Origin: an uncultured Spirochaetaceae bacterium
GTDB lineage: Bacteria; Spirochaetota; Spirochaetia; Sphaerochaetales; Sphaerochaetaceae
Assembly: GCA_944390015.1 (NCBI GenBank)
Contig: CALXOL010000004.1
Span: 62,001 to 126,000, forward strand
Direction of reading: 5' to 3'
Length of the DNA stretch: 64,000 nt
Part shown: piece by piece, positions 1-64,000 of the stretch
How the letters are laid out: each line of letters begins with the position of its first letter
Numbering within the stretch: position 1 is the stretch's first letter
Translations under genes and position numbers: made by a program
The notes under the pieces: generated by a model
The model's input: the letters and a program-made list of their open reading frames with translations, nothing else
Told to the model about the DNA's origin: nothing
Database searches by the model: none

Positions 1-855
1 ACGATGAGCGGATGTCTTCTTAATATCATACTGGATCCGATATTCGTACTTCCTTGGGGTCTGGATATGGGAGCCGAGGGGGCGGGTCTTGCCACATTCA
101 TCTCAAACTGTGTTGCGGTGCTATATTTCATCATCTTGATTCTTTACAGGAGAAAGAGCACATTCGTCTCCATAAACCCGAAGTATTTCGGCTTTAGGAA
201 AATAATTGTTTTAGGAGTCTGTGCCGTCGGGATTCCTGCCAGCATACAGAACCTTCTTAATGTGACAGGAATGACGATACTTAACAACTTTACAAGCGTT
301 TATGGTTCCGATGCTATAGCTGCAATGGGGATTGCCCAGAGGATAAACACTGTTCCGACTAATATTGCACTCGGATTCAGCCAGGGAATAATGCCCCTCG
401 TCAGCTATAACTGGGCGAGTGGGAATATGAAGAGGATGAAGGATGCTATCTTCTTTGCCCTCCGGATAATCCTATTGAGCATGCTCTCTGTTTCCGTAAT
501 ATTCTATATCGGTGCTCCTTTGTTCGTATCGCTCTTTATGAAGAATGAGATAATAGTCGATTATGGAACACGGTTTCTAAGAGGGTTCTGTCTAGGCATT
601 CCTCTTCTTACGATAGATTTTCTTGCAGTCGGAGTCTTTCAGGCGGTAGGCATGGGGTCTAAGAGCTTCATGTTCGCGATTCTGAGAAAACTGATTCTCG
701 AGATTCCCCTTATTTTCCTGTTAAATCATCTCTTCCCTCTGTACGGGCTTGCATACTGTCAGTTCGGCAGCGAGGTAGTGATGTCGTGCCTTGCAATAAT
801 CACGCTGCGATCAATCATAAGAAAGGGAAGTGCTGTATCCAGAAAGAGGGGATGA
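1..855 (+). CDS. MATE family multidrug/Na+ antiporter, C-terminal part
   Basis: The reading frame is open at the left edge, so the N-terminal part lies outside the window. About 284 residues remain. The stretch LNIILDPIFV and the following alternating hydrophobic helices are typical of the MATE (MatE) exporter family, which moves cationic drugs or metabolites out through the inner membrane using an Na+ or H+ gradient. The visible part covers the end of the first MatE repeat and the whole second repeat, with about seven or eight membrane segments. The C-terminus ends in a short basic tail. Substrate cannot be told from sequence. Confidence 0.9.
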   Translation, partial: TMSGCLLNIILDPIFVLPWGLDMGAEGAGLATFISNCVAVLYFIILILYRRKSTFVSINPKYFGFRKIIVLGVCAVGIPASIQNLLNVTGMTILNNFTSVYGSDAIAAMGIAQRINTVPTNIALGFSQGIMPLVSYNWASGNMKRMKDAIFFALRIILLSMLSVSVIFYIGAPLFVSLFMKNEIIVDYGTRFLRGFCLGIPLLTIDFLAVGVFQAVGMGSKSFMFAILRKLILEIPLIFLLNHLFPLYGLAYCQFGSEVVMSCLAIITLRSIIRKGSAVSRKRG

Positions 856-886
856 GATTATCCTTTTGATTGAAAATTCTTTGGTG

Positions 887-892
887 TATACT
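887..892 (+). promoter_or_regulatory. -10 element of malic enzyme promoter
   Basis: TATACT lies 19 bases before the malic enzyme start. A possible -35 is TTGATT at 866-871, giving a short 15-base spacer. The predicted leader is only about a dozen bases and is almost filled by the GGAGG site at 902-906. Confidence 0.4.
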
Positions 893-911
893 TTCCATGT
901 TGGAGGAAATA

Positions 912-2195
912 ATGGACGAACTAGAAAAGAAAGCACTTGAATACCATAGTAGAGCTGGAGTTGCGGGAAAGCTCTCCGTCGTACCGACAAAGCCATGCAA
1001 GAGTGCCGATGATCTTGCACTTGCCTATACGCCGGGAGTCGCAAAACCAGTACTCAGGATTGAAGAGAATAAGGCAGATGCATATAAATATACGAATAAA
1101 GGCAATCTCGTTGCCGTGATTTCAAACGGTACTGCGATTCTAGGACTTGGAGACCGTGGTGCTCTTGCCAGTAAACCCGTAATGGAAGGAAAGGGTGTTC
1201 TCTTCAAGAGATTTGCTGATATAGATGTTTTTGATATAGAGATTAATGAGAAGGTTCCGGATAAGGTGATAGAGATAGTCAAGGCCATTTCTCCGACTTT
1301 CGGAGGGATTAACCTTGAAGATATAAAAGGTCCTGAGTGTTTCAGGATTGAGAAAGAGCTGATTGATCTCTGTGATATACCAATATTCCATGATGATCAG
1401 CATGGAACTGCGATTATAGCATCAGCCGGCCTGATGAATGCCTCTGAGATCGCAGGAAAGTCTCTCTCTTCTCTTAAGGTTGTCGTCAGCGGAGCCGGTG
1501 CGGCAGGCATATCCTGTGCAAGGATGTTTACTCTTATCGGAGTGAGAAAAGAGAATATCATAATGCTGGATAGCAAAGGTGTCATATATGAGGGGAGGGA
1601 AGGTCTTACGGAGGAGAAGAAGGAGTTTGCTTCAAAGACCGAGGAGCGTACACTCTCTGATGCCATGAAGGGCGCCGATGTGTTCATGGGGCTTAGCAAG
1701 CCCAATGTCGTAACACCAGAGATGCTACTTTCCATGAGCGATAATCCTATCGTTTTTGCCATGGCGAATCCTGATCCTGAGATTACATATGAAGTGGCGA
1801 CAGCAACCAGGAGCGATATCATAATGGCTACGGGGCGATCGGATTATCCTAATCAGATAAACAATGTTCTCGGCTTCCCGTTTATTTTCCGCGGTGCTCT
1901 TGATACAGGGGCTAAGAAAATCACGGAGAACATGAAACTCGCCGCTGCGAAGGCTCTTGCGGAACTTGCTAGGAAAGAGGTTCCCGAGATCGTATCCAAA
2001 GCTTACGGTGGTAAGCATTTCAGCTTTGGCAAGGACTACATAGTACCAAAGCCGTTTGATCCTCGTGTAATAGAATACGAGGCCGTTGCCGTAGCCCGTC
2101 AGGCATGTCTTGATGGGGTTGCAACAAGGCCTATTGAGGATTTTGACGCTTACCGCGAGTCTTTAAGAAAGAGAATGGAGAAATACTGGCTTTAG
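912..2195 (+). CDS. NAD(P)-dependent malic enzyme
   Basis: Oxidative decarboxylation of malate to pyruvate, linking C4 acids to pyruvate and NAD(P)H. The 427-residue protein has the bacterial short malic enzyme layout: [10 protein letters not shown] near residue 38, the catalytic region with [17 protein letters not shown] and PVMEGKG, the metal-site segment [21 protein letters not shown], a Rossmann motif [10 protein letters not shown], and [10 protein letters not shown]. The start at 912 is chosen because GGAGG sits at 902-906. A TTG 42 bases upstream would lie in front of the promoter. The stop overlaps the convergent gene by four bases. There is no C-terminal phosphotransacetylase domain. 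Confidence 0.93.
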
Positions 2196-2770
2196 AATGA
2201 AGCCTCGAGGCTGTTTTTAGCGCTCTCCAGATTCTCATTATATTGTTTTTCCAGATGCTCGAGGTTCTGTTCTATGATCTCGAGCGTTTCTTTATCATCT
2301 TCCACGGAGAGTTTGATAGCTCTGCCAAGCTTCTTTGACATCTCTTCCGATTTCTCTTCAAGCATCGGCTCAAGCTGTTTCTTCAAAGCATCGACAAGCT
2401 GTTTTCTGTGTACAGGATACTGCTTTAAGAAGTTTATGATGCGCTCATAGAGTTCTGTCGCCTCCTTATTATCCTTCATGATGCGCTTCATTATCTCTTC
2501 AAGCCTCTCATAGCGGTCATCCGTCACTTCGTATGTCGGTAGCACCAGGGATGATAGCATGAGATTTCTCAAGGCTCTTTTAAGAGTCTCGTCATCATAG
2601 TCCTCGAGTCCTTTGAGCAGCCCGTCGTCCCTTTCTTCTTTCGCAAGATACTCTCCTGCGATTCTTCTTATTCTTTCGTTTTCCTGATTGATTCTTATTT
2701 TATTCTCATCTATTGCAATGTTCTCAGTCTTCTCCATTGCAATTTCCAAAGCACTTTTAATCCGTCCCAT
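2192..2770 (-). CDS. conserved helical protein of unknown function
   Basis: I do not recognise a characterised function. The 192-residue product has no signal peptide or membrane segment, is rich in Glu, Lys and Leu, and is predicted almost wholly helical with coiled-coil character in residues 10-60 and 90-190. It begins [16 protein letters not shown], a start I associate with a family of uncharacterised spirochaetal proteins (possibly DUF6657, from memory and unchecked). It is divergent from the TRIC gene and convergent with malic enzyme. A -10 like element TATATT (2778-2783) ends seven bases before the ATG and there is no Shine-Dalgarno site, so the mRNA may be leaderless. Confidence 0.6.
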
Positions 2771-2812
2771 ACTATAGAATATAAGCTTAAGATGAGAAAA
2801 AGAGAATAAGCA

Positions 2813-2841
2813 TTGTCTACTCTTTTCCTTTTGATTATGCT
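2813..2841 (+). promoter_or_regulatory. promoter of TRIC-alaX-dedA operon
   Basis: TTGTCT (2813-2818), 17-base spacer, TATGCT (2836-2841). The -10 ends nine bases before the ATG at 2851, predicting a leader of only two or three bases, and no ribosome binding site is present. Confidence 0.6.
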
Positions 2842-2850
2842 ACTTGCTAT

Positions 2851-3486
2851 ATGGACTCAAGTATTATTCTTTTCTTTGACCTTTTCGGTACTATGATTTT
2901 CGCCATTACGGGAGCTGTAAAAGGAATCAGGAACCGTTTGGATCTTTTAGGCGTGCTGTTCTTTGCCGTAACGGTAGGTTGCGGTGGTGGAATGATTCGC
3001 GATGCCCTGATAGGAAGTACCCCTGTTGCGGCATTTAATGATTACAGGTATTTTCTTGTTTGCATAATAGCCGGTATAGTCTGCTTCATCATTTCCCCTG
3101 TCGCAATCGGACGTTGGGCCGTGATTGTTTATGCCGATGCAGTAGGTCTAGGGGTTTTTACCGCGCTTGGAGTTGCCAAGGCTGCCGGTTTGGGAGTAAG
3201 CGTTGTCGGTCAGATCATGAGTGGAATGTTCACTGCTGTGGGTGGAGGCATAATAAGGGATGTGTTTTCTAAGGAGATTCCCATGGTGTTCACTTCCGAT
3301 TTCTATGCGACAGCATCCGTGCTTGGTGCCCTGATGTATGTTCTTCTTCATAATCTTACAGCCCTCAATCCGAATTCCCTTCTCCTTGCTACGGCAGTCT
3401 TCACTACGGCGTTGAGGATAATAGGCTATAGACACCATTTCAAGCTTCCGGTTGCAAGGCTACATGGAGAGGAGAAGAGAAGATGA
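2851..3486 (+). CDS. TRIC-type cation channel family protein (YicG/UPF0126-like)
   Basis: A small integral membrane protein of 211 residues with about seven hydrophobic segments arranged as two homologous halves. The first half has GxxxRDALIG (VGCGGGMIRDALIG, near residues 42-56) and the second repeats it as VGGGIIRDVF near residues 129-138. This duplicated glycine-rich/RD motif is characteristic of the bacterial TRIC (formerly UPF0126) family, which forms trimeric potassium-permeable channels in characterised members. The ATG overlaps no Shine-Dalgarno sequence. The stop overlaps the next start as ATGA, so the gene is translationally coupled to alaX. Confidence 0.88.
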   Translation: MDSSIILFFDLFGTMIFAITGAVKGIRNRLDLLGVLFFAVTVGCGGGMIRDALIGSTPVAAFNDYRYFLVCIIAGIVCFIISPVAIGRWAVIVYADAVGLGVFTALGVAKAAGLGVSVVGQIMSGMFTAVGGGIIRDVFSKEIPMVFTSDFYATASVLGALMYVLLHNLTALNPNSLLLATAVFTTALRIIGYRHHFKLPVARLHGEEKRR

Positions 3487-4616
3487 TAAAGCTTTATTAC
3501 GAGGAGCCGTACCTAAAAGAGACGGAAGCAACTATCACGGCGATAGAAGGAAACCGTGTTTTTTTCGATAAGAGCATATTCTATCCAGAGGGGGGTGGAC
3601 AGCCAGGGGATATAGGGACGTTTGGCATCTATCGGATAATAGATACGCAGAAGGCAGGAGAGGAGTCAGCCCATATATTTAATGATACAGAAGGATTAAA
3701 AGTGGGGCAGAAAGGAGTACTAAAGCTTGATTGGGAGCATCGTTATGCATTCATGAAGCGCCATAGCGCACAGCATCTGCTATCTTCTGTGTTCTTCAAA
3801 ACCCTAGGGACAGGGACTCTTGCCGTCCACCTTGGTGATGAGTATGTTACGATAGAGCTTGATAGGAAGGATATCGAAGAGAAAGAACTTCTCAGGGTTG
3901 AGGGGATTGCCAATTTTCTCGTACGTCAATCTCTTAAAATCGAGCAGAAGGATCTCTTGCGCTCCGAGGCAGAAGCTCTTCATATGAGGCGTAGCATCAA
4001 GGTAAGTGATGAGGTTGTGAAGGTCGTCTTCATTGCATGCCAGGATGCTGTTGCTTGTGGAGGTGTGCACCTCTCTAATACCAATGAGATAGGGGAGATT
4101 TCATTTTATGATGTGGAGCACATCAGGGGGCATGTGAGGACGATCTGGCTTATCGATTCTCAGGCAGAGAAAATGAGGAGGGAAAATCTCTCCATAGTAA
4201 AGGAACTTTCAACGCTGCTCTCCGCACCAAGGGAGGAGATAATAGATGCACTGAAGGCAAGGCTTGATGAAGCAGATGGATTAAAACATTCGATGCGCAC
4301 TCTTTATTCCTCAATGGCGAGAAAAGAGGCTCTTCTTATATCCGATGATTACTCGATTCACTTTACCGATCTTCCACTTGATGAGTTCAGGAGCGTCCTT
4401 AGCTCTGAGAATAAAAGACGTGATGTTCTTATCCTCAGAGATGGAGAGAAGAAGGAGTTCCTGTATATAGGAGATGAGGGGCATTTCACAGAATTGAAAA
4501 AAATATTATCTTTAAAGGGAGGTGGCAGAAATGGAATCTACCAAGGATCTTTCCTTGAGGATTGCAAAGCTATTGCCGCTTTAGCAAAAGGGGTGATTGA
4601 TGGATTTAAAGGATAA
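3483..4616 (+). CDS. AlaX-type alanyl-tRNA editing protein
   Basis: Free-standing deacylase that hydrolyses Ser (or Gly) mischarged on tRNA-Ala. The zinc-site motifs are visible: HSAQH (near residue 98) and CGGVH (near residue 192). The N-terminal segment EPYLKETEATI plus the PEGGGQPGD loop matches the AlaRS second-additional domain. At 377 residues it is the long AlaX-L type, with a C-terminal region resembling the DHHA1 domain of AlaRS. It starts inside the stop of the TRIC gene (ATGA) and overlaps the next gene by 17 bases. Confidence 0.9.
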   Translation: MIKLYYEEPYLKETEATITAIEGNRVFFDKSIFYPEGGGQPGDIGTFGIYRIIDTQKAGEESAHIFNDTEGLKVGQKGVLKLDWEHRYAFMKRHSAQHLLSSVFFKTLGTGTLAVHLGDEYVTIELDRKDIEEKELLRVEGIANFLVRQSLKIEQKDLLRSEAEALHMRRSIKVSDEVVKVVFIACQDAVACGGVHLSNTNEIGEISFYDVEHIRGHVRTIWLIDSQAEKMRRENLSIVKELSTLLSAPREEIIDALKARLDEADGLKHSMRTLYSSMARKEALLISDDYSIHFTDLPLDEFRSVLSSENKRRDVLILRDGEKKEFLYIGDEGHFTELKKILSLKGGGRNGIYQGSFLEDCKAIAALAKGVIDGFKG

Positions 4617-5181
4617 GATTTCAAAAAATCCTAAGATAAAATTCTATATCATAGTAGGAACGCTTCCAATAGTTCTTATGTTCATCGGCTTTTTCATCTT
4701 CATTCAGAAGATGGGCAGGCAGAATTTCGAATACTATGCAGATATCATAAACAATCAGTTCAACCTGTTCTCAATGTGTGTGTACATCTGGGTTACCGAT
4801 ACTTTCATCCTTCCTCTTTCCCCGATGTTCGTATTCCCGATGCTCATTCAGTATCCATGGTACATCGTAATACCCGTAACAGGTCTTGCCTCAGCGCTTG
4901 GAGGGGTATCCAGCTATCTCCTAGGCCGTCTTTTGGACAAGGTAAGTATCATTAACCGTGCCGTTTTGAGGACATATGAGAAGTGGGGCGCATATATAGA
5001 TAAATACGGTACGACATTCGTACTTGTAGCCTCAATCTTCCCGCTTCCTTTCTCAGCCGTATGCATGGCCGCGGGTGTCATGAAACTGAACATCTTCCGT
5101 GTCAGCCTGTATTCATGCACCCGTATATTGCGTATGGCCATTTACTATTTCATGTTCTATCTGGGCCTGGTCGCTTCCTGA
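4600..5181 (+). CDS. DedA/VTT-domain membrane protein (YqaA-like)
   Basis: A 193-residue membrane protein with about five hydrophobic segments. The VTT (SNARE-associated) region is seen as a Pro-rich re-entrant stretch ILPLSPMFVFPML, then ASALGGVSSYLLGRLLDK, and later a second amphipathic half with FPLPFSAVCMAAGVM. VTT proteins are lipid scramblases or flippases in the characterised cases. ATG at 4600 is preferred over the TTG at 4597 because GGGGTGA lies at suitable spacing. It overlaps the end of alaX and, tail to tail, purB by 25 bases. Confidence 0.82.
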   Translation: MDLKDKISKNPKIKFYIIVGTLPIVLMFIGFFIFIQKMGRQNFEYYADIINNQFNLFSMCVYIWVTDTFILPLSPMFVFPMLIQYPWYIVIPVTGLASALGGVSSYLLGRLLDKVSIINRAVLRTYEKWGAYIDKYGTTFVLVASIFPLPFSAVCMAAGVMKLNIFRVSLYSCTRILRMAIYYFMFYLGLVAS

Positions 5182-6551
5182 ATCACAGTCTCGGTCCTCA
5201 TTCCCGCTTCTCCAGTATATGAAGATGCGTCAAGCAGCATTAGAATCTCCTCTTTTTCCAGGTATTTGAGGATTCTGGAATCATTTGCCATCTCCTCACG
5301 CAGCGGATTATTCCGGCCAAGCTGTACATCCTGCCAGGCTTTCAGGCTCAATTCTCTTATCGTCTCGTGCATGTCCTGACGGTTTGCACCTCTTTTTACA
5401 GCCTCCATCAGCACGCGCTCTGTAGCACTGAATATTCCATAGTTTTTCATCAGCCGCTCAGTAGCTGCAGAATGTATGTTCATCCCTTTTACTATTCTTA
5501 TCTCAGTCATGAGCATCTCATCGAGTGCGATGAAACTCTCAGGCATGAATATTCGGCGATTGGCAGAATCATCGAGGCTGCGTTCAAGAATCGTCATTGA
5601 GGCATTCTGCCATGCTGTGTTATATGCACTGGAGACAAGGCGTGAAAGCGAATCGATCTTCTCGCTGTTTATAGGATTCCTTTTAAACGGCATAGCAGAC
5701 GAGCCTACCTGATTCTTCCCAAAAGGTTCGGAGAACTCCCCGATCGGAGGACTTTGGAGAATACGGAAATCAAGGCTGAATTTAGATAGAGTACATGCGA
5801 TCTTGGAGAGGACTTCGATGATTCTGAGATCCTGTTTTCTCGTATAGATCTGTGTCGATGCGCTAAAGGCTTTTATCCCAAGGCTCTCCATCGCCCAGGC
5901 TTCCATCTCTCCCGCAGTTATTCCAGTCCCTTTAAGAAGTTCCTGATAGCTGGCAAGATTTCCCACAGCCCCTTTGAATCCTTTTCCCCTGATTCTCTGC
6001 TTGACGTATACTAAATCATCCAGATCATCGCTTAAATCCTGGATGGTTTGGGCCAGGCGGTATCCGATTGTCGTAATCTCTGCTGGCTGGATATGGGTAA
6101 ATGCCATCGTCGGGACATCCTTGTATGTCTCTGCTTTCTCGCATAGGCATGAGATGAGCGTTTTCAGCTTATCTTCTATTATCTGAAGAGCCTGCTTATA
6201 TCTTATCGCATCTGCATTATCCAGGGCATCCATGCTGGTTGCTCCGAGGTGGATTATTCCTCCTGCTAAAGGACACTGCTCAGCATATGTCTTTATTTCG
6301 GCCATCAGATCATGTTTGATCTCCCTCTCTATTTCCGTGGCGCGGTCGATATCGATATCATCCTTATGTGCAATCAGCTCTTCAACCTGCTTTTTTGTGA
6401 CAAGACCTGCCTTCATCTGGGCCGTGGCAAGTGCAATCCATACGCGGCGAAGCAGTTTTCTTTTATTTACCTCTGAGAATACATTTTTCATCTCTTCTGA
6501 TCCGTAACGCCATGTATAGGGGCTAATGAATGTCTCGTGGCTATAATCCAT
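5157..6551 (-). CDS. purB: adenylosuccinate lyase
   Basis: Cleaves SAICAR and adenylosuccinate, two steps of purine synthesis. The 464-residue protein contains the fumarase/aspartase superfamily signature SSAMPFKRNP, the HLGATSMDALD active-site region near residue 100 and HIQPAE. It starts with a strong AGGAGG (AGGAGGAAAAAGATG). That site overlaps the TAG stop of the upstream beta-galactosidase gene only ten bases away, so both are almost certainly on one mRNA. That is an unusual pairing. Confidence 0.93.
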   Translation of the reverse strand: MDYSHETFISPYTWRYGSEEMKNVFSEVNKRKLLRRVWIALATAQMKAGLVTKKQVEELIAHKDDIDIDRATEIEREIKHDLMAEIKTYAEQCPLAGGIIHLGATSMDALDNADAIRYKQALQIIEDKLKTLISCLCEKAETYKDVPTMAFTHIQPAEITTIGYRLAQTIQDLSDDLDDLVYVKQRIRGKGFKGAVGNLASYQELLKGTGITAGEMEAWAMESLGIKAFSASTQIYTRKQDLRIIEVLSKIACTLSKFSLDFRILQSPPIGEFSEPFGKNQVGSSAMPFKRNPINSEKIDSLSRLVSSAYNTAWQNASMTILERSLDDSANRRIFMPESFIALDEMLMTEIRIVKGMNIHSAATERLMKNYGIFSATERVLMEAVKRGANRQDMHETIRELSLKAWQDVQLGRNNPLREEMANDSRILKYLEKEEILMLLDASSYTGEAGMRTETVIQEATRPR

Positions 6552-6561
6552 CTTTTTCCTC

Positions 6562-9492
<2,931 letters not shown>

Positions 9493-10155
9493 CTATGGAA
9501 TTATCCCTTTTGCTTTCATGGATAGGTGTCCATGCTCCGTGATTATTATGTGGTCCAATACCGTAATCCCAAGTAGCTGACCACAGGATATCACCCTTTT
9601 TGTTATGCTTGCATCCTCTGCGCTTACCATGAGAACTCCTGATGGGTGGTTGTGTGCGAGTATTATGCCCGTTGCCCGTGCCATAACAGCATCTGCGAAG
9701 ATCTCCCTGGGATGGGCGTATGTCATGTTAACCGTTCCTATTGAAACAACTTGTGTGAACATTATCTCATGGGCTCCGTTCAAAGCCACGACAATGAGGT
9801 GTTCCTGAGGACGTTGAGCATAATGCCTTATCTCCGCATAAGCATCATCGGGGGTTCTTATCTGCCGGCTTTTGCGTGCCGGCCATCTTCTGCCTAGCTC
9901 AAGGGATGAAAGCAAGAGTTTCACTATCTTTGGGTTCATCCCCGGTATAGAGGAAAGCATCTCCGGTTTTATCGGCAGATTCCTGTCAAAAGCTTTTATG
10001 ATGCTCTCTATCAGATTATCCTGCTTATCCTGTTCTAGTGAGAGGGAGGAAATCAGGTTCCTGATAATTTCCCTGTCACTTAACCCTCTGATTCCGTAAT
10101 AGGTAAGCTTGTCATTAGGCTGACTAAGTTTTAAATCACTATTATTTTCCGTCAT
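9493..10155 (-). CDS. radC: RadC family JAB-domain protein
   Basis: A 220-residue protein with a helix-hairpin-helix-like N-terminal half (LSSIPGMNPKIVKLLLSSLELGRR) and a C-terminal JAB/MPN domain. The JAMM metal motif is complete: upstream Glu in HPREIF, then AHNHPSG and SAED. Family members are called DNA repair proteins, but biochemical function is not settled. A GGAG site precedes the ATG. The gene lies 45 bases upstream of lacZ on the same strand, so radC-lacZ-purB read-through is possible. Confidence 0.9.
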   Translation of the reverse strand: MTENNSDLKLSQPNDKLTYYGIRGLSDREIIRNLISSLSLEQDKQDNLIESIIKAFDRNLPIKPEMLSSIPGMNPKIVKLLLSSLELGRRWPARKSRQIRTPDDAYAEIRHYAQRPQEHLIVVALNGAHEIMFTQVVSIGTVNMTYAHPREIFADAVMARATGIILAHNHPSGVLMVSAEDASITKRVISCGQLLGITVLDHIIITEHGHLSMKAKGIIP

Positions 10156-10188
10156 TTCGTACTCCTTATAATTAATAGTGCAGAAACC

Positions 10189-10217
10189 TTAACTTTTGTT
10201 CGGAAAAATCCGATAAT
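10189..10217 (+). promoter_or_regulatory. promoter of the MerR-family gene, with palindrome
   Basis: TTAACT (10189-10194), 17-base spacer, GATAAT (10212-10217), then six bases to the ATG at 10224. The dyad TCGGA-AAAA-TCCGA (10200-10213) spans the spacer/-10 boundary, where MerR proteins normally bind, suggesting autoregulation. Confidence 0.5.
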
Positions 10218-10223
10218 ATCCGC

Positions 10224-10679
10224 ATGAGGCGCTATAAGATAGGGGAAATAGCAAAACTTACAGGAGTTACGGTCAGGACTCTCCGCTATTACGAGGAGGA
10301 GGGTCTGATAAAATCACAACGTTCCGAGCATCATCAACGGTATTACTCTGATGAGGTGATAGTATATATCAAGAGGATAATGGAGCTTAAAAGTCTTGGT
10401 TTTACTCTCGACGAGATAAGAAAGATCATAAAGCTTAAAAGCGAGGATGAGAGCGGGAATAAGAGGCGGATTGAGCTACTAGGTGCATACAGGGTAAAGC
10501 TTTCCGAGAGCATAGAAAGAATGAATAAGCTGAAGGCGCATATCGAAGAGCTTGAATGGCATATTAATCAGCTTGAGAATGCGAAAGACAGTTTTCAGCA
10601 GTGTCCTGGCCTTTTATGCAATGACTGCAGCTATAAGGAGCGGTGTATTTTCTTTAAAAAAGAAGATGAAAAGAACTGA
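10224..10679 (+). CDS. MerR-family transcriptional regulator with C-terminal Cys cluster
   Basis: The N-terminal winged helix-turn-helix is clear (residues 1-70: YKIGEIAKLTGVTVRTLRYY, then EEEGLI and LGFTLDEIRKII). A long dimerisation helix follows. The last 25 residues hold four cysteines as C-x4-C-x2-C-x5-C (CPGLLCNDCSYKERC), unlike the C-x2-C-x-C-x5-C cluster of SoxR but suggestive of a metal or Fe-S sensor. No Shine-Dalgarno site is seen. The mRNA is predicted leaderless. The 3' end overlaps the convergent isomerase gene by 26 bases. Effector and targets are unknown. Confidence 0.85.
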   Translation: MRRYKIGEIAKLTGVTVRTLRYYEEEGLIKSQRSEHHQRYYSDEVIVYIKRIMELKSLGFTLDEIRKIIKLKSEDESGNKRRIELLGAYRVKLSESIERMNKLKAHIEELEWHINQLENAKDSFQQCPGLLCNDCSYKERCIFFKKEDEKN

Positions 10680-11451
10680 GGGCCTTGTCTATTACAATGC
10701 ACTCGTCCTTAATCGATTTTTCCTTTGAGTAGTACATTGTCTCATATGTGAGATAACCTTCATAGCCAGCTTCTTCCAATGCCGAAATCACATCGCGCCA
10801 GTTAATCGTACCCATGAATGGAAAGAGATGCTGGTCTCTTTTCCCATCATTATCATGGATATGAAGGCCTACGAGATTCTTACCATAACAAAGGATTTCT
10901 TCCCTTAAGTTTAGTCCTCTCATATGTGCATGGCCCGTATCAAAGAGCGCTTTCAGCCTCATCGGAGAAGATTCTATGATCGCATTGATTTCTGATGCGT
11001 TGCTTATCTCCACATCACTCTCCATGTTCTCTATGGCAATTGTGATGTCGCTTTCTTTTATCAGGCGTTCATAGTATCTGATGTTTTCTTCCACGTCTTT
11101 GCCTATTGGATGAACAACTATGTGAGGGCATCCTAGTTCATATGCATAGCCCATCGCCCTTATTATCTTTTTATCCCATGCGGAGACTTCGGTTCCCCTC
11201 AGTGGATATGGTGCATGGGCCTGGATGTAATTCAGATTTAACTCTTCTTTTAGATTCTTAAGTATGCTGATGTACTCAGTTGCTCTTTTATCGTTGAGGC
11301 GGGATGAAGGTCTCATCATCTCACAGAAATTAAGATCGAGGTTTCTTATGCCATGAGCCGCATAGACCCTGACAAGCTCATCCATGTCACGGTCCATGTG
11401 CTCTTTATTGAATGCAAGAAGATTCGTGTTTGTTGAGAACTCCCTAACCAT
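10654..11451 (-). CDS. sugar phosphate isomerase/epimerase-like TIM barrel protein
   Basis: A 265-residue AP-endonuclease-2/xylose-isomerase-like TIM barrel. Metal-binding segments expected for the fold are present: IAIENMESD, ALFDTGHAHMRG, GLHIHDNDGKRDQH and the final LTYETMY. It overlaps the end of the sugar-binding protein gene by eight bases. It is therefore the last gene of the ABC importer operon and likely isomerises or epimerises the imported sugar or its derivative. Exact substrate is not predictable. Confidence 0.8.
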   Translation of the reverse strand: MVREFSTNTNLLAFNKEHMDRDMDELVRVYAAHGIRNLDLNFCEMMRPSSRLNDKRATEYISILKNLKEELNLNYIQAHAPYPLRGTEVSAWDKKIIRAMGYAYELGCPHIVVHPIGKDVEENIRYYERLIKESDITIAIENMESDVEISNASEINAIIESSPMRLKALFDTGHAHMRGLNLREEILCYGKNLVGLHIHDNDGKRDQHLFPFMGTINWRDVISALEEAGYEGYLTYETMYYSKEKSIKDECIVIDKALSSFHLLF

Positions 11452-12721
11452 TCTGCCTTGCGTACTCCTTCAGGTTAGCATTAATCATGTCTGCCATGTT
11501 TTTAACAGCCTCATCTATGCTGATCTCATCTGTAAGAACAGAGGCGATAGTACTCTGAAATGAGTAGTACACCTGATAGGCCGATGGAATCCAGAGCCCT
11601 ATGACCTTATCCGATGAAGATAGTGCCTGTTCAAGGGCTACAGAGAATAGGGGATTATCTTTTATGAACTCCTTCCACTCTTCACTTTCTATCGTTTTCC
11701 TGTTAACAGGCATGTATCCCGTACTCTCTGTCCAGTAAGCCTGACTTTCAGGACTTATCATGAACTCAATCACTTCTTTCACCGCGTTACTGTTATTCAA
11801 GGCCGCAAGACAGCCCCCTCCGATGTTGACACCACCGGTTGCTTCCTCGTTGACAATCGGGACGAATGCTATGCCAAGCTCAAAAAGGCCTTCGGTATTC
11901 TCTATTGCGGTAGAAAGTGATGATGAGGATGCCAGCATGCTTGCGCATTGTCCAGAATAGAATGCATTTGATACCCCGCTTGTAAGATTATTCACAGCCT
12001 TTGTGTCATACAGGGCTTTCCATTTCTCAAGAAACGTCTTAAATGTTCCATTCTCATCGAAAAGAACCTTATTGGAAACACCATCATGACCGTTTCTGTT
12101 ATCGGTGATGAACGTACCACCGTTCTGACTGCCAAGGAATGTGACCAGTTCATAAGTCGTTGGAACTCCGCTGAATGCATAAACGCCGGTCTTCTCGTAA
12201 AGCACTGGGGCGACTTGTATGAATTCATCGAGAGTCCGTGGAACACTTACTCCGGCTGCCTTAAATAGATCTGCATTGTAATAGAACATCAGGCTTGATG
12301 CATTGAATGGCACTCCTATGTGTCCTCTCTGGCTGTCATAAGCGGCATAGGCGCTATCAATAAGATTAGAAGTGTCGATGCCGAGCTCTTCTACGGTTAC
12401 AAGATATGGGGCATACATCATATCAAGACCAGCGGTAGCATCAAGCTGTGCGATATCAGGTAGTCCTGAGCCCGCAAGTGCTGCTGCGTTCACGCTCGTA
12501 AGCACGTCGTTCGCAGCTCCCTGGTATACGGCGTTTATCTTAATATCCTCATGGCTTTCATTGAACTGATCCACGAGATGGGAAAAAGCATCTTCCAGAA
12601 GTCCACTGTTTGAATGCCATATAGTAACGGTCGTAACATCTTCATTTCTCTCCTTGCTGCCTGATGCGAATATGAGCGCAGGAACAAGGAATAAAATGGC
12701 GATTAATTTAAGTCTTCTCAT
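11444..12721 (-). CDS. ABC sugar-binding protein (family 1 extracellular solute-binding)
   Basis: A 425-residue periplasmic substrate-binding protein. The signal sequence (MRRLKLIAILFLVPALIFASG) lacks a lipobox Cys, a pattern common in spirochaetal binding proteins. TIWHSNSG after the signal, then a bilobal pattern ending MADMINANLKEYARQ, match the MalE/UgpB class. It is the third gene in the operon, after two permeases, with AGGAGG upstream. Confidence 0.88.
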   Translation of the reverse strand: MRRLKLIAILFLVPALIFASGSKERNEDVTTVTIWHSNSGLLEDAFSHLVDQFNESHEDIKINAVYQGAANDVLTSVNAAALAGSGLPDIAQLDATAGLDMMYAPYLVTVEELGIDTSNLIDSAYAAYDSQRGHIGVPFNASSLMFYYNADLFKAAGVSVPRTLDEFIQVAPVLYEKTGVYAFSGVPTTYELVTFLGSQNGGTFITDNRNGHDGVSNKVLFDENGTFKTFLEKWKALYDTKAVNNLTSGVSNAFYSGQCASMLASSSSLSTAIENTEGLFELGIAFVPIVNEEATGGVNIGGGCLAALNNSNAVKEVIEFMISPESQAYWTESTGYMPVNRKTIESEEWKEFIKDNPLFSVALEQALSSSDKVIGLWIPSAYQVYYSFQSTIASVLTDEISIDEAVKNMADMINANLKEYARQNG

Positions 12722-12731
12722 ATTTCCTCCT

Positions 12732-13529
12732 CTAATAGCTCAATCCGTCGGATAGAGCTTTGATTATCTGTTTTTTCATTGCGATGACCAGGATTATAAA
12801 AGGAATCAGGATGATTAGAAGCGTTGCGAACAGGGGACCCATCCTTCCGCTCTCCTGATAGCCCATGAGGCTTATTCCGATCTGTATTGTCCTCATCTCT
12901 TCTCTGTTTGTTACCAAAAGAGGCCAGAGATATGAATTGAACACACCGATGAAGCTCTGTAGGAATATGGTAATGATTATGCTCTTCGTGAGAGGTGCGA
13001 TTATGCTGAAAAGCACTGTGATGTCATTTGCCCCATCTACTCTGGATGCATCGAACGTATCCTTTGATAGGCTTTTCATGGCCGTCATAAGCATCATCAG
13101 CTGTGTCGCACTGAACAGGCTTGTGATTATTATTCCCATATATGTGTTTATCAGGTTCAGCTTTGCTGTCGTCACATAGTTCTCATAGAGAAGCGAGTCC
13201 TGTGGTATGAATGCACTTAGAAGGAGAATGAAGAGTATCACCTTCTTTCCTCTGAAGTGAAGGAATGAGAAGGCATAGGATGAGAAGAGGACAATCAAGG
13301 TTCTTATAATGGATGCAAGGAAGGCCGTTATAAGGCTGTTTGCCGTATAGCGTATGAAATAGTTGTGTCTTATTGCCTTCGCATAGTTCTCAAATATGGG
13401 CTCTGTGGGGATGAGCCGCGCAGGCAAGGCATTGAAATCCCTCGGAGAGAACAGTGACAGTGATACAGCGTAGAGTAGGGGGAAGATGATTATTAGAGCC
13501 AGTAGTATGGCTATTGCTTTCTTAAGCAT
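12732..13529 (-). CDS. ABC sugar transporter permease (MalG/UgpE-like)
   Basis: A 265-residue inner-membrane protein with six hydrophobic segments. The cytoplasmic EAA loop is DASRVDGANDITVLFSIIAP, which couples to an ATPase. The C-terminal QIIKALSDGLSY resembles the end of MalG/UgpE proteins. It overlaps the upstream permease by eight bases. No ATPase gene is present in the operon, so a shared MsiK/UgpC-type ATPase encoded elsewhere is expected. Confidence 0.88.
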   Translation of the reverse strand: MLKKAIAILLALIIIFPLLYAVSLSLFSPRDFNALPARLIPTEPIFENYAKAIRHNYFIRYTANSLITAFLASIIRTLIVLFSSYAFSFLHFRGKKVILFILLLSAFIPQDSLLYENYVTTAKLNLINTYMGIIITSLFSATQLMMLMTAMKSLSKDTFDASRVDGANDITVLFSIIAPLTKSIIITIFLQSFIGVFNSYLWPLLVTNREEMRTIQIGISLMGYQESGRMGPLFATLLIILIPFIILVIAMKKQIIKALSDGLSY

Positions 13530-14379
13530 GTCTCCTCCTTTTCTGTATCAGCGAATAGACTGCCAGAAGTAAAGCCGAGAAGAGTACCGTAATTACGCTA
13601 ATTGTATTCTCCGTAGCTTTATTATGCCCTTTGAAGGCCTCTATATAGTAATAGAACATCACGCTTTCAGTGCTTCTAAACGGGCCTCCCTCTGTCATTA
13701 GCATTATTGGTGCTGATATCAGAAGGATGTCCTTGAGTGCTATGAATATGGTCATGACAAGGGTTGGCACAATCAGTGGTAGTTCTATCATGAAATACCT
13801 TTGCCACTCATTCGTCCCATCTATGAGGCTTGCCTCTATTATGTTCCTCTCTATCTTCCTGAAAGCGGAGAGCAAAAGGACATAATCCAATGCGAAATCC
13901 AGGAAAACACATAAGATTATGATTGATGCGAGCGCGCTTGTCCTATCATTGAGCCATACTACATTGAGATGGAAAATCCTGTTAATTATGGAGTTTGTCG
14001 GGCTGAGTATCTGCTTGAGAATAAGTGCAAAGAGGGACATTGAGAAGGCTAGGGGAATTATATACACACTCCCAATGACCTCGTTGAACCTGCTTTTCCT
14101 CCTTACAAGGGTTGCTCCAAGTAAGGTCAGTACGGTATTTACTGGAATGAATATCACAGCAAGCAGAAACGTCGTTTTTACGCTTTGAATGAAAAATTCA
14201 TTTCCTATGAGTGCCTTATAATTCTCGAGACCGGCGAAAGCGGTAAGCTCTCCCATCTGGTTTTCAATGAAAAAAGATGAGACAAAGGCCTTGAGAAAGG
14301 GATAATAAGAAAATACCGCAACCAGTACCACTGCAGGTAGAACGTATAGATATCCTCTTTTCTCAGATTTTGCACTCAT
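13522..14379 (-). CDS. ABC sugar transporter permease (MalF/UgpA-like)
   Basis: A 285-residue permease with six membrane segments and the EAA loop EASLIDGTNEWQRYFMIELP. Start 14379 (MSAKSEKRGYLYVLPA) is preferred over the upstream alternative at 14415, because the -10 element TATATT ends seven bases before 14379 and the alternative would lie inside the -35. It is the first gene of the operon permease-permease-binding protein-isomerase. Confidence 0.87.
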   Translation of the reverse strand: MSAKSEKRGYLYVLPAVVLVAVFSYYPFLKAFVSSFFIENQMGELTAFAGLENYKALIGNEFFIQSVKTTFLLAVIFIPVNTVLTLLGATLVRRKSRFNEVIGSVYIIPLAFSMSLFALILKQILSPTNSIINRIFHLNVVWLNDRTSALASIIILCVFLDFALDYVLLLSAFRKIERNIIEASLIDGTNEWQRYFMIELPLIVPTLVMTIFIALKDILLISAPIMLMTEGGPFRSTESVMFYYYIEAFKGHNKATENTISVITVLFSALLLAVYSLIQKRRRHA

Positions 14380-14386
14380 AGCTGAG

Positions 14387-14415
14387 AATATAGTAGGAAA
14401 AAGCGCAATAATCAA
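14387..14415 (-). promoter_or_regulatory. promoter of the sugar ABC operon
   Basis: On the minus strand TTGATT (14410-14415), 17-base spacer and TATATT (14387-14392), followed after seven bases by the ATG at 14379. No Shine-Dalgarno site is present, so the operon's first gene should be read from a leaderless mRNA. Bases 14416-14515 upstream are AT-rich with no further feature seen. Confidence 0.6.
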
Positions 14416-14515
14416 TAGTATTTGTAGTTTAATTTGTTATAATATAATGAAATATTTTACGATTAAAAATCTTACGTAAACTTTTTAAAGGTTAGCTTTC
14501 TCCTCTAATTTTTGA

Positions 14516-14549
14516 AGAAAAAAAGAGGTAGCGGAAAAACTACCTCTTT
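14516..14549 (-). terminator. intrinsic terminator after the carbohydrate-binding protein gene
   Basis: A perfect ten-base-pair stem (14522-14531 with 14540-14549, AAAGAGGTAG) is followed on the minus strand by a T-rich run (14518-14524 region). It lies ten bases beyond the stop of the gene at 14560. Confidence 0.8.
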
Positions 14550-14559
14550 GTAAGCATCC

Positions 14560-15333
14560 TCAGGCTTCCTTCCCGTATACTTCAAGCTGAACAAGAGCGG
14601 GGAACGGGGAAGGGTCATCGGCCTTTATCAGGTCATGAAGAGTCAGGTGTGATATCTTCTTTTCCTTTATTGCGAATACCTGAGGCCCATCAAGTTTCTT
14701 AAGATTGAAATCAATCGTATCCCCGTCGCTGAATGTGATGCTTGCCTTATCCCACCATGCGTCATGCGGGAAATCTGCTCTGGTGTAGAATATGATCTTA
14801 TCGATTATGACATCCCTTTTGAAATCGAGATTGAGCTCTGCTTTCGGATCCCTGTTGATTCCCCAGCTTATGAATGGCCAGAATCCATGATTATTACTTG
14901 CAATGATTCCATCGATTGCATTGCGGGAGGCGAATACACTCTCTCCTCTCGTCTCGATGTTTGCTTTCGTATGGGGATAGAATGCATTGTTTTCATGACT
15001 GTCATATGGATTGAATGCAAGATTACGGTATCCCGTCTCACAATCATAAGCCTTTCTGATTGCAAGATAGTGCATCTCCCCCTTGAATGCGAAACTGTTG
15101 TAGCAGTCATGTTTCTGCCCGAATGGAATGCTCAGGGTATAAGAGCCACCTTCAGAGTAGACCACAGCGGGAGCAAGGGTTGCCTCAAGCTGGATGCGAT
15201 AGAATCCCTTTTCATCTGTCGTTACCCTTATCTGGTCTCCCTCCTCGTACTCTTTCTCATATACAAGGTAAAGATTATCTGGTGCGCTTTTCTCAGCAAC
15301 AGCAACACCACCCTTAAGAATCTCTATTTTCAT
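14560..15333 (-). CDS. F5/8C (discoidin-like) carbohydrate-binding protein, cytoplasmic
   Basis: A 257-residue protein without signal peptide. The C-terminal half (about residues 130-255) looks like an F5/8 type C/CBM32-like jelly roll: ASRNAIDG, then FWPFISWGINRDPKAELNLD, a DKIIFYTRADFPHD strand pair and a terminal LVQLEVYG. The N-terminal 110 residues have a repeated beta pattern of unknown type. It has a strong GGAGG and its own terminator. I infer sugar binding from the fold. No catalytic motif is visible. It is divergent from the nucleotidyltransferase gene. Confidence 0.65.
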   Translation of the reverse strand: MKIEILKGGVAVAEKSAPDNLYLVYEKEYEEGDQIRVTTDEKGFYRIQLEATLAPAVVYSEGGSYTLSIPFGQKHDCYNSFAFKGEMHYLAIRKAYDCETGYRNLAFNPYDSHENNAFYPHTKANIETRGESVFASRNAIDGIIASNNHGFWPFISWGINRDPKAELNLDFKRDVIIDKIIFYTRADFPHDAWWDKASITFSDGDTIDFNLKKLDGPQVFAIKEKKISHLTLHDLIKADDPSPFPALVQLEVYGKEA

Positions 15334-15411
15334 TTCTCCTCCTGATAAACTATTGTTTCCTCTTGATATTATCCCATATTAGGGGACGTATTGCACCTCT
15401 TATTTGCATTT

Positions 15412-15443
15412 GAGTTAATAAAAGGTAACTAATAAGTTAACTC
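15412..15443. promoter_or_regulatory. inverted repeat, possible operator
   Basis: Arms GAGTTAA (15412-15418) and TTAACTC (15437-15443) are separated by 18 bases. A third related half, GGTAACT (15424-15430), lies between, and AGTTAACT (15435-15442) is itself a palindrome. It sits between the divergent genes at 15333 and 15515. Confidence 0.4.
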
Positions 15444-15466
15444 TTGGAGCATATTTTGTTTTCTTT

Positions 15467-15495
15467 TTGCCATCCTTCCATCTTTGTGGTAGGAT
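15467..15495 (+). promoter_or_regulatory. promoter of the nucleotidyltransferase gene
   Basis: TTGCCA (15467-15472), 17-base spacer, TAGGAT (15490-15495). Transcription would start near 15502, leaving a 12-14 base leader that carries the GGAGGAG ribosome binding site. Confidence 0.55.
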
Positions 15496-15514
15496 TCTAA
15501 AGAAGGAGGAGAAA

Positions 15515-16426
15515 ATGAAGCCAACACTTTTAGTGCTTGCCGCGGGAATGGGCTCCCGTTACGGCGGAGTAAAACAGATTGATGCAGTAGGAGTTCACGG
15601 AGAGACTCTTTTAGACTTTGGTGTATATGATGCCCATAATGCTGGGTATGGTAAGGTGGTTTTCATCATCAGAAAGGACATCGAGAAGGATTTCAGAGAG
15701 CGCCTTTTCGACCGCATTGCAAGGAACATGGATGCCGAATATGTGTTCCAGAGCCTGGACAGCCTTCTTACAGAGGAGCAGATCAAGCTTAGTGCCAACA
15801 GAAAGAAGCCATGGGGAACGATTCATGCACTCCTTTGTGCTAAAGATGCGGTAAAGGAACCGTTTACAGTCGTTAATGCGGATGATTATTATGGAAGGAG
15901 CGCTTATCAGACTCTTGGTAAGTACCTATCAACCCTTGATCCTAATGATACTACACATGCGATGGTAGGATTCATCCTTGAAAACACGATGAGTAAGAAT
16001 GGTTCTGTATCCCGTGGAGTATGTGAGGTTAAAGACGGTAATCTTGTATCCATGGTTGAGAATACGAAGATTGAGTATACGCCAGATGGAAGAATCGTCT
16101 CACATCTTGATGGAAAGGATGTATATCTTACGGGTAAGGAGCCTGTTTCCATGAATTTCTTCGGTTTCACGCCAAAGGCATTTGAGGACTTCGAAGAATA
16201 CTGGGAGAACTTCATCAAAGCCAACGTATGTGAAGAGAAGAAGGAATGCCTGCTTCCAAACGGTGCTTCCGAGATCGTTACAAGCGGTAAGGGAAGTATA
16301 AAGGTCTTTACAAGTGAGGACCGCTGGTTTGGAATGACATATCCAGAGGATAAGCCGCTGGTAATGGCAGAAATTAAGGCAAAGCTCGAGTCGGGATATT
16401 ATCCAGAGAAGCTCTGGGAGAAATAA
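15515..16426 (+). CDS. sugar nucleotidyltransferase-like protein
   Basis: A 303-residue protein of the NTP-transferase (GT-A-like) fold. It begins with the nucleotide-binding signature LVLAAGMGSRYGGVKQ, and the metal-binding aspartates appear in VVNADDYYG near residue 120. Such proteins couple an NTP to a sugar 1-phosphate, but this subgroup is not assigned to one sugar. GGAGGAG precedes the ATG. It is monocistronic with promoter and terminator. Confidence 0.8.
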   Translation: MKPTLLVLAAGMGSRYGGVKQIDAVGVHGETLLDFGVYDAHNAGYGKVVFIIRKDIEKDFRERLFDRIARNMDAEYVFQSLDSLLTEEQIKLSANRKKPWGTIHALLCAKDAVKEPFTVVNADDYYGRSAYQTLGKYLSTLDPNDTTHAMVGFILENTMSKNGSVSRGVCEVKDGNLVSMVENTKIEYTPDGRIVSHLDGKDVYLTGKEPVSMNFFGFTPKAFEDFEEYWENFIKANVCEEKKECLLPNGASEIVTSGKGSIKVFTSEDRWFGMTYPEDKPLVMAEIKAKLESGYYPEKLWEK

Positions 16427-16448
16427 TAGAGCTTAAACTTCATGATTG

Positions 16449-16474
16449 CGCCCTCACGAGTTGGGGGCGTTTTT
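16449..16474 (+). terminator. intrinsic terminator after the nucleotidyltransferase gene
   Basis: Stem 16449-16456 with 16462-16469 (CGCCCTCA / TGGGGGCG, one wobble pair), short loop, then TTTTT. It starts 22 bases past the stop. Bases 16475-16567 contain nothing I recognise. Confidence 0.8.
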
Positions 16475-16567
16475 ATTAAGAGTGCCGCCATAAAACCTGC
16501 CAGGCTTGTCCGTCATGATGAATGCGGCAAAACCATTATTTCCTCATATGCTTACATGTGGAAGCAG

Positions 16568-17554
16568 TCAGGTAATCAGTATTTCTGCATATATCGCCCG
16601 ATTCGTCATTCCAGCTACGGAGAATGTCATGCTGTTAAGTGGTATGGCGTTCTTTACATAGATGAAATCCATTCTCTCAAATATGTCACCACTTTCTCTT
16701 GTGATGCCGGGATCTGTTTCAGCACTGTAGTGGGTGGCCCTGTAAACATCCGTAAAGCCGTTATCCTCAAACCACTTTGAAGTATTGAATACATGGTCGT
16801 TTCTGTATGCATAAGGAGTGAACGGAATCCAGTCCTCGCTGCTCGGTTCCTGGGAAGAGAGGGCGAATATGACGATGTCCTCATCCATGCTGATTGCATC
16901 CAGACTCCCGCTTACATCCTCAAGAAGTGGAAGATAATCATTTATTACTTCTGAGCTTTCAGGTAGACCCTTATATGTTGATAGGACAACGGTCTCAAGG
17001 CTCTTTTCTTCATTAATAGCAAATGATGCGGAATCAGTATCCATGCTTTTTAGCCGTGTGTTGTAGAGAACCATTCCACCTTCACTTAGCACCGTATCCT
17101 TATTAAGTGTTTTTGATAGCTCTACAAGTTGCTCCAACTCTCCAGTTACGAATATGAAGTCTGTCTTTAAGGATGAGATTGATGATGCTATCTTGTTTAA
17201 GTTTGCCCCCTCTTCGAGAGGAAGGAAAAGCAGTTTTATTGGAGTCTTTTCCGTCTCAAGACTCAGATGATTTCTCTGCGGACGGTAGTTGTGGGGCAAT
17301 CTCAGTTCTTCCAGATCCTCTGGATACTCATAGACGGCTCTCTCCATTTCCTCGGCTTTTCTTGCTTCTTCCTCAATCCTTCTCTCTTCTTCGGCTTTTC
17401 TCTCTTCTTCCTTTCTTTCCTGGATGATGCGCAGCCTGGTCTCGGGTTCCCCTGAGACTGTCGGAATGTGGATGTTCGCCTTGCCTTCGCCGATTGTATA
17501 GACGGCACAGGAAGATAATAGCAAAAGGAGTAGCAGGGGCAGAAGCTTTCTCAT
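16568..17554 (-). CDS. lipoprotein with coiled coil and EEP-like domain
   Basis: A 328-residue predicted lipoprotein: leucine-rich signal with lipobox LLSSC (Cys16). Residues 42-75 are a Glu/Lys/Arg charged helix (EERKAEEERR repeats). Residues 100-328 resemble the endonuclease/exonuclease/phosphatase beta-sandwich: TDFIFVTGELE early, MDFIYVKNAIPLNSM and AIYAEILI at the end. The usual catalytic SDH near the end is replaced by MTN, so the domain is probably not catalytic. It starts in ATGA overlap with the HIT gene. Function unknown. Confidence 0.65.
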   Translation of the reverse strand: MRKLLPLLLLLLLSSCAVYTIGEGKANIHIPTVSGEPETRLRIIQERKEEERKAEEERRIEEEARKAEEMERAVYEYPEDLEELRLPHNYRPQRNHLSLETEKTPIKLLFLPLEEGANLNKIASSISSLKTDFIFVTGELEQLVELSKTLNKDTVLSEGGMVLYNTRLKSMDTDSASFAINEEKSLETVVLSTYKGLPESSEVINDYLPLLEDVSGSLDAISMDEDIVIFALSSQEPSSEDWIPFTPYAYRNDHVFNTSKWFEDNGFTDVYRATHYSAETDPGITRESGDIFERMDFIYVKNAIPLNSMTFSVAGMTNRAIYAEILIT

Positions 17555-17949
17555 ATCTTCAGCATCCTTCCGTATTCTGCAGCCTCCCCATCAGCATATT
17601 CTGTACTTGGAGGAAAGAATGATATCCCATCGTCCTTGAAACGTGGAATGACGTGTATGTGAAGATGTGGAACCTCCTGTCCTGAGGCGGGGGAGTTGTT
17701 GATGATGACGTTTGTTCCATCTGCATTTAGTCCCTCTCTCATCTTCTGATCTACTTTTTTTACAATGTCCATCATGTGAGCAATCGTCTCATATGGAGCC
17801 TCTGCGATTGTTGGATATACCTTTTTGCTTATAACGAGTGTATGCCCTTTTGCACGTGGTGCGATATCCAGAATCGCTATGCATACATCGTCTTCGTAAA
17901 TCTTCGTGCTTGGTATGTCTCCGTTTATAATCATTTCGAAAACCGTCAT
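17551..17949 (-). CDS. HIT family nucleotide hydrolase/transferase
   Basis: A 132-residue histidine-triad protein with the catalytic motif PHLHIHVIPRF (residues about 94-104) and the N-terminal IPSTKIYEDD and LDIAPRAKGHTLVI segments. HIT proteins act on nucleoside phosphoramidates and related conjugates. GGAGG lies six bases before the ATG. The stop overlaps the start of the lipoprotein gene, so the two are cotranscribed. A possible promoter (TTTATA-17-TAAAAT) lies about 40 bases upstream. Confidence 0.9.
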   Translation of the reverse strand: MTVFEMIINGDIPSTKIYEDDVCIAILDIAPRAKGHTLVISKKVYPTIAEAPYETIAHMMDIVKKVDQKMREGLNADGTNVIINNSPASGQEVPHLHIHVIPRFKDDGISFFPPSTEYADGEAAEYGRMLKI

Positions 17950-18115
17950 TTTTCCTCCTAAACAGTGTCATGAACCTGCATCTCTGATTTTAGCACACCC
18001 TTACTATCATATAAATAGGATATGGAGAAGTTGTCTTATATGTTTCGTTTCGGTTAAGTTAATGTAAGAATCTTGTACTATTCTATAGGCTGAAAGAAAA
18101 AAGAATAATCGACTA

Positions 18116-18144
18116 TTGCATAAAAGGCTCAAAATCCATATTAT
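18116..18144 (+). promoter_or_regulatory. promoter of the EF-G gene
   Basis: TTGCAT (18116-18121), 17-base spacer, TATTAT (18139-18144), predicting a start near 18151 and a leader of about 94 bases. Confidence 0.6.
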
Positions 18145-18150
18145 ACATGC

Positions 18151-18244
18151 TTGGTGATTTTTCCAATCACTATTTTGTTGTGCCAATTAAGTTAGGAACA
18201 AGTTCCTATATGGATATACAGACATTGATTTTGTGAGGTTAGAT
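18151..18244 (+). promoter_or_regulatory. 5' leader of the EF-G gene with hairpin and palindrome
   Basis: The predicted transcript opens almost at once with a hairpin (GTGATT 18154-18159 with AATCAC 18165-18170). Further on it carries the dyad TAGGAACAAGTTCCTA (18193-18208). A GAGG ribosome site at 18235-18238 follows. The stretch 17962-18115 upstream shows no gene. Confidence 0.4.
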
Positions 18245-20359
18245 ATGATGAACGACCTACTGGGCATGAGGAACATTGGAATTAGTGCCCACATTGACTC
18301 AGGAAAGACGACTCTTTCCGAACGTATTCTTTATTTCTGCAACAAGATCCATGCAATCCACGAGGTACGTGGTAAGGATGGAGTCGGAGCAACCATGGAC
18401 TCCATGGAGCTTGAGAGGGAAAGAGGAATTACAATTGCTAGTGCTGCTACAAACGTAAACTGGAAGGGACACGAGATCAACATCATCGATACCCCGGGAC
18501 ACGTAGACTTCACAATCGAGGTAGAGCGTTCCCTTCGTGTTCTTGATGGAGCAATCCTTGTTCTCTGCTCCGTTGGTGGTGTTCAGAGCCAGTCAATCAC
18601 GGTTGACCGCCAGATGAAGAGATACCACGTTCCACGTATCGCATTCGTAAACAAGTGTGACAGAACGGGAGCAAACCCATATAAGGTAAAGCAGCAGCTT
18701 ATCGATAAGCTCGGACTTAACGCCGTACTTATGCAGATCCCAATCGGACTTGAGGATCGCCTTGAGGGTGTTGTCGATCTCGTTGAGATGAAGGCACTCT
18801 ATTTTGATTCAGGAAATGATGGGCTTCAGGTAAGAGAAGCTGAGATTCCAGAGGAGCTCAGAGCCGAAGCAGAGGCTAAGAGAGAGGAGATGCTTGATGC
18901 AGTATCCATGTTCTCTGATGAGCTTATGGAGGCAATGCTTGATGAGAAGGTAACACCTGAGCTTATCAAGGATGCCGTAAGAAAGGGTACGATTTCTCTT
19001 CAGCTCTGCCCTGTATTCATGGGTTCTGCTTATAAGAACAAGGGTATCCAGCCACTTCTCGATGGAGTTATAAACTACCTTCCAAATCCAACCGAGGTTG
19101 AGAACATCGCTCTTGATCTTGATAACAATGAGAAGGAGGTTGTTCTTGAGTCTGACTCTAACAAGCCGACCGTAATTCTCGCATTCAAGCTTGAAGATGG
19201 ACAGTTCGGACAGCTTACATACATCCGTGTATATCAGGGAAAGATTAAGAAGGGCGATACTCTTTACAACACAAGGACGAGAAAGAAGTTCAATGTTGGA
19301 AGACTTATCAAGATGCACGCTTCAGAGATGGAGGACATCTCAGAGTGTGGTTGTGGAGAGATTGCAGCTCTCTTCGGTATCGACTGCGCCAGTGGTGATA
19401 CTTTCTGCGATCCTTCAATCAACTACTCAATGACAAGTATGTTCGTTCCAAACCCTGTTATTTCTCTTGCTATCAAACCGGTAGACAAGAAGAGTGCCGA
19501 TAACATGGCAAAGGCTCTTAACCGCTTTACGAAGGAAGATCCTACGTTCCAGACATATGTTGATCCTGAGTCAAATCAGACAATCATCAGAGGAATGGGA
19601 GAGCTTCACCTCGACGTATACATCGAGAGAATGAAGAGAGAGTATAAGGCAGAGGTTGAGGTAGGTAAGCCAGAGGTTGCTTACAGAGAGGCTATCAGTC
19701 AGAGAGCTGATTTCAACTATACGCATAAGAAGCAGACGGGTGGATCTGGACAGTATGCACGTGTCGCCGGTTATATCGAGCCGACTGTTGCAAAGAGCGA
19801 AGAGGAGCCAGCTGCCGATTATGAGTTCGTCGATGAGATCAAGGGTGGTGCTATTCCTACAGAATACATCCCATCTTGTGATAAGGGCTTCCAGGCTGCA
19901 ATGAAGAAGGGTACTCAGGTAGGATTCCCTGTAATCGGAGTAAAGGTCTGCATCAATGATGGTGCATGGCATCCTGTTGACTCATCCGATATGGCATTCC
20001 AGACAGCCGCAATCGGCGCTTTCAGAGAAGCTTTTGAGAAGGCAAAGCCATGTATTCTCGAGCCTATCATGAAGGTTGAGGTTGAAGGCCCAAGCGAATT
20101 CCAGGGTAACATCTTCGGTTCGATTAACCAGAGAAGAGGTATGATCATCTCTTCAACTGAGGATAATAACCAGTGTCAGGTTGTTGCCGAGGTTCCACTT
20201 AGTGAGATGTTCGGTTACTCCACAGTACTCAGAAGCCTTACACAGGGTAAAGCAGAGTTCACAATGGAAGTTGCTCACTATGGAAAAGTTCCTTCTTCTG
20301 TTTCCGAGGAGCTTAAGAAAGCTTATCAGGAGAAGAAGAAAAAGGAAGCTGCAAAATAA
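18245..20359 (+). CDS. elongation factor G, mitochondrial type (spdEFG1-like)
   Basis: A 704-residue translational GTPase with the five EF-G domains. G1 is AHIDSGKTT (Ser where canonical EF-G has Ala), followed by a switch with [20 protein letters not shown]3 DTPGHVDF and G4 NKCD. This P-loop and switch pattern matches mitochondrial EF-G1 and the spirochaetal spdEFG1 group, known from work on Borrelia where one EF-G translocates and the other recycles ribosomes. I infer translocation. ATG at 18245 or 18248 fits GAGG; GTG at 18233 would lie before it. Confidence 0.93.
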
Positions 20360-20367
20360 AACTTATG

Positions 20368-20395
20368 CGGTCGGTTTAAAGCCGGCCGTTTTTTT
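20368..20395 (+). terminator. intrinsic terminator after the EF-G gene
   Basis: Stem CGGTCGG (20368-20374) with CCGGCCG (20382-20388), then seven T residues. Confidence 0.85.
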
Positions 20396-20418
20396 ATTAC
20401 CCAAAAATTATTTTTTCT

Positions 20419-20447
20419 TTGTTTTTGTATTTTCCGAATGGTATACT
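20419..20447 (+). promoter_or_regulatory. promoter of the RecA-like ATPase gene
   Basis: TTGTTT (20419-20424), 17-base spacer, TATACT (20442-20447). The leader of about 23 bases contains AGGAGG. Confidence 0.6.
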
Positions 20448-20476
20448 TATGTAAAACAAAACAGGAGGAAAATAAA

Positions 20477-21184
20477 ATGGACATCAAACAACTTAACAGT
20501 GTCAGCCCCCTAAGGGTTTTTGAAGAGGCGATCAACGGAGGTCTTGGGAAGGGAAATCTCGGAGTCATCGTCTCCCGTCATGGTGTGGGAAAGACGGCCT
20601 GTCTGGTACACCTTGCAACAGATAAGCTATTTAAGGGAGAGAGTGTCATACACGTATCTTTCTCTGGAAACGTAGAGCACGTAATAAACTGGTATAAGGA
20701 AGTCTTTAAGGAAATTGCTGAGATGCAGAGCCTTGATGATGCGACAATGGTTTATAATTCCATTCTTGCAAACAGGGTCGTTATGAACTTCTCTCAGGAG
20801 CAGGTTCCTATAGACAAGGTTCTTTCAAGTCTTGAGTCCCTAATAAGCCAGGGATCTTTCAATGCAGATGCCATATTGTTCGATGGATATAAGCTTACTA
20901 TCGCGGATGAGGAAGACATCATAAAGATCAAGGACTTTGCCAAGAAGATGAATCTTGAAGTCTGGTTCAGCGTCTCTCCTGTACGTCCTGATGTGGTATA
21001 CGATGAGCACGGAGTACCAAATACCCTCCTGAAATATTATGATTTGATTGATGTGCTTGTCGCTCTACGATACGATGATAAGATAGATAAGGTCGTTATG
21101 ACGGTTGTAAGGGCTCATCACGAGGATGTTCCAAAGCCGATGGGAGTCAACTTGGATCCGAAGACGATGCTTATTTCCAAATAA
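20477..21184 (+). CDS. small RecA/KaiC-like P-loop ATPase, function unknown
   Basis: A 235-residue protein with Walker A as SRHGVGKTA (about residues 33-41) and a Walker B-like strand AILFDGYKL near residue 137. The order of strands resembles a single RecA/KaiC or DnaB-type ATPase core without extra DNA-binding domains. Start chosen from AGGAGG ten bases upstream. It has its own promoter and terminator and lies after EF-G, but no partner gene is adjacent. I do not recognise an orthologous characterised protein. Confidence 0.6.
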   Translation: MDIKQLNSVSPLRVFEEAINGGLGKGNLGVIVSRHGVGKTACLVHLATDKLFKGESVIHVSFSGNVEHVINWYKEVFKEIAEMQSLDDATMVYNSILANRVVMNFSQEQVPIDKVLSSLESLISQGSFNADAILFDGYKLTIADEEDIIKIKDFAKKMNLEVWFSVSPVRPDVVYDEHGVPNTLLKYYDLIDVLVALRYDDKIDKVVMTVVRAHHEDVPKPMGVNLDPKTMLISK

Positions 21185-21190
21185 GAAGGA

Positions 21191-21222
21191 AAGGTGAGGG
21201 CTTAATCCTCACCTTCTTTTTT
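21191..21222 (+). terminator. intrinsic terminator, overlapping the end of the HxlR gene
   Basis: Perfect nine-base-pair stem AAGGTGAGG (21191-21199) with CCTCACCTT (21207-21215), followed by CTTTTTT. The stem includes the last codons and stop of the convergent HxlR gene. Confidence 0.8.
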
Positions 21223-21543
21223 GTTCCTATCTCCCCACTCGGAGATTTCATCTATTATTTTACACAATGTCCTGCCGTAATCGGTAAGGCTGTATTCGAC
21301 GCATAGGGGGAAGTGTGAAACTTCGTTCCTTGATATGAGGCCGTCCTCCTCCATCTGTCTAAGTGTTATGGTAAGGCTTCTTGAAGAGATGTCTACGATG
21401 AATCTTCTCATCTCGTTGAATCTTACCGTCTCATATTCAGTCAGCGTATATAGAATTGGAAGACGGAAATTGCCTCCTATCATTTTTAATGCATAGCCGA
21501 AGCCCGTCTCCTCTATGTTTCTTTCCTTCATACTCTCTTTCAT
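21202..21543 (-). CDS. HxlR-family transcriptional regulator
   Basis: A 113-residue winged-helix protein of the HxlR type: FRLPILYTLTEYETVRFNEMRR, the recognition helix region DISSRSLTITLRQMEEDGLI, and LTDYGRTLCKIIDEISEWG. One conserved family feature, an N-terminal Cys used for redox or electrophile sensing, is not visible here. The -10 like TATATT (21551-21556) ends seven bases before the ATG with no Shine-Dalgarno site, again predicting a leaderless mRNA. Divergent from the MarR gene. Confidence 0.87.
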   Translation of the reverse strand: MKESMKERNIEETGFGYALKMIGGNFRLPILYTLTEYETVRFNEMRRFIVDISSRSLTITLRQMEEDGLISRNEVSHFPLCVEYSLTDYGRTLCKIIDEISEWGDRNKKEGED

Positions 21544-21572
21544 AGTGAATAATATAACATGAAAAACTTTCC

Positions 21573-21601
21573 TTGACTGATGAAAATCAATATTTTAGAT
21601 T
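21573..21601 (+). promoter_or_regulatory. promoter of the MarR gene
   Basis: TTGACT (21573-21578), 17-base spacer, TAGATT (21596-21601). The short leader carries GGAGG. Confidence 0.55.
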
Positions 21602-21619
21602 AATTTCACGGAGGCTTAT

Positions 21620-22042
21620 ATGGAAGAGATGCCATTGGCGTTTCTGATTGGGAAACTGTCGAATAGAATAAGACGGCGTATTATAGAGCTCGCCGCGGAT
21701 TTCCCTTATACCGGAGCACAGGGGAAAGTCCTGTATTTTCTGCTTACACATAAGGAAGCGGTCTACCAGAAAGACATAGAGCAGGAATTCTCCCTCCGTC
21801 CATCTTCAGCTACAGAGCTGTTAAAGAAGATGGAAGAAGCCGGACTGCTTTACAGGGAGTGCGAAGAGCGTGATGCCAGGCTCAAACGGATAGTCCTTAC
21901 GGAAAAGGCACTCTCGTATGATGCTGAAATCCAGAAGGGTCTCCACCTCCTGGAGATGGCCATGAGGGAAGGGATAAAAGAGAAGGATGAAGAGACTTTC
22001 CGCAAGATTTGCATGCGCATGCTTGAGAACATCGATGGTTAG
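21620..22042 (+). CDS. MarR-family transcriptional regulator
   Basis: A 140-residue winged helix-turn-helix protein. The MarR core is clear: VYQKDIEQEFSLRPSSATEL for the recognition helix, then LLKKMEEAGLLYRE and ERDARLKRIVLTEKA for the wing. GGAGG precedes the start. It is divergent from the HxlR gene with 76 bases between, so each could affect the other's promoter. The final codons overlap the convergent ATPase gene by four bases. Confidence 0.88.
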   Translation: MEEMPLAFLIGKLSNRIRRRIIELAADFPYTGAQGKVLYFLLTHKEAVYQKDIEQEFSLRPSSATELLKKMEEAGLLYRECEERDARLKRIVLTEKALSYDAEIQKGLHLLEMAMREGIKEKDEETFRKICMRMLENIDG

Positions 22043-23331
22043 GGTTTCAGCGAGAAGATATCCTTAAGTGATATATATGCCTCTCCATCGGAAGGGAATG
22101 TGAATCCGTTTGTGGAAAATAATCCTACCTCAGCTTTGCCTCTGGTGAGATCCTTTATTCTTTTTCGCTCTTTTTGCAACATCTCATCATCGACCCTCTT
22201 GTCATAGAATATCGAATAGATACGATGCTTCTGCTCTGTTATCATGGCCATCTGCTCTTCATTCTCATCATCTATGAAGTACCTGCCTATGATTGATATA
22301 ATGCTTGAGAATTTGCCATCAAGAGATGCTTTTTCAAGGTAATCTGTGAGTATGGTTCTTAGACTTAGCCTGAAATAATCATCCAGTTCTTTTTCTATGT
22401 ATTTCTCGTAATATGCCTTGCTGCCAATCATCTCTACAAGATCCTTATTAGGATATATGAACCTGAAATAGAATCTGAGCAGATTGTCATCAATCTCATA
22501 AAGCACTTTCTTCCTGTCTATTTTCTTGTTTATCGGGTAGCTTTTTTTCACCAGTCCAAGATCTATTAGAATGTTCAGCTGCTTATCCAGAAGTCCATTG
22601 TATTTCTGTCCTGTCGCCTCAACGAGATCGCTATATTTCATCCTGCCATCCTTGAGTATGGACAGTATCAGGAAGGCATAGCTCTTTTTTCCCAGATCCT
22701 CAAAAAGTTCATGCTCTATATATTCGCTTATTATGCTGTCGTTTGAAAGAAGAAGATTCCTTACGTTTCTCTTAAGGGATTCCTCTGGATCGATTTTAAG
22801 AGTTACAAATTCTGAGGAGCCGAAGACGAGATAAAACTGAAGCTGTTTTGCATATGGCAGGCTTTTCAACAACTCAAAACTCTCGTAGTATTTCGCAGGA
22901 TGTTTTTCAATGGATAAAAAGACCTCATCTTCGTTCAGCTCCTTGATGAGGGATGTCTGGGACGTAGTCAGTACTATCCTGTGTTTTTGTGCGGCCTTTT
23001 TCAGGGTATCTGCTATTTTCATAGAGAATCTGAACAGTATCTCGGCATTTTCAATTATGATTATGAGCCTCTCGTCCTGTTTGGCAATTTCCGTGAAAAG
23101 GGTATCCATGTCATCGGCTTTGACTGGCTGACCGATGTTCTCTGCTCTGGCTTTTAAAAGGATGAAGTTCTCTCTTTCATTAGTATTCTTCATCTGATAA
23201 TAGAGTATTTTCTCCTTCCTGCCTTTTATGGCATTCTTCATGTAGCTGGTCTTACCGCTTTTTCTTATTCCATACACAATGAGGATGTTCTCATCTCTGG
23301 AAGAGAGGAATTTTCTTACTCTATCATCCAT
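22039..23331 (-). CDS. archaeal-type ATPase with DUF234-like C-terminus
   Basis: A 430-residue P-loop protein. Walker A is GIRKSGKTS (residues about 21-29). The Walker B strand LIIIIENAEIL has Asn where most relatives have Asp before Glu/Asp. A winged-helix region follows (residues 225-290, DGRMKYSDLVEATGQKYNGL), then a DUF234-like segment YEIDDNLLRFYFRFIYPN. Members are common in archaea and host-associated bacteria, with unknown role. GGAGG lies before the ATG. Same strand as the SprT-like gene 68 bases upstream. Confidence 0.75.
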   Translation of the reverse strand: MDDRVRKFLSSRDENILIVYGIRKSGKTSYMKNAIKGRKEKILYYQMKNTNERENFILLKARAENIGQPVKADDMDTLFTEIAKQDERLIIIIENAEILFRFSMKIADTLKKAAQKHRIVLTTSQTSLIKELNEDEVFLSIEKHPAKYYESFELLKSLPYAKQLQFYLVFGSSEFVTLKIDPEESLKRNVRNLLLSNDSIISEYIEHELFEDLGKKSYAFLILSILKDGRMKYSDLVEATGQKYNGLLDKQLNILIDLGLVKKSYPINKKIDRKKVLYEIDDNLLRFYFRFIYPNKDLVEMIGSKAYYEKYIEKELDDYFRLSLRTILTDYLEKASLDGKFSSIISIIGRYFIDDENEEQMAMITEQKHRIYSIFYDKRVDDEMLQKERKRIKDLTRGKAEVGLFSTNGFTFPSDGEAYISLKDIFSLKP

Positions 23332-23399
23332 ATCGCCTCCAATGTTTTTTCATTTTCTCATATTTTCAGGAAAGAACAAGAAGATATGGGGCAAAAAAC

Positions 23400-24446
23400 T
23401 TATTTCTCTCTTTTATCTTCTATTTTTCTTATGTAAGTGTGAGCTTCTCTTTGGGGGATGTTTATACCTTTTGAAGCTATCTCTCCCTTTTCATATGCCT
23501 CTCTGCTTTGAAACATCGCTCTTGTCCGCCTACCTGTTATCTTTGATGAGGTGAATATATGCTCGAATATCCTTCTGTTGTCTCTGTAGCTTATTGCGAG
23601 GGCCCTTGCAGCCGATTGCTCCTCGCATTTCTTTATCTTTTCGTACAGCATGGAGGCAAGCCCTGCCGCAAATGAGTAATAATCGAGATTCTTCTCGGTC
23701 TGCTTCTCTTTATCATAGGCATCTTTCAGTGCTTTTTTCAGGAAAAGATACGTCTCGTAAGCGAATTGGACCTGCTCGATGCTTCCGTATGCCGTAAGGG
23801 CGATATTCTTTCCTCTCTTCTCCCTTAATATAAGGGCACCAGAGAGCTTTATTATGATTGATGCAAATACTTTCTCATAAAAGAAGAATCTGGATTTTGC
23901 ATCCATCTGGCAAGAGTACATCCTCTCCTCGTTTTCATTATTGCATTCCTCTTTAAGAGAGTATTTGCTCATCAGGCGTTGTGCTGCTTTGAGCGCTTCC
24001 ATGCTCTCGTTCTCAAATGGACTTTCAGATAATCTGATGAGTTTTTTAACCTTGCATCGTACTTTATCCTTCTGCTCATTTTGCATCCTTGCTTTAGATT
24101 TTTCAAAGCCATCAGGTACTCCTAAGGCAGAACATATTTCTCTGAATCGGGCGTCGTGCTGGCTGAATCCTCTTTGCCCATAGTCCACCGCGTGTGAGAG
24201 CTCATGCAGGAATGTCGCATCGAGATTGTATGTATCTGTTTCCTTCAGGAAATTCTCACTAAGTACGATAATATTCCCATCTGCATCAAAATAGCCGAGT
24301 CTACCATTGCTATCTGTAGGTGCGAATATTATTCTGGGAAGGGGATTGAGTACGCATCCAATTCCTTTTTTCTCCATCAGGGCATTTAGACGGGCACACT
24401 CTTTTATCGCAGTAGGACTAACGGTTCTTATTTTCATCGATGACAT
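23400..24446 (-). CDS. SprT-like zinc metalloprotease fused to DUF2786-like domain
   Basis: A 348-residue cytoplasmic protein. Residues 1-115 form a SprT/WSS1-like protease domain: active-site HELSHAVD (81-88) and the downstream HDARFREI (97-104) that supplies the third ligand region in SprT proteins. Residues about 130-170 contain the DUF2786 signature KKLIRLSESPFENESMEALK with RLMSKYSL. The rest is helical, as in DUF7168-type tails. Promoter TTGATG-17-TATTAA ends six bases before the ATG. Role unknown; protein-DNA crosslink repair is one idea from the SprT relation. Confidence 0.75.
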   Translation of the reverse strand: MSSMKIRTVSPTAIKECARLNALMEKKGIGCVLNPLPRIIFAPTDSNGRLGYFDADGNIIVLSENFLKETDTYNLDATFLHELSHAVDYGQRGFSQHDARFREICSALGVPDGFEKSKARMQNEQKDKVRCKVKKLIRLSESPFENESMEALKAAQRLMSKYSLKEECNNENEERMYSCQMDAKSRFFFYEKVFASIIIKLSGALILREKRGKNIALTAYGSIEQVQFAYETYLFLKKALKDAYDKEKQTEKNLDYYSFAAGLASMLYEKIKKCEEQSAARALAISYRDNRRIFEHIFTSSKITGRRTRAMFQSREAYEKGEIASKGINIPQREAHTYIRKIEDKREK

Positions 24447-24452
24447 GATACA

Positions 24453-24481
24453 TTAATAATCAGAAGAGAAGAAGGCATCAA
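24453..24481 (-). promoter_or_regulatory. promoter of the SprT-DUF2786 gene
   Basis: On the minus strand TTGATG (24476-24481), 17-base spacer, TATTAA (24453-24458), then six bases to the ATG. No ribosome binding site. It starts right after the oppF stop. Confidence 0.6.
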
Positions 24482-24483
24482 CA

Positions 24484-25473
24484 TTAGATGAAGCATGCAT
24501 AGCTGTGAGATGAATCTATTTTTCTCATCTGAGGTATATGATTCTTACAATGGACCATTCTATCTAGACATCTTGAATAGAATGGACAGCCTTGTGTTCC
24601 CTCCCAGCTGGAAGAAATGTCTTTGTCCAAGATCAGAGGCGTCTTCCATCTTCTTTTGAAGTCTGCTGAGGGGGCGGATGAGAGCAGTGCCCTGGTATAT
24701 GGATGGGAGGGATTTTCAAAGATGTCTTTTACATCCGCTTCCTCCATAATGCGTCCGAGATACATTACGATTACTCTTGATGCAACCTTCCTTATGGCAT
24801 TTAAATCATGGCAGATGAGTATGAATGCTATTTTCATCTCTTCTTTCAGGCTTGTTATGAGCTTGAGGATCTGAGAGGCTGTGGACACATCCAGAGCGGA
24901 GAGAATCTCATCGGCAAGGATTATCTCAGGATTAAGCATTAGTGCTCTTGCTATGGCAACTCTCTGTCTTTGCCCTCCCGATAGCTCATGGGGGTATCTG
25001 GTCATGTATGATCTGCTCATTCCTGTCCTTTCTAAAAGCATTATGACACGTGATGCTATCTCTTCTTTCGTCCAGTTATGATCGAGCATGCCACGTCTGT
25101 TATAGATTCTCATCGGTTCTGATATTATTGATTCTACCGTCATCTTTGGATCAAGGGATGAGAATGAGGACTGAAAAACCATCTGCATGTTGCGCCTCTC
25201 CTTTAAAAGGGTTCTATTATCCGCCTTGCACAGGTCGATTCCATGTAGCAGAACTTCTCCACTAATTGGAGTATAAAGCTGCGCTATGCTTCTTATGAGT
25301 GTGCTTTTGCCGCATCCTGATTCTCCGACTATTCCCAGGACCTCTCCCTTATGTAAGTTAAGAGAGATGCCGTCAACGGCTTTTATCATCTTTCTTTTTC
25401 TCTTGAAGAGACCATTTTCAATGGGAAAATACTGGCAGAGATTCTTGACTTCAAGGATTAAATCATCTTCCAT
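24484..25473 (-). CDS. oppF: oligopeptide/dipeptide ABC transporter ATPase (OppF-like)
   Basis: A 329-residue ABC ATPase: Walker A GESGCGKST, signature LSGGQRQRVAIARAL, Walker B EIILADEI, and the C-terminal oligopeptide-transporter extension (HPYTRALLSSAP, CPFYSRC). It starts directly at the stop of oppD (TGAATG). No permease or binding-protein genes are adjacent, so the pair must serve a transporter encoded elsewhere. Confidence 0.92.
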   Translation of the reverse strand: MEDDLILEVKNLCQYFPIENGLFKRKRKMIKAVDGISLNLHKGEVLGIVGESGCGKSTLIRSIAQLYTPISGEVLLHGIDLCKADNRTLLKERRNMQMVFQSSFSSLDPKMTVESIISEPMRIYNRRGMLDHNWTKEEIASRVIMLLERTGMSRSYMTRYPHELSGGQRQRVAIARALMLNPEIILADEILSALDVSTASQILKLITSLKEEMKIAFILICHDLNAIRKVASRVIVMYLGRIMEEADVKDIFENPSHPYTRALLSSAPSADFKRRWKTPLILDKDISSSWEGTQGCPFYSRCLDRMVHCKNHIPQMRKIDSSHSYACFI

Positions 25474-26433
25474 TCAAGACCTCCCATCGCTGTATTTCCA
25501 GCATGAGACAAGGTGTTGTTCACCACAAGATATAGTAGGCGGAGGAGATGTTAGGCAGTTTAACTGTCTTTCCTGGCATCTTGGATAAAAAGGGCAGGGC
25601 GATTCATTTTCTTCTTCACCACTTATATAAAGTACCTGCTCATTATCACCTCTGGAGGCTGAGAGCAGAGAACGTGTATATGGGTGAAGAGGTCTATCAA
25701 ATAGTTCTGAGACCGTAGCTGATTCCATTATGTGCCCCTTATACATCACATGGACCCGGTTGCAAAGTTCTGCGATGACGTTTAAGTCATGACTGATCAG
25801 CAATATCGAGGTTCCGTTCTTTTCGTTTATGGATTTTATCAGATCAAGAATTGTCGCCTGCACGGTGACATCAAGGGATGAGGTCGGCTCATCAGCGATT
25901 ATAAGCTCAGCTCCGCAGCAGAGTGCGATGGCAAGCATTATGCGGGTCTTCATCCCACCTGAGAACTGATCGGGGTAATCATCCATCCTATTTTGAGGAT
26001 CTGGAAGCCCAACTAGGGCGAGTGCTTCTATGGCTTTCTGCCTTGCCTCAGCTTTCGTCAGGCCCTGATGCATTCTTATCGTCTCTATAATCTGGCTGGA
26101 GATTTTGCGGTATGGGTTGAGTGCGAACGATGCATCCTGGAAGACCATTGAAATACTGGCACCTCTTATCTTTTCAAGTTCCTTTTCCTTCATACTGAGA
26201 ATATCTTTACCCCTAAAGATTATTCTCCCTTTCGCTTGTTGGATAAGGCGTAGTATTGAAAGGCATGTGACACTCTTTCCACTTCCTGATTCTCCGACTA
26301 TCCCTATGATTTCTCCCCTATGTATTGTGAAAGAGATACCGTCTACCGCCTTTACAGTCACTCCGTTTTTTTCAAAGTACGTCCTAAGGCCTTCCACTTC
26401 TAATAATACATCTTCTTTTCTTCTGTCTTTCAT
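25474..26433 (-). CDS. oppD: oligopeptide/dipeptide ABC transporter ATPase (OppD-like)
   Basis: A 319-residue ABC ATPase: Walker A GESGSGKSV, signature FSGGMKTRIMLAIAL, Walker B ELIIADEPTSSLD, and an OppD C-terminal extension with HPYTRSLLSA and CPFYPRCQERQLNC. The extension Cys residues recur as in other OppD/DppD proteins. A GGAG site precedes the ATG. First gene of the oppDF pair. Confidence 0.92.
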   Translation of the reverse strand: MKDRRKEDVLLEVEGLRTYFEKNGVTVKAVDGISFTIHRGEIIGIVGESGSGKSVTCLSILRLIQQAKGRIIFRGKDILSMKEKELEKIRGASISMVFQDASFALNPYRKISSQIIETIRMHQGLTKAEARQKAIEALALVGLPDPQNRMDDYPDQFSGGMKTRIMLAIALCCGAELIIADEPTSSLDVTVQATILDLIKSINEKNGTSILLISHDLNVIAELCNRVHVMYKGHIMESATVSELFDRPLHPYTRSLLSASRGDNEQVLYISGEEENESPCPFYPRCQERQLNCLTSPPPTISCGEQHLVSCWKYSDGRS

Positions 26434-26466
26434 TACTTCTCCTGTTTTCCTGGAAGACCTGCTTAA

Positions 26467-26472
26467 ATTATA
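26467..26472 (-). promoter_or_regulatory. extended -10 element for oppDF
   Basis: On the minus strand TGC-TATAAT, a TGn extended -10, about 34 bases before the oppD ATG. It is divergent from the rimO promoter 26 bases away. No good -35 is visible. Confidence 0.5.
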
Positions 26473-26497
26473 GCAGAAACATATGGCAAAATCTGCG

Positions 26498-26526
26498 TTG
26501 CTAAAATTAAAGCAAAAAGTTAATGT
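26498..26526 (+). promoter_or_regulatory. promoter of the rimO-pcrA operon
   Basis: TTGCTA (26498-26503), 17-base spacer, TAATGT (26521-26526), then exactly six bases to the ATG at 26533. No Shine-Dalgarno site. Confidence 0.62.
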
Positions 26527-26532
26527 ATCTCT

Positions 26533-27855
26533 ATGGAGAAAATTTATATAGAGAGCCTTGGCTGTGCCAAGAACCAGGTCGATAGTGAGATTCTTTTAAC
26601 TTATGCGCTTGAGAGTGGTTATGAGAGAACGGAAAGCCCTGCAGAGGCCGATGTCATTGTTGTAAACACGTGTGCCTTCATCGAGGATGCGAAGAAGGAA
26701 TCGATAGATACCGTGCTCTCTATGAGAGAAGCATATCCAAAAGCGAGGATAATTCTTTCTGGATGCCTTGCCCAGCGTTACGGTAAAGAGATGGAATTCG
26801 AGGAAGTGGATGCCATATTCGGCAACCATGACCTTTCACTTTTCCCAGAGATCCTGAAAGAGACGGAAGCTGAGCACCATCCAGTTGAGGTCCCTACATA
26901 TCCGGATCCCGATAGGGAGAGGGATGATAGATCTATTCTTCTTTCCAGACCCGGATGCGCCTATCTTAAGATAAGTGAGGGGTGTAATCACTGCTGCTCA
27001 TATTGTGCCATACCGATTATCCGCGGGCCTCTGAGAAGCAGACCTTTTGAGAAGATCATAGAGGAGGCAAAGCGCCTTATCAAAGAAGGTGTCTATGAGA
27101 TATCGGTAATAGCGCAGGATCTCGGAGCATATGGAATTGATTTGTATGGTCGGAGCAGGTTTACCGAGCTTATGGATGCACTCTCTTCACTTGATGGTGA
27201 TTTCGTTCTCAGAATGTTATATATCCATCCAGATACGTTTCCCATGGATTTACTTCCTCTTGTCAAAGAGAGAAAGAGGATTCTTCCTTATTTCGATATC
27301 CCCGTCCAGCATGCCGATCCAAAGATTCTCCGCGCTATGGGAAGAACGGGAAGCCGGCAGATATACCTTTCCCTGGTCGATAAAATAAGGGAATGCCTAC
27401 CGGATGCGGTAATCAGAACGACCATAATGTTGGGCTTTCCAGGAGAGGACGAAGAGACTTTTGAAGAGGTGAAGAGATTCATAAGCGAAGGGCGTTTCGA
27501 CTGGATGGGCTCCTTCACATATTCAAGGGAGGAGGATACCCCAGCCTATAAGATGCGTAATAAGAGGGAGCATGATAAGGCTCATAAGGCAGCTCAGTCT
27601 TACCAGAAAGAGCTCATGGAGATGCAGAATGTAATAAGTGAGGAGCGCATGCACCGTTTCGTCGGCAACACATATAAGGCAATCATAGAAGAGAGAATAG
27701 AGGGGGAGGATCTTTATTTCGGACGTATCTATGCGCAAGCCCCGGATGTAGATGGACTTACTGTGATAAGTGCGAAGGATTTAAAGCCGGGTGATGTCGT
27801 TGCTGTAAAAATCATTAAGTCCATGGGCTTTGATCTTGATGCGGTTGCCTTATGA
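26533..27855 (+). CDS. rimO: ribosomal protein S12 methylthiotransferase RimO
   Basis: Radical SAM enzyme that methylthiolates Asp of ribosomal protein S12. The 440-residue protein has an N-terminal UPF0004 domain (SLGCAKNQVDSE, with Cys also at VVNTCAFIEDAKKE and LSGCLAQRY), the radical SAM motif CNHCCSYC (residues about 152-159) and a C-terminal TRAM domain. The RimO-type start (LGCAKNQVDSE) distinguishes it from MiaB. Its start has no ribosome binding site. pcrA follows with a four-base overlap. Confidence 0.94.
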   Translation: MEKIYIESLGCAKNQVDSEILLTYALESGYERTESPAEADVIVVNTCAFIEDAKKESIDTVLSMREAYPKARIILSGCLAQRYGKEMEFEEVDAIFGNHDLSLFPEILKETEAEHHPVEVPTYPDPDRERDDRSILLSRPGCAYLKISEGCNHCCSYCAIPIIRGPLRSRPFEKIIEEAKRLIKEGVYEISVIAQDLGAYGIDLYGRSRFTELMDALSSLDGDFVLRMLYIHPDTFPMDLLPLVKERKRILPYFDIPVQHADPKILRAMGRTGSRQIYLSLVDKIRECLPDAVIRTTIMLGFPGEDEETFEEVKRFISEGRFDWMGSFTYSREEDTPAYKMRNKREHDKAHKAAQSYQKELMEMQNVISEERMHRFVGNTYKAIIEERIEGEDLYFGRIYAQAPDVDGLTVISAKDLKPGDVVAVKIIKSMGFDLDAVAL

Positions 27856-30251
27856 TGGAGTATTTGGAAAACCTCAATGAAGCACAGAAGGAGGCTGTTT
27901 TAGACAGGGAGCATAACCTCCTTATTTTGGCATGTGCAGGTAGTGGTAAGACAAGGACCATTACAAGCAAGATCGCTTATTATATAGAGAGTGGATATCT
28001 GAGGCCGTATGAGATACTTGCCGTAACATTTACGAATAAGGCTGCTCAGGAGATGAGGGATCGACTTTCTCTTATGCTTTCCGGCTATGATATCTCAGAT
28101 CTTGAGATTAGGACATTCCATTCCTTTGGTGCCTGGACTCTTCGTAGGCATTCAAAAGAGGCTGGGCTGCCAAGCGGCTTCCAGATTTATGATGACAGTG
28201 ACTCCTCATCCCTTCTTTCCTCTATCTTTCCCGATATGGATAAAAGAGAGGCGAAGAGCATCTATAATGCGATTGCCCAAGCGAAGGAGAGGGGGATAGC
28301 CCCAACTTCCGGCAAACTTGAATACTTTGCCAAGGACATAGATGACCTTGGAATGTATTATCAGGAATATGAGAAGGCCCTGAGGGGTACTGGTAACTGC
28401 GATTTTTCAGATCTTATTCTAAAACCCGTCATACTTTTTAACAAATTTGATGATATCAGGATGCGCTATCAGAAAAGATTCAAACTCATACTGGTGGATG
28501 AGTATCAGGATTCAAACAGGATGCAGTTTGAGCTTTTAAGCCTTATAAGCTCTCCAAGCTCCCAGCTCTGCGTAGTCGGAGATGATGACCAGTCGATCTA
28601 CTCATTCCGCGGTGCTGACATAGAGAACATATTGTCTTTCAACAAGTCATTCAAAAACGTTAGGGAGATAAAGCTTGAGAAGAATTACAGATCCACAAGT
28701 GAGATTCTCTCCCTTGCCGCATCCGTAATAAAGAACAATAAAGAGAGGCATAAGAAGGATATCATAAGCTTTGATGGTCATCATGGTAAGAAACCTGAAT
28801 TGATATCAAGCATTGATGGAAAGAGTGAGGCGGAAGGAATCATCACCCGTATCAGGAGAATAGATGATTATGATAACACTGCGATCATATACAGGACAAA
28901 CGCCCAGTCTCTTGAGTTTGAGAAAGTGCTTGGCCTGAGCCGTATCCCTTACAGGGTCGTCGGTGCTTTGAAATTCTATGAGAGGGAGGAGGTCAAGGAC
29001 GCACTTGCCATATTGCGCCTCCTTTCGAACAGGATGGATATAATCAATTTCCAGCGTATTATCAACAAACCTGCAAGAGGGCTTGGTGATAAGACGGTTG
29101 AACAGATTGTCGGAGAGCGTAACACCCTCGATGTGATTGCAGCTCTCGATAATTTCGCATTGAAGAGCAAAAACGGTAAAGCAAAGGCAGGTGCGGAAGC
29201 TTTCCTATCCGCATATGGGAGAAGTACGAAAGATCTTGATGAAGGCATGGATCTTGGCGCTCTCCTTTCTAATGCTTTGGAGTACTTCGGTCTTAAGGCA
29301 TATTATGAGAGTGAGAAGGATGATTCCATAAGGCAGAGTAAGAGTGAGAACCTGAGTGCTCTTGTCAGCTCTCTTTCCGAGTATGGTTCAGGGCGATTCC
29401 AGCTGGAATCATTCTTAGAGAACATAACCCTCGACAATACGACAGTAGGTGGTAGCGGTAAGGATGATAGGCCAGGTGTCACACTCATAACAATGCACAA
29501 TACGAAAGGGCTTGAGTTTGATTATGTTTTCGTCTCTGGTCTGGAGGATGAACTCATTCCAGGCCCTAGAAGCAGTCAGAGTGCAAAAGGTCTTGAAGAG
29601 GAGAGGCGGCTTTTTTATGTAGCAGTCACAAGGGCGAGAAGGGAGCTCTATCTCTCATATGCCGCTATGCGGACGATGTGGGGTAGGCGGGATTATAGGA
29701 GTCCTTCAAGATACCTGGATGAGATTCCTAAGGAGCTGTATAGCGGAGCGGTATATAAACAGAGTGTGAATCCATACTCATATGTCGGTGCAAAGGTCGA
29801 ATATAGGAAGAGGAGTGGTAGCGTCTCTAATATTCCATCCTGGGCTACGAATATTGAGATCAAAGCGAAGAAGAAAGAAGAGAAGAAGGAGATTCCACTT
29901 TTTTCCATCAGGGATGAGGTCTTGAGCCCGCTTTATGGAAAGGGGACAATTCTGGATATCAAGACGGGGGAGATAGGACATAGGCTTTTGAGCATAAATT
30001 TTGAAAGCCTTGGAACGGTACGTCTTAACGAGGGAACGGCAAATCTCAAACTCCTATCATCATCAACATCATCTCAGCCTGCATCTTCCTTCGCAGTCGG
30101 AGACAGTGTCAAAAGCCCTGCTTATGGCCCTGGTATTGTTGAGGATATCACCGAAGTGAATGGAAAGAGGGTACTTACCGTCTTGTTTTCCTCTCAAAAG
30201 AGGATAAAACTCATGGAAGGGTATTCAAAGCTTGAAAAAGTGGTCGAGTAA
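27852..30251 (+). CDS. ATP-dependent DNA helicase of the UvrD/PcrA family with two Tudor-like repeats
   Basis: A 799-residue superfamily 1 helicase. Walker A ACAGSGKTRT (near residue 28), VDEYQDSN (motif II), GDDDQSIYSFRGA (motif III), NYRSTSEIL, TMHNTKGLEFD and VAVTRARREL are all present. The C-terminus carries two related segments, residues about 686-735 (DEVLSPLYGKGTILDI) and 748-799 (DSVKSPAYGPGIVEDI). Each resembles the single RNA-polymerase-binding Tudor domain of PcrA. Start 27852 overlaps the rimO stop. 27855 is an alternative. Confidence 0.93.
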   Translation: MMEYLENLNEAQKEAVLDREHNLLILACAGSGKTRTITSKIAYYIESGYLRPYEILAVTFTNKAAQEMRDRLSLMLSGYDISDLEIRTFHSFGAWTLRRHSKEAGLPSGFQIYDDSDSSSLLSSIFPDMDKREAKSIYNAIAQAKERGIAPTSGKLEYFAKDIDDLGMYYQEYEKALRGTGNCDFSDLILKPVILFNKFDDIRMRYQKRFKLILVDEYQDSNRMQFELLSLISSPSSQLCVVGDDDQSIYSFRGADIENILSFNKSFKNVREIKLEKNYRSTSEILSLAASVIKNNKERHKKDIISFDGHHGKKPELISSIDGKSEAEGIITRIRRIDDYDNTAIIYRTNAQSLEFEKVLGLSRIPYRVVGALKFYEREEVKDALAILRLLSNRMDIINFQRIINKPARGLGDKTVEQIVGERNTLDVIAALDNFALKSKNGKAKAGAEAFLSAYGRSTKDLDEGMDLGALLSNALEYFGLKAYYESEKDDSIRQSKSENLSALVSSLSEYGSGRFQLESFLENITLDNTTVGGSGKDDRPGVTLITMHNTKGLEFDYVFVSGLEDELIPGPRSSQSAKGLEEERRLFYVAVTRARRELYLSYAAMRTMWGRRDYRSPSRYLDEIPKELYSGAVYKQSVNPYSYVGAKVEYRKRSGSVSNIPSWATNIEIKAKKKEEKKEIPLFSIRDEVLSPLYGKGTILDIKTGEIGHRLLSINFESLGTVRLNEGTANLKLLSSSTSSQPASSFAVGDSVKSPAYGPGIVEDITEVNGKRVLTVLFSSQKRIKLMEGYSKLEKVVE

Positions 30252-30265
30252 ATTCTTTCAAGCTA

Positions 30266-30295
30266 TTTACATAGTGCTCGATTTTCAAATATAAT
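30266..30295 (+). promoter_or_regulatory. strong promoter upstream of rplM-rpsI
   Basis: TTTACA (30266-30271), 18-base spacer, consensus TATAAT (30290-30295). This is the best sigma-70-like match in the window, and it predicts a start near 30302. Confidence 0.7.
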
Positions 30296-30301
30296 GCATT
30301 T

Positions 30302-30529
30302 TTGGTCGGCTTTGCCGATCTGCATATAAAAGAAAATCTTTACCTCCTCGCGGTCAGCCCTAAAACCACAGAGGAAAGTTTTTCTCTTATAGGAAGTCTT
30401 AAGGGAGTTTAAGGCTATTGCCTAGCATCTTATCCGCCTTCCCACAGGATACGGTGTTTAGTCTTGAATCCTTTTGAGCCGGTGAGTCCTGTAAGATATG
30501 CAATAACGCTAATATAAAGGGTTTTGTTT
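30302..30529 (+). ncRNA. long structured 5' leader of rplM-rpsI (or separate small RNA)
   Basis: About 228 transcribed bases precede rplM with no intervening terminator. The RNA should begin with a seven-base-pair hairpin (GGTCGGC 30304-30310, GCCGATC 30314-30320). TGCATAT (30321-30327) can pair with ATATGCA (30496-30502), closing a 182-base domain. An alternative long hairpin joins the A/U-rich strand near 30325-30348 with the strand near 30368-30390. I read it as a regulatory leader for ribosomal protein L13/S9. A 6S-like small RNA of about 185-200 bases cannot be excluded. Confidence 0.5.
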
Positions 30530-30958
30530 ATGAAGACTATTTTTATTAAGCCAGCAACAGTCGAGAAGAAATGGTATCTTATCGATGCTGAAGGCAAGAA
30601 CCTTGGACGTGTTGCAGTTGCTGCTGCTAACATCTTAAGAGGTAAGAATAAGGCTGAATACGTTCCTCACCAGGACTTAGGTGATTACGTTATTATCATC
30701 AATGCTTCTAAGGCAACCGTCACCGGCAATAAGATGGAAGATAAGAAGTACTATCGTCACTCAATGTATCCAGGTGGATTCAGGGAAGAGAAGTACGGTG
30801 ATGTCATCAACAGAAAGCCTACTTTCCCTATGGAGCACGCAATTAAAGGAATGCTTCCTCATGGAAAGCTTGGAAGAAAGCTCTTTACAAACGTAAAGAT
30901 TTACGCAGGAAATGAGCACCCACACATGGCTCAGAAGCCTATCGTAGTAGAGCTCTAG
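30530..30958 (+). CDS. rplM: 50S ribosomal protein L13
   Basis: A 142-residue protein with the L13 pattern: KWYLIDAEGKNLGRVA at the start, GDYVIIINA, YRHSMYPGGFRE and AIKGMLPHGKLGRK. Start at ATG 30530, with a weak AAAGGG ahead. The in-frame TTG at 30524 is not supported. Coupled to rpsI downstream, the usual order. Confidence 0.97.
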   Translation: MKTIFIKPATVEKKWYLIDAEGKNLGRVAVAAANILRGKNKAEYVPHQDLGDYVIIINASKATVTGNKMEDKKYYRHSMYPGGFREEKYGDVINRKPTFPMEHAIKGMLPHGKLGRKLFTNVKIYAGNEHPHMAQKPIVVEL

Positions 30959-30968
30959 GAGGTAGATG

Positions 30969-31382
30969 ATGGCTAAGAAAGAAGTAAAGAACACTGTCAA
31001 TCTCGGACATGGTGTTGGAAGAAGAAAGACGGCAGTAGCAAGAGTTTACCTCAGAGAGGGAAACGGAAAGATCACTGTTAATGGAAAGGATGTAAGCGAG
31101 TACTTCGTAGACGTACTTAACGCTTCTCTTGTAAGCCAGCCTTTCAAGGTAACAGAGACAGAGGGAAAGTATGATCTCTTAATCAATGTTACAGGTGGTG
31201 GAATCAAGGGACAGGCAGAGGCTTGCAGACATGGAGTTGCAAGGGCTCTCGTAAATGAGAATGCTGATTATAAGCCAGCTCTTCATGCCGCAGGACTTAT
31301 GACCAGAGACCCAAGAATGGTCGAAAGAAAGAAGTATGGTCAGCGCGGAGCAAGAAGGCGCTTCCAGTTCTCAAAGAGATAA
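30969..31382 (+). CDS. rpsI: 30S ribosomal protein S9
   Basis: A 137-residue protein with the S9 core GRRKTAVARVYLREGNGKI, VTGGGIKGQAEACRHG and the basic C-terminus YGQRGARRRFQFSKR. AGGAGG at 30957-30962 fits ATG 30969. ATG 30966 is three bases away. Follows rplM directly, with a terminator downstream. Confidence 0.97.
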   Translation: MAKKEVKNTVNLGHGVGRRKTAVARVYLREGNGKITVNGKDVSEYFVDVLNASLVSQPFKVTETEGKYDLLINVTGGGIKGQAEACRHGVARALVNENADYKPALHAAGLMTRDPRMVERKKYGQRGARRRFQFSKR

Positions 31383-31484
31383 TTGGATCTCCATATATAC
31401 ATTATGTGGCATGACGCTCTATTTCTTTATAGTGTATAACTTATCAAAAGGTTATTTACTTAAGGAAATAGCTGAAAAAGCGTT

Positions 31485-31531
31485 TTGCCCACGATTTGTC
31501 CACGGTGCTTGGCTCGTGGGCAATTTTTTTT
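31485..31531 (+). terminator. intrinsic terminator of the rplM-rpsI operon
   Basis: Perfect ten-base-pair stem TTGCCCACGA (31485-31494) with TCGTGGGCAA (31514-31523) followed by eight T residues. It is 103 bases past rpsI. The 31383-31484 segment between shows no gene. Confidence 0.85.
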
Positions 31532-31562
31532 GATAAAAATATGTAAAAAGGCTTATTTCTTC

Positions 31563-32633
31563 TTAATAATACTCTTCAAGAGGAAAGAGAACGCTGAATG
31601 TGCTGCCTTTCCCTTTTTCTGATACAACTTCGATTCTTGTTCCTGTTATATCCGTTATTTTCTTGACAAGTGCCAGGCCAAGGCCGTTGCCTTCTGTCTT
31701 ATGACTGTGATCCTCCTGATAGAATTTATCGAAGATTCTTTCAGTCTCCTCTTTATTCATTCCTACCCCAGTATCTGAGATATATACTTTTATACCATCA
31801 TCAACTTCTTCTATGCCTACTGAGATTCTACCTCCATCAGGGGTGAACTTAATGGCATTTGAGATGAGATTGTTCCATACAATGCCAAGAAGTTCCTCGT
31901 CTGCGCATATGAAAAGGCTATCTGGAAGGTTTGATTCTATCATGAGGTTCTTGCTGCTCCAAAGAGCCTCGGAATCGAGTAGGGCTACGCGGATCTGTTC
32001 GGCAAGATTGTACCTTTCTTTTTCTGGGAAAATGGTTTGGTTTTCAAGTTTATTAAGTTTCAATATGTTCGTAATAAGAGTCGAGAATTTCCTTGTAGTC
32101 ATACTTATAATCGCAGCATACTCCTTGATCCTATCCATATCCTCTTCTGTTTCTATCAGCGTGGCATAGTTTTGCAATGTTGCAAGTGGTGTCTTCATCT
32201 CGTGTGATATGTTTGAGAGGAAATTCTCCTGCAATACCTCCATTCCGCCAAGCTCCTCTGCCATCTTATCCAGCCTGTATGCGATAAGGTCAAATTCTGT
32301 CCTAACATGTTCTTCCTTTCCGTCGGTAATACGTACGGAGAAATCACCTGCTGTAATCCTGTCCGTGGCTTTTAGTATTTTCTTGAGTGGAGTATCCACA
32401 AGGAAGCGTTTTGTGAGGGCGTTTATGATTATGAACACAACCAATATGGTCAGGGATAGAAAGAAGGAGTACCGGGATACCAGTTCGATTATTATTGGAC
32501 TTGTTTCTATTCCGAAAAATGCCTCTATGAATTGATATACAGCCACGGTAGATAGGGATACGGCTATTATTATGGCAAGAAAGAGGGTGAAATAACTTCT
32601 GAAGGAGATTATGCTGTTCCTGTATCCTTTCAT
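31563..32633 (-). CDS. sensor histidine kinase with minimal sensor
   Basis: A 356-residue membrane kinase. Two transmembrane helices (about residues 12-34 and 50-70) are separated by only some 15 residues, so there is no folded sensory domain. HAMP follows (residues 70-125), then HisKA with phospho-His in SHEMKTPLATL, and HATPase boxes NLISNAIKF, DTGVGM and GLGLALVKK. Cognate to the overlapping response regulator (four-base overlap). Short-loop kinases usually sense membrane stress or an accessory transporter; the signal here is unknown. Confidence 0.92.
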   Translation of the reverse strand: MKGYRNSIISFRSYFTLFLAIIIAVSLSTVAVYQFIEAFFGIETSPIIIELVSRYSFFLSLTILVVFIIINALTKRFLVDTPLKKILKATDRITAGDFSVRITDGKEEHVRTEFDLIAYRLDKMAEELGGMEVLQENFLSNISHEMKTPLATLQNYATLIETEEDMDRIKEYAAIISMTTRKFSTLITNILKLNKLENQTIFPEKERYNLAEQIRVALLDSEALWSSKNLMIESNLPDSLFICADEELLGIVWNNLISNAIKFTPDGGRISVGIEEVDDGIKVYISDTGVGMNKEETERIFDKFYQEDHSHKTEGNGLGLALVKKITDITGTRIEVVSEKGKGSTFSVLFPLEEYY

Positions 32634-33301
32634 TTGATTACCGCCTTGTAACCAAGTCCATGAACCGTTACGATCTCAAAATCATTACATGAGGCGAACT
32701 TCTCCCTGATTTTAGTTATATATACGTCGATACTCCTTGTGCCAGTGGATGAATCGAGGGACCAGAATTCATTTAAGAGCTGCATCCTTGTAAATGTTTT
32801 CTTCGGGAAAGAAAGGAGCTTGAAAAGTATGTTGAATTCCCGAACAGTGAGAGGAACCTCAGTGCCGTCTACGTAAGCGGTCATCTCTTCGGAATCCATC
32901 ACCAAGCTTCCAATTTTAAGCTTTTTCTCCGTTGCGATTTTCGCTCTTCTTAAAAGCGCGTTTATCCTCATTATGAGCTCATTGAAATCAATCGGTTTGG
33001 TCATGTAGTCATCGATTCCGAGATTAAAGCCTTTTGCCTTGCTCTCGATATCGCTACGTGCGGTGACGAAGATTATCGGTTTTTCCTTATCGTATTGGCG
33101 TACCGAGGTTGCAAATTCAAAACCATCTTCGCCTTCCATCATTATATCCGATATTATGAGGTCGAAGTTCTTCTTCTCCATCTCCTCATATGCCTTAGCG
33201 GGAGAGATTGCACCATGTGTTTCAAATCCGTTTTTCGTCAGGAATGCCGTCATGCTCTTTAAAAGCAGTTCATCATCTTCCACAACCAGTATGCTTATCA
33301 T
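32630..33301 (-). CDS. OmpR-family response regulator
   Basis: A 223-residue regulator: receiver with acidic pocket VVEDDE, phosphoacceptor Asp in LIISDIMM, Thr/Lys switch residues (FVTAR, MTKP), and a C-terminal winged helix (PLTVREFNILFKLL, GTRSIDVYITKIREK, VHGLGYKAV). Start 33301 has GGAG seven bases upstream. The TTG two codons earlier is not supported. First of the two-gene operon. Confidence 0.94.
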   Translation of the reverse strand: MISILVVEDDELLLKSMTAFLTKNGFETHGAISPAKAYEEMEKKNFDLIISDIMMEGEDGFEFATSVRQYDKEKPIIFVTARSDIESKAKGFNLGIDDYMTKPIDFNELIMRINALLRRAKIATEKKLKIGSLVMDSEEMTAYVDGTEVPLTVREFNILFKLLSFPKKTFTRMQLLNEFWSLDSSTGTRSIDVYITKIREKFASCNDFEIVTVHGLGYKAVIK

Positions 33302-33336
33302 AAACAACTCCTTCTTTTTATTATGATACTATTATT

Positions 33337-33365
33337 TTGTTTGTTTTTTGTTGCTGTGGTAATAT
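33337..33365 (+). promoter_or_regulatory. promoter of recX
   Basis: TTGTTT (33337-33342), 17-base spacer, TAATAT (33360-33365), then six bases to the ATG at 33372. No ribosome binding site. Confidence 0.6.
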
Positions 33366-33371
33366 CTGGGT

Positions 33372-33797
33372 ATGAATGCATATGATAAGGCTCTTTCCTT
33401 ATTAGCAATGAGGGAGCATACGGCAAAGGAGATTACAAGGAAGCTTTTGGAAAAAGGATATGAGAGTGGTGATATAGAGTCTGCCGTCTCCCGTCTTGAG
33501 GCCGAAGGTGCGATAAGCAACAAAAGGTACGTAGAGTCGTACCTTAGGAGCCGTGCTCGTAAGGGTGGTGAGAGCCTTTGTCTCATGCGCATGAAGCTTC
33601 TGGATAGGGGAATCGATAAAAGTACGCTTGATGAGATTCTCTTTGAATATTTGGAGGGGGACGAGTATTACGCTTTATTGGAAAAAAGCTACAGGGCGCT
33701 GTCCTCTAAGAAAGGGGAGGATGGTGCGACCCGTAGCCTTTTAAATAAGGGGTATACACTCTCTGAGATAAAAAGAGCTAAACAAAGAGAGGACTAA
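33372..33797 (+). CDS. recX: RecX family regulatory protein
   Basis: A 141-residue all-helical protein with the tandem three-helix RecX repeats: [39 protein letters not shown], then [13 protein letters not shown]. RecX limits RecA filament growth. recA is not within the window. It is convergent with trpB and overlaps it by four bases. Confidence 0.88.
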
Positions 33798-35086
33798 TTG
33801 CTCTTACTTTGGATGTGAGAGAGGAATTCGTCATAACCGTCCTTCATCACTTCTTCCGGCTCATAATCGGTAAGAGGGTAGTTCTCCATTACGAAGTCAA
33901 TGTCCTTATCTCCACGGCCTGAGAGGTTCACGAGTATGTTCTTTCCCTTTCCCATTTTTTTTGCAAGTTTTACAGCATATGCCACGGCGTGTGAGCTCTC
34001 TAGGGCCGGGATGATTCCTTCCATGCGAGAAAGAGCATAGAATGCTTCTACAGCTTCCCTGTCCGTAGCACTCTCATATGTGACTCTTTTCATATCATGC
34101 AGATAGCAGTGTTGAGGACCAACTCCAGGGTAGTCGAGTCCGCTTGCAATGGAATAGACGGGGAGTGCTTCTCCCTTCTCATCCTGGATGAAATAACATT
34201 TGAATCCATGAAGAATTCCTTTTTTGCCACGATGCATGGTTGCTGCGTTCATATCCGTATCGAGGCCTTTTCCTGCAGGTTCAACACCATAGATTCCTAC
34301 GCTCTTGTCATCTAGGAACGCCGAGAAGAGTCCCATGGCGTTACTTCCGCCTCCTACGCATGCGACGATGGCATCAGGGAGAGATCCGGTCTGCTTAAGC
34401 ATCTGCTCCTTTGCCTCAATTCCTATTACTGACTGGAAATCCCTTACCATCTCAGGGAAAGGATGAGGCCCTACGACACTGCCTATGCAGTATATCTGGT
34501 TTACAGGATCCTTAAGATAGGCTTTGAATGCTTCATCGACAGCATCCTTGAGCGTTTTTGTACCTGTTGTGACTGCGATGACCTTTGCTCCAAGAATTTT
34601 CATTCTTGATACATTAGGGGCCTCTTTCTTTACATCTACTTCCCCCATGTAGATGTCACAGTCAAGTCCAAGTAGTGCCGCAGCTGTTGCAAGAGCCACT
34701 CCATGCTGCCCCGCACCTGTCTCTGCGATTACTTTCTTCTTTCCCATTCTCTTTGCGAGCAGGACCTCTCCGAGCGCATGGTTTATCTTGTGGGCACCAG
34801 TGTGGTTCAGATCCTCTCTTTTCAGATATATGTCTGCTCCACCTACGGCTTCTGTAAGACGTTTTGCATGATATACGGGGCTTGGCCTGCCGGTATATGT
34901 CTGGTTAAGCATTTTCAGCTCTTCAATAAAGCTTGGATCCTGGCTTATTTCCTCATAGGCCTTGGCCACTTCGTCCATTACCTTCTGTAATGCCTCTGGA
35001 ACGAAAGATCCGCCATATTCTCCGAAATAACCTTTTTCATCGGGCATTCCCGTAGTATTTAAGTTCTTGTTAAGTAGATTCGACAT
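33794..35086 (-). CDS. trpB: tryptophan synthase beta chain (solo)
   Basis: PLP-dependent synthesis of tryptophan from indole and serine. The 430-residue protein contains [15 protein letters not shown], the PLP lysine in [20 protein letters not shown], the phosphate-binding GGGSNAMG, and SGRGDKD. It is about 30 residues longer than typical TrpB, with a C-terminal tail ([16 protein letters not shown]). No trpA or other trp gene is nearby, so it probably salvages indole or acts with a distant TrpA. AGGAGG precedes the ATG. Confidence 0.94.
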
Positions 35087-35106
35087 GATGTCCTCCTTTT
35101 GACGTT

Positions 35107-35136
35107 ATGATACTGTAAATAGAAACATTAAGTCAA
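35107..35136 (-). promoter_or_regulatory. promoter of trpB
   Basis: On the minus strand TTGACT (35131-35136), 18-base spacer, TATCAT (35107-35112). The leader is about 15-20 bases and includes AGGAGG. Confidence 0.5.
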
Positions 35137-35164
35137 GGGAGATTTGCTGATTTTGTTTCTTTTT

Positions 35165-36052
35165 TTAGAAGCGGTTTAAAATCTCTTCTATATCCCCCTC
35201 TGAAATCCTATATTTCTCTCCAAACAGGTTTGAATCGACTGAGAAAGAGGCCAGGTCCTCTTCCTCTTCAAGCCCTGCCCAGGCAATGAAACCTTTTGGA
35301 TTGATGTGATCTGAGTAACTGCACCTTATGAACGTGCTCTTTCCTTCCGCTCTCCATGGGCGCATGAGGTAGACGCTCTCTTTGTCAACACCACCGTTCT
35401 CAAACGAGCAGTTGATGAATACGAATCCCGTATCTTTCCTATAACCGCTTGGAGCACTGACATAACCAGGCTCGTTCGATATGATTCTCACGCCTCTGAA
35501 TAGGGCATCCGCTCCTCCGAAGATGAAATCAACTCCACCTTCTATCGATCCCCCGGTATATATGACCTTATTCAGTTTTCTTTTTGAAAAGCACCTAGGT
35601 CCATAGAAACCCCTCTTTTCCCTCTCTTTTTCAGGAAGGGGAGCGAGAAACAGAGTATCCTGATGACCAAATAGCTCGACTTGATTAAGTTCGGCATAAT
35701 CCACATCAAGATATAGTGCTAAGGCCTGACCGACATCTTTACCGCATCCTGCCGTGTTTTCAATTCTGAGATTCTCGAGTTTTAGCCTCTCACCCGAGAA
35801 GAATGCGCTATATGTCCTGAATGTTCCTCTCTTTATCCCGTCCGGCATGATCTCTTTCGCCCAGTCGGAAAACGAGATGGTAACATCTCCCTCTCCTCTG
35901 AGAGTCAGGTCTTTCTTATCGGCAAAGAGCTTTTCCTTATAGAAGCCCTCACTGACTATGATCTCAGCTTTTTCGTTGTATGGGACGGCATCAAGTGCCT
36001 CCTGTATTCTATAGTAGTCTTCTCCGTTTCTTCCAACTGTGAGAGTGAGCAT
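35165..36052 (-). CDS. pectinesterase (carbohydrate esterase family 8)
   Basis: Demethylates pectin. The 295-residue protein has the right-handed beta-helix PME motifs: EGFYKEKLF, GQALALYL (first Gln), GHQDTLF (second Gln and catalytic Asp), DFIFGGADALF (second Asp), and RPWRAEG (Arg). No signal peptide is present, so the enzyme is cytoplasmic and may act on imported oligogalacturonides. It begins five bases after the stop of the upstream DNA-repair gene and is presumably cotranscribed. Confidence 0.88.
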   Translation of the reverse strand: MLTLTVGRNGEDYYRIQEALDAVPYNEKAEIIVSEGFYKEKLFADKKDLTLRGEGDVTISFSDWAKEIMPDGIKRGTFRTYSAFFSGERLKLENLRIENTAGCGKDVGQALALYLDVDYAELNQVELFGHQDTLFLAPLPEKEREKRGFYGPRCFSKRKLNKVIYTGGSIEGGVDFIFGGADALFRGVRIISNEPGYVSAPSGYRKDTGFVFINCSFENGGVDKESVYLMRPWRAEGKSTFIRCSYSDHINPKGFIAWAGLEEEEDLASFSVDSNLFGEKYRISEGDIEEILNRF

Positions 36053-36056
36053 CGCC

Positions 36057-36671
36057 TTAGCATCTCCTTGAATCCCTGATTTTCTGTATTGTCATCTTCG
36101 TTATGACTTCATCTGCTTTTTCAATATATGACTCCGTCAGTTTCCTGTCGGTAATGTAGTATGATGATAGCGCCCATGCTATGGCCATGGCAATGTAATA
36201 ATCATCATTCTTGACTTTTATTATGCCATCAAGCTGCTCTTTAAGGGGTACGGATAGCTTATTTCTGTTACTCATTATCCATACGACTGCGATGCGGCGT
36301 ACATATATCCTTTCATCGCTTAGTAGTGCGCAAAAATATTCATATGCCTTATCTATCTCCTTTTTCCCGAACTTCAGTGAGGATACGAGAGTATCCGTCT
36401 CATCCCATGTGGAAAGAAGATCAAGCTGCGTATCTAGTAGGTGTAGTTTCTCCTCTATCGGGATTTTCTTTTTTGCGATGATGAATCCTCTCAGAAGCAC
36501 ATCCTCATGATATACAATCTTAAAATCAACATCTTCAATTGTTTTTGCAATCTCTCTGAGTATGGGAACCTGTACCCCATACAAAGGATAATCGAGATTT
36601 GGAATAAGCTTCTGGGAGAATGCCTTTATGTTTTTCACGCAGTGTCTGTCATACAGTTCTTTAGTGTTCAT
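36057..36671 (-). CDS. DNA alkylation repair protein, AlkD/HEAT-like
   Basis: A 204-residue all-helical protein. The AlkD family core is visible: VQVPILREIAKTI, the conserved WDETD (AlkD active-site Trp/Asp region) and HEAT repeats with VRRIAVVWIMSN and AWALSSYYI. AlkD enzymes remove alkylated purines; activity is inferred. Start 36671 is chosen because TACAAT (36678-36683) ends six bases upstream. The longer start at 36728 would lie across the operator. It shares its upstream region with the amino-acid operon. Confidence 0.85.
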   Translation of the reverse strand: MNTKELYDRHCVKNIKAFSQKLIPNLDYPLYGVQVPILREIAKTIEDVDFKIVYHEDVLLRGFIIAKKKIPIEEKLHLLDTQLDLLSTWDETDTLVSSLKFGKKEIDKAYEYFCALLSDERIYVRRIAVVWIMSNRNKLSVPLKEQLDGIIKVKNDDYYIAMAIAWALSSYYITDRKLTESYIEKADEVITKMTIQKIRDSRRC

Positions 36672-36690
36672 GGAAAAATTGTAGCAAAAA

Positions 36691-36728
36691 TATGCACTTT
36701 TTGCATAAAGATACACTTTATTATGCAA
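36691..36728. promoter_or_regulatory. paired palindromes between the AlkD-like and amino-acid ABC genes
   Basis: TATGCA (36691-36696) with TGCATA (36702-36707), and TTGCATAA (36701-36708) with TTATGCAA (36721-36728). Three copies of the same half site lie between the -10 of the minus gene (36678-36683) and that of the plus operon (36741-36746). Probable operator of an amino-acid-responsive regulator (inference). Confidence 0.5.
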
Positions 36729-36740
36729 TATCTTTTAGGC

Positions 36741-36746
36741 TATACT
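36741..36746 (+). promoter_or_regulatory. -10 element of the amino-acid ABC operon
   Basis: TATACT is 23 bases before the ATG, with AGGAGG in the leader. The -35 region falls within the TTATGCAA repeat and has no good match. Confidence 0.5.
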
Positions 36747-36769
36747 CTTTTTATCTTAGGAGGAGAGGT

Positions 36770-37579
36770 ATGAAGAAAGTTTTATCTTTGTTATTGATTT
36801 CAGTTCTTGTCCTTACATCTACTTTCGCACAGGGTGTGAAGGATGATGGTGTGGATAACTCACTTAACGATGTTCTTGAAAGAGGAACATTTATTCTTGG
36901 TCTAGACGATTCTTTCCCTCCTATGGGCTATAGGGATGAGAATGGAGAGATCGTCGGGTTCGATATCGATACTGCAAGAGAAGTATGTAATCGCCTGGGT
37001 GTTGAGCTTGTAGCTCAGCCAATTGACTGGAATGCGAAGGAGCAGGAGCTTGCAACGGGAAATATCGACTGTATCTGGAATGGCTTTACAGTAACCGATG
37101 AGAGGAGAGAGCAGATGCTTTTCTCAGATCCTTATGTTGATAATGCCCAGGTAATAGTGGTAAGAGGGGACTCTCCGGTACAGACGATTGCCGACCTTGA
37201 AGGTGCGACAGTAGGCGTACAGGCAGGAAGTAGTGCTCAGGATGCGATAAACGATACCCCGGGATTTGTCGATACAATCGGAGAAGTTATCGAATTCAAG
37301 GAGAATCTTACGGCCCTGATGGATCTTGAAATCGGAGGTTGCGATGCCGTCGTCATGGATCTTCTCGTCGCAAATGATAATATCAACAGAAGTGGCAGTG
37401 ATTTCAGAATCCTTGATGAGACTCTTGTGAAAGAGGAGTATGCAATCGGATTTAGAAAGGGTGATGTGGCACTCAGGGATGCGGTCCAGAATGAGCTTGA
37501 TGCCATGGCAGCAGATGGAAAGCTTGCCGAGATCGCTACAAAGTGGTTCGGTGCCGATATCACGGTTGTTGGAAAATAA
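36770..37579 (+). CDS. polar amino-acid ABC transporter, substrate-binding protein
   Basis: A 269-residue family 3 solute-binding protein. Signal MKKVLSLLLISVLVLTSTFAQ, then LERGTFILGLDDSFPPMGYR and GFDIDTAREVCNRLGVEL for the N-lobe. Ligand features such as TVTDERREQMLFSDPY and GATVGVQAGSSAQDA are typical. Substrate is probably a polar or basic amino acid. AGGAGG precedes the ATG. First gene of a complete three-gene importer. Confidence 0.93.
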   Translation: MKKVLSLLLISVLVLTSTFAQGVKDDGVDNSLNDVLERGTFILGLDDSFPPMGYRDENGEIVGFDIDTAREVCNRLGVELVAQPIDWNAKEQELATGNIDCIWNGFTVTDERREQMLFSDPYVDNAQVIVVRGDSPVQTIADLEGATVGVQAGSSAQDAINDTPGFVDTIGEVIEFKENLTALMDLEIGGCDAVVMDLLVANDNINRSGSDFRILDETLVKEEYAIGFRKGDVALRDAVQNELDAMAADGKLAEIATKWFGADITVVGK

Positions 37580-37582
37580 TTT

Positions 37583-38218
37583 ATGCAGAATCTTATAATG
37601 CAGATGCTTGAAGGCACGGTAACGAGCCTTCAGGTATTTGTTCTTACATTAGTATTCTCACTCCCTTTGGGCTTTGTTGTCGCAAAGGGAAGGATGAGCA
37701 GAAATTTCCTGCTTCGTGGGATCGTAAACCTGTATATTCAGATAATGAGGGGAACACCTCTCATTCTTCAGCTCATATTCGTATACTTTGCACCTTATTA
37801 TGTAATTGGTGTCTCATATGACAGGTTTACTGCTGTAATTGTCGCATTCGTTCTGAATTACAGTGCATATTTCGCAGAGATTTACCGCTCTGGACTGCAA
37901 TCGATAGAGAAAGGCCAGTATGAGGCCTCGAAAGTCCTTGGTTTCTCAAAGGCACATACGTTTTTCTACATAGTCCTACCTCAGGTTATAAAAAGGATAT
38001 TGCCGTCCCTTGGTAATGAGGTGGTTACGCTCGTAAAAGATACTGCTCTTGCTCAGACTATAGGAGTTTCAGAACTCTTCAGAGTCGCTCAGAACGCCGC
38101 AAGCAGGATGTTCTCGACAATGCCTATCTTTATTGCAGGAGTTTTCTATTTCGTAATGAACTATATAGTTTCGAAGCTTTTTGATTTCTTTGAGAAGAAA
38201 CTGAATTACTATAGGTGA
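37583..38218 (+). CDS. amino-acid ABC transporter permease
   Basis: A 211-residue membrane protein of the HisMQ family with five hydrophobic segments. The EAA loop reads EASKVLGFSKAHTFFYIVLPQ. RGTPLILQLIFVYFA near residue 52 is the family signature. Starts three bases after the binding protein stop. Confidence 0.93.
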   Translation: MQNLIMQMLEGTVTSLQVFVLTLVFSLPLGFVVAKGRMSRNFLLRGIVNLYIQIMRGTPLILQLIFVYFAPYYVIGVSYDRFTAVIVAFVLNYSAYFAEIYRSGLQSIEKGQYEASKVLGFSKAHTFFYIVLPQVIKRILPSLGNEVVTLVKDTALAQTIGVSELFRVAQNAASRMFSTMPIFIAGVFYFVMNYIVSKLFDFFEKKLNYYR

Positions 38219-38222
38219 TAGC

Positions 38223-38972
38223 ATGAATGAACTGATGATAAAAGCAGATAATATTAGCAAGTCTTTCGGAACACTTGAGGTTCTTCATGATATCTCATTC
38301 TCACTGACAAAGGGTAATGTTCTTTCGATAATAGGCCCCTCGGGAAGTGGAAAGAGCACGCTTTTAAGAATCATAACACAACTTGAGAAAGCCGATGGGG
38401 GAACTCTTGAGATAAAAGGAAAGAAGCTCTTTGAAAACGGGGTATATGTGAAGCCGGAGGAGCAGAAGAGGATAGGGCGCTACACAGGGCTTGTATTCCA
38501 GTCTTTCAATCTCTTTCCTCATTTCTCAGTTTTAAGAAACATCACAGAGGCCCAGCGTGCCGTTCTTAAGAGAAGCAGGGAGGAGGCGGAGGAGAAAGCA
38601 TATGCACTCCTTAAAAGAATGAGTCTTGCCGATAAGGCTAAGAGCTATCCATGTGAGCTCTCTGGCGGGCAGATGCAGAGGGTGTCTATTGCAAGGGCTT
38701 TGGCTCTGGATCCCGAGATTCTCTTCTTTGATGAGCCTACAAGCGCACTTGATCCTGAGCTTACAAGAGAGATTCTGAATGTAATACGCTCACTTGCAGA
38801 GGAGAAGATGACGATGGTCGTCGTAACCCATGAGATGAATTTCGCAAAGGGGATTTCCGACCATGCGATCTTCATGGAAGGAGGGTATATAGTGGAAGAG
38901 GGGGATCCGATATCCCTATTTGAGAATCCACAGAACAAGAGAACTCAGGAATTTGTAAAGAGTTTCGGGTGA
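38223..38972 (+). CDS. amino-acid ABC transporter ATPase
   Basis: A 249-residue ABC ATPase: Walker A GPSGSGKST, signature LSGGQMQRVSIARAL, Walker B ILFFDEPTSALDPE, switch His in VVTHEM. The GlnQ/HisP-type YIVEEGDP end matches polar amino-acid importers. Four bases after the permease. Confidence 0.94.
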   Translation: MNELMIKADNISKSFGTLEVLHDISFSLTKGNVLSIIGPSGSGKSTLLRIITQLEKADGGTLEIKGKKLFENGVYVKPEEQKRIGRYTGLVFQSFNLFPHFSVLRNITEAQRAVLKRSREEAEEKAYALLKRMSLADKAKSYPCELSGGQMQRVSIARALALDPEILFFDEPTSALDPELTREILNVIRSLAEEKMTMVVVTHEMNFAKGISDHAIFMEGGYIVEEGDPISLFENPQNKRTQEFVKSFG

Positions 38973-38979
38973 AAGAAGG

Positions 38980-39008
38980 AAAGCATCTCGTAAGATAGAT
39001 GCTTTTTT
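38980..39008 (+). terminator. intrinsic terminator of the amino-acid ABC operon
   Basis: Nine-base-pair stem AAAGCATCT (38980-38988) with AGATGCTTT (38997-39005), continuing into six Ts (39003-39008). Eight bases past the stop. Confidence 0.85.
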
Positions 39009-39057
39009 CATGGCAGATGATTAATTACACTTGCTTTGGACAAAAAGAAAATAATAT

Positions 39058-39128
39058 GGACATGGTGGGGGTCGGACCCACCGCCCCTTCCGTGTGAAGG
39101 AAGTGCTCTCCCGCTGAGCTACATGTCC
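39058..39128 (-). tRNA. tRNA-Val (CAC)
   Basis: Minus-strand cloverleaf of 71 bases. The acceptor stem GGACATG/CATGTCC pairs perfectly. The D arm is GCTC...GAGC, the anticodon loop TTCACAC is closed by CTTCC/GGAAG, and the T arm is GTGGG/CCCAC. The CCA end is not encoded. It lies between the amino-acid operon terminator and ispF. Confidence 0.95.
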
Positions 39129-39175
39129 TTTTCTTGGTGATTATAAACTAATATTGTTTTTTGTTCTATTGTTTT

Positions 39176-39637
39176 TCAGTTGTTTATTAGAACAACAGCA
39201 TAGGCTTCGATTGCTTCTCCTTTTCCTGTTGAATCCACACCCTCATGGGTTTTCGCTTTTACGGATATCATATCGATGTGGGTATTGAGAATAAGTGCCA
39301 GTGTCTTCCTTATTTCTTCGATATAGGGCTTCAGTTTCACCTTCTCGAGTACTACGGTAGAATCTATGTTCACTATATTTGCATTCGTTATTTTAAGTGT
39401 TTCCTTCAGAAGTTCTTTTGAATCTGCATTCCTGTAGCGCTCGTCAGATGGAGGAAAGTGCATTCCGATATCCCCCTTTGCTGTGGCTCCAAGAAGGGCG
39501 TCTATTATTGCATGAATAAGTACATCCCCATCGCTATGGGCATCTTCTCCGAATTGTGATGGGATGTTGATGCCCCCGATTATCAGAGGTCTTCCTTCTA
39601 TCAGGCGATGATTGTCATAGCCGAATCCGATTCTCAT
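39176..39637 (-). CDS. ispF: 2-C-methyl-D-erythritol 2,4-cyclodiphosphate synthase
   Basis: MEP pathway enzyme forming the cyclodiphosphate. The 153-residue protein has the metal ligands GYDNHRL (Asp, His) and AHSDGDVLIHA, plus IGMHFPPSD and KAKTHEGVDSTGKGE. It overlaps ispD by four bases. Confidence 0.95.
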   Translation of the reverse strand: MRIGFGYDNHRLIEGRPLIIGGINIPSQFGEDAHSDGDVLIHAIIDALLGATAKGDIGMHFPPSDERYRNADSKELLKETLKITNANIVNIDSTVVLEKVKLKPYIEEIRKTLALILNTHIDMISVKAKTHEGVDSTGKGEAIEAYAVVLINN

Positions 39638-40434
39638 TCTTCTTCCCCATTCGAGAATAGAAGCTCTCTCATTCGTCTGGTGGCTTTCGCACTCTTTCGT
39701 CCCTCTTCTCTCTGTCTCAGATATTCTCTTATCTGGTTATCTGCATCAGGGATATCGCTTATATATGTTATCTTCCAGTTCTCATTGCTCCCTTGTACCG
39801 GCATACATTTATGTCCTGCTTCAAGGTAGATTTCGATATCATCACTGGCATTGCTGTTGTTGGATGAATTATGTGCATCGAGTATTTCCCTGTATCTGAA
39901 AATCTGAGGAGTCTGGACGCGTACAAGACCTAAGCGGTCCACACTGTCTTTTATCATGCCGTCCTCTCCAAGTCTTTTAACACTGTCGTTTATCCTTATG
40001 GCAGGTGCGGCAGAACCTGCGATGGTTGCGGCTGCGAGGGTTTTTATTATGAGGTCAGGAGTGATGAAGGGGCGTGCTCCGTCATGGATTGCGACATACT
40101 CGATATTGCTCTCAAAGCTTCTGAGTGCATTAAGGGCTTTTGAGACACTTTCTTTCCTCGTCCTTCCCCCTGGGATTATAAGAAATGGTATCGTGTTTAT
40201 GTCTGCAAGATCCTCAAGGGCGATCAGTGTCTCATCTTCAGATCCTTCAGGGCAGGTGATGCATACGGCTGCTAGTCCTGGGATTTCAAAAAAGGGTTCT
40301 GCTGCCCTGTATAATACCGTATGGCCGTTAATGCTCAGGTATTCTTTTTTTACACTCTCTTTCTGATTTTTATTAAAACGCTCAGATTTTCCTGCCGCTG
40401 TTATTATCGCTGCAAATGATGGGAAATTATTCAT
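39634..40434 (-). CDS. ispD: 2-C-methyl-D-erythritol 4-phosphate cytidylyltransferase
   Basis: MEP pathway CTP transferase of 266 residues. Nucleotide-binding start AAIITAAGKSERF, then VAIHDGARPF and TPQIFRYREI. It is longer than most IspD (about 230), with a basic C-terminal tail (REEGRKSAKATRRMRE). In the carD-ispD-ispF operon. Confidence 0.94.
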   Translation of the reverse strand: MNNFPSFAAIITAAGKSERFNKNQKESVKKEYLSINGHTVLYRAAEPFFEIPGLAAVCITCPEGSEDETLIALEDLADINTIPFLIIPGGRTRKESVSKALNALRSFESNIEYVAIHDGARPFITPDLIIKTLAAATIAGSAAPAIRINDSVKRLGEDGMIKDSVDRLGLVRVQTPQIFRYREILDAHNSSNNSNASDDIEIYLEAGHKCMPVQGSNENWKITYISDIPDADNQIREYLRQREEGRKSAKATRRMRELLFSNGEEE

Positions 40435-40449
40435 TCATACTCCGTTTTC

Positions 40450-40968
40450 TCAGATAGGTGCGCTCTTAAGCTTCTCCAGATGGCTGAATATCGTTCTTTT
40501 CGCACTCTCCGAATCAATACCTAGCACAGAAGAGCATTCATCTACAAGATGTGTGAGTGCGGTTTCAAATAATCTGCGTTCCTGGATTGGAAGATCTCTT
40601 ACCTTCTGCCTGTTATATAGGATGTTAACTACTGCAGCGACATTCGCTATTGTTCCTGTCTTGAGAAGATTCATCTGCATCTGCTGCCTGCTTTTCCAGT
40701 CAGATGCATGGAGATCCTTCTTCTCAGAGAGACTCATTATGGCTTTCTTCGTCTCTTCTTTTTTTGAAAGTCTTCTCAGCCCAAGAGTCTCCGCATTGCC
40801 TTTAGGAAGAAGGATGTTCATGTCGAGGGAAGGGATGGTAATCACATAATATTCCACACTTTCCCCGTTAAGGTTTTTCTCTGTTATATCGCTTATTATG
40901 CCTACTCCATGAGTAGGGTAGACGACTTTCTCGCCTATAGAAAATCCTTTTTTCCTATCGTCTCCCAT
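40450..40968 (-). CDS. carD: CarD/CdnL family RNA polymerase-binding regulator
   Basis: A 172-residue protein with the N-terminal RNAP interaction (Tudor-like) domain FSIGEKVVYPTHGVGIISDI and a helical C-terminal DNA-binding domain (WKSRQQMQMNLLKTGTIANVAAVVNILY). CarD stabilises open complexes, notably at rRNA promoters. The -10 element TACAAT (40978-40983) ends nine bases before the ATG. No Shine-Dalgarno sequence is visible. Confidence 0.92.
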   Translation of the reverse strand: MGDDRKKGFSIGEKVVYPTHGVGIISDITEKNLNGESVEYYVITIPSLDMNILLPKGNAETLGLRRLSKKEETKKAIMSLSEKKDLHASDWKSRQQMQMNLLKTGTIANVAAVVNILYNRQKVRDLPIQERRLFETALTHLVDECSSVLGIDSESAKRTIFSHLEKLKSAPI

Positions 40969-41079
40969 AGCTTTATTATTGTACCATAGCTTTAAAGATT
41001 TTTGATAACTCTTTTTTCTATGTTCATTGCCGGATTATTCATTCTTCCATTTTTCTTTTCGAGAATTTATACTCTAATC

Positions 41080-42588
41080 ATGAGCAAAGAAAGATACATG
41101 GGGATTCTTATTCACCCGACAAGTTTTTACTCTCCGTTCGCAGTAGGGGACCTAGGAGATGAGGCTCATGCCTTTATCGATATCGCATCGGAAAACAAGA
41201 TACGGCTATGGCAGGTACTTCCACTCGGGCCTACCGGTTACGGAGACAGCCCGTATGCTCCACGCAGTACTTTCGCAGGTAATGAACTGCTGATAGATCT
41301 CAAAACCCTTTATCTGGATGGATATCTGGAAATAGAGGACATAATGAGGGATGATGATCCATCGGAGAGGGTGGATTATGGAAAAGCAAGGAATATAAAA
41401 TTCCCGTTATTGAGAAAGGCTGCAAAGACCTTCCTTAAAAGTGCCAAAGGGAATAAGGACTATCAGGAATTTTTGAAAAACGAGGACTGGTGGCTCTCCG
41501 ATTATGCACTCTATCAGGTACTTTGCGACCTGTATAATGACTCAAGATGGTTCTCCTCATGGCCAATTGAGCTTAAAAATCGCATCCCTTCTGCGCTTGA
41601 GAAAGTTGAAAAGGAAAGGAAGGATGAGATTGAGGTATGGAAGGTTCTGCAGTTCTTCTTCCGTACCCAGTGGCTTGCCTTGAAGAGTTATGCGAATGAG
41701 AAAGGAATTAAGATCATAGGGGATATTCCAATCTTTGTAGCACCGGATAGCGTAGATGCCTGGACGAACAGGAATCTGCTTAAAATAGATCAGGATGGTA
41801 ATCAGGAGGTATCAAGCGGTGTTCCGCCAGATGCCTTCAGTGCCACAGGGCAGCTATGGGGAAATCCTCTTTACAGATGGAGTGAGCATGAGAAGACGGG
41901 TTTTGCCTGGTGGATATCCCGCCTTAGGGAGACTTTGAAGCTTTGTGATATCGTGCGAATCGATCATTTCCGTGGCTTATCTGCGTGCTGGGAGGTTCCT
42001 AGAGGGGAAGAGACCGCTATTAACGGCAAGTGGGTGAAGAGCCCGGGAAAGGAGCTTTTAAATGCAGCGAAAGAGGCTCTCGGGAGAGATCTACCAATCA
42101 TAGCAGAGGATCTTGGTGTTATAACCGATGATGTCATTGCGCTAAGAGATTCTTTCAATCTGCCTGGGATGAAGATTCTTCAGTTCGCATTCTCAAGGAA
42201 TGAGGATGGGGAGCTTGATGCGGATAATCTCTATCTTCCTCACAACATCGGACCGAATTCAATCGTCTATACGGGCACTCATGATAACAATACCTCATGC
42301 GGATGGTATGATGAATTAAGTGATGCTGATAAGGACCTTGTTAGAAGGTATTTCGAATGCCCTGATGATCAGGCAATCTGGCAGATGATAAGACATGCGA
42401 TGATGACGAATGCCAAATATGTGGTAATACCGATGCAGGATCTTTTGATGCTTGGATCGGATGCGAGGATGAATACTCCAAGCACATGCGGCTCTTCCAA
42501 CTGGTCCTGGAGGCTTAAAAAAGGGGAGATCTCAAGCCCCAACTGGTCTAGGATCCATTATCTTATCAAACTTTATGGAAGGTGCTGA
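41080..42588 (+). CDS. malQ: 4-alpha-glucanotransferase (GH77)
   Basis: Rearranges alpha-1,4-glucans. The 502-residue length and motifs (QVLPLGPTGYGDSPYAPRS, RIDHFRGL with nucleophile Asp, IAEDLGVI with acid/base Glu, GTHDNNTSCGW) fit MalQ. Start 41080 is chosen over an in-frame codon at 41002, which would add a hydrophobic stretch. TATACT (41068-41073) ends six bases before it and there is no ribosome site. rsmE follows at once. Confidence 0.95.
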   Translation: MSKERYMGILIHPTSFYSPFAVGDLGDEAHAFIDIASENKIRLWQVLPLGPTGYGDSPYAPRSTFAGNELLIDLKTLYLDGYLEIEDIMRDDDPSERVDYGKARNIKFPLLRKAAKTFLKSAKGNKDYQEFLKNEDWWLSDYALYQVLCDLYNDSRWFSSWPIELKNRIPSALEKVEKERKDEIEVWKVLQFFFRTQWLALKSYANEKGIKIIGDIPIFVAPDSVDAWTNRNLLKIDQDGNQEVSSGVPPDAFSATGQLWGNPLYRWSEHEKTGFAWWISRLRETLKLCDIVRIDHFRGLSACWEVPRGEETAINGKWVKSPGKELLNAAKEALGRDLPIIAEDLGVITDDVIALRDSFNLPGMKILQFAFSRNEDGELDADNLYLPHNIGPNSIVYTGTHDNNTSCGWYDELSDADKDLVRRYFECPDDQAIWQMIRHAMMTNAKYVVIPMQDLLMLGSDARMNTPSTCGSSNWSWRLKKGEISSPNWSRIHYLIKLYGRC

Positions 42589-43293
42589 TTGAACATCATA
42601 TTATTTGAAAGCAAGCCATCGTTCATCCCTATCTCCGATGAGAGGGCAAAGCATATTTTAACCGTGCTGCGCTTAAAACAGGGTGATGAGTTCAAAGCCG
42701 GTATCATAAATGGAGATGGGATAAGATGTCGTATTACATCCATATCTGATGATGGGATAAGTGTCGAGTGCGAGAGTGCAGGGGATTTAAGCAGCCTTTT
42801 CCCTCTTACTTTGATGCTGGCCGAGGTCAGACCTATTTCCATGCGGAGGATACTGAGGGAAGCCGTAAGCATAGGGGTTGGCCGGATAATGCTATTAATC
42901 AGTGATCTTGGGGAAAAAAGCTATGCCTCAGCAGGGCTATATAGGAGCGGAGAGTATAAGAAGATTCTGCTCGATGGGGCGATGCAGTCCGGTTTCACAG
43001 GTGTTCCTCCCGTCGATTTCTTCTCATCTCTGGATGATGCTGTTGCCTCTGTTGATACTGATAATCGTATTCTTTTAGATAACGTAATAGGAGTGGAGAG
43101 GCTCTCGCATATGCATTTATCAGGCAGTGTGACTATTGCAATAGGACCTGAGAGAGGTTGGAGCGACAGGGAAAGAAATGTTATGCTTGAAAGTGGTTTC
43201 TCTCCTGCGATAATCGGCAACCGCATTTTAAGGACGGAGACCGCCGCAGTAGCATCAGCGATGATGAGTCTTGCGGCAATGGACTTGATATAG
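42589..43293 (+). CDS. rsmE: 16S rRNA m3U1498 methyltransferase RsmE
   Basis: A 234-residue SPOUT-fold methyltransferase. N-terminal PUA-like DERAKHILTVLRLKQGDEF, C-terminal knot with IAIGPERGWSDRERNVM and ILRTETAAVASA. The start is TTG directly after the malQ TGA (TGATTG), so translation is re-initiation coupled. Confidence 0.93.
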   Translation: MNIILFESKPSFIPISDERAKHILTVLRLKQGDEFKAGIINGDGIRCRITSISDDGISVECESAGDLSSLFPLTLMLAEVRPISMRRILREAVSIGVGRIMLLISDLGEKSYASAGLYRSGEYKKILLDGAMQSGFTGVPPVDFFSSLDDAVASVDTDNRILLDNVIGVERLSHMHLSGSVTIAIGPERGWSDRERNVMLESGFSPAIIGNRILRTETAAVASAMMSLAAMDLI

Positions 43294-43302
43294 GAGGAAG
43301 TT

Positions 43303-44121
43303 ATGCATTCCGTAGTAGAAGCAGCAGAGAAGATACTTGATAAGGAGTTCCCGGTTCTGGATCACGGCTTTGTTCGTCTGGTCGATTACATGGGTAGTGA
43401 TGACAGGATCGTACAGAGCGCACGTGTAAGCTATGGGGAGGGAACCAAGACTTACCGTCAGGATAAGGGACTTATTAATTATCTTTTGAGAAACGACCAT
43501 ACGTCACCTTTTGAGCAGGTGGTTTTTACATTTCACGTTAAGATGCCTATTTTCGTTGCCCGTCAGTGGGTGCGTCATAGGACTGGAAGGATGAATGAGA
43601 TATCTGGACGTTATTCGGTTATGAAGGATGAGTGTTATATCCCAGCCAAGGAGCACATAGCACTTCAGAGCGAGGATAACAAGCAGGGACGAAAAGATGA
43701 TGCTGTCGATGATGAGACTGCAGCAAAAGTGCAGAGTCTTCTACAGAAGGAGCAGGAGAGCATATTCTCTACCTATCATGAACTTCTGGATATGGGTATA
43801 GCACGTGAGATTTCAAGAATAGATCTTCCTCTCTCCCTTTATACTGAATTCTACTGGCAGATGGATCTGCACAATCTGTTCCATTTCCTGGCACTGAGGA
43901 TGGAAGGGCATGCACAGTACGAGATAAGGGAATATGCGAATGTCATGTTTGAAATCGTAAAGACCGTATGTCCGATTGCCGCCGAGGCTTTTGAGAACCA
44001 TAAGCTGAACGGGGTAAGCCTCTCTGGAAAAGAGAAGGAGGCCGTGAGAAAGATTCTTTCAGGAGAAGAAAATCCGCTTAGCGGAAGAGAAAAGGAGATA
44101 TTCCTATCTAAATTGAATTAA
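43303..44121 (+). CDS. thyX: flavin-dependent thymidylate synthase
   Basis: Makes dTMP using FADH2. The 272-residue protein contains the ThyX motif RHRTGRMNEISGRY. AGGAGG begins inside the rsmE stop. Convergent, with 14 bases overlap, to the SPL-like gene. Confidence 0.95.
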   Translation: MHSVVEAAEKILDKEFPVLDHGFVRLVDYMGSDDRIVQSARVSYGEGTKTYRQDKGLINYLLRNDHTSPFEQVVFTFHVKMPIFVARQWVRHRTGRMNEISGRYSVMKDECYIPAKEHIALQSEDNKQGRKDDAVDDETAAKVQSLLQKEQESIFSTYHELLDMGIAREISRIDLPLSLYTEFYWQMDLHNLFHFLALRMEGHAQYEIREYANVMFEIVKTVCPIAAEAFENHKLNGVSLSGKEKEAVRKILSGEENPLSGREKEIFLSKLN

Positions 44122-45340
44122 TCTTCTCGAAATAGTGTTTTCTCATATCGCTCTCGAAGTCCTTATCGCATTTGTACTCCCTTTTAAGGACTGGGAGCCA
44201 TAGCCTTGGATCTTCAAGGCAAAGATATGTGAAAATCTGATTGATAAAGCAAGGGGAGAAGCTTGAAAAGAGGTGTGAGAACATCTCTTTTTTTATTTCA
44301 AACGGATAGGTGTATTTACCTGCGCTCAGCGTCTTCTCCATCTGGATGACTCTCGTCTTCACTTTCTTCTCTCTTATGAATCTCAGGTTCTCTTTTGTGA
44401 ATATAAGCGTACCTGAGCTGATCATAAGTATCTCTTTTGGTGAAAATCGTCTCTCTATCTCCCTTACTACGGCTTCGTATTCCTCTCTCCAGCCTTTAAA
44501 ATGCACCATTGGGTGGATATGGAACCCTACAAGAGAGCCGTTATCTCTTGCTCTCTCGGCCGCTTCAAGTCTTTTTTCAAGACTTGCCGTTCCTCTCTCC
44601 TCCTTTTCGATTATGGTCTTCGCATTCAGCGACCATGTGAATACCATGTTTCTCGGATACTTTCTGTTAAACACATCGCGGGAGGCTTTGCTTTTGAGCT
44701 CTATTACTATCTCTGGATGTTTCTCTGCAAAGTATGCTAGATCAGAAAGGGTTGAATAGTCATCACCGAGAAAGAGTGAGTCCGATGCCTGACCTGTTCC
44801 TATATGCCAGATGGAATCATCGAGAGCTAAAGAATCAAGCTTGTTTCTTAAATCAGATATGACTCTTATCCTGTTCTTATCATAGAATGCCTGTACTGAG
44901 CAGTAGGAGCAGGAGAATGCACACTGTGTGATGACATCGAGCGTTCTAAGTTTGCAGCATCTGGTCTCTTCCCCGTCTATCGGGCATGGACAGCGTCCGA
45001 ATCCGAGCGTGCTGTCTTCCATTAATATGCTGAGCTTCTCTCTTTCAGCTCTTAGTGAAGGGAAATCAGAGTAATCTATCTCGTTCCTCTCTAAATCTTT
45101 CATCACTTTTCTCATTGAGGCGATGAAAGCTTTTCTCCTCATTCCCTTATCTGAGGAAAGAATCCTATCCATGTCTATCATGGATTTCAATCCATCCATG
45201 CCGAAGAGCATCAGGTCAATCTCATTCTTAATCAGTTCAAGCTGGCTTTGCTCACTAAGCCCAAATAGGGCTATGAGTTCCTTTGCCTCAATTCTCCTTT
45301 TCTCATCAAGGCTGCTTAATAGGCTTTCTTTCGCATTCAT
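44108..45340 (-). CDS. spore photoproduct lyase-like radical SAM protein
   Basis: A 410-residue protein with a radical SAM cluster motif CAFSCSYC (near residue 141) and an upstream Cys-rich stretch CPCPIDGEETRCC, as in the SplB-related family. Spore photoproduct lyase repairs a thymine photoproduct, but this organism is unlikely to sporulate, so the actual substrate is unknown. TATAAA (45350-45355) ends nine bases before the ATG with no ribosome binding site. Back to back with uvrC, only 52 bases apart. Confidence 0.8.
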   Translation of the reverse strand: MNAKESLLSSLDEKRRIEAKELIALFGLSEQSQLELIKNEIDLMLFGMDGLKSMIDMDRILSSDKGMRRKAFIASMRKVMKDLERNEIDYSDFPSLRAEREKLSILMEDSTLGFGRCPCPIDGEETRCCKLRTLDVITQCAFSCSYCSVQAFYDKNRIRVISDLRNKLDSLALDDSIWHIGTGQASDSLFLGDDYSTLSDLAYFAEKHPEIVIELKSKASRDVFNRKYPRNMVFTWSLNAKTIIEKEERGTASLEKRLEAAERARDNGSLVGFHIHPMVHFKGWREEYEAVVREIERRFSPKEILMISSGTLIFTKENLRFIREKKVKTRVIQMEKTLSAGKYTYPFEIKKEMFSHLFSSFSPCFINQIFTYLCLEDPRLWLPVLKREYKCDKDFESDMRKHYFEKINSI

Positions 45341-45355
45341 CAGATGAATTTTATA

Positions 45356-45384
45356 TTGCCAAACTCTTTTCGTCCATATATCTT
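45356..45384 (+). promoter_or_regulatory. promoter of uvrC
   Basis: TTGCCA (45356-45361), 17-base spacer, TATCTT (45379-45384), eight bases to the ATG at 45393. No ribosome binding site. It abuts the -10 (45350-45355, minus) of the SPL-like gene. Confidence 0.62.
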
Positions 45385-45392
45385 ATCTAGGT

Positions 45393-47171
45393 ATGAGTGC
45401 ACGTGATCAAGCCAGGGCATTGCCGGATAATCCAGGCTGTTATCTGATGAAGGACAAGGATGATAATGTCATCTATGTCGGTAAGGCAAAGAACCTAAAA
45501 AAGAGGGTAACTTCTTATTTCCTTCCTAACAGAGACTTAAAGACGACATGCCTCGTTGAAAAGATTGATCACATCGACTACATCATAACAGGAAATGAGT
45601 ATGAGGCACTGATTCTGGAGAATAATCTCATAAAGAAATACAGTCCGCACTACAATATCCTTTTAAAGGACGGCAAGAGCTATCCTGTTATAAAGATAAC
45701 GAATGAGGATTTCCCCCGCATCTATAAAACACGAAGGATAATAAAAGACGGTTCAAAGTATTTTGGTCCATATGCAAAGCCCGGAGAGCTTAATGCGTAC
45801 CTTGACCTTGTCGCAAAATCCTTTCCTCTCCGCCTTTGCTCAGGCCCTCTTTCAAAGAGGAAGGATGCATGCCTTTATTATCATATCGGCAGATGTAGCG
45901 CACCGTGCATAAATAAGATAAGCAAGCAGGAATACGGCAGATACATCAAAGCCTGTGAGGACTTCCTCTCAGGGGATGACAGTTCTTTGATAAAGCAGGT
46001 GGAAAAAGAGATGTACGAGGCTTCCAAGAAGCTCGATTTCGAGACTGCTGCCAAGAAGAGGGATATTCTGGAAGCTCTCAACGGGGTACAGGCGAATCAG
46101 ATGGTGCAGGACTGGACTGATGAGGAGAGTAGGGATTACGTTGCAATCGAGATGAGAAGCTATCTCACGACAATCTCCATAATGCAGTTCAGGGGTGGAA
46201 GCTTGATCGGAAAGGCCCTTTATCGTTCCGAGAGCCTTGGTGATGAGACAGAGACTCTGTTTTCATTCATCGTCCAGTATTATTCGGATGGGGAGAGCCT
46301 GCCGCATGAGATATATGTATCCCATGAGATTGATGCAGATCTGATAGAGAAATTCTTCAGCGAGAATTACTCTCATAAGGTCAACGTGCTCCTTCCAAGA
46401 GATGGAAAGCACTACAGGATTCTGCGTCTTGCAGAGGAAAATGCCACAAGAGATATAGAGAAGCGACTTAAAGAGACAGACAACACACCTGCTTTAGAGA
46501 TGCTCAAGAATGAACTTTCCCTTGAGCGCATCCCGCGCCATATAGAAGGTTTTGATATCGCACAGCTCAGCGGTAAATACACGGTTGCATCTTTAATCGT
46601 ATTCAGGGACGGAAATCCTTCCAGAAGTGAATACAGGCATTTCTCAATAAAAAGCCTTGATGGCAAGATTGATGATTTCGAATCCATGAGGGAGGCGGTA
46701 TCAAGACGATACAGCAGGCTTCTTGCGGAGAACGCCGAATTACCTGATCTTCTCATGATAGATGGTGGAAAAGGGCAGGTGAATGCCGTTTTCGAGATTC
46801 TTGAGGCATTGGGGATTGCAGATAGGATTCCTGTCATAGGGCTGGCAAAAGAGCATGAGGATCTCGTGCCTCCTGGCTCTGGAGATACAATCCGGCTACC
46901 CCATTCGAATGAGGGACTCAGAGTCCTGATTGCACTAAGGGATGAGTGCCATAGGTTTGCAACTTCATTTAATCAGAGGATGAGAAGCAAGGAAGCATCA
47001 TTTTCGCTTCTTCAGTCCATAGAGGGAATGGGCAGAAAGAGGAGTGAGAACGTGATGAAGACATATGGGTCTATCGAGAAGATTCTCTCTTTGAGCCCTG
47101 AGGAACTTAGTAAGGGAGCTTCAATTCCTCTTGAAGTCGCAAGAAGAATATTACACAAGCTTAACTTCTAA
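45393..47171 (+). CDS. uvrC: excinuclease ABC subunit C
   Basis: A 592-residue nucleotide excision repair endonuclease. N-terminal GIY-YIG domain (PGCYLMKDKDDNVIYVGKAKN), UVR motif (KEMYEASKKLDFETAAKKRD), RNase-H-like C-terminal nuclease (EGFDIAQLSGKYTVAS, LLMIDGGKGQVNA), and a final HhH (IEGMGRKRSENVMKTYGS). The last 21 bases overlap the convergent holA-like gene. Confidence 0.96.
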   Translation: MSARDQARALPDNPGCYLMKDKDDNVIYVGKAKNLKKRVTSYFLPNRDLKTTCLVEKIDHIDYIITGNEYEALILENNLIKKYSPHYNILLKDGKSYPVIKITNEDFPRIYKTRRIIKDGSKYFGPYAKPGELNAYLDLVAKSFPLRLCSGPLSKRKDACLYYHIGRCSAPCINKISKQEYGRYIKACEDFLSGDDSSLIKQVEKEMYEASKKLDFETAAKKRDILEALNGVQANQMVQDWTDEESRDYVAIEMRSYLTTISIMQFRGGSLIGKALYRSESLGDETETLFSFIVQYYSDGESLPHEIYVSHEIDADLIEKFFSENYSHKVNVLLPRDGKHYRILRLAEENATRDIEKRLKETDNTPALEMLKNELSLERIPRHIEGFDIAQLSGKYTVASLIVFRDGNPSRSEYRHFSIKSLDGKIDDFESMREAVSRRYSRLLAENAELPDLLMIDGGKGQVNAVFEILEALGIADRIPVIGLAKEHEDLVPPGSGDTIRLPHSNEGLRVLIALRDECHRFATSFNQRMRSKEASFSLLQSIEGMGRKRSENVMKTYGSIEKILSLSPEELSKGASIPLEVARRILHKLNF

Positions 47172-48200
47172 CGGAGTATACAGCTCTGCCTTCTTCTCTT
47201 TTCCTCCGTTTATTATGATTGTATATACGATATCCTCAAAAGTCTCTTTTGCATCGCTTCCTGCTTTTTTTAATTCATTATCAGATTTAATCAGGAATGC
47301 TATGATTCTTTTAATCTCATCGCCGGTATAGTTCTTTAATGCGAGAAATATGCCATCCTTTCTCCTGAAATTAAAGCCCTGTTGTGAGTAGCCTGATGTG
47401 GTGATAGCCTTTGCCTGTTTTTGTATCTCCTTCTCCGATAGCCCTTTCTGCCTAAGCAGTAGTGCGTTCTCTGAGATTCTGAATTCTCCTGTAAGAGTAC
47501 TGAGAGTTCCAATCAGGCGCATTGGATCATTTAATGCGATTGATTCGATAATCATAAGTGCCTCTTCGAGATCTCTTTTTGCAACGGCTTTGAAAAGCGT
47601 ATATCCGTTCTCACCCTTTTGCCTTGTTATTACGGCAGAGACATCCTCGCCGTCGATGACCTTTTTACTCTCGTCTTTTCCCCTGTAGTATGACGAGATT
47701 AAGTCTATCAGATTCCTCATCTCCGCCTTATTGTTCTCCACTGAGGACATGATTTCCTCTATCGCATCCTCCGTAACGGCAAAAGTATTCTTGCGGAATG
47801 TGTTTCTGATCCAATTTATCTTATTGCTGTCAAACTCCTCATAAAAGATTGTCTTTTCTATTTTTTTCTCTTCATCTAAGGAGAAGAACGAAGTGCTGTC
47901 ACTCGATATCATGATGAGAGTCACATCCTCTTCGCTCTCTTTTACATAGCTTCTTAGTCCTTTTATCAAGAGCGAGTCCTTTTTTGCAAGTTCAAGATGA
48001 TTGATTGTTATCAGGCGATGAGTAGAGAAAAGAGAAGGCTGTCTTAGCGATGTTAAAATAACTGACGCACTATCGTCAGATGCGTAGTAACTCTCTTCCT
48101 CCAAATCGGGAAACTCATTCTTAACAGTACTTTTAATCTCTATGAGCTTTTCCTTCTTATCTCCCTCTTCGGGACCTAAAAGCAGATATGACTTACCCAA
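47151..48200 (-). CDS. holA: DNA polymerase III delta subunit-like protein
   Basis: A 349-residue AAA+-fold protein of the HolA family. N-terminal YLLLGPEEGDKKEKLIEI, then a divergent domain with LTGEFRISENALLLRQKGLSEKEI in the third domain. No functional Walker A is present, as in delta. It should load the beta clamp. It overlaps the LexA-like gene by eight bases in the hprK operon. Confidence 0.8.
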   Translation of the reverse strand: MGKSYLLLGPEEGDKKEKLIEIKSTVKNEFPDLEEESYYASDDSASVILTSLRQPSLFSTHRLITINHLELAKKDSLLIKGLRSYVKESEEDVTLIMISSDSTSFFSLDEEKKIEKTIFYEEFDSNKINWIRNTFRKNTFAVTEDAIEEIMSSVENNKAEMRNLIDLISSYYRGKDESKKVIDGEDVSAVITRQKGENGYTLFKAVAKRDLEEALMIIESIALNDPMRLIGTLSTLTGEFRISENALLLRQKGLSEKEIQKQAKAITTSGYSQQGFNFRRKDGIFLALKNYTGDEIKRIIAFLIKSDNELKKAGSDAKETFEDIVYTIIINGGKEKKAELYTPLEVKLV

Positions 48201-48768
48201 GGTATCTCCTTACGCTGAGAATAAGGCGGCCATGGATTATTACCTTATTCGCAGTCGTTTTTCCCATAGTATCATTTTCTGGGATTAACTCAAAGAGTCC
48301 GTCAGTGCGCATAAACAGGCGTCTGAGCATCAAGGAATCTGAATCCTCTATCGAGCATAGTACGATATCTCCGCTTTTGGCACTCGTACACGATAGGAAA
48401 ATGCATTCATCCCCGGGCATGATGCCGATATTCCTCATCTCGTCCGTTGACACGGTATAAGAGAAGCACTCTCCTTCCTCTGCATCTTTAAGCATTACAT
48501 AGCATTGCTTATCCGCATTGTTAAAGGAGGGGATTTTAATGTTGATAAGATGTTTTCTATAATCATCTGAGAGCAACAGTTCCCCTTTCTCCGTCTTCTT
48601 CAGACATTCTTTCTTTATAAGGGCATCGACAGCTTCGTATGCGGCTCTTTTATTAAAGGAGAATTCCCTTGCAATATCAGATATCGAGGGTAGGCGGGAT
48701 GTCTTCTGGAAATCAGAGATGATGTAAAGGAGAATCTCCTCTTGTCGTTTTGTCAGACTTTTCATCAT
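48193..48768 (-). CDS. LexA-fold regulator lacking the Ser-Lys protease dyad
   Basis: A 191-residue LexA/S24-like protein. N-terminal winged helix is LexA-like (LTKRQEEILLYI, PSISDIAREFSFNKRAAYEAV). The S24 part aligns well (VSTDEMRNIGIMPGD with LexA's VSGMSMKDIGIMDGD), but the catalytic Ser is Glu (codon 48439-48441) and the catalytic Lys is Arg (codon 48322-48324). The Ala-Gly cleavage site is also absent. It should not self-cleave. It starts in ATGA overlap with the HPr stop; the alternative start at 48765 gives 190 residues. Confidence 0.8.
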   Translation of the reverse strand: MMKSLTKRQEEILLYIISDFQKTSRLPSISDIAREFSFNKRAAYEAVDALIKKECLKKTEKGELLLSDDYRKHLINIKIPSFNNADKQCYVMLKDAEEGECFSYTVSTDEMRNIGIMPGDECIFLSCTSAKSGDIVLCSIEDSDSLMLRRLFMRTDGLFELIPENDTMGKTTANKVIIHGRLILSVRRYLG

Positions 48769-49025
48769 TCAAACCGGTTCTTAAATAACGCCTCGATGGT
48801 ATTTGCAGCATCCTCTTCATCATCTCCCGTGCAGATTAAGAGGAGCTTTGTCCTGTATGTCGCGCCGAGGGTTATTATTCCCATGATGCTTTTAGCGTTT
48901 ATCCGCATGTTCTCTTTTTCTATTTCTATTGTGCTTTCAAAACGATTAGCGGTCTCTGCTATCATCGATGCAGGCCTTGCATGTATTCCCGCTCTTGTAA
49001 GAACTTCAAGATTTCTTGTCGTCAT
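48765..49025 (-). CDS. ptsH: phosphocarrier protein HPr
   Basis: An 86-residue HPr. GIHARPA supplies the EI-phosphorylated His and NAKSIMG the Ser phosphorylated by HprK. Start 49025 lies inside the end of hprK (20-base overlap). The Ser site beside an HprK gene suggests a regulatory role in carbon catabolite control. Confidence 0.94.
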   Translation of the reverse strand: MTTRNLEVLTRAGIHARPASMIAETANRFESTIEIEKENMRINAKSIMGIITLGATYRTKLLLICTGDDEEDAANTIEALFKNRFE

Positions 49026-50013
49026 AGTTAACATCCCTAAGTACGTCTGTATTGTAGTAAAGTTTTCTTGCTGCCTGACTTTCAAGCCATTTAAGAACGG
49101 ACTGATCAAATTCTTTCGAGGAATAATATCCCAGCTTTTTAAGCCTTTCATTCCTTGCAGCCATCTCTATCAGAGATGCGATGTTCCTTCCAAGGGATAC
49201 AGGTAGTGTGATTTTCGGGACATTAATTCCCATGAGCGTCTCGCTGTCCTGTCCTCCAAGCCTGTCGTAACTTTTTTTCTCATCCCAGTGCTCAAGATGA
49301 ATCAGCAGCTGTACCTGTTTCTTCTCCCTGATTGCACCGACTCCGAAAAGATTCTGGATGTTGATTATTCCCAGTCCCCTTATCTCCATATGATGGGCGA
49401 ACATCGGATTCTCACCGCTTCCTATCAGGTAGTTGTCGGAAAGGCGGCGTAGTTTTACGGTATCATCGCTTATAAGTCGATGCCCTCTTTCTATGAGTTC
49501 CAGTGCCGCCTCACTTTTACCGATTCCACTCTCACCTGTAATCAGGATTCCTATTCCATAGACCTCTACAAGAACTCCATGTATTGTCTCTGTTTCGGCG
49601 AAAATCTCATCCAGCATCTGATAAACTCTTCTTGAGAATACTGCCGATTCCAAAGGAGTTGTAAGGATTGCTGTCGCATTCTTCTCGGCGATATCTATGA
49701 AATGCTCAGATGGTTTCGCATCTCCAATGAAAATCACGCAGGGGAGGTTGTAGCTGAACAGCTTCTCGATGTTCTTCCAGTCGTTGTTCTTCTCAAGCAT
49801 GGTCAGGTAGGACTGTTCGGCCCTTCCGAAAAGCTGAATGCTGTTATCTGAGAAGTCTGTGAAAAAACCGGCAAGAGCAAGACCAGGACGGCTGATCTTA
49901 TCGGTCTTTATTATTTTTGACAGTCCGCTTCTTCCGGCAAGACACTTAAGTTGAAGGTGATTGTGTTCTTTTAAATCGAGATCGAGCAAGTCGAGAACGG
50001 TGAATTCACTCAT
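49006..50013 (-). CDS. hprK: HPr kinase/phosphorylase
   Basis: A 335-residue bifunctional HPr(Ser) kinase and phosphorylase. Walker A GESGIGKSEAAL and the HprK signature EIRGLGIINIQNLFGVGA are both present, with a helical N-terminal DRTGG-like region. The promoter TTACTA-18-TATACT ends six bases before the ATG, so a leaderless mRNA is predicted. First gene of hprK-ptsH-lexA-like-holA. Confidence 0.95.
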   Translation of the reverse strand: MSEFTVLDLLDLDLKEHNHLQLKCLAGRSGLSKIIKTDKISRPGLALAGFFTDFSDNSIQLFGRAEQSYLTMLEKNNDWKNIEKLFSYNLPCVIFIGDAKPSEHFIDIAEKNATAILTTPLESAVFSRRVYQMLDEIFAETETIHGVLVEVYGIGILITGESGIGKSEAALELIERGHRLISDDTVKLRRLSDNYLIGSGENPMFAHHMEIRGLGIINIQNLFGVGAIREKKQVQLLIHLEHWDEKKSYDRLGGQDSETLMGINVPKITLPVSLGRNIASLIEMAARNERLKKLGYYSSKEFDQSVLKWLESQAARKLYYNTDVLRDVNYDDKKS

Positions 50014-50019
50014 AACTTG

Positions 50020-50049
50020 AGTATATCATAATTGGCTGATGCGTAGTAA
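50020..50049 (-). promoter_or_regulatory. promoter of the hprK operon
   Basis: On the minus strand TTACTA (50044-50049), 18-base spacer, TATACT (50020-50025), six bases to the ATG. Confidence 0.55.
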
Positions 50050-50065
50050 GGGAGAGGGGAGAGGG

Positions 50066-50097
50066 CAAAATAATAGGGCTGGAAGATGTCCAGCCCT
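50066..50097 (-). terminator. intrinsic terminator of hpf
   Basis: Nine-base-pair stem AGGGCTGGA (50075-50083) with TCCAGCCCT (50089-50097), then on the minus strand ATTATTTT. It separates hpf from hprK. Confidence 0.72.
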
Positions 50098-50111
50098 ATC
50101 TGGGAAGAGAA

Positions 50112-50408
50112 TCATATATTCATCGTCTTCTCTTTTTCTTTCTTAGCAGCTGCCTGTATCTTATCTGCGATAAGCTCTATTCCCTCATATAGCTCATAGC
50201 AGTCCTGACTCACTAGTTTCTCTTTCTTCCATGTAAAGTGCAACATGGCATCGATATGGTAACCGATACCCTTTGTCTCTCTCTTGATTGAGATGTCAAG
50301 GTCGTGCAGGTAATCATCGGCGAATGAGAGTTTTTTCAGCTTCTTGTCGATGAATTCTTTCGTTTCCTCGCTTGGCACGTAGTTGATTCCTCTAACAGTT
50401 AGATTCAT
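50112..50408 (-). CDS. hpf: ribosome hibernation promoting factor
   Basis: A 98-residue short HPF/YfiA-type protein: NLTVRGINYVPSEETKEFIDKKL, then DISIKRETKGIGYHIDAMLH. It binds ribosomes in stationary phase. AGGAGG fits ATG 50408; the upstream ATG at 50447 directly follows the -10. Next to the rpoN cluster as in proteobacteria. Confidence 0.93.
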   Translation of the reverse strand: MNLTVRGINYVPSEETKEFIDKKLKKLSFADDYLHDLDISIKRETKGIGYHIDAMLHFTWKKEKLVSQDCYELYEGIELIADKIQAAAKKEKEKTMNI

Positions 50409-50447
50409 ACACGCTCCTCCTTTTTTCGCGAAGTATATCTTTTTCAT

Positions 50448-50477
50448 AGTGTACCATGAGGAATAAAAGAATTGTAA
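50448..50477 (-). promoter_or_regulatory. promoter of hpf
   Basis: On the minus strand TTACAA (50472-50477), 18-base spacer, TACACT (50448-50453). Leader of roughly 33 bases carrying AAGGAGG. Confidence 0.5.
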
Positions 50478-50571
50478 TTTTTTTAGAAAATAATCTCTAT
50501 TTTCTTATCTTTAGTCTATTTTTCCGTAATGATTTCTTTTGTGTTAGAATTATGGTAAGGGAGTGTGCTAT

Positions 50572-51225
50572 ATGGATGAACAGATTATAAAAAGAACGAG
50601 AAAAGCTCTTGAGGCTAACGGTTTTCGCACTGAATATCTTGAAAACAGGAGTAAGGTGAATGAATATCTAGCTTCCGTTATGGAAGCCGGTTCATCATGT
50701 GCGGTAGGTGGATCCGTCAGTCTTTTCGAGTGCGATGTCTTCTCTCTTCTCAGAAGTGGAAGGTATGAATTCTATGACCGCTATGAAGATGGTGTTGATA
50801 TAAAAGAGATTTATAGAAAGAGTTTTTCTGTCGATTACTATCTCGCTAGTGCAAATGCCATTACGGAGAATGGTGAGCTTATATTCATCGATGGCAGGGG
50901 AAACAGGGTTGCAGCGATTGCATATGGTCCTGATAATGTCATTTTGATTGTATCTGTTAATAAAATCTGCAAAAACATTAAAGAAGCCTGGCTCAGATGT
51001 AAGAAGGTCGCATGTCCCAAGAATGTGAAGCGTCTTAATATTGATGCTTATTGTGCTGCTAACGGGGAGTGTAGAAGCTGTCAGTTCAGTGAGGATGATT
51101 TATTTCTTGACTCATCCAGGGGGTGTAAGAATACAATCTGCAGCGATACTCTGATTCTTTCAAGGCAGACATCGCAAAAAGACAGGATAACCGTTGTGCT
51201 GGTAAATGATGATATAGGGTATTAA
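50572..51225 (+). CDS. LUD-domain protein (LutC-like)
   Basis: A 217-residue LUD (DUF162) protein: residues about 30-150 include EAGSSCAVGGSVSLFE, DYYLASANAITENGELIFID and RVAAIAYGPDNVILIV, the LUD core. The C-terminus has a Cys-rich tail (CAANGECRSCQF, CKNTICS) of possible Fe-S or metal type. LUD proteins occur in lactate oxidation (LutABC), but no lutA/lutB is nearby. GGGAG precedes the ATG at 50572. Inserted between hpf and rpoN on the opposite strand. Confidence 0.82.
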   Translation: MDEQIIKRTRKALEANGFRTEYLENRSKVNEYLASVMEAGSSCAVGGSVSLFECDVFSLLRSGRYEFYDRYEDGVDIKEIYRKSFSVDYYLASANAITENGELIFIDGRGNRVAAIAYGPDNVILIVSVNKICKNIKEAWLRCKKVACPKNVKRLNIDAYCAANGECRSCQFSEDDLFLDSSRGCKNTICSDTLILSRQTSQKDRITVVLVNDDIGY

Positions 51226-52569
51226 TCATCTGTTATATGAGGAATCTATATCCAGTTCTGCACGGTACTTTGCAACCGTTCTTCTGGCTATGCTTATACC
51301 TTCCTCTTTAAGGATATCCGATATCTTCTGGTCTGAAGGGGCCTTTTTCCCCTCATGGCTCTCGATTAACTCTTTTATCCTTGCCTTGATGGCGTTCTTA
51401 CTCATCTCCTCTTCATCTGATTTCTGAAAGCCTTTTGTAGAGGAGAAGAAAAAGCTTACAGGAAATGTACCCCAGTCGGTTTCTATGTATTTCTTCGAAC
51501 ATAGGCGTGATACGGTGGATGCACTCAGCTCAAGGTATGCTGCCATATTCTGCTGTGTATCCGGCCTTAGGAAGCTGATTCCTTTCTCGAAGAAAGGTCT
51601 CTGTTTGTTTACAAGGTACAGGGCTATCTTATGGAGACTGGTGGTCCTGAGATTTATTGAATCGATTATCGCTTCCGCTTTATCACGGTTTGCTTTAAGG
51701 AAAGACAGAGCCTCCTTGTTTTTCTTTTTATCTTCTTTCATCTCATCCTCAAGAGCCACATATTCTGCAGAAAGTCTTACATCGGGAAGGTTGTCTGAGT
51801 AGTCGATGATTTCAAGCTCCCCAGAAGAGTTCTTCTTGATCGCTATATCTGGATGGATGTATGTCTCATATTCGCAGTTATATTTCTCTCCTGGATATGG
51901 GGTCAGAGATTTAAGGATACCGATGAGCAGAGAAGCCTCTTCCTCATCTATATCGAGTTTCTTGCTGATGGCATCCGTCCGTCCACCTTTTATCAGATCC
52001 ATGTTGTCAATCATATACTCGATATGATCTTCATCTGATTTCTGCAGGTGCAATGCCCTCAGCTGTATTTTAAGGCTCTCCTTATAGTCGGAGGCTCCGA
52101 CTCCGGTGGGATCAAGACTCTGAATTACTTTCAATGCATCATCTTTCACATCGAGGTAAGGCGATGGAAGTATGTTTTCAAGGCTATCAGGGAGGAATCC
52201 CTTGGGACTAAGGGCAGATGCGATTATAAGGGATGCCTCTCTTACTTTCTTTGGCATGTCTATCGTCTCTATCTGCATTCGCAGATGGTCGTATAGGCTT
52301 TCTTTCACACTGATGGCTCTTTCCATCCATCCGGATTTCTCATCCTCATCTCCTTTTGAAAGATAATCGAGAGAGTAGTCTATAGGACGGTATGTGCTTT
52401 CTGCCGAATACTTTCCCGCTCTTACTTCAAGAAAAGGATTGGTCTCCTCTTCTTTGCGTATCGCTTCTTCCAGCTCATCATAATTGAGAGCCAGCATCTC
52501 CAGTTTCTGAATCTGCATCTGCGAAAGTCTTAGCTGCTGTTTAAGCGTCAGGGATAGCGTGTTCTCCAT
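51226..52569 (-). CDS. rpoN: RNA polymerase sigma-54 factor
   Basis: A 447-residue sigma-54. Region I Gln-rich start (LKQQLRLSQMQIQKLEMLAL), core-binding region, the helix-turn-helix (LSASTVSRLCSKKYI) and the RpoN box ARRTVAKYR are all present. It is the last gene of ymdB-rseC-lptCAB-rpoN. No sigma-54 activator or convincing -24/-12 site was found in the window. Confidence 0.94.
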   Translation of the reverse strand: MENTLSLTLKQQLRLSQMQIQKLEMLALNYDELEEAIRKEEETNPFLEVRAGKYSAESTYRPIDYSLDYLSKGDEDEKSGWMERAISVKESLYDHLRMQIETIDMPKKVREASLIIASALSPKGFLPDSLENILPSPYLDVKDDALKVIQSLDPTGVGASDYKESLKIQLRALHLQKSDEDHIEYMIDNMDLIKGGRTDAISKKLDIDEEEASLLIGILKSLTPYPGEKYNCEYETYIHPDIAIKKNSSGELEIIDYSDNLPDVRLSAEYVALEDEMKEDKKKNKEALSFLKANRDKAEAIIDSINLRTTSLHKIALYLVNKQRPFFEKGISFLRPDTQQNMAAYLELSASTVSRLCSKKYIETDWGTFPVSFFFSSTKGFQKSDEEEMSKNAIKARIKELIESHEGKKAPSDQKISDILKEEGISIARRTVAKYRAELDIDSSYNR

Positions 52570-52571
52570 CT

Positions 52572-53297
52572 CTACCCCTCAAATGACGAACCGAAATAGA
52601 TTTCCCTGGCCGTCTCATTCTCGATAAGTTCCTCTCGTGTTCCGGAGACTATTATTGAACCATCGGAAATTATGTGTGCATTATGGGTGATTTCAAGGGT
52701 ATCTCTTACGTTATGATCCGTCAGGAGAATTCCAATGCCGTCTTTTGATAGCTGCCTGATGATTTCCTTTATCTCGAATACAGCCTTAGGATCGATTCCT
52801 GCAAACGGTTCATCCAGAAGAAGGAATTTTGGGCTTGTCGCAAGGGCCCTTGCGATTTCTGTTCTTCTTCTCTCTCCTCCAGAGAGGGTATATCCATACT
52901 GCTTTCTCACCCGGTCGATACCGAATCTATCTAAGAGGGATTCAAGCTTGTCCCTCTTTGCACTCTTACTCAGCTTTTGCTCTTCAAGAATCAGTTTTAT
53001 GTTATCCTCGACAGTGAGTTTACGGAATATGCTTGCCTCCTGAGGCAGGTATGCAAGCCCCCTTTTGCTTCTCTCATGCATGGCAAGGCGGGTTATATCC
53101 TCTCCATTTAAGAGAATTCTTCCTCCATTTGCCTTAATAAAACCGACTATCATATAAAATGATGTGGTCTTTCCAGCTCCGTTGGGACCTAGCAACCCCG
53201 TTATCTCTCCGCCACACATTGAGAACGTGACATCCTTGACTACATGTTTTTTCCCATAGAATTTTGATAGCGCTATGCATTCAAGTCTGTCAGCCAT
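52572..53297 (-). CDS. lptB: LPS export ABC ATPase LptB
   Basis: A 241-residue ABC ATPase. Walker A GPNGAGKTT, signature LSGGERRRTEIARAL, Walker B FLLLDEPFAGIDP, switch ILLTDHNVRDTLEI. This sequence and its place after lptA define LptB rather than LivF. It energises outer-membrane glycolipid transport. Overlaps lptA by eight bases. Confidence 0.93.
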   Translation of the reverse strand: MADRLECIALSKFYGKKHVVKDVTFSMCGGEITGLLGPNGAGKTTSFYMIVGFIKANGGRILLNGEDITRLAMHERSKRGLAYLPQEASIFRKLTVEDNIKLILEEQKLSKSAKRDKLESLLDRFGIDRVRKQYGYTLSGGERRRTEIARALATSPKFLLLDEPFAGIDPKAVFEIKEIIRQLSKDGIGILLTDHNVRDTLEITHNAHIISDGSIIVSGTREELIENETAREIYFGSSFEG

Positions 53298-53910
53298 TGA
53301 TCTGCCCCCTTATCGATGTGTTCAGGCTGATGCTGTCACTCTCCATGTCTATTGTAATCTGTTCTGCCCTGTATTCATCGCCGTCATAAATGACACGGCA
53401 GCTCCCGCTCAGTATGAGCATTTCCCTCTCCCTGTCATAAGAGAGCCTCTCACTTGAACCTATGATTACGTCATCCTCGTTGATTTTGCTGAATGATACC
53501 TGCGATGAGAGGGTGAGAATCTCATTTTTCATATCATATTCCAGGTGGCTGGCTCTTGCGCTCATCTCGTTTATCCTGTCCTCTATCTCGAAATATGATG
53601 AGATTAAAAGCCTCTCTTCCATTCTATCGTACCATAGCACGCTCGTCCTTATCTCCAGATCCCTCTCGCTGTCCCTGATTGTTATGTTGCCGGAACACTC
53701 TATATAACGCCACTGCTCTCCTGAGAGCGTCATATGATCGGCGTTAATCGTGAGACTTCCTGTGCTGACCTCAGCAGAACCTGATAGTGTGACGTTCTCT
53801 CTCCCGTCTTTGAGCCTTACACTGCTTTCAGCTGCAGAGAATGTTATCTGATCTGAGAATATGGGGAATAAGGATAGCAATAATAATACGAATATGAGTA
53901 GTTTCCTCAA
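53290..53910 (-). CDS. lptA: LptA/OstA-like periplasmic LPS bridge protein
   Basis: A 206-residue secreted protein: signal MRKLLIFVLLLLSLFPIFSD, then OstA repeats (VTLSGSAEVSTGSLTINADHM, IECSGNITI, LILSGSCRVIYDGDEYRAEQITID). Builds the periplasmic bridge. Between lptC (four-base overlap) and lptB. Confidence 0.85.
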   Translation of the reverse strand: MRKLLIFVLLLLSLFPIFSDQITFSAAESSVRLKDGRENVTLSGSAEVSTGSLTINADHMTLSGEQWRYIECSGNITIRDSERDLEIRTSVLWYDRMEERLLISSYFEIEDRINEMSARASHLEYDMKNEILTLSSQVSFSKINEDDVIIGSSERLSYDREREMLILSGSCRVIYDGDEYRAEQITIDMESDSISLNTSIRGQING

Positions 53911-54440
53911 ATCTCAATCCTCCCTGATTCCAAAGATGAGAAAGAATATTCCTCTTCCAAGAGATTACCATAGAAATATTGGGAAGAGAACTCTCCATCC
54001 GCACTTGAGACGATGGTATAGGATGAGGATTCCACTTCTTGAGTTCTTGTGTTGAAAGAGAGTTTACCATCACTTCTTATGCTCATCTCATCCCTAATGC
54101 TGTCTAGAGATACATTACCTTCCAGCGTAAGAAGTTCATCTTCAGTATCCAGCTCTCCATAATCGGCACTTCCTTCTATGATAATATTGCCGTCCTCATC
54201 TTTTTGTGAGAATGATATCCCTTCTATCTCAGCTTTGTTCTCGGCAGAGAAGAATGCCATTCTTTTTGCCTTGAACTCTATCGGATTTTCCCCTTCCTGA
54301 TATAATGTGAAGCTTCCTTCTTCGAGTATCATATCGGCAAGTCTAAGATCATCCTGGTTTTCTGTAGAGGATGTACTGTAGTTGGAACAGGAGACAAGCA
54401 GTATGGAAAACAGTATTATGATGGTGTTTATCAGTCTCAA
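53907..54440 (-). CDS. lptC: LptC-like lipoprotein
   Basis: A 177-residue protein with lipobox LLVSC (Cys18) and LptC/OstA-like beta repeats (LADMILEEGSFTLYQE, KAKRMAFFSAENKAEI, EGNVSLDSI). E. coli LptC is membrane anchored, while here the anchor looks lipidated. Position upstream of lptA-lptB supports LptC. Confidence 0.78.
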   Translation of the reverse strand: MRLINTIIILFSILLVSCSNYSTSSTENQDDLRLADMILEEGSFTLYQEGENPIEFKAKRMAFFSAENKAEIEGISFSQKDEDGNIIIEGSADYGELDTEDELLTLEGNVSLDSIRDEMSIRSDGKLSFNTRTQEVESSSYTIVSSADGEFSSQYFYGNLLEEEYSFSSLESGRIEI

Positions 54441-54832
54441 CTTTTACCTATGAGCTTCGGCTCATATTCTCCTTTCTTAAAATGGAAGAATAATCCAGAT
54501 ATTATGAATCCAATAATTACTCCGCCTATGCCAAAAAAGAAAAGGGTAACCTCTTTTTTTGTAAAGAAAGAGGCTATGAAGTAGAAAAGTGGGAACATCA
54601 GAAGAGGAAATCCCAGAGACATGAATACGGAGAAGATCGTCTTACCGCTTGGCAGGTCCAATATGACCTTCTCTCCGACTTCAAGGGGGATTTTATTATC
54701 ATCTTTGATTTCTATCCTGGTGTCTTTCCTCTGGCAGAATATACTTCCCTTGCACCCTTCACATGCTTCTCTGTCGCAGCCTACGTATATTTTCCCATCC
54801 TCTTTTTCCAGGACGGTAACCTCCTTTCTCAC
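54437..54832 (-). CDS. RseC/MucC-like (SoxR-reducing) membrane protein
   Basis: A 131-residue protein with an N-terminal Cys motif (CDREACEGCKGSIFC) and two hydrophobic helices, as in the RseC/MucC family. In other bacteria RseC works with the Rnf complex or in envelope stress. It overlaps both neighbours by four bases in the lpt operon. Confidence 0.82.
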   Translation of the reverse strand: MRKEVTVLEKEDGKIYVGCDREACEGCKGSIFCQRKDTRIEIKDDNKIPLEVGEKVILDLPSGKTIFSVFMSLGFPLLMFPLFYFIASFFTKKEVTLFFFGIGGVIIGFIISGLFFHFKKGEYEPKLIGKS

Positions 54833-55641
54833 CCTTTATCCTCCGGTTTCTCTATCTCTATGCGTTCATCGATCATTATGGCATTTACTGCTTTCATGCT
54901 CTCTTCATCAATGCTTACTAGTAGGCCCTCTATCCTTCCATCGAGCCATGCCTCTTTGCTCCTGAGCGGTATCGCACCCTTTATTTTCTTTATTTCATTC
55001 TCAGGATCGAAACCTGAGACACTCATCAGAGATCCAACACGTCCCGTATCTGTGATGTATGCAGTTCCATTTGCCGTAACTCGGGCATCCGCTGTCAGTA
55101 CCTTGGTGTGCGTGCCGACCACGGCAGCGGCCTTTCCATCCAGAAAGTACAGCATCGTGTTCTTCTCTGCTGTCGTTGATGCATGGAAATATACGATAAA
55201 AGTAGCATTCTCCTCTTCCGCCTTTTTCCTCAGGCTCTCTGCTGCAAGAAATGCATTCTGTGCGTTTAGGCGTGAGAAATCCGAATTCCCGATGAGATTC
55301 GCAATCAGGAATTTTCTATCTTTTATGGTTACTATCTTGTATCCTCTGCCTGGACAGTCAGGTGGCATGTTGTAAGGGCGTAGCATGTATCCTGCTTTCT
55401 TTATGTGTTCGACCATGTCGATCTTATAGAACAGCTTTTCCCCTCCGAATGAGAGGTCTATTCCCAGCTTACCAAGCTGCAGAGAGTGCATTTTCCCGAT
55501 GCCGTAGCCATTGGTCATGCCCTCAGCGTTTATCATGGTATAGTCCACCTGGTAGTGCTTTTTCAGATCCCCGAGTCCATTTTTCAAGGCCTGAATTCCA
55601 GCTCTTCCTACGATTTCTCCAAGAAAAAGTAAGTTTATCAT
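54829..55641 (-). CDS. YmdB-family (TIGR00282) phosphodiesterase-like protein, altered metal site
   Basis: A 270-residue protein matching YmdB in length, with FGG where YmdB has GNH. The remaining fold is clear: GTHTKVLTADARV, GTAYITDTGRVGS. Several metal ligands appear changed relative to B. subtilis YmdB (from memory): GDxVG to GEIVG, NGEN to NAEG, GNHTWD to GGEKLF, and the second His of GTHTH to Lys. YmdB cleaves cyclic nucleotides, and activity is doubtful here. The promoter TTGTCA-17-TACTTT ends six bases before the ATG. First gene of the lpt-rpoN operon. Confidence 0.8.
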   Translation of the reverse strand: MINLLFLGEIVGRAGIQALKNGLGDLKKHYQVDYTMINAEGMTNGYGIGKMHSLQLGKLGIDLSFGGEKLFYKIDMVEHIKKAGYMLRPYNMPPDCPGRGYKIVTIKDRKFLIANLIGNSDFSRLNAQNAFLAAESLRKKAEEENATFIVYFHASTTAEKNTMLYFLDGKAAAVVGTHTKVLTADARVTANGTAYITDTGRVGSLMSVSGFDPENEIKKIKGAIPLRSKEAWLDGRIEGLLVSIDEESMKAVNAIMIDERIEIEKPEDKG

Positions 55642-55647
55642 ATTGAT

Positions 55648-55676
55648 AAAGTATCCTTTCTTCCATCTAATGACAA
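55648..55676 (-). promoter_or_regulatory. promoter of the ymdB-lpt-rpoN operon
   Basis: On the minus strand TTGTCA (55671-55676), 17-base spacer, TACTTT (55648-55653), six bases to the ATG. No ribosome binding site, so the six-gene operon would start leaderless. Confidence 0.6.
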
Positions 55677-55753
55677 GGAGATTAAATCCTTTTGAGGGTG
55701 GAAACTTTACAAGGATAGCGGATTTGTTGTAAGCTATATGGGCATACGATAAT

Positions 55754-55836
55754 GCCCAAGTGGCGGAATGGTAGACGCGTTAGTTTCAGGTATTAATGGC
55801 TGCAAGGCTGTGCAAGTTCGAGTCTTGTCTTGGGCA
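55754..55836 (+). tRNA. tRNA-Leu (CAG)
   Basis: Plus-strand class II tRNA, 83 bases. Acceptor GCCCAAG/CTTGGGC, D arm GCGG...CGC type, anticodon loop TTCAGGT (CAG), a long variable arm (TGGCTGCAAGGCTGT region), T arm GCAAG/CTTGT with TTCGAGT loop. Discriminator A; CCA not encoded. Confidence 0.93.
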
Positions 55837-55837
55837 A

Positions 55838-55867
55838 AAAGCAATAGTTGATGCTATTGCTTTTTTT
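55838..55867 (+). terminator. terminator after tRNA-Leu, likely bidirectional
   Basis: Ten-base-pair stem AAAGCAATAG (55838-55847) with CTATTGCTTT (55854-55863), then T residues on both strands. It also lies directly beyond the endonuclease gene on the minus strand. Confidence 0.82.
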
Positions 55868-55868
55868 C

Positions 55869-56867
55869 TTATAGTAGCCCAATACTGCGAGCGATCTCTT
55901 TAGTTCCCGTATATTCAAAGACCAGTTCCTTCACTTCATTGAACAGTGAGAATATGGTCTCTATGATTCTGTTTTCCTTGCTCGAGACATATTCAATCTG
56001 ATCTGCATCTGTTAGGCTTGCATCGTCAGGAATGGTTGTTTTAAAGGACCATGCGGAGAGATCAAGCTCACTTTCTATTATCTCTTCCTGATCATCTGGA
56101 AGAGACGGATAAAAATCCAGACCTGTCAGCTTTTCAACCTCATCGACCGTAGTTGCAAAACTTTCCAGGCTCTTGGATGAGCCCTCGTTTGGAAGGATGA
56201 ATCCTATTGCTTTTATCCCAGGTTCCTCATAGTCGAGAATTACCTTGTAGTATTGCTTTGGGACTGCGACCTTGTTATCTCCGATTGTTTCATATGGGCC
56301 ATCCGTAAGAACTGGTCCTGTTACTACGTATACACTATTGTTCTCATATGCCATTACTCGAACGGCGGCTTCTAAATCTGCCCATATGCCTCTGTTGAAT
56401 GATGGATCCTGAGGGCTCATGTTTGATAGGTAAAATGTATCGCTCATCGCCTCTTCTGACCACCTGAAGTCCGCAGCAGGTGCCATATGCCCTCTGTCAT
56501 ATCCAGAGCGCCTGTAATCGTCCAATTCCGCTGATCCCGTGAGCACCATCGGATCTGCTCTGAAATCATCATCCCTTTCCGTATTTGTATTCAGAACCTC
56601 AGCCCTTGTCAGCTCATAAGCGACATAGCTCGGTTGCTCCGCATCCTCGTTATATGAGAGCGTATAGCCCGTATGCCTTATTATCTGCTCTCCTTCAACA
56701 GGTGCGGGAAGCTCAAGATTCTCAATCCCCGTTTCAGCACTGATGCCATTATCGCTCTCCCCTGCTGTCACGAAGCACAGTACGAGGAACAATATGAGTA
56801 TTATCACAATCAGAAGGAGGATCTTCCTAAGTATCCGTTTCTTCTTTCCACTCTTCTTTCTTGCCAT
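55869..56867 (-). CDS. membrane-anchored DNA/RNA non-specific endonuclease (NUC1 type)
   Basis: A 332-residue protein with a basic N-terminus and one membrane helix (residues about 14-34), so the domain is likely outside the cytoplasm. The beta-beta-alpha-Me nuclease motif DRGHMAPAAD (catalytic His) and the metal-ligand Asn in FNRGIWADLE are both present. It may degrade extracellular nucleic acid for nutrition or defence. Overlaps the upstream CPBP gene by 41 bases. Confidence 0.88.
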   Translation of the reverse strand: MARKKSGKKKRILRKILLLIVIILILFLVLCFVTAGESDNGISAETGIENLELPAPVEGEQIIRHTGYTLSYNEDAEQPSYVAYELTRAEVLNTNTERDDDFRADPMVLTGSAELDDYRRSGYDRGHMAPAADFRWSEEAMSDTFYLSNMSPQDPSFNRGIWADLEAAVRVMAYENNSVYVVTGPVLTDGPYETIGDNKVAVPKQYYKVILDYEEPGIKAIGFILPNEGSSKSLESFATTVDEVEKLTGLDFYPSLPDDQEEIIESELDLSAWSFKTTIPDDASLTDADQIEYVSSKENRIIETIFSLFNEVKELVFEYTGTKEIARSIGLL

Positions 56868-57684
56868 ATCCTGCTCTCCTTTTCTGCCTTTTTTTGTATA
56901 TTAGTATGATTGCTATTGTAATTAGCATAGCCCATGCTAATGAAATAATTGAATTTAAGCTTTCAAAGTTACCGCAAAAGAAGAAAAAAGGCTCAGATGG
57001 AATAGTTGCGGCATCTTTTCTGCTTATTATAACGGCGATGAATAGATTGTTTGCCGTATGATATGCAATCGGAGCGGTATAACCTTTCTCCATGAGTGAT
57101 ATCAGGCATAAGAACAGTGCTGATATGAAGTAATACATGAAAGAGATTGCCTGGCTGTTGAAAAGCTGCGCTTCGCTGTTAGGAAGATGAAGAAGGGCAA
57201 AAAACAAAGATGAGATCACGCTTATAGCTGCTTTCTCCCAAATACGACTGGAGAAACCGTTACTCATCATCTTTTGCGGTATGATTCTGAATATCAGTTC
57301 TTCAGAATAGCATTGCATCGGTATAAAGAGTACGCTTATGAGTGTTGAGAGCAATATGCGATGAAAAGATACATCATTCCTTTCTATCCCCATTTCTCTT
57401 ATGCTGAATATAAGGGAGACGAATATAAGGGTCAGAAAAATGCAGACAAAGAGTTTCTTATCTATCTTTCCTGTAATCTTTTCTAGTCCATAGCCTCTCG
57501 TCTTTTTCATGATGATCTGAATAATCAGCAGTGATATTGGGTATCCTGCCATCAGCCTGAGGTATAGGAGGTTCCCTTTTGCTGAAGGGAATATAATCAT
57601 GAGGATCACTGGTACTGCCAGGAGTATCGTTGTAAAAGAAAGGATGAATAGTATCAGGTAGTAAAGCCTTTCCTCTTTCTGCAT
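56827..57684 (-). CDS. CPBP-family intramembrane metalloprotease
   Basis: A 285-residue membrane protein with about eight hydrophobic segments. The three CPBP (ABI) motifs are present: EELIFR (motif 1), FALLHLP (motif 2) and AYHTANN (motif 3). The -10-like TACGCT ends five bases before the ATG, without a ribosome binding site. Cotranscribed with the endonuclease. Substrate unknown. Confidence 0.85.
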   Translation of the reverse strand: MQKEERLYYLILFILSFTTILLAVPVILMIIFPSAKGNLLYLRLMAGYPISLLIIQIIMKKTRGYGLEKITGKIDKKLFVCIFLTLIFVSLIFSIREMGIERNDVSFHRILLSTLISVLFIPMQCYSEELIFRIIPQKMMSNGFSSRIWEKAAISVISSLFFALLHLPNSEAQLFNSQAISFMYYFISALFLCLISLMEKGYTAPIAYHTANNLFIAVIISRKDAATIPSEPFFFFCGNFESLNSIISLAWAMLITIAIILIYKKRQKRRAGYGKKEEWKEETDT

Positions 57685-57771
57685 AGCTCAGCGTAACATG
57701 ATAGCGTTTTTTTGTCATTATTTTGAAATCTTATGCGAAGAAAAGGGAAAATTGTGCTATATGATATTGTC

Positions 57772-60282
57772 ATGACCAGCTTTTATGAGAGACTTTTTGA
57801 GTTGTTGGATGAGGGCAAGAAGCTAGTCCTTCCCACAGAGCAGGCCGCAAGGTCTGTTCTTGTTTCCTACGTTAGAGCAAGGGACAAGGCCATAGAGGCA
57901 TCGTCCGTAATCGCATTTGACAAATTCAAAGATGTCATGTTCCCTCGTGAGCATGGGAGAAAGCCAGTTGACTGCCTTATTCGGATTCTTTTTTCAAAGA
58001 GTTTCGTGGATTCGTACTCAAGATATCTGACCTATTTAATCCCAACTGATAAATATCCTGAAATCAATGAGAGAATGGTCTATTACATAGCGTCGGCACT
58101 TCCCTCTCTCGAGGATGGAGGAATCAACAGTGAGATCCATCATGATGTTGAGATGCTGAAAGCAAAGTATCATGAGTTTCTTGAAAAGAGTGGCTATTAT
58201 GAGCCTTCATTCATCTCGGGGTTGACCAATAGACTTTCCGAGCCATATGTTCTCGTTCTCTCCTCTTCCTCTTCATCCATCTCGTCTTTTTATTCAAGGC
58301 TTAAAGACAGGAGCAATATGATTCTGTTTAATGTGCCGGAGCAAGAGCTCGGTACGTTGGTTACATACGATAATGAGAAACAGGAGCTTAGAAACACATT
58401 CCTTCAGATAAAGGAACTAATAAAAGACGGTGTCAGCCTTGATAGCATCGCAATCAGCAGCTCAGGTTATGACAGGCTCAAGCCTTATCTTGAGAGGGAG
58501 GCTTATCTATTGGATGTACCTCTCATGTTCATGCGTGGACAGAGTGCGCTTGGGTATCCAGGAGGGAGGATTCTTACGCTTTTAAAGGAGATATATGATT
58601 CCTCCTATGATATCGAAAGTTTGAAAAAACTGCTTCTTAACCCTTCCTTGCCCTTAAGAGATGTCGAGGGCTGCCGGCGTTTCATCCTTAATTCGATTGA
58701 GATGGGAATCAGGCGTAAAGGTAATCTCGATAGGTATCCTCTTGCCGATGTCAATTCGATATATCATGATCTATCCCATTATATCGATAACATTAATGAG
58801 ACGGATAACCCTGATTATCTCATCAATCAGGTGAAGAGCCTTTTTGAAAAACTGCTTGTACCTGAGCAGTTTGAAGGGGACGATGAGGATGAGAGGGTTC
58901 TCTCATATCTTATGGACAGCCTTATCGGTTTTTCATCAAAGATCAGAGAATTCAGAGCCTTGGGCCTTCTTGATAAAAGTGGTCCCATATTCTCACTTTT
59001 CTTAAAATATGAAGAGAAGACCATCTATGTTCCCAAAGAGAGAACTGAGGGGGTAAGAGTCTATCCTCTTTCGGAAGCCGTCGGAATTTACATTCCTTAT
59101 CATTTTGTAATCACGCTTAATGAGGATGAGGGAAGAAAAGTGGATAAGACAAACAGTTATCTCTCTGATTATGAGCTCTCATCTGAGCGCGGTGAGATTG
59201 ATGTGACTAGAGCCATGCTTCTCAGTTATCAGGCCCTTTCCGATAAGGTGTTCTTTTCTGCATCTTTCTCAACATATAACGGATATAGCCTTCCTTTGAC
59301 GGAGTTCCGCCAAAAGGAGACGGCCGTATTATTAATGGATTCTATAAATGACGAACATCTGATATTGAAAAATCATGATTTTGATTATGATCTTTATCCA
59401 GTACAGAAGCTTAGCTTTGAGAGCGGATGTAATAAGGCACTAAAAATCAGAAGAAACGATGAGGATTTAGCTGGAAATCTTCATATCAAATGGCCTGATT
59501 ATGATAAAAATACATGGCGCTTCTCATCTTCCCAAATAGATAAATATATCAGATGCCCGTTCCTTTATGCTCTTGATAACATATTTCAGCTTTCCAGAGA
59601 GAGGGAGTATGAAATCAACACCTATCCTGCAATGGAGATTGGCTCAAGACTCCATAAGGTAATTGAATTATATTTCAAGAATGGAGGCGGAGATGTTAAG
59701 AAGAAGGTTGAGGAGTTCCTTAATCTTGTTCTAGATCTGTGGCAGAGAAGGCTTACACTGGATAGGAATCTGGAAGAGGAGAGACTCGGAAGAGATGTCA
59801 TAGCGCTCTCTGATCAGATGAGGGAATACGTGTATCTTAGATACAGGGATGGTCTTGTCTCCTTAATATCGCTGTTAAACGAAAGAGGCGAAAAATACAG
59901 CCTAGAGGAGAATATCAAGGGGAAAATCGGAGAGCTAAATTTTACCGCTTTTCTCGACTGTGTCCTCATCAGGACTGATGATGTCGATATATTCGATTTC
60001 AAGACAACAAGAGCTCCTGCGACAAGCATGCAGTTTGACGTGTACCGCATTCTTTATGAAAGTATAACAGGAAAGAAGGTCTCCTCTGCATGTTATGCGA
60101 TTATCAGGGAAGGAAAGATAAAACGTCCCGTCATCTTTAGAGAGAAAGAGGATGTACTTGAAATCGTTAATGCCTGTGCGGATGCGATTGAAGAGGGGGA
60201 TTTCCATGGCTCTAATAACGCAAAAAGCTGTCAGGACTGCAATGCTAAGGGAATATGCAGAAGGAGGTTCTTCGTACGATGA
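57772..60282 (+). CDS. addB: AddB-like helicase/nuclease with Fe-S cluster
   Basis: An 836-residue AddB-type protein. The C-terminal PD-(D/E)XK domain is visible: SSSQIDKYIRCPFLY, catalytic IFDFKTT and QFDVYRILYE. The four Fe-S Cys are RCPF plus CQDCNAKGIC (CX2CX5C), as in AddB. The N-terminal helicase part is degenerate. Start 57772 is chosen because TATGAT (57760-57765) ends six bases before; ATG 57733 is an alternative. Stop overlaps addA. Confidence 0.88.
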   Translation: MTSFYERLFELLDEGKKLVLPTEQAARSVLVSYVRARDKAIEASSVIAFDKFKDVMFPREHGRKPVDCLIRILFSKSFVDSYSRYLTYLIPTDKYPEINERMVYYIASALPSLEDGGINSEIHHDVEMLKAKYHEFLEKSGYYEPSFISGLTNRLSEPYVLVLSSSSSSISSFYSRLKDRSNMILFNVPEQELGTLVTYDNEKQELRNTFLQIKELIKDGVSLDSIAISSSGYDRLKPYLEREAYLLDVPLMFMRGQSALGYPGGRILTLLKEIYDSSYDIESLKKLLLNPSLPLRDVEGCRRFILNSIEMGIRRKGNLDRYPLADVNSIYHDLSHYIDNINETDNPDYLINQVKSLFEKLLVPEQFEGDDEDERVLSYLMDSLIGFSSKIREFRALGLLDKSGPIFSLFLKYEEKTIYVPKERTEGVRVYPLSEAVGIYIPYHFVITLNEDEGRKVDKTNSYLSDYELSSERGEIDVTRAMLLSYQALSDKVFFSASFSTYNGYSLPLTEFRQKETAVLLMDSINDEHLILKNHDFDYDLYPVQKLSFESGCNKALKIRRNDEDLAGNLHIKWPDYDKNTWRFSSSQIDKYIRCPFLYALDNIFQLSREREYEINTYPAMEIGSRLHKVIELYFKNGGGDVKKKVEEFLNLVLDLWQRRLTLDRNLEEERLGRDVIALSDQMREYVYLRYRDGLVSLISLLNERGEKYSLEENIKGKIGELNFTAFLDCVLIRTDDVDIFDFKTTRAPATSMQFDVYRILYESITGKKVSSACYAIIREGKIKRPVIFREKEDVLEIVNACADAIEEGDFHGSNNAKSCQDCNAKGICRRRFFVR

Positions 60283-63200
60283 ATGGATTTGAGGAATTTC
60301 TGGCCACGGCAGGCCGTAAACTTTCAAAAGAACAGCTTCAGGTAGTCTATAGTGATGTAGCAACAGTAGTATCTGCAGGAGCGGGAAGTGGTAAGACGAC
60401 CGTACTGTCTTATAGATTTTTGCGCCTTGTGATGGAGAAAAAGGCAAAAGTCGATGAAATCCTGACGCTTACTTTCACCAAAAAAGCGGCAGCTGAGATG
60501 TATGAGAGGATTTTTTCCCTACTTAGTATAGCTGCAGAGAGTGCACCCGATGTCAGAGAGGAGATTCAAGGGCTGGCAAACGCATATATTTCCACCCTCG
60601 ATTCTTTTTCAAATGAGATAGCACGCACGGATAGCGCCCGTTACGGGATATCAAGGGATTTTGAGGTGCTCAGTGAGGATGATGAGGATAAGCTTGTTGA
60701 ATCGATAGTCCTCTCTCTTTATGAGAATCACAAGGATAAGATGCTCCCTCTTTCTAAGCTATATAACCCGGATACGGTCTCTTCGGACCTGTTTCTTCCT
60801 CTTAGCAGGGAAATTAATATTCTTACTGATTTTGATGCTGAATCAATGAGAAATATTTACTTATCATTCCTATCTAGGATTGAAAAAAAGTTTATAGAGT
60901 ATGCAAACTCGGTTTTGAATGAAATTGAGGCGCTTAAGAGCCCTGATATGGACGATTCTTTTCTTTTCTCAAGTGGTGAGCAGTCCATCTCTTATATACG
61001 CACACTTTTATCATCTGGAGAATCTTGCAACCTGCCACAGTTTAATCTTACTCAGCTGAGAGCAAAGAAATTCGCTTTGATTAGGGATGTGATAAAAGAG
61101 AAGTGGAGGCCGGCCATTCCTCTTTTAAACTCTCTAAGATGCAACAAGGATTCTGATTTCTCATATATGGAGGTGTTTTCTCTCTTTGTCTCGTCATTAA
61201 ATAGGGAAAAAAGATTAAGAGGAAGGCTTACTTTCAGTGACATATCTGCCGTTGCTCTTACCATACTTAAGGAAAATCCAACAGTACGCTCATACTATAA
61301 GAGGAAGTTCAAGTACATAATGATTGATGAGTTTCAGGACAACTCTTCAGAGCAGAAGGATCTTCTTTATATCCTGAGCGAGAAATGTGATGTGAATGGG
61401 CTAGGGGTACCAGATAAAAGAGATCTTAATAACACTAAGCTTTTCTTCGTTGGAGATGATAAACAGAGTATTTATGCCTTCAGAAAGGCGGATGTCTCCG
61501 TTTTCAACAGCCTTAAGAATGAGATTGTATCCATAGGCGGAAAATATTTGAGCATGAGGACGAATTACCGTTCTGAGCCACGTTTGATTGAGCATTTTAA
61601 TACGATATTCCCCTCTATAATGTCAAAGGAAGGGCTTGGTGAGTATGCATCTGCTGTTGAGGACTTTTTCAGCTCGGAGGCAGGACGTGATCTCTTTCTA
61701 TATGAAGCTACATTTGATAGCATCCTCGCGGGAAACGGAAATATCAACGTGCATCCGCAGGTGATATATGCAAAGAGCGAGAATATGGTGGATCCTGATG
61801 CGGAAGATGAGGATGATGCGGAGCAGGATCTGCTTAAGGATGCTGAAAATGAAGCGGAGTACATAGCTTCCCTAATCGATCAGATTGTAAGCGATGAGTC
61901 TTTCTCCGTACCTACATCTTCCGGCAGCAGGAAAGCTACATATGACGATATCGCTGTATTGTACAGAACTGGAAAGAGCCAGATGCCGTTGGAGAAGGTC
62001 TTTAGGCGTGAAGGCCTCCCTTATACTGTGATATCCAGTAATTCCATAACTCTCGAGGCCCTTGCTTTTGATGTGGAGGCATACATATCTCTGCTTCTTT
62101 ATCCTATGGACAAGCGGAGTTATATTGCGGTTCTCCGCTCGCCATTCGTACGTTTAAGCGATCATGCTTTGCTGTCGATCTCTTCAAGCTTTTCTGATTA
62201 TGAGCTTCTAGGGGAGCCCTTTACCCATATTTCGCAGTCATTCTCTGCCTTAGATGAGATGAAGATGCGTCAGGCAAGAGAGTTCTATCTTGATTTGAAA
62301 AAAAACATAGGGCGGCTGAGTGCGGAGAAAATCCTGGACAGGCTTTACTACGAGGGGGGATATAGCAGTTACATAGAATCGAAAATGAGCCTTTCCTCCT
62401 ATAAGGAACATTATGAGTATTTATGGGAGATAGCGGCGGGAAAAGAGAATGTTTTTGATTTCCTTTCATATCTGAAGAACCGTATGGATAGTCCATCAAA
62501 ACTCGATGTCGAACTGCTAAGAATCAACATGGGTGGAGTAAAACTCATGAACATCCATAAATCGAAGGGCCTAGAGTTCCCGATAGTCATCCTTGCTGGA
62601 ACTAATTCCAGACCACACTCTCCAAATCTATCAATGTTGCTTCATAGCTCAATGCCTGATTTCATTGCTTTAGATACCAGCATGGAGCGTGGAATTAAAA
62701 AACTATTCAATGAATTTACTTCTCATAGGGAAAGAGCCGAGGCAAAGAGGCTTTTATACGTCGCACTTACCAGAGCTGAGACTCATCTTGTCGTGGTGGC
62801 ATCAGGCGATAAGATAAGAAATGGAACGCTTGCCTCCTTGTACGATGAAGCCGTATCAGATGATAGCAGTATCAAACGCGTATATTTCAAGACATTAAGC
62901 GAAGCTGAGATCGAAAGTAAATGGGAACATCCGAATTCCTTTGATGCATTCTATGAAAAAGAAACCATAGTTAGGGGTGATTACAAAGAAATTAAAGCGG
63001 GTGTAAAGAGTCTAAGTCATGAAAATGACGAGAATTATCTGATATCTGAAAAAGGGCAGCCTCTCTGTCATTTTGCTGGCGCAGTTGAAGATATTTTAGA
63101 GAAGAAGAAGCTTTATTCAGATTTTGGAACTCTTCTACATACTGATCTTGATGCGTTCTTTAAGAAAGTTAGCACTCCTGACTATATAAATTCTTCCCTA

Positions 63201-63572
63201 AGTGCTAAAGAACTTGATGCTCTTAATAAAGAGAGAAAGAGAATTATAGGTGAATTTATATCTTCAAGTTTCTATAAGAAAAATATAGAGGGAAAAAAAT
63301 CTTCTTCTGAAGTGAGGTTCTATATGCCTTATGATGATATGATTGCAGAAGGATCAATTGATCTCGTAGTCTTTGCGGATGACTATAATTTGGTTATAGA
63401 CTATAAGAGTGATAGAGAGATGGTTCCTGACTATCATAAGGGGCAGATAGTCTCCTATCTGAAAGCCGCGGAGAGCCTTTATGAAAAAAAATGCTACGGA
63501 GTGCTGCTTTATCTCCGTAGCATGGAAACTGGTCCGTTCTGGGACAGCTCAGGTAATATTATAGAGCTTTGA
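60279..63572 (+). CDS. addA: AddA-like ATP-dependent helicase/nuclease
   Basis: A 1097-residue SF1 helicase-nuclease. Walker A SAGAGSGKTT (residues 32-41), motif II IDEFQDNS, GDDKQSIYAFRKADV, NYRSEPRLIE, NIHKSKGLEFP, ALTRAETHL, and a C-terminal nuclease with LLHTDLDAFF, GSIDLV and VIDYKSDRE. With AddB it processes double-strand ends for RecA. Start overlaps the addB stop (ATGA). Confidence 0.94.
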   Translation: MNGFEEFLATAGRKLSKEQLQVVYSDVATVVSAGAGSGKTTVLSYRFLRLVMEKKAKVDEILTLTFTKKAAAEMYERIFSLLSIAAESAPDVREEIQGLANAYISTLDSFSNEIARTDSARYGISRDFEVLSEDDEDKLVESIVLSLYENHKDKMLPLSKLYNPDTVSSDLFLPLSREINILTDFDAESMRNIYLSFLSRIEKKFIEYANSVLNEIEALKSPDMDDSFLFSSGEQSISYIRTLLSSGESCNLPQFNLTQLRAKKFALIRDVIKEKWRPAIPLLNSLRCNKDSDFSYMEVFSLFVSSLNREKRLRGRLTFSDISAVALTILKENPTVRSYYKRKFKYIMIDEFQDNSSEQKDLLYILSEKCDVNGLGVPDKRDLNNTKLFFVGDDKQSIYAFRKADVSVFNSLKNEIVSIGGKYLSMRTNYRSEPRLIEHFNTIFPSIMSKEGLGEYASAVEDFFSSEAGRDLFLYEATFDSILAGNGNINVHPQVIYAKSENMVDPDAEDEDDAEQDLLKDAENEAEYIASLIDQIVSDESFSVPTSSGSRKATYDDIAVLYRTGKSQMPLEKVFRREGLPYTVISSNSITLEALAFDVEAYISLLLYPMDKRSYIAVLRSPFVRLSDHALLSISSSFSDYELLGEPFTHISQSFSALDEMKMRQAREFYLDLKKNIGRLSAEKILDRLYYEGGYSSYIESKMSLSSYKEHYEYLWEIAAGKENVFDFLSYLKNRMDSPSKLDVELLRINMGGVKLMNIHKSKGLEFPIVILAGTNSRPHSPNLSMLLHSSMPDFIALDTSMERGIKKLFNEFTSHRERAEAKRLLYVALTRAETHLVVVASGDKIRNGTLASLYDEAVSDDSSIKRVYFKTLSEAEIESKWEHPNSFDAFYEKETIVRGDYKEIKAGVKSLSHENDENYLISEKGQPLCHFAGAVEDILEKKKLYSDFGTLLHTDLDAFFKKVSTPDYINSSLSAKELDALNKERKRIIGEFISSSFYKKNIEGKKSSSEVRFYMPYDDMIAEGSIDLVVFADDYNLVIDYKSDREMVPDYHKGQIVSYLKAAESLYEKKCYGVLLYLRSMETGPFWDSSGNIIEL

Positions 63573-64000
63573 TAGCGCTCACGATTCTCTTGAGAGCATC
63601 AAGGGTAAGTTCTCTGCTCGTACCATAGTTTATCCTTACGTACTGCTTGTACGCAGGGCCGAACCATGTCCCGTCGTTCATGCAGACTCCCGCTTCTACT
63701 CCGAAGAACGTTGAGAGTATTCCGCCTCCATTTGCGATTTTGTATTTCTGCGTATCTGAGAGAACCTTACTCTCAATCTTATCATATACCTCGGAGCAGT
63801 CTATGAAGGTGACAAACGATGCGTCGGCATTTGCTATCTTCAAAGCTGGGCATTCAGATGCAAGATACTCCTTCATTGCGCTTGCCGTATCTTTAAGATA
63901 TTTGCAAAGGGCCTTGTTATAATCATAAGCCTCAAGATATGCAGCGCTCATCAGCTGTTTAATCGTATAGCCCGGTGTTACGACCCTAAGCGCTCTCTGC
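63559..64000 (-). CDS. MalY/PatB-type PLP aminotransferase (C-terminal part)
   Basis: The frame stays open to the right edge, so the N-terminal two thirds are missing. The visible 147 residues match the small domain of MalY/PatB cystathionine beta-lyase-like proteins: FVTFIDCSEV, GVCMNDGTWFGPAYKQYVRINY and GTSRELTLDALKRI. The PLP lysine lies outside. The stop overlaps the end of addA by 14 bases, tail to tail. Confidence 0.8.
   Translation of the reverse strand, partial: QRALRVVTPGYTIKQLMSAAYLEAYDYNKALCKYLKDTASAMKEYLASECPALKIANADASFVTFIDCSEVYDKIESKVLSDTQKYKIANGGGILSTFFGVEAGVCMNDGTWFGPAYKQYVRINYGTSRELTLDALKRIVSAIKAL

Follow-up and report, generated by a model that had tools for sequence, protein, structure and literature searches.

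A conserved RNA leader of the rplM-rpsI operon in Candidatus Ornithospirochaeta and its possible origin within a protein-coding gene

This study revealed a conserved RNA upstream of the ribosomal protein genes rplM and rpsI in an uncultured member of Candidatus Ornithospirochaeta (Sphaerochaetaceae, a family of gut spirochaetes). Positions 30302-30529 of the window, the 64,000-nucleotide stretch of DNA analysed here, are predicted to form a multi-helix 5' untranslated leader of the rplM-rpsI mRNA, and we are highly confident that this interval is a genuine cis-acting leader of the operon. Its functional centre would be a hairpin, P5, with the loop CCUUUCCC(A/C) or CCUUCCCAC. That the leader folds around P5 and exerts translational feedback in response to ribosomal protein L13 is the reading we favour, with reasonable rather than strong confidence. 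The first-pass annotation of this DNA had suggested a new autoregulatory leader; a new conserved cis leader tied to rplM, belonging to no known family, was indeed found, whereas L13 as its ligand stays a proposal. That annotation did not foresee the family-wide motif hairpin or its place inside a protein-coding gene of related genera.

Genomic context and promoter

The window lies on contig 4 of an incomplete 2.19-Mb genome, whose closest named relative is Candidatus Ornithospirochaeta stercorigallinarum (99% identity in L13). On the + strand, a uvrD/pcrA-type helicase gene (27852-30251) is followed by the leader, by rplM (30530-30958, ribosomal protein L13; Pfam PF00572, E 1.9e-44) and by rpsI (30966-31382, ribosomal protein S9; Pfam PF00380, E 5.7e-49). 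A Shine-Dalgarno-like AAAGGG precedes rplM at 30516-30521. The transcription unit ends 3' of rpsI at an intrinsic-terminator-like hairpin with an eight-T tail (31496-31523), the first such site that the terminator scan found on the + strand; none lies within the leader. In relatives, a further gene, here called X, is located between the helicase gene and rplM.

A sigma-70-type promoter (30266-30295, + strand) comprises TTTACA at 30266-30271, an 18-nt spacer and TATAAT at 30290-30295, an 11/12 match. The predicted transcription start, at about 30302, lies 228 nt before the rplM ATG (30530). Over the whole scan, promoter-like sites were no more numerous than in shuffles; this one counts as above chance because 42 of 47 congeners retain it, as TTTACA-17/18-TATAAT with at most one mismatch, 199-282 nt 5' of rplM. 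The near-consensus promoter and the roughly 228 terminator-free bases noted in the first-pass annotation were both recovered.

In one subgroup of the genus (L049, L051, L053, L076 and L052), the near promoter is missing and the rplM leaders are much longer; just weak TATAAG/TATACT candidates occur about 360 nt 5' of rplM, and the leaders have additional hairpins and their own set of conserved loops. Separately, several spirochaete families carry, directly 5' of rplM, a promoter in which the start region, ATACACCGC(TGATTGC), is conserved to a striking degree; it was observed in L081, L086, L087, L089, L094, L099, L156, L160, L241, L254 and L255. The leader studied here gives no explanation for this start region.

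Predicted fold

At -70.2 kcal/mol, the fold of 30294-30530 is more stable than expected from dinucleotide shuffles (z = -3.5), of which 0/200 were as good. The predicted transcript begins with the seven-base-pair hairpin P1 (30304-30320, GGUCGGC-UUU-GCCGAUC), which shows compensatory change in 4/6 pairs in group B, the largest subgroup of the genus. P2, formed by UGCAUAU (30321-30327) and AUAUGCA (30496-30502), closes a 182-nt domain and is also present in the full-length minimum-energy fold; its 3' strand is recovered in the alignment as well. Both elements had been read from the sequence beforehand and were found at these positions. Within the window clade, P2 does not vary except for gaps and the outermost pair, while its group B counterpart (GCAUx/xAUGC) covaries in 4/5 pairs.

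With regard to the interior of the domain, P3 joins UCUUAUAGGA (30385-30394) to UCCUGUAAGA (30487-30496) in the covariation alignment, with compensatory change in 3/10 pairs and 100% pairing in six relatives. P4 joins CUUAAGGG (30398-30405) to CCUUUUGAG (30470-30478); both strands were identified from the alignment, the 3' strand also from the minimum-energy fold. The motif hairpin P5 (30425-30456, GCAUCUUAUCC-GCCUUCCCACA-GGAUACGGUG; loop 30436-30446) is 100% paired and shows compensatory change in 7/9 pairs, and its loop CUUCCCAC is invariant in the window clade. A second conserved loop, GGUGA(A/G), corresponds to the internal loop CCGGUGAG (30479-30486), whose core GGUGAGUC is invariant in the six relatives; GGUGA occurs in nearly all leaders of the genus. 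A pseudoknot between the loop CAC and GGUGA was discarded, there being no covariation between them. The idea that the CCUU loop pairs with the Shine-Dalgarno AAGG was also rejected: the loop is unchanged where the Shine-Dalgarno differs (AGGAU, UAGGUG).

Between P2 and P3 lies a variable imperfect arm (30331-30385), the sequence of which diverges strongly among close relatives, with nearly complete turnover in L032-L039. Within this arm, a CCCUAAA-like loop recurs among members of the window clade, and L036-L040 and L073 carry a CCUCCACAA loop; these loops are possibly a second binding site.

Conservation and covariation

We compared rplM upstream regions from 47 of 48 available species of the genus, most of the genomes being metagenome-assembled. 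The loop motif is present in the last 250 nt 5' of rplM in all 47 leaders, where shuffles lead one to expect 1.2. In the window clade it reads CCUUCCCAC (GCUUCCCAC in one member), and in most other leaders of the genus CCUUUCCCC. It was also found within the last 250 nt in 14/15 leaders of the next genus and in 13 of 20 genera sampled across the family, usually within a hairpin that can be recognised, such as CUCAGGA-AACCUUUCCCUAA-UCCUGAG in L261.

An alignment of relatives, proposed earlier as a check for compensatory changes, supported the fold. Among the six leaders of the window clade, 97.4% of cells are paired over the 40 pairs of P1-P5, as against 39-44% when the partner is slid by one to three columns. 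Ten pairs show two-sided change, compared with 2.9 in shuffles (0/500 as high); P1 and P2 contribute none within this clade. In group B (27 species), 97.9% of cells are paired. Twelve pairs changed on both sides, a number matched by 2/500 shuffles, and 65 cells did so compared with 21 in shuffles, a count reached in 0/500; these changes include the closing helix and the 5' hairpin. The alignments scored here are also those from which the structures were drawn, and kinship inflates such counts. Nevertheless, the low pairing in the slid controls and the strong divergence of the variable arm speak, at the level of sequence comparison, for a real covariation signal.

The same data bear on the view that the region is simply a long untranslated stretch devoid of function, its conservation due to relatedness alone. 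Inflation by kinship and the prevalence of metagenome-assembled genomes would fit this view; against it, P3, P5 and the loops are preserved among close relatives in which the variable arm diverges strongly, and 7/9 pairs of P5 changed on both sides, with shuffled and slid controls far lower. We regard it as extremely improbable.

Copy number and known RNA families

A covariance model built from the 120-nt core, using sequences of ten genomes, gave exactly one match in each of 10/48 genomes, always 5' of rplM. The matched genomes are those that built the model, so this search is informative chiefly for the absence of a second copy in the 48 genomes at E <= 0.1. Built from the other subgroup, a second model gave a weak match to one leader that had not contributed to it (G014, E 5e-4). 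Outside the genus, matches of model R2 were weak and were set aside; that in L216 (E 0.003) is not located at rplM.

The Rfam covariance search that had been advised yielded no known family for the leader. At gathering thresholds, the whole window contained nothing but two tRNAs elsewhere, and Rfam 15 gave no credible match in 30200-30600 at E <= 10 and no relevant one in 14 relatives at E <= 1. Sub-threshold matches to n00280 in relatives were dismissed; they lie inside the helicase gene, consistent with the description of that family.

The first-pass annotation had raised the alternative of a free small RNA of 6S size, encoded before rplM by chance. Its length and strong folding are compatible with such an RNA, and no 6S RNA was located elsewhere in the genome, an absence made weakly informative by the incompleteness of the assembly. 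However, no terminator follows it, its position directly 5' of rplM is kept in all 47 species, and the leader gives no match to 6S RNA (RF00013). Moreover, in relatives the structure extends to about 15-30 nt from the start codon, the helices stopping shortly before the ribosome-binding site, and the fold is multi-branched instead of one long hairpin with a central bubble. A free small RNA is therefore very hard to reconcile with these observations.

Proposed ligand and mode of control

The element has two of the features by which r-leaders are recognised, namely a conserved RNA structure in the 5' untranslated region of a ribosomal protein gene and, among the covariance-model matches, a location solely upstream of rplM; the third, feedback control through binding of an operon product, is predicted. 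We consider L13 to be its probable ligand. Most likely, free L13 in excess over 23S rRNA would bind the P5 hairpin, which would alter access to the ribosome-binding site and lower the translation of rplM-rpsI, as in ribosomal-protein leaders. Given that the leader contains no terminator to switch, control is likely to be at the level of translation. A point against the model is that the predicted fold does not clearly sequester the ribosome-binding site. Plain mimicry of 23S rRNA was dropped as an explanation of the loop: CUUUCCC is absent from the 23S rRNA of one family member, in which no clear copy of the motif was found.

The ligand could also be S9, or another protein or a small molecule, given that conservation and position show action on the operon alone and that the operon also encodes S9. 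Nevertheless, L13 is the ligand named in the three other cases described in PMC7247131, one of which is verified, and the P5 loop matches that of an E. coli hairpin required by L13. We therefore view a leader with a ligand other than L13 as unlikely, but still deserving of consideration.

The motif within gene X

The protein encoded by gene X is short and matches class-III aminotransferases weakly. Homologues occur across the class Spirochaetia, conserved beside rplM, with the order uvrD-X-rplM in several families; judging from this distribution, uvrD-X-rplM-rpsI is the arrangement ancestral to the class. The X protein contains (I/V)(L/F)PFPG, of which PFPG is ancestral. In Sphaerochaeta and allied genera, the loop motif is found 460-570 nt 5' of rplM, inside the X reading frame, as the codons ATC-CTW-CCT-TTC-CCA-GGG.

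The synonymous sites of this stretch are locked in the 25 Sphaerochaetaceae reading frames: ATC, CCT, TTC and GGG are used in 25/25 and CCA in 24/25, with CTA or CTT at the second codon. Other families show free variation at the PFPG codons, with 15 spellings among 18 homologues. The motif is the most codon-conserved window of X (p = 2e-4, by permutation among same-amino-acid columns), and the lock persists when the set is reduced to 12 sequences sharing less than 90% identity (p = 1.3e-4, by permutation), both values being uncorrected for shared ancestry. This codon test overturned the notion that the Sphaerochaeta copies are chance coding matches. Codon-locked X loci are L237-L241, L253-L255, L266, L271 and L307-L324.

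Origin of the leader

The window genus and several others have no X; a non-coding leader takes its place. Within the Sphaerochaeta-like genus g80, four loci (L270, L308, L310 and L320) are without X but have kept the hairpin, and in L270 a 29-residue N-terminal scrap of X remains 5' of the motif. Two further loci without X (L325 and L326) have UCCCAnnCCU(U/A)CCUUUCCCAGGGA, about 20-27 nt, in common with coded versions such as L254. Changes in the stem of the motif hairpin are compensated (CUCCC/GGGAG, AUUCC/GGAAU, CCUCCU/AGGAGG).

On the simplest reading of these comparisons, a regulatory hairpin probably arose within X in the family ancestor and outlived the gene; the element in the window would probably be its descendant, X having been lost in the window genus. 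Taken by itself, derivation of the leader from an element within X seems about as likely as not. The full account, in which the element arose in X, constrains its synonymous codons and was kept as a leader after independent decays of X in several lineages, its loop perhaps being the L13 recognition loop of Enterobacterales, is one that we put forward tentatively, at slightly under an even chance.

Alternatively, the leader may be real and its likeness to the X stretch convergent, X being held by codon choice, a DNA-binding site or an internal promoter, or L13 having selected one and the same loop on two occasions. Convergence would fit the shortness of the shared stretch, the ancestral status of the PFPG peptide in X and the lack of any detectable remnant of X in the Ornithospirochaeta leaders. 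It accounts less readily for codons that are fixed in the 25 Sphaerochaetaceae reading frames and free in other families, for the persistence of the hairpin after loss of X within one genus, for the stretch shared by L325 and L326 with coded versions, and for the compensated stem changes. Convergence is nonetheless a serious contender, which we rate as somewhat short of an even prospect. If descent from X is correct, the leader in the window would be the RNA ghost of a protein gene. The family presents the element embedded in coding sequence, beside a scrap of the gene, and as a leader alone, a rare gradation through which the origin of a ribosomal regulatory RNA can be tested directly.

Comparison with known leaders

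The rplM-rpsI leader of E. coli is regulated by L13, as Aseev et al. reportedly showed in 2016. As read from the K-12 sequence, its first hairpin is AAAGUUUU-UUUCCCA-AAACUUU, and the loop UUUCCCA is identical to the loop core of many relatives. Proteus keeps this loop with an altered stem; it is absent from the rplM leaders of Aeromonas, Alteromonas and Acinetobacter in a gammaproteobacterial sample of plasmid records and one E. coli chromosome. We therefore treat the E. coli match as a lead that may be due to chance.

Both leaders precede the same operon, are long and structured, and have a long-distance helix joining their ends. In E. coli, the UUUCCCA loop core caps an early hairpin (hp1) that is required for L13 binding in vitro, according to PMC6736130, citing its ref. 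31. Beyond the loop, no sequence or architectural homology is apparent: the same paper describes three separate hairpins, hp1-hp2-hp3, with an attenuation site after hp3, in contrast to the nested domain and terminator-free leader of the spirochaete.

The Firmicutes L13_leader (RF00555) likewise leads rplM-rpsI and has a C-rich loop, GCCCCGGAA (Bacillus, Listeria), which was found in 3/3 Firmicutes rplM leaders examined and recalls UUUCCCCGGAA in part of Ornithospirochaeta. It is much shorter, has different helices and gave no covariance-model match in the searches described above (30200-30600 at E <= 10; 14 relatives at E <= 1). The Firmicutes leaders L187, L199, L200 and L193 show a CCCCGGA(A) loop resembling UUUCCCCGGAA in part of the genus. 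Possibly, L13 reads the C-run in Firmicutes and UUUCCCCGGAA leaders alike. The Bacteroidia L13 leader, predicted for rplM, rpsI and rpsB and described as structurally unrelated to those of E. coli and Firmicutes in PMC7247131, belongs to another phylum; no Rfam 15 model of any kind matched the spirochaete leader. 6S RNA is of similar size; it differs in giving no match, in being a free transcript and not a leader in its anatomy, and in its long hairpin with a central bubble.

The L13 leaders covered in PMC7247131, those of E. coli (verified) and of Firmicutes and Bacteroidetes (predicted), are described as structurally distinct from one another. No ribosomal leader of spirochaetes was found in the searchable literature. 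If the spirochaete RNA is an L13 leader, it would add one more structurally separate type, in a phylum for which none was found in that literature, and if UUUCCCA proves to be the L13 contact, the comparison with E. coli would help to define which features of mRNA L13 recognises.
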